NCBI GenBank assembly: GCA_018667995.1 | Contig: JABIQT010001028.1 | Coordinates: 1 to 6,449 of the forward strand | Direction of reading: 5' to 3' | From: Candidatus Latescibacterota bacterium | Lineage (GTDB): Bacteria > JAAXHH01 > JABIQT01 | Length of the DNA: 6,449 nucleotides | Part shown: piece after piece, positions 1 to 6,449 of the stretch | Numbering within the stretch: the first letter of the stretch is position 1 | Layout of the letters: every line of letters starts with the position of its first letter | Program-made: the position numbers and the translations under genes | Notes under the pieces: generated by a model | The model's input: the letters and a program-made list of their open reading frames with translations, nothing else | What the model was told of the DNA's origin: nothing | Database searches by the model: none

Positions 1-591
1 ACCTGATTTCTCGGCGTCTCTAAACCGCGAAAGATCGATGGCACATGGAATCGTGGCGAACCGATTTTCGGGTGCTATCCCATACGTAATGTGATCTCGT
101 TTTCCGAGATCAGTAAGTGTAATTATACGGTCAGTACCACGTGCCATGAGTTTCTCAAGCAAGATAAAGAAGCGAGAAGTGAAGCGGTCGAAATATCCGT
201 GGAAGATGTGTCCATGAGGTGCGTGGACGACGACTGGCGTGCCGGCTATTTTCGCCGCGATACGGCCGAGGATACCGGCCTTAGATGTGTGGGTGTGTAC
301 AACATCCGGCTGGCTCTGTTTGAGTAGTCTTGTAAGATCTCTACAGGCTGCTATATCATCCAGCAGATTTATATCCCGCCGCAATCTCGGAAGGATGGTA
401 ATTGGTATACCTGTCTGTTCGGAAAAGGCCTCCAAGTCGTAGACGGGTTCAACGGTGTGGCCGGTAACAATGCGCGTATCATACCTATCTCGGTCCAGGC
501 GTGCTGCCAGTTCCATAGCAACTTCTGCCGAGCCACCTCTGTCAAGCCTTGTAATAATGTGCGTCAGTTTGACACGCGCTGTAGCTGTCAC
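1..591 (-). CDS. GT4-type glycosyltransferase, N-terminal part (3' end outside window)
   Basis: Reading the minus strand from 591 to the left edge gives 197 codons without a stop, so the gene is cut by the window. The product looks like the acceptor-side Rossmann domain of a GT-B fold, GT4-family glycosyltransferase. Seen directly: a first strand and glycine loop (LTHIITRLDRGGSAE, residues 9-23), VVHTHTSKAGILGR at 97-110, HGHIFHGYF at 126-134, and the interdomain element IPCAIDLSRF at 181-190. These match bacterial GT4 enzymes that add sugars to lipid-linked glycans at the inner membrane; donor and acceptor cannot be told. The donor-binding domain with the EX7E motif lies outside. The start is a GTG without a clear Shine-Dalgarno; the frame continues open upstream into the radical SAM gene but offers no ATG, GTG or TTG there. 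It follows the radical SAM gene by 52 bases. Confidence 0.9.
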   Translation of the reverse strand, partial: MTATARVKLTHIITRLDRGGSAEVAMELAARLDRDRYDTRIVTGHTVEPVYDLEAFSEQTGIPITILPRLRRDINLLDDIAACRDLTRLLKQSQPDVVHTHTSKAGILGRIAAKIAGTPVVVHAPHGHIFHGYFDRFTSRFFILLEKLMARGTDRIITLTDLGKRDHITYGIAPENRFATIPCAIDLSRFRDAEKSG

Positions 592-625
592 GATCGTTTT
601 CGCTTGTCTGAATGAGAGAGAATTT

Positions 626-636
626 CTATGGCATAG
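626..636. repeat. 11-bp perfect palindrome in the gap before the glycosyltransferase gene
   Basis: CTATG-G-CATAG forms 5-bp arms around one base, inside the 52-base gap between the radical SAM stop and the GT4 start. It is short enough to arise by chance and no function is claimed. Nothing else notable was seen in that gap. Confidence 0.3.
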
Positions 637-643
637 TCGCCCA

Positions 644-1813
644 TTAACCGTAACGATACAGTTCGGTGCATCCGCGTGCACAGACCGGAAAACGTTTCAT
701 TTCCTTGACCGTTCGCCGGTATTCCCGGAACGTTTCGTTATTCCAGATTTCGCTGAATTTATGGTCCCTGACATTGCCGAGGGCATAGTCCATGGAGTGA
801 TACTCTCGAACGTCTCCGTTCGGAAGTACGTAGGCGGCAATCCAAAGACTCAGACACCGCCCCTTGTACCCACCCGGTACGAACTGTTCGTCCGTGTACC
901 AGTTGTGCACTTCGTCGTCTGTCAGATTAGGATAGAAGGCCACAGCAACGGGAGAGTTGATCTTTCTCAGTCCTTCCATCTCCTTTATGAGCACCTTCGT
1001 ATCCATGTCCGGTAGCGCGTCCTGGACAAAACCGAACCAGTCCTGGCAGGGCTTACCGAATTTCTGCTCGTATATTTTGTTGTGAAGGTTGCAGACGTTC
1101 TGAGTCAGGAATAGAAGATGATGAAACGTACAAACCTGCGCTCCGAGTTTCTCGGCGCCTCGTAACACATTTGGCAGATCCTTGTAATTCACTTCATTGA
1201 TTGTGGTATTGGCAGAGATAAACGGCCGGTTTGTATTGTGCCTTATCTTGGCCTCCCGGATGGCCTCCATACCCTCCATCATACGCTGAAATGTACCCTT
1301 TAGACCGCGGGACGCATCGTGGACGTCTTCGTCTCCATCGACAGATAGAATGATTTCATCCATCTTTGCTTCAACGACCTCGTCCGCGTACTTGCTGAGT
1401 AGCATGCCGTTAGTAACCATATTCACACGCATACCCTTGCTCTTAATATATCGAACGATCTCGATCCAATCCTTATAGAGAGTCGGTTCCCCTCCGAACA
1501 GCGTAAAGGTAGGTCGTGAAGGTGCTACGTCATCAATCAGCGCCTTGTATTCTTCCAGGGATAGACTCGCCTTGAGTTCCTGCCCGGTCATGTCCTTGAA
1601 AGCTCCCGCATCACCCCACTGGCCACACATGTGGCAGCGCAGATTGCAGCGGAAGGTAAGGAATAGCGAGATCGTCTCAGGAGGGGCACTAAACCCGTCA
1701 CCCGTCCGATAGGATCTGTATGATTTGAACCGTGCCTGAAAGGCCTGATAGGCATACTTGGGTTGTTTTACGGCTTTCTTAAGGGTACGGCCGATATTGC
1801 GATAGGCCAGCAT
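644..1813 (-). CDS. Radical SAM protein with incomplete SPASM-like C-terminal domain
   Basis: This 389-residue protein carries the radical SAM cluster motif CNLRCHMC (C56, C60, C63), the GGEP motif at 107-110 that contacts SAM, and SVDG at 157-160, so it should bind [4Fe-4S] and cleave SAM. The C-terminal part resembles SPASM/Twitch domains: C320, then PNGDV at 331-335, LGNV at 345-348, EIWN at 355-358, and a terminal CARGC (C378, C382). The cysteine expected in CX9-15GX4C is Y338 here. The substrate is unknown; such proteins occur in surface-polysaccharide loci as well as in peptide-maturation systems, and no precursor peptide is visible. I chose ATG 1813 because GGAG lies 7 bases upstream; the frame stays open to an ATG at 1942 (43 more residues), but that stretch has no ribosome site and contains two inverted repeats. 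The gene lies between the PLP enzyme and glycosyltransferase genes, same strand. Confidence 0.9.
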   Translation of the reverse strand: MLAYRNIGRTLKKAVKQPKYAYQAFQARFKSYRSYRTGDGFSAPPETISLFLTFRCNLRCHMCGQWGDAGAFKDMTGQELKASLSLEEYKALIDDVAPSRPTFTLFGGEPTLYKDWIEIVRYIKSKGMRVNMVTNGMLLSKYADEVVEAKMDEIILSVDGDEDVHDASRGLKGTFQRMMEGMEAIREAKIRHNTNRPFISANTTINEVNYKDLPNVLRGAEKLGAQVCTFHHLLFLTQNVCNLHNKIYEQKFGKPCQDWFGFVQDALPDMDTKVLIKEMEGLRKINSPVAVAFYPNLTDDEVHNWYTDEQFVPGGYKGRCLSLWIAAYVLPNGDVREYHSMDYALGNVRDHKFSEIWNNETFREYRRTVKEMKRFPVCARGCTELYRYG

Positions 1814-1820
1814 AGCGGAG

Positions 1821-1824
1821 CTCC
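1821..1824 (-). promoter_or_regulatory. Ribosome binding site deciding the radical SAM start
   Basis: Minus-strand GGAG is 7 bases upstream of ATG 1813. The in-frame ATGs at 1855, 1852 and 1942 have no comparable site, so this favours the 389-residue form. Confidence 0.6.
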
Positions 1825-1852
1825 GATCCTCTGTGTTGCATCTATTATCCAT

Positions 1853-1892
1853 CATTGTGAACCGACGGAGAGTACCGTCACCATTCACAATG
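1853..1892. repeat. Two-tier inverted repeat in the radical SAM leader
   Basis: Perfect 9-bp arms CATTGTGAA (1853-1861) and TTCACAATG (1884-1892) enclose a second perfect pair, GACGG (1864-1868) and CCGTC (1875-1879), around a six-base loop. Between the tiers are 2 and 4 unpaired bases. As RNA from the minus strand this would fold into a two-stem hairpin ending 39 bases before the preferred radical SAM start; as DNA it could be a dyad operator. There is no T-run after it, so it is not a classical intrinsic terminator. Function is inferred only. Confidence 0.55.
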
Positions 1893-1921
1893 CGAATTTG
1901 AACTGACTGTGGCACGTGTGG

Positions 1922-1943
1922 AATGGGAAATGCAACTCCCATT
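1922..1943. repeat. Inverted repeat shortly after the PLP-enzyme stop
   Basis: AATGGGA (1922-1928) and TCCCATT (1937-1943) are perfect 7-bp arms around an 8-base loop, 24 bases beyond the stop of the PLP-enzyme gene on the minus strand. The bases that follow on that strand are not T-rich, so a rho-independent terminator is not supported; a stabilising 3' hairpin or protein site is possible. Confidence 0.4.
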
Positions 1944-1967
1944 TGTGCAAAGAGTTACGAGCAGGTT

Positions 1968-3167
1968 CTAAGCACCTCGGGAAAGCGCTGATCTGATTGT
2001 GTCGACGATATTGGTTAAGGTCGTAGAATCTATTAACGGGTGGGTAGGTATCAGAATAATGTGGTCTGACATATAACTGGCATTCGGAAACGGATCATCC
2101 GTGCCGCCATATCCCATGTCATAAATACGATGAAGCGGGTCTGGATAGAGTTTCGTTACCTCCACTCCGGTTCTCTCGAATATCATGCCAACCAGCCGTG
2201 AGCGCAATTCTGGATCATCGACCAGTACGGGAAACTGATTATACACCGTATACGTCTGATCAATCAGTACAGGCGTACGTATCCCGCTGAGGCCCTGCAG
2301 GCTGTCACCAAGGAAACTGCCGTTTCTATGGCGTAAATCGCATATGGCCTCAGCACGGTTCATGAGGGTAATTCCCGCGCCAGCAAGCACATCCGGAAAT
2401 TGAAATGAGACAAAGTCCGTGTGCAGTGATGTGTACTTGTATCGACTTATCAGTGCATGCAAAAGCGTGTAGCCAACAGGTCGAACGGCTACACTGAGCG
2501 CCGTCAGGTTTAGAAGTAACTTCGCCTGGTGTGTCATGTTGGCTATAGGTAGCTTTTTTCGCTCCGCCTCGATGAGCTCAAACAGTTCGTCATCTTCTGT
2601 GGCGACTGCGCCACCGACCAGGGTTGACAGATTCTTTCCGCGGTTGAAGCTGATGAATCCCACGTCTCCCAGGGTACCTGTCTGTTTTCCCTGTACCGTT
2701 GTGCCAAATGATGAAGCAGCATCATCAATCACTGCAATGTCTCGATCCGCGATTACTCGGCGGATAGCCGCTACATCCGACGCCAGTCCGAACATGTGTA
2801 CAGGCATGACGCACAAAGTGTCCGAGGTGATCGCCGCATCAAGGCTATCGTGGTCAAGATTGAAAGTTTCGAGCGACACTTCGCAGCATCGAGGTATCAG
2901 CCCTGCTTTACGGATCGGAAGGGTCAGCGACGGTGCGGTGTATGCCGGAATGATTACCTCGCGGCGCGAAGATCGCTGTGCCAATGCGAGCATCGTAATG
3001 TAGCCGGCGGTGGTGCCGGAATTCACGAGGCACAGATCAGGCGTCTGGAGGTATGACTTGAGACGGGATATGTAACGGTCTATCTGATGCCGCCAGAGCC
3101 CTGCGGTGGCGGACGCGATATCGTTGAGGAGCAGCGGCGTGCCTGCAGATGGTATGCGAGTTTTCAT
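1968..3167 (-). CDS. DegT/DnrJ/EryC1/StrS-family PLP-dependent aminotransferase
   Basis: The 399-residue product has the layout and length of the fold-type I sugar aminotransferase family. Visible marks are NSGTTAG (49-55) for cofactor phosphate contact, PAYTAPS (74-80), the MPVHMFG segment (121-127), the cofactor-ring aspartate in IDDAASSFG (D149), and the Schiff-base lysine in SFNRGKNLS (K178). The tail IPTHPLID (373-380) also fits. Relatives transfer an amino group from glutamate to a keto-sugar nucleotide, giving 3- or 4-amino sugars for O-antigen, capsule or glycolipid; the exact substrate is not readable. An unusual hydrophobic stretch at about 215-240 may touch the membrane. ATG 3167 is 18 bases after the response-regulator stop, with a G-rich stretch about 11 bases upstream, so translation may be coupled. 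A dehydratase of the same family cannot be excluded, but the lysine argues for aminotransferase. Confidence 0.9.
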   Translation of the reverse strand: MKTRIPSAGTPLLLNDIASATAGLWRHQIDRYISRLKSYLQTPDLCLVNSGTTAGYITMLALAQRSSRREVIIPAYTAPSLTLPIRKAGLIPRCCEVSLETFNLDHDSLDAAITSDTLCVMPVHMFGLASDVAAIRRVIADRDIAVIDDAASSFGTTVQGKQTGTLGDVGFISFNRGKNLSTLVGGAVATEDDELFELIEAERKKLPIANMTHQAKLLLNLTALSVAVRPVGYTLLHALISRYKYTSLHTDFVSFQFPDVLAGAGITLMNRAEAICDLRHRNGSFLGDSLQGLSGIRTPVLIDQTYTVYNQFPVLVDDPELRSRLVGMIFERTGVEVTKLYPDPLHRIYDMGYGGTDDPFPNASYMSDHIILIPTHPLIDSTTLTNIVDTIRSALSRGA

Positions 3168-3185
3168 ACCGCCGATGTCCCCCGG

Positions 3186-4163
3186 TCACCCTGTTTCGAT
3201 CGAACGTTCCAACGCGACCAGGAGCATCTCCGCAGATCTTGAGTCCTCGGGGCAGTTCACGACGCCATATTGGGACTTAATGCGATGGGGTATTTGTGCC
3301 GATTCCGGCGGATTTGCAGCGAGTCCATTGATTTCATCACAGAGCCCGGTTGCTTCCTCGGTGGCCTGCGGCAACATGAGGACAAATCGATCATCATCAT
3401 ATCGTGCCAGAAGATCTCCCTCCCGCAGACGACTCTTGATCGCATCCGCTATCCATCTTAGTGTATCAATATCGATCTCATTGGGTGTATCAGCAGATGG
3501 CTCCGCGTAGGCGAATTCGAAGACGGCCAAGGCGAAGTTCCAATGGTATCTTTTGGCTCTCACCACATCTTCTATAATATGCTGCTCAAAATACTGACGA
3601 TTGAATAACCCGGTGTCTTCGTCGATAAAGCTCGACTCTCGCAGCGTCTGATTGATCTCGGCCAGCATCAAGAGGGTGTCCTCTAATTGCTGATTCGCGT
3701 CGGTCAGTTCCGCTGTTTGTTCGCCGACCCTTGTTTCGAGACCGACATTGGTCTCTTCCAGCTGTTTCATCAGCAGTTGGTTCTGGAGCCCGAGCTGGCG
3801 CTTTTCGAGTGCTCGTTGTACAGTCGGACGGATTCGTTGGGGGATTTCCTCCGGTTTCTTGAGGAAATCATAACCGCCTGCTCGCAGTACGTCGATGGTC
3901 ATTTCCAGAGTGCCGAACCCCGTCAACACCACGACTTCGACGGTAGCATCCAGTGCCCGTATGGCTTTCATCATCGAAACGCCGTCCATATTCGGCATTT
4001 TAACATCTGTAACGATGACGTCGAATTCCCCCGGCTTGAACGTACGAAGCCCCTCCTCACCGTCCGTAGCAGTGGTTACGGTGTATCCATCGTGTTCCAG
4101 GAGATCCTTGAGCAATCCCAGAACACGAGGATCATCTTCTACAATCAGTAACCGACCTTCCAT
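3186..4163 (-). CDS. Response regulator: REC domain, coiled coil, degenerate GGDEF domain
   Basis: Residues 1-120 form a receiver domain with acidic pocket D10/D11, phosphoacceptor D53 in VTDVKMPNMDG, T81 and K103-P104, so it should be phosphorylated by an unseen histidine kinase. A long Q/E/L-rich helix (about 117-177) looks like a dimeric coiled-coil linker. Residues 180 to about 325 follow the GGDEF fold: DEDTGLFNR at 181-189 corresponds to the usual D-LTGL-NR, but the active-site GGDEF is DDDRF (256-260), losing both glycines and the glutamate. Cyclase activity is therefore unlikely. The inhibitory-site motif RxxD is kept as REGD (247-250), exactly five residues before the degenerate motif, so it may bind c-di-GMP as an effector. 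ATG 4163 is preferred over GTG 4166 because AGGGA lies 5 bases before it. It precedes the PLP-enzyme gene by 18 bases, suggesting control of the glycan genes. Confidence 0.92.
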   Translation of the reverse strand: MEGRLLIVEDDPRVLGLLKDLLEHDGYTVTTATDGEEGLRTFKPGEFDVIVTDVKMPNMDGVSMMKAIRALDATVEVVVLTGFGTLEMTIDVLRAGGYDFLKKPEEIPQRIRPTVQRALEKRQLGLQNQLLMKQLEETNVGLETRVGEQTAELTDANQQLEDTLLMLAEINQTLRESSFIDEDTGLFNRQYFEQHIIEDVVRAKRYHWNFALAVFEFAYAEPSADTPNEIDIDTLRWIADAIKSRLREGDLLARYDDDRFVLMLPQATEEATGLCDEINGLAANPPESAQIPHRIKSQYGVVNCPEDSRSAEMLLVALERSIETG

Positions 4164-4168
4164 CACAT

Positions 4169-4173
4169 TCCCT
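4169..4173 (-). promoter_or_regulatory. Ribosome binding site of the response regulator
   Basis: Minus-strand AGGGA is 5 bases before ATG 4163 and only 2 bases before the adjacent GTG at 4166, favouring the ATG. Confidence 0.5.
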
Positions 4174-4218
4174 AATTTTAAACCGTGTTAGGCGGATCCG
4201 TGGAATCCCTGAAGTCAG

Positions 4219-4791
4219 CTAATCAGTCGGTTCTTCGTCTGCGGCTGCCGCGGGCGGATCCGTCGCATCGATTTCGCTATTGTCTGGCGCAGGTTCGGAC
4301 ATGCTGTCTGGCGATGTCGTCTCGGACGACGTATCATCCATGGGCATTTCGTCTGCAGAACTGTTTGCCATCTCGGCGTCCGCGGGCTCTGGGTTTCGAC
4401 TCCGATAGGCCATCAGGTTTTCGAGTACCCGCAAACCCCTCGCATTTTCCTGAAGGGCGGCCTCAATGTTCCCGTCCTCACGGTACTGCTCCGATAGCTG
4501 CTTGTGGAGTTGGGCGAGTTCGAAGTAGATGCCAACCTGTGATGAATCCGCCCTGATAGCGCGGTTGAATTCGATAACAGCCGTATCCAATCGTTCTTCT
4601 TCTATGGCCATATCGGCACGAAATAGGGCCTCTTCCACGGCCATTTGCCCCTCTCTCAGTTCAGTCGAGGCTGCAATGGCACTCTCCATGGTATCCTCGC
4701 TGCTACCGCCACCGAAGAGAAAACACCCCGTTGAAGACATCATAACCAGGGCTCCGATCCCCAGGAGCATGCAACGATGCAAGTAAATCAT
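4219..4791 (-). CDS. TPR-like lipoprotein with acidic low-complexity tail
   Basis: The 190-residue product begins with a lipoprotein signal: a hydrophobic segment (about 8-19) and the lipobox STGC with the acylated cysteine at 23. Residue +2 is Phe, not Asp, so outer-membrane sorting is likely in a Gram-negative cell. A Gly/Ser spacer follows, then helical repeats that fit one or two TPR units (about 51-84 and 87-124, with the pattern A-EEERLDTAVIEFNRAI and DGNIEAALQENARGL). From about 133 to the end the chain is rich in D, E, S, P, A and probably disordered. TPR lipoproteins commonly scaffold envelope complexes; the partner here is unknown. The start ATG has a strong GGGAGGT five bases upstream. 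It lies 67 bases after the cytochrome c stop and 55 before the response-regulator start. I do not recognise a named family. Confidence 0.85.
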   Translation of the reverse strand: MIYLHRCMLLGIGALVMMSSTGCFLFGGGSSEDTMESAIAASTELREGQMAVEEALFRADMAIEEERLDTAVIEFNRAIRADSSQVGIYFELAQLHKQLSEQYREDGNIEAALQENARGLRVLENLMAYRSRNPEPADAEMANSSADEMPMDDTSSETTSPDSMSEPAPDNSEIDATDPPAAAADEEPTD

Positions 4792-4796
4792 TCAAT

Positions 4797-4803
4797 ACCT
4801 CCC
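4797..4803 (-). promoter_or_regulatory. Strong ribosome binding site of the lipoprotein gene
   Basis: Minus-strand GGGAGGT with a 5-base spacer before ATG 4791 is the best Shine-Dalgarno match in the window and fixes that start. No convincing promoter was seen in the 67-base gap it lies in. Confidence 0.7.
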
Positions 4804-4858
4804 ACTCTGTCGAATTACGTCCGTTATCTTCTAACTTCCTGTTTACAACGAGATATTT

Positions 4859-5179
4859 CTAAAAGGACTTAAGTTTAAGAGCCGCTGCCTTCATATCAAA
4901 ATCCCTGCCACGGTGGTCCAGGTGACAGTCGGCACACAGCAGTTTTTCTTTTCCATGGTCAGGTTCGATCTGGAACTGGAACTCGTGACAAGCCTTACAT
5001 TTATCATTAGACACGGCGCCCCAGGGCTCATGGCATTTCTGGCAGTCGCCGTCTGCACTGGCGTGCCCTTGTAACAACGGCCCACTTTGAAATGCGGCTT
5101 CACCCTCGATTAGATAGGCCCCGATCATAAATCCGAAAGATGCGATGACGCTGGCAATGACCACATATCTGATGAGCAA
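4859..5179 (-). CDS. Membrane-anchored trihaem cytochrome c (CXXCH, cytochrome c3-like)
   Basis: This 106-residue protein has an N-terminal hydrophobic helix (about 5-23) with no obvious cleavage site, so it probably stays anchored with its haems in the periplasm. Three CXXCH haem-attachment motifs are present: CQKCH (46-50), CKACH (61-65) and CADCH (82-86). There are exactly three other histidines, H39, H75 and H89, enough to give each haem bis-histidine coordination as in low-potential cytochrome c3-type proteins; the CHLDHRG segment is typical of that group. Its role is electron transfer, presumably receiving electrons from or donating them to the cytochrome b encoded 8 bases upstream. The start is TTG: no ATG is near, and GAAGGGG overlapping the cytochrome b stop supplies a ribosome site. 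The terminal partner is not in the window. Confidence 0.9.
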   Translation of the reverse strand: MLIRYVVIASVIASFGFMIGAYLIEGEAAFQSGPLLQGHASADGDCQKCHEPWGAVSNDKCKACHEFQFQIEPDHGKEKLLCADCHLDHRGRDFDMKAAALKLKSF

Positions 5180-5182
5180 TTA

Positions 5183-5189
5183 CCCCTTC
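5183..5189 (-). promoter_or_regulatory. Ribosome binding site overlapping the cytochrome b stop, for a TTG start
   Basis: GAAGGGG on the minus strand shares its first bases with the TGA of the cytochrome b gene and lies just before TTG 5179. The overlap points to translational coupling of the two cytochromes. Confidence 0.5.
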
Positions 5190-5985
5190 AATAATATAGT
5201 TCCGTAACAATATGAACAAGAAGCAATGTCATAAGCGCGGCTGAAAGCGGTATATGCGACCAGAGCCATTGACGGATTATGCGTTGGCAGAACATCTGCC
5301 TGTCAAGCTGTTGGTATCGTGTCATCAGAACGTCGGCTGCTAGGAAAGATGCCTGTTCCACAGCGTCTAGTTGATCGGTATCCACCGCCAAGTTCAGAGC
5401 CCGGCGCCGTCGAATCCACCATCCGATGATGTGGAACGGGTTAAGCGAAACCGGGTATGTTCGACCCGAAAATGTCATCTGCACTGCGGCAGCAAAGGAG
5501 GATGACGCCTCATTCTGGATATCGAAGATCTCTTGCCGCATTTCTGCCAGACTTTGCAGAAGCGATTCCTCACGAAATGTATTGTTGCCCATTCTGGCGA
5601 TAGAATACGGGAGCACTTCGTAGAGGATTGTGCCAGCAAATCCACTGATCATCGTCAGAATGAACACTACGGATAGTACGATGGAGATCGTACCGATCAT
5701 CTGGAAGCCAGCGTGCATACCAACGATCAGTCCGGTCAATATTCCCAGGCTTACATGTGATCGCATCCAAACGTCAAGGGATCCTACCGGTCTCTGGTAT
5801 TGTCGCTTCCTGATGGGGAGCAGCATCAGAATAATGACCAGTAATGTTCCAATGATTCCTAGAGTATAACCAATGAAACCACCACCACGCGGAACGGAGA
5901 CGGCTGCGTAATATGCGTAAAACCCAATCAGCGCGGCACAGAACAGGATGGTAACATACAACCAGCGCCTGTTTACAATGTACAT
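5188..5985 (-). CDS. Integral-membrane dihaem cytochrome b (ferric-reductase/NOX-like helix pattern)
   Basis: The 265-residue product has about five membrane helices: roughly 9-31, 37-57, 77-95, 97-121 and 243-262. Helices 3 and 5 each carry two histidines 14 positions apart, H77/H91 and H244/H258. That HX13H pairing in helices 3 and 5 is the haem-binding layout of the ferric reductase/NADPH oxidase membrane domain and resembles that of bc-type cytochrome b, so two stacked b haems across the membrane are expected. Basic residues at 59-76 and 192-195 place the 2-3 loop and the long 4-5 loop (122-240) in the cytoplasm by the positive-inside rule, with the C-terminus outside. No flavin or NAD(P) domain is present. 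ATG 5985 follows GGGGTGG by 8 bases; the frame is open upstream to a TTG at 6060, but those residues look non-coding. It is the first gene of the minus-strand run. Confidence 0.85.
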   Translation of the reverse strand: MYIVNRRWLYVTILFCAALIGFYAYYAAVSVPRGGGFIGYTLGIIGTLLVIILMLLPIRKRQYQRPVGSLDVWMRSHVSLGILTGLIVGMHAGFQMIGTISIVLSVVFILTMISGFAGTILYEVLPYSIARMGNNTFREESLLQSLAEMRQEIFDIQNEASSSFAAAVQMTFSGRTYPVSLNPFHIIGWWIRRRRALNLAVDTDQLDAVEQASFLAADVLMTRYQQLDRQMFCQRIIRQWLWSHIPLSAALMTLLLVHIVTELYY

Positions 5986-5993
5986 TATGAAGA

Positions 5994-6000
5994 CCACCCC
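5994..6000 (-). promoter_or_regulatory. Candidate ribosome binding site of cytochrome b
   Basis: GGGGTGG on the minus strand, 8 bases before ATG 5985. It is the only G-rich purine run near the plausible starts and argues against the longer GTG/TTG forms. No clear promoter was seen in 5986-6060. Confidence 0.4.
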
Positions 6001-6021
6001 GTTGTAGCTTTCGGGCAGCAC

Positions 6022-6449
6022 CAATTCGCACTTTTTCTTAGCAGGAATGGTGAGCGGCAACTTGCGATCGAAAAATTGGAGGAGGTGCTACGGGTCTACC
6101 GAGAAAGCTTTGGAGTCAATAATCCAAACGTAGCTCGAAGATTAAATGATTTAGCAAGAGCGCAGCGTGATGTGGGAGAAACGGATGCTGCAAAAGAATC
6201 AATGTACAAAGCGCAGCGGATCTTTGGCCAGGTTGAGGAGAACTATGGAAAAGCAACTTACAGGGCCAATGTTCTGCATCACTCAATCTGCCTTCATATT
6301 TTGTCCGCCTTGGAATTTAATAGCGGAAATAAAGAGAAGGGGCTCGAATTAATCTGCAACGCGGGAAAACTCTTGGTCAAGAATGCATCCAAAGAAGGTG
6401 GGGACCTTGCTTCGGAAGAGGGGAGAAAACTGATGATTATGGAGACTCT
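6022..6449 (+). CDS. TPR-repeat protein fragment; 5' end unclear, 3' end outside window
   Basis: The plus-strand frame through GAA 6070 is open to the right edge and reads as tetratricopeptide repeats of the 42-residue, kinesin-light-chain-like type. RNGERQLAIEKLEEVL and DVGETDAAKESMYKAQ align in the same register (G15, A20, L/M24, V/A27), with the two A20 positions exactly 42 residues apart; a third, looser repeat contains NSGNKEKGLELICNAG. TPRs mediate protein-protein contact; nothing else about the role can be said. The frame has no ATG, GTG or TTG between the stop at 5860 and TTG 6076/GTG 6085, yet the first repeat already begins near 6022, so the 5' part seems missing. Composition is lower in GC than the minus-strand genes (26/60 and 25/60 in two lines counted), and AGA and TTA codons appear. 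It diverges from the cytochrome b gene. Confidence 0.65.

Follow-up and report, generated by a model that had tools for sequence, protein, structure and literature searches.

The cytochrome b and the small membrane-anchored cytochrome c encoded side by side in this DNA are probably two of the three subunits, the last two in gene order, of an electron conduit in the inner membrane, in which electrons would enter through an iron-sulphur (Fe-S) protein whose cyclic-nucleotide-binding (CNB) domains would serve as a switch. The stretch analysed here (the window) is an entire contig of 6449 bp, C339, from a draft genome (G000) of 1165 contigs that is 85% complete. An initial annotation of the window had taken the two genes for a self-contained electron-transfer pair. 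Its two b haems, its anchored cytochrome c and the strict pairing of the two genes have stood up to further analysis, while the notion of a two-gene module without Fe-S or flavin subunits has not. We infer that the Fe-S protein, cytochrome b and cytochrome c assemble as one complex, and infer likewise the direction of electron flow and its gating.

The features of the window that bear on the argument are as follows.

5188..5985, minus strand: dihaem cytochrome b of five helices and 265 aa, from ATG 5985 to the stop codon at 5188
4859..5179, minus strand: three-haem cytochrome c with a membrane anchor, 106 aa when started at TTG 5179 and 104 aa at ATC 5173
4219..4791, minus strand: small lipoprotein containing a TPR-like stretch, the gene after the cytochrome c in the operon; both orthologous loci have a similar gene in this position
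3186..4166, minus strand: response regulator carrying a GGDEF-like domain; in G014, too, this gene comes next (L010 1-618)
5986..6449, no strand: operon break; the CNB/4x[4Fe-4S] gene expected here from orthologous gene order is found instead on contig C227

An operon divided between two contigs

The pair, a CXXCH-free b and a CXXCH-rich c, is also present in two further genera belonging to the same taxonomic order, with products that are 51-54% (b) and 63-70% (c) identical. In one of them (G001:C89, locus L009) the cytochrome b gene starts 4 bases past a 476-aa gene encoding a pair of CNB domains with a 4Fe-4S part at the C-terminus, and in the other (G014:C347, locus L010) the same CNB/4x[4Fe-4S] gene again lies directly upstream of b. 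In G000 itself the orthologue, which shares 67% identity with its G001 counterpart, occupies positions 10949-12379 of contig C227 (locus L027), which ends at 12395, 16 bases past the end of the gene. Ahead of it on C227 are genes for Lon protease, a GAF-domain histidine kinase, a second GAF-domain protein, a TPR protein, an SLT transglycosylase and a cytochrome c'-like lipoprotein. This is the order seen in G001, and on that ground C227 and C339 very probably form a single locus. The ends of the two contigs have no stretch longer than 10 bases in common, so it is gene order alone that places them next to each other. With the Fe-S gene directly upstream in both orthologous loci and at the end of C227 in the organism itself, the original claim of a conduit without an Fe-S subunit can no longer be maintained.

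The last ~460 bases of the window (5986-6449) contain a plus-strand, TPR-like frame of lower G+C (PF13424 E 2.7e-6, below the cut-off). This tail is unrelated to the operon and is a chimeric join or an insertion. No second copy of it was found elsewhere in the genome, so a misjoin caused by a repeat lacks support.

On the other side of the pair, the small lipoprotein has counterparts at 10167-10706 in L009 and 629-1129 in L010. The response regulator that follows is tied to the operon by position only. Its GGDEF motif, as judged by eye, reads YDDDRF, which implies that the protein is probably not an active diguanylate cyclase, and the regulator was set aside for this reason as a source of c-di-GMP for the CNB domains. 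The remaining genes (1-3167), on the same strand as the pair, encode a glycosyltransferase, a radical SAM/SPASM protein and a DegT-type aminotransferase, a set of the surface-sugar type that is unrelated to the cytochromes. G014 (VGJU01, Ca. Zixiibacteriota) and G015 (JACQVL01, Ca. Latescibacterota), two genomes assigned to the same taxonomic order as the window, are recorded under conflicting phyla.

A dihaem cytochrome b with a haem site toward each side

The cytochrome b contains two histidine pairs, H77-X13-H91 and H244-X13-H258, and all four residues are invariant across an alignment of 28 sequences. H77 is kept in 59 of 60 homologues and H91 in 60 of 60, and H244 and H258 are found in all 54 homologue rows in which the profile match extends that far. 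The haem assignment had been staked on the persistence of these histidines, and nearly all of about 60 homologues keep the full set. In one locus (L100 6935-7834, G302:C21) Gln replaces H77, and the cluster there shows no Fe-S gene and no reductase gene; in this single case the cytoplasmic-side haem may have been lost along with cytosolic electron entry.

An AlphaFold2 model of the protein (28-row alignment, pLDDT 82) has helices at residues 6-33, 37-60, 70-91, 99-130 and 208-264, with a cytoplasmic helical domain between the last two. Over the 28 rows the mean net charge is +2.5 at the N-terminus and +3.6 in the 2-3 loop, and there is no concentration of positive charge in the 1-2 and 3-4 loops. 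The positive-inside pattern would place the N-terminus, together with loops 2-3 and 4-5, on the cytoplasmic side and the C-terminus outside. This topology supports a haem site on the cytoplasmic side at H77/H244 and another on the periplasmic side at H91/H258, so that the placement of one b haem near each face, as originally read from the window, is borne out by charge topology and alignment alike.

No model in Pfam or NCBIfam covers the cytochrome b, and the window protein has no match at E<=1 to PF01794 (Ferric_reduct); the L009 orthologue reaches 18.6 bits against that model, under the cut-off of 28. A Foldseek search of the model against the PDB gave no match at E<=0.001, and neither VIA-align 2 nor a sequence-profile search of the PDB gave a decisive one. 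The best match to a true cytochrome fold was Dcytb (5zle; Z 9.1, rmsd 3.4 Å, 162 residues), with unrelated helical bundles at similar Z, and STEAP4 (Z 6.3) likewise stood amid unrelated bundles of like Z. Proteins of the PF01794/cytochrome b561 type do resemble the window protein in having two His pairs on two helices and one b haem per face. They differ from it in their partners: the window protein goes with a CNB/4Fe-4S protein in the cytosol and a multihaem cytochrome c in the periplasm.

Distribution and gene neighbourhoods

Scanning genome contigs with a single sequence found no relative, and an alignment of orthologues and paralogues was needed for a profile. That profile retrieved 28 loci from Planctomycetota, Verrucomicrobiota, Lentisphaerota, Ca. 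Poribacteria, Nitrospirota, Pseudomonadota (Thiotrichaceae and another gammaproteobacterium) and one record labelled Ca. Latescibacterota; the scan of viral contigs found no relative of the cytochrome b. In a sample of 294 genomes of Planctomycetota, the phylum of G016, matches at E<=1e-40 were present in 26 and matches at E<=0.001, the weaker of which were partly checked, in 87. All told, the core of Fe-S, b and c genes spans at least seven phyla.

Gene neighbourhoods were tallied at 62 cytochrome b loci, 59 of them distinct after three duplicates were dropped. A multihaem cytochrome c gene lies directly downstream of b in every one (62/62), which answers the earlier suggestion to look for conserved b/c neighbours; separation of the two genes elsewhere, the outcome that would have told against a functional pair, was not seen at any locus. 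Directly upstream of b is the Fe-S gene at 54 of the 59 distinct loci, a count that takes in two with overlapping frames (L071 and L079). The five loci without it are L034 and L040 (Nitrospira-type), L098, L100 and L096, the last of which is a gene fusion.

A 60-row tree unites the cytochromes b of G001, G014 and the window in one clade (100/100) and places beside it, as sister, a set from Planctomycetota termed type B (99/95). Clusters of type A have the order five-haem c, beta-barrel, FAD/NAD/2Fe-2S reductase, four-haem c554-like protein, CNB-4x[4Fe-4S] protein, cytochrome b and ten-haem c, and seven-gene clusters of this kind, porin and NAD(P)H-type reductase included, are found repeatedly across several phyla. 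A model of the type A beta-barrel (pLDDT 76) matches the porins MOMP, OccK and AlgE (Foldseek E about 1e-10), and the protein is predicted to be an outer-membrane porin. L034 and L040 have the same cluster with no CNB-Fe-S gene and with a short reductase match (155-179 aa), and electron entry must therefore differ there. At L096 (6758-9391, G016:C37), FHA, FAD/NAD, 2Fe-2S and cytochrome b parts are joined in a single chain of 877 aa. A ten-haem c gene follows this fusion and a neighbouring gene resembles, by eye, a protein kinase; it is possible that FHA stands here in place of CNB as the sensor. The wider family thus usually has an FAD/NAD/2Fe-2S reductase, once fused to b itself, and the view that no flavin subunit is involved does not hold for it.

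A shortened multihaem cytochrome c

The cytochrome c gene begins its course 8 bases downstream of the cytochrome b gene. Its product has three CXXCH motifs and one uncleaved N-terminal hydrophobic segment (residues 6-24), in agreement with the anchored, three-haem protein first described directly after b. Among its six histidines are exactly three outside the CXXCH motifs (39, 75 and 89), all invariant in the three orthologues, which makes one distal ligand available per haem; judging from these residues, all three haems can be bis-His.

In its three CXXCH motifs and three distal histidines the protein resembles the bis-His three-haem cytochromes c7 of the c7/c3 family. Its scores against PF14522 (16.3 bits, gathering cut-off 24.8) and PF14537 (17.9 bits, cut-off 25) fall below threshold, and it differs from that family both in its uncleaved N-terminal anchor and in its homology to the first three haems of ten-haem partners. 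Indeed, the type B partners, which are 415-491 aa long with nine or ten CXXCH, match it over their anchor and their first three haem motifs (E 4e-12 to 2e-11, 30-36% identity), and this alignment marks it as a shortened form of the ten-haem partner. The ten-haem cytochromes of type A (L011 2543-4588, L012 3390-5711 and others) have Cys-rich repeats before the membrane helix, for example VCGWAAEGRACRVGPDQKGRC; this stretch is predicted to be cytosolic and is absent from the window protein.

Where translation of the c gene begins is doubtful, the choice being between TTG 5179 and ATC 5173. The orthologues have no ATG, GTG or TTG start in common, and the sole candidate found in all of them is the ATC (window 5173; L009 9826; L010 1454, minus strand), which sits in each 9-11 nt past an SD-like stretch. 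An upstream TTG in L009 is followed immediately by TAA, and in L010 there is no ATG, GTG or TTG between the in-frame stop and the ATC. A conserved, non-canonical AUC start is possible on this pattern.

An Fe-S protein with putative nucleotide-binding domains

The protein encoded at the end of C227 has two CNB domains (two CRP-like stretches) followed by 16 cysteines in its last 230 residues, and every member examined has 16 or more within the same span, the number called for by four [4Fe-4S] clusters. Compared with solved structures, a profile of the Fe-S part is closest to HycB3, HycB4 and FHL subunit 2 (E 1e-20 to 1e-22), and a profile of the CNB part to cAMP/cGMP-dependent kinases. Subunits of the HycB/DmsB/HybA type are thus alike in the 16 cysteines of the C-terminal ferredoxin part. 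They are unlike this protein in that it has two CNB domains ahead of the ferredoxin part and its gene, at the loci read, adjoins no molybdenum or hydrogenase subunit. In one relative (L097 5306-8146, G087:C52) an added 2Fe-2S/4Fe-4S region resembling NuoG brings the chain to 946 aa.

The CNB assignment is clear in the L009 orthologue (cNMP_binding, 149 bits against a Pfam cut-off of 27.5), and the window species has a phosphate-binding cassette with the Glu and Arg: YFGEMALLRGEKRSA. This cassette is in the second CNB domain of this protein and of both orthologues and in the first one of type A proteins, the other domain being degenerate. Most of the Fe-S proteins keep a cassette of the form FGE(M/I/L)xxL...R(S/T)A, and about a dozen members do not match this simple pattern. 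That one working cassette is kept per protein suggests that nucleotide binding is under selection.

The electron path and its alternatives

Taken together, these proteins could form a chain in which a cytosolic donor reduces the Fe-S subunit with its two CNB domains and four [4Fe-4S] clusters. From there electrons would pass to the cytoplasmic-side b haem (H77/H244), cross to the periplasmic-side haem (H91/H258) and leave through the three bis-His haems of the anchored cytochrome c for a periplasmic acceptor, perhaps a cytochrome c'-like lipoprotein with a single haem, whose gene immediately precedes that of the Fe-S protein. Electron entry would perhaps be turned on and off by the CNB domains. 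A more specific version of this last step, in which cAMP, cGMP or a related nucleotide on the CNB domains of the cytosolic subunit directly opens or closes electron flow through b to multihaem cytochromes of the periplasm and, for most lineages, of the outer membrane, is put forward tentatively and at less than even confidence.

The strongest evidence for cytosolic entry is the L096 fusion of FAD/NAD and 2Fe-2S modules to cytochrome b, and the NuoG-like extension of the L097 protein also leads one to read the chain as starting from a cytosolic donor. An NqrF-like gene is missing from the locus in the window lineage, and a search of its 85% complete genome for such a reductase gave no close match (best E 1.8e-5). 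Moreover, b and c occur together at the 5 of 59 loci that have no Fe-S gene, so the Fe-S protein is not strictly needed.

The same five loci also fit a quinol-linked enzyme, in which cytochrome b would oxidise menaquinol (or reduce menaquinone) and the Fe-S protein would be a second branch, making the whole a quinol:cytochrome c oxidoreductase or a branch point. Quinones commonly serve as partners of cytochromes b whose two haems lie close to opposite membrane faces, such as those of the bc1/b6f, b561 and NarI types, and the structural model resembles Dcytb and cytochrome b6, albeit amid noise. To our knowledge, the family to which the window protein belongs has no known quinone-site motif. 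The presence of an Fe-S subunit directly upstream in 54 of 59 loci and the fusion of a cytosolic flavin/2Fe-2S module to b in L096 argue against a quinol-linked role, which we consider unlikely.

Less likely still is a flow in the reverse direction, from a donor in the periplasm or outside the cell, for example Fe(II), through the c haems to the Fe-S protein and on to ferredoxin or NAD(P)+. The porin and multihaem cytochromes of the type A clusters would suit such a path, and NAD(P)-type reductase chemistry is reversible. In pairing an outer-membrane porin with several multihaem cytochromes c, the type A relatives are like MtrABC and PioAB/MtoAB, and the known conduits of this kind operate both ways, with reduction in MtrABC and proposed oxidation in PioAB/MtoAB (PMC6344600). 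That said, gene content at the loci gives no mark of iron oxidation or carbon fixation, and the window lineage departs from porin-cytochrome conduits in having no porin gene at its locus, either in the window or in L027.

That b and the three-haem c are a complete two-subunit unit with no Fe-S partner, as their occurrence at the five loci might suggest, is very improbable, given that the Fe-S gene belongs directly upstream in the window's own species and in both orthologues.

Implications for electron transfer across the inner membrane

No description of the CNB/4Fe-4S/cytochrome b/multihaem c set was found in the open-access literature, which is weak evidence of novelty as most subscription journals lie outside that scope. 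Porin-cytochrome systems are already known; the inner-membrane module of Fe-S protein, b and c, with its possible regulatory feature, may be new. For the Verrucomicrobia system proposed by He et al. 2017, the accessible part of the account pairs a porin with an eight-haem cytochrome c encoded next to it, gives the inner-membrane step no name beyond 'ET in IM' and describes no CNB/4Fe-4S-cytochrome b module (PMC5615132). The three-subunit conduit proposed here is a candidate for that unnamed step of porin-cytochrome systems in the phyla concerned.

Entry to multihaem pathways at the inner membrane is usually drawn via quinol dehydrogenases, CymA and those of the Cbc/ImcH type. The Fe-S, b and c proteins of Planctomycetota, Verrucomicrobiota, Nitrospirota and others would be a conserved alternative, a flavin/Fe-S route that could move cytosolic electrons without quinol, and a predicted second-messenger-binding domain sits on its entry subunit. 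If the gating is true, a second messenger would control respiration or extracellular electron transfer post-translationally, through a gene set found in at least seven phyla.
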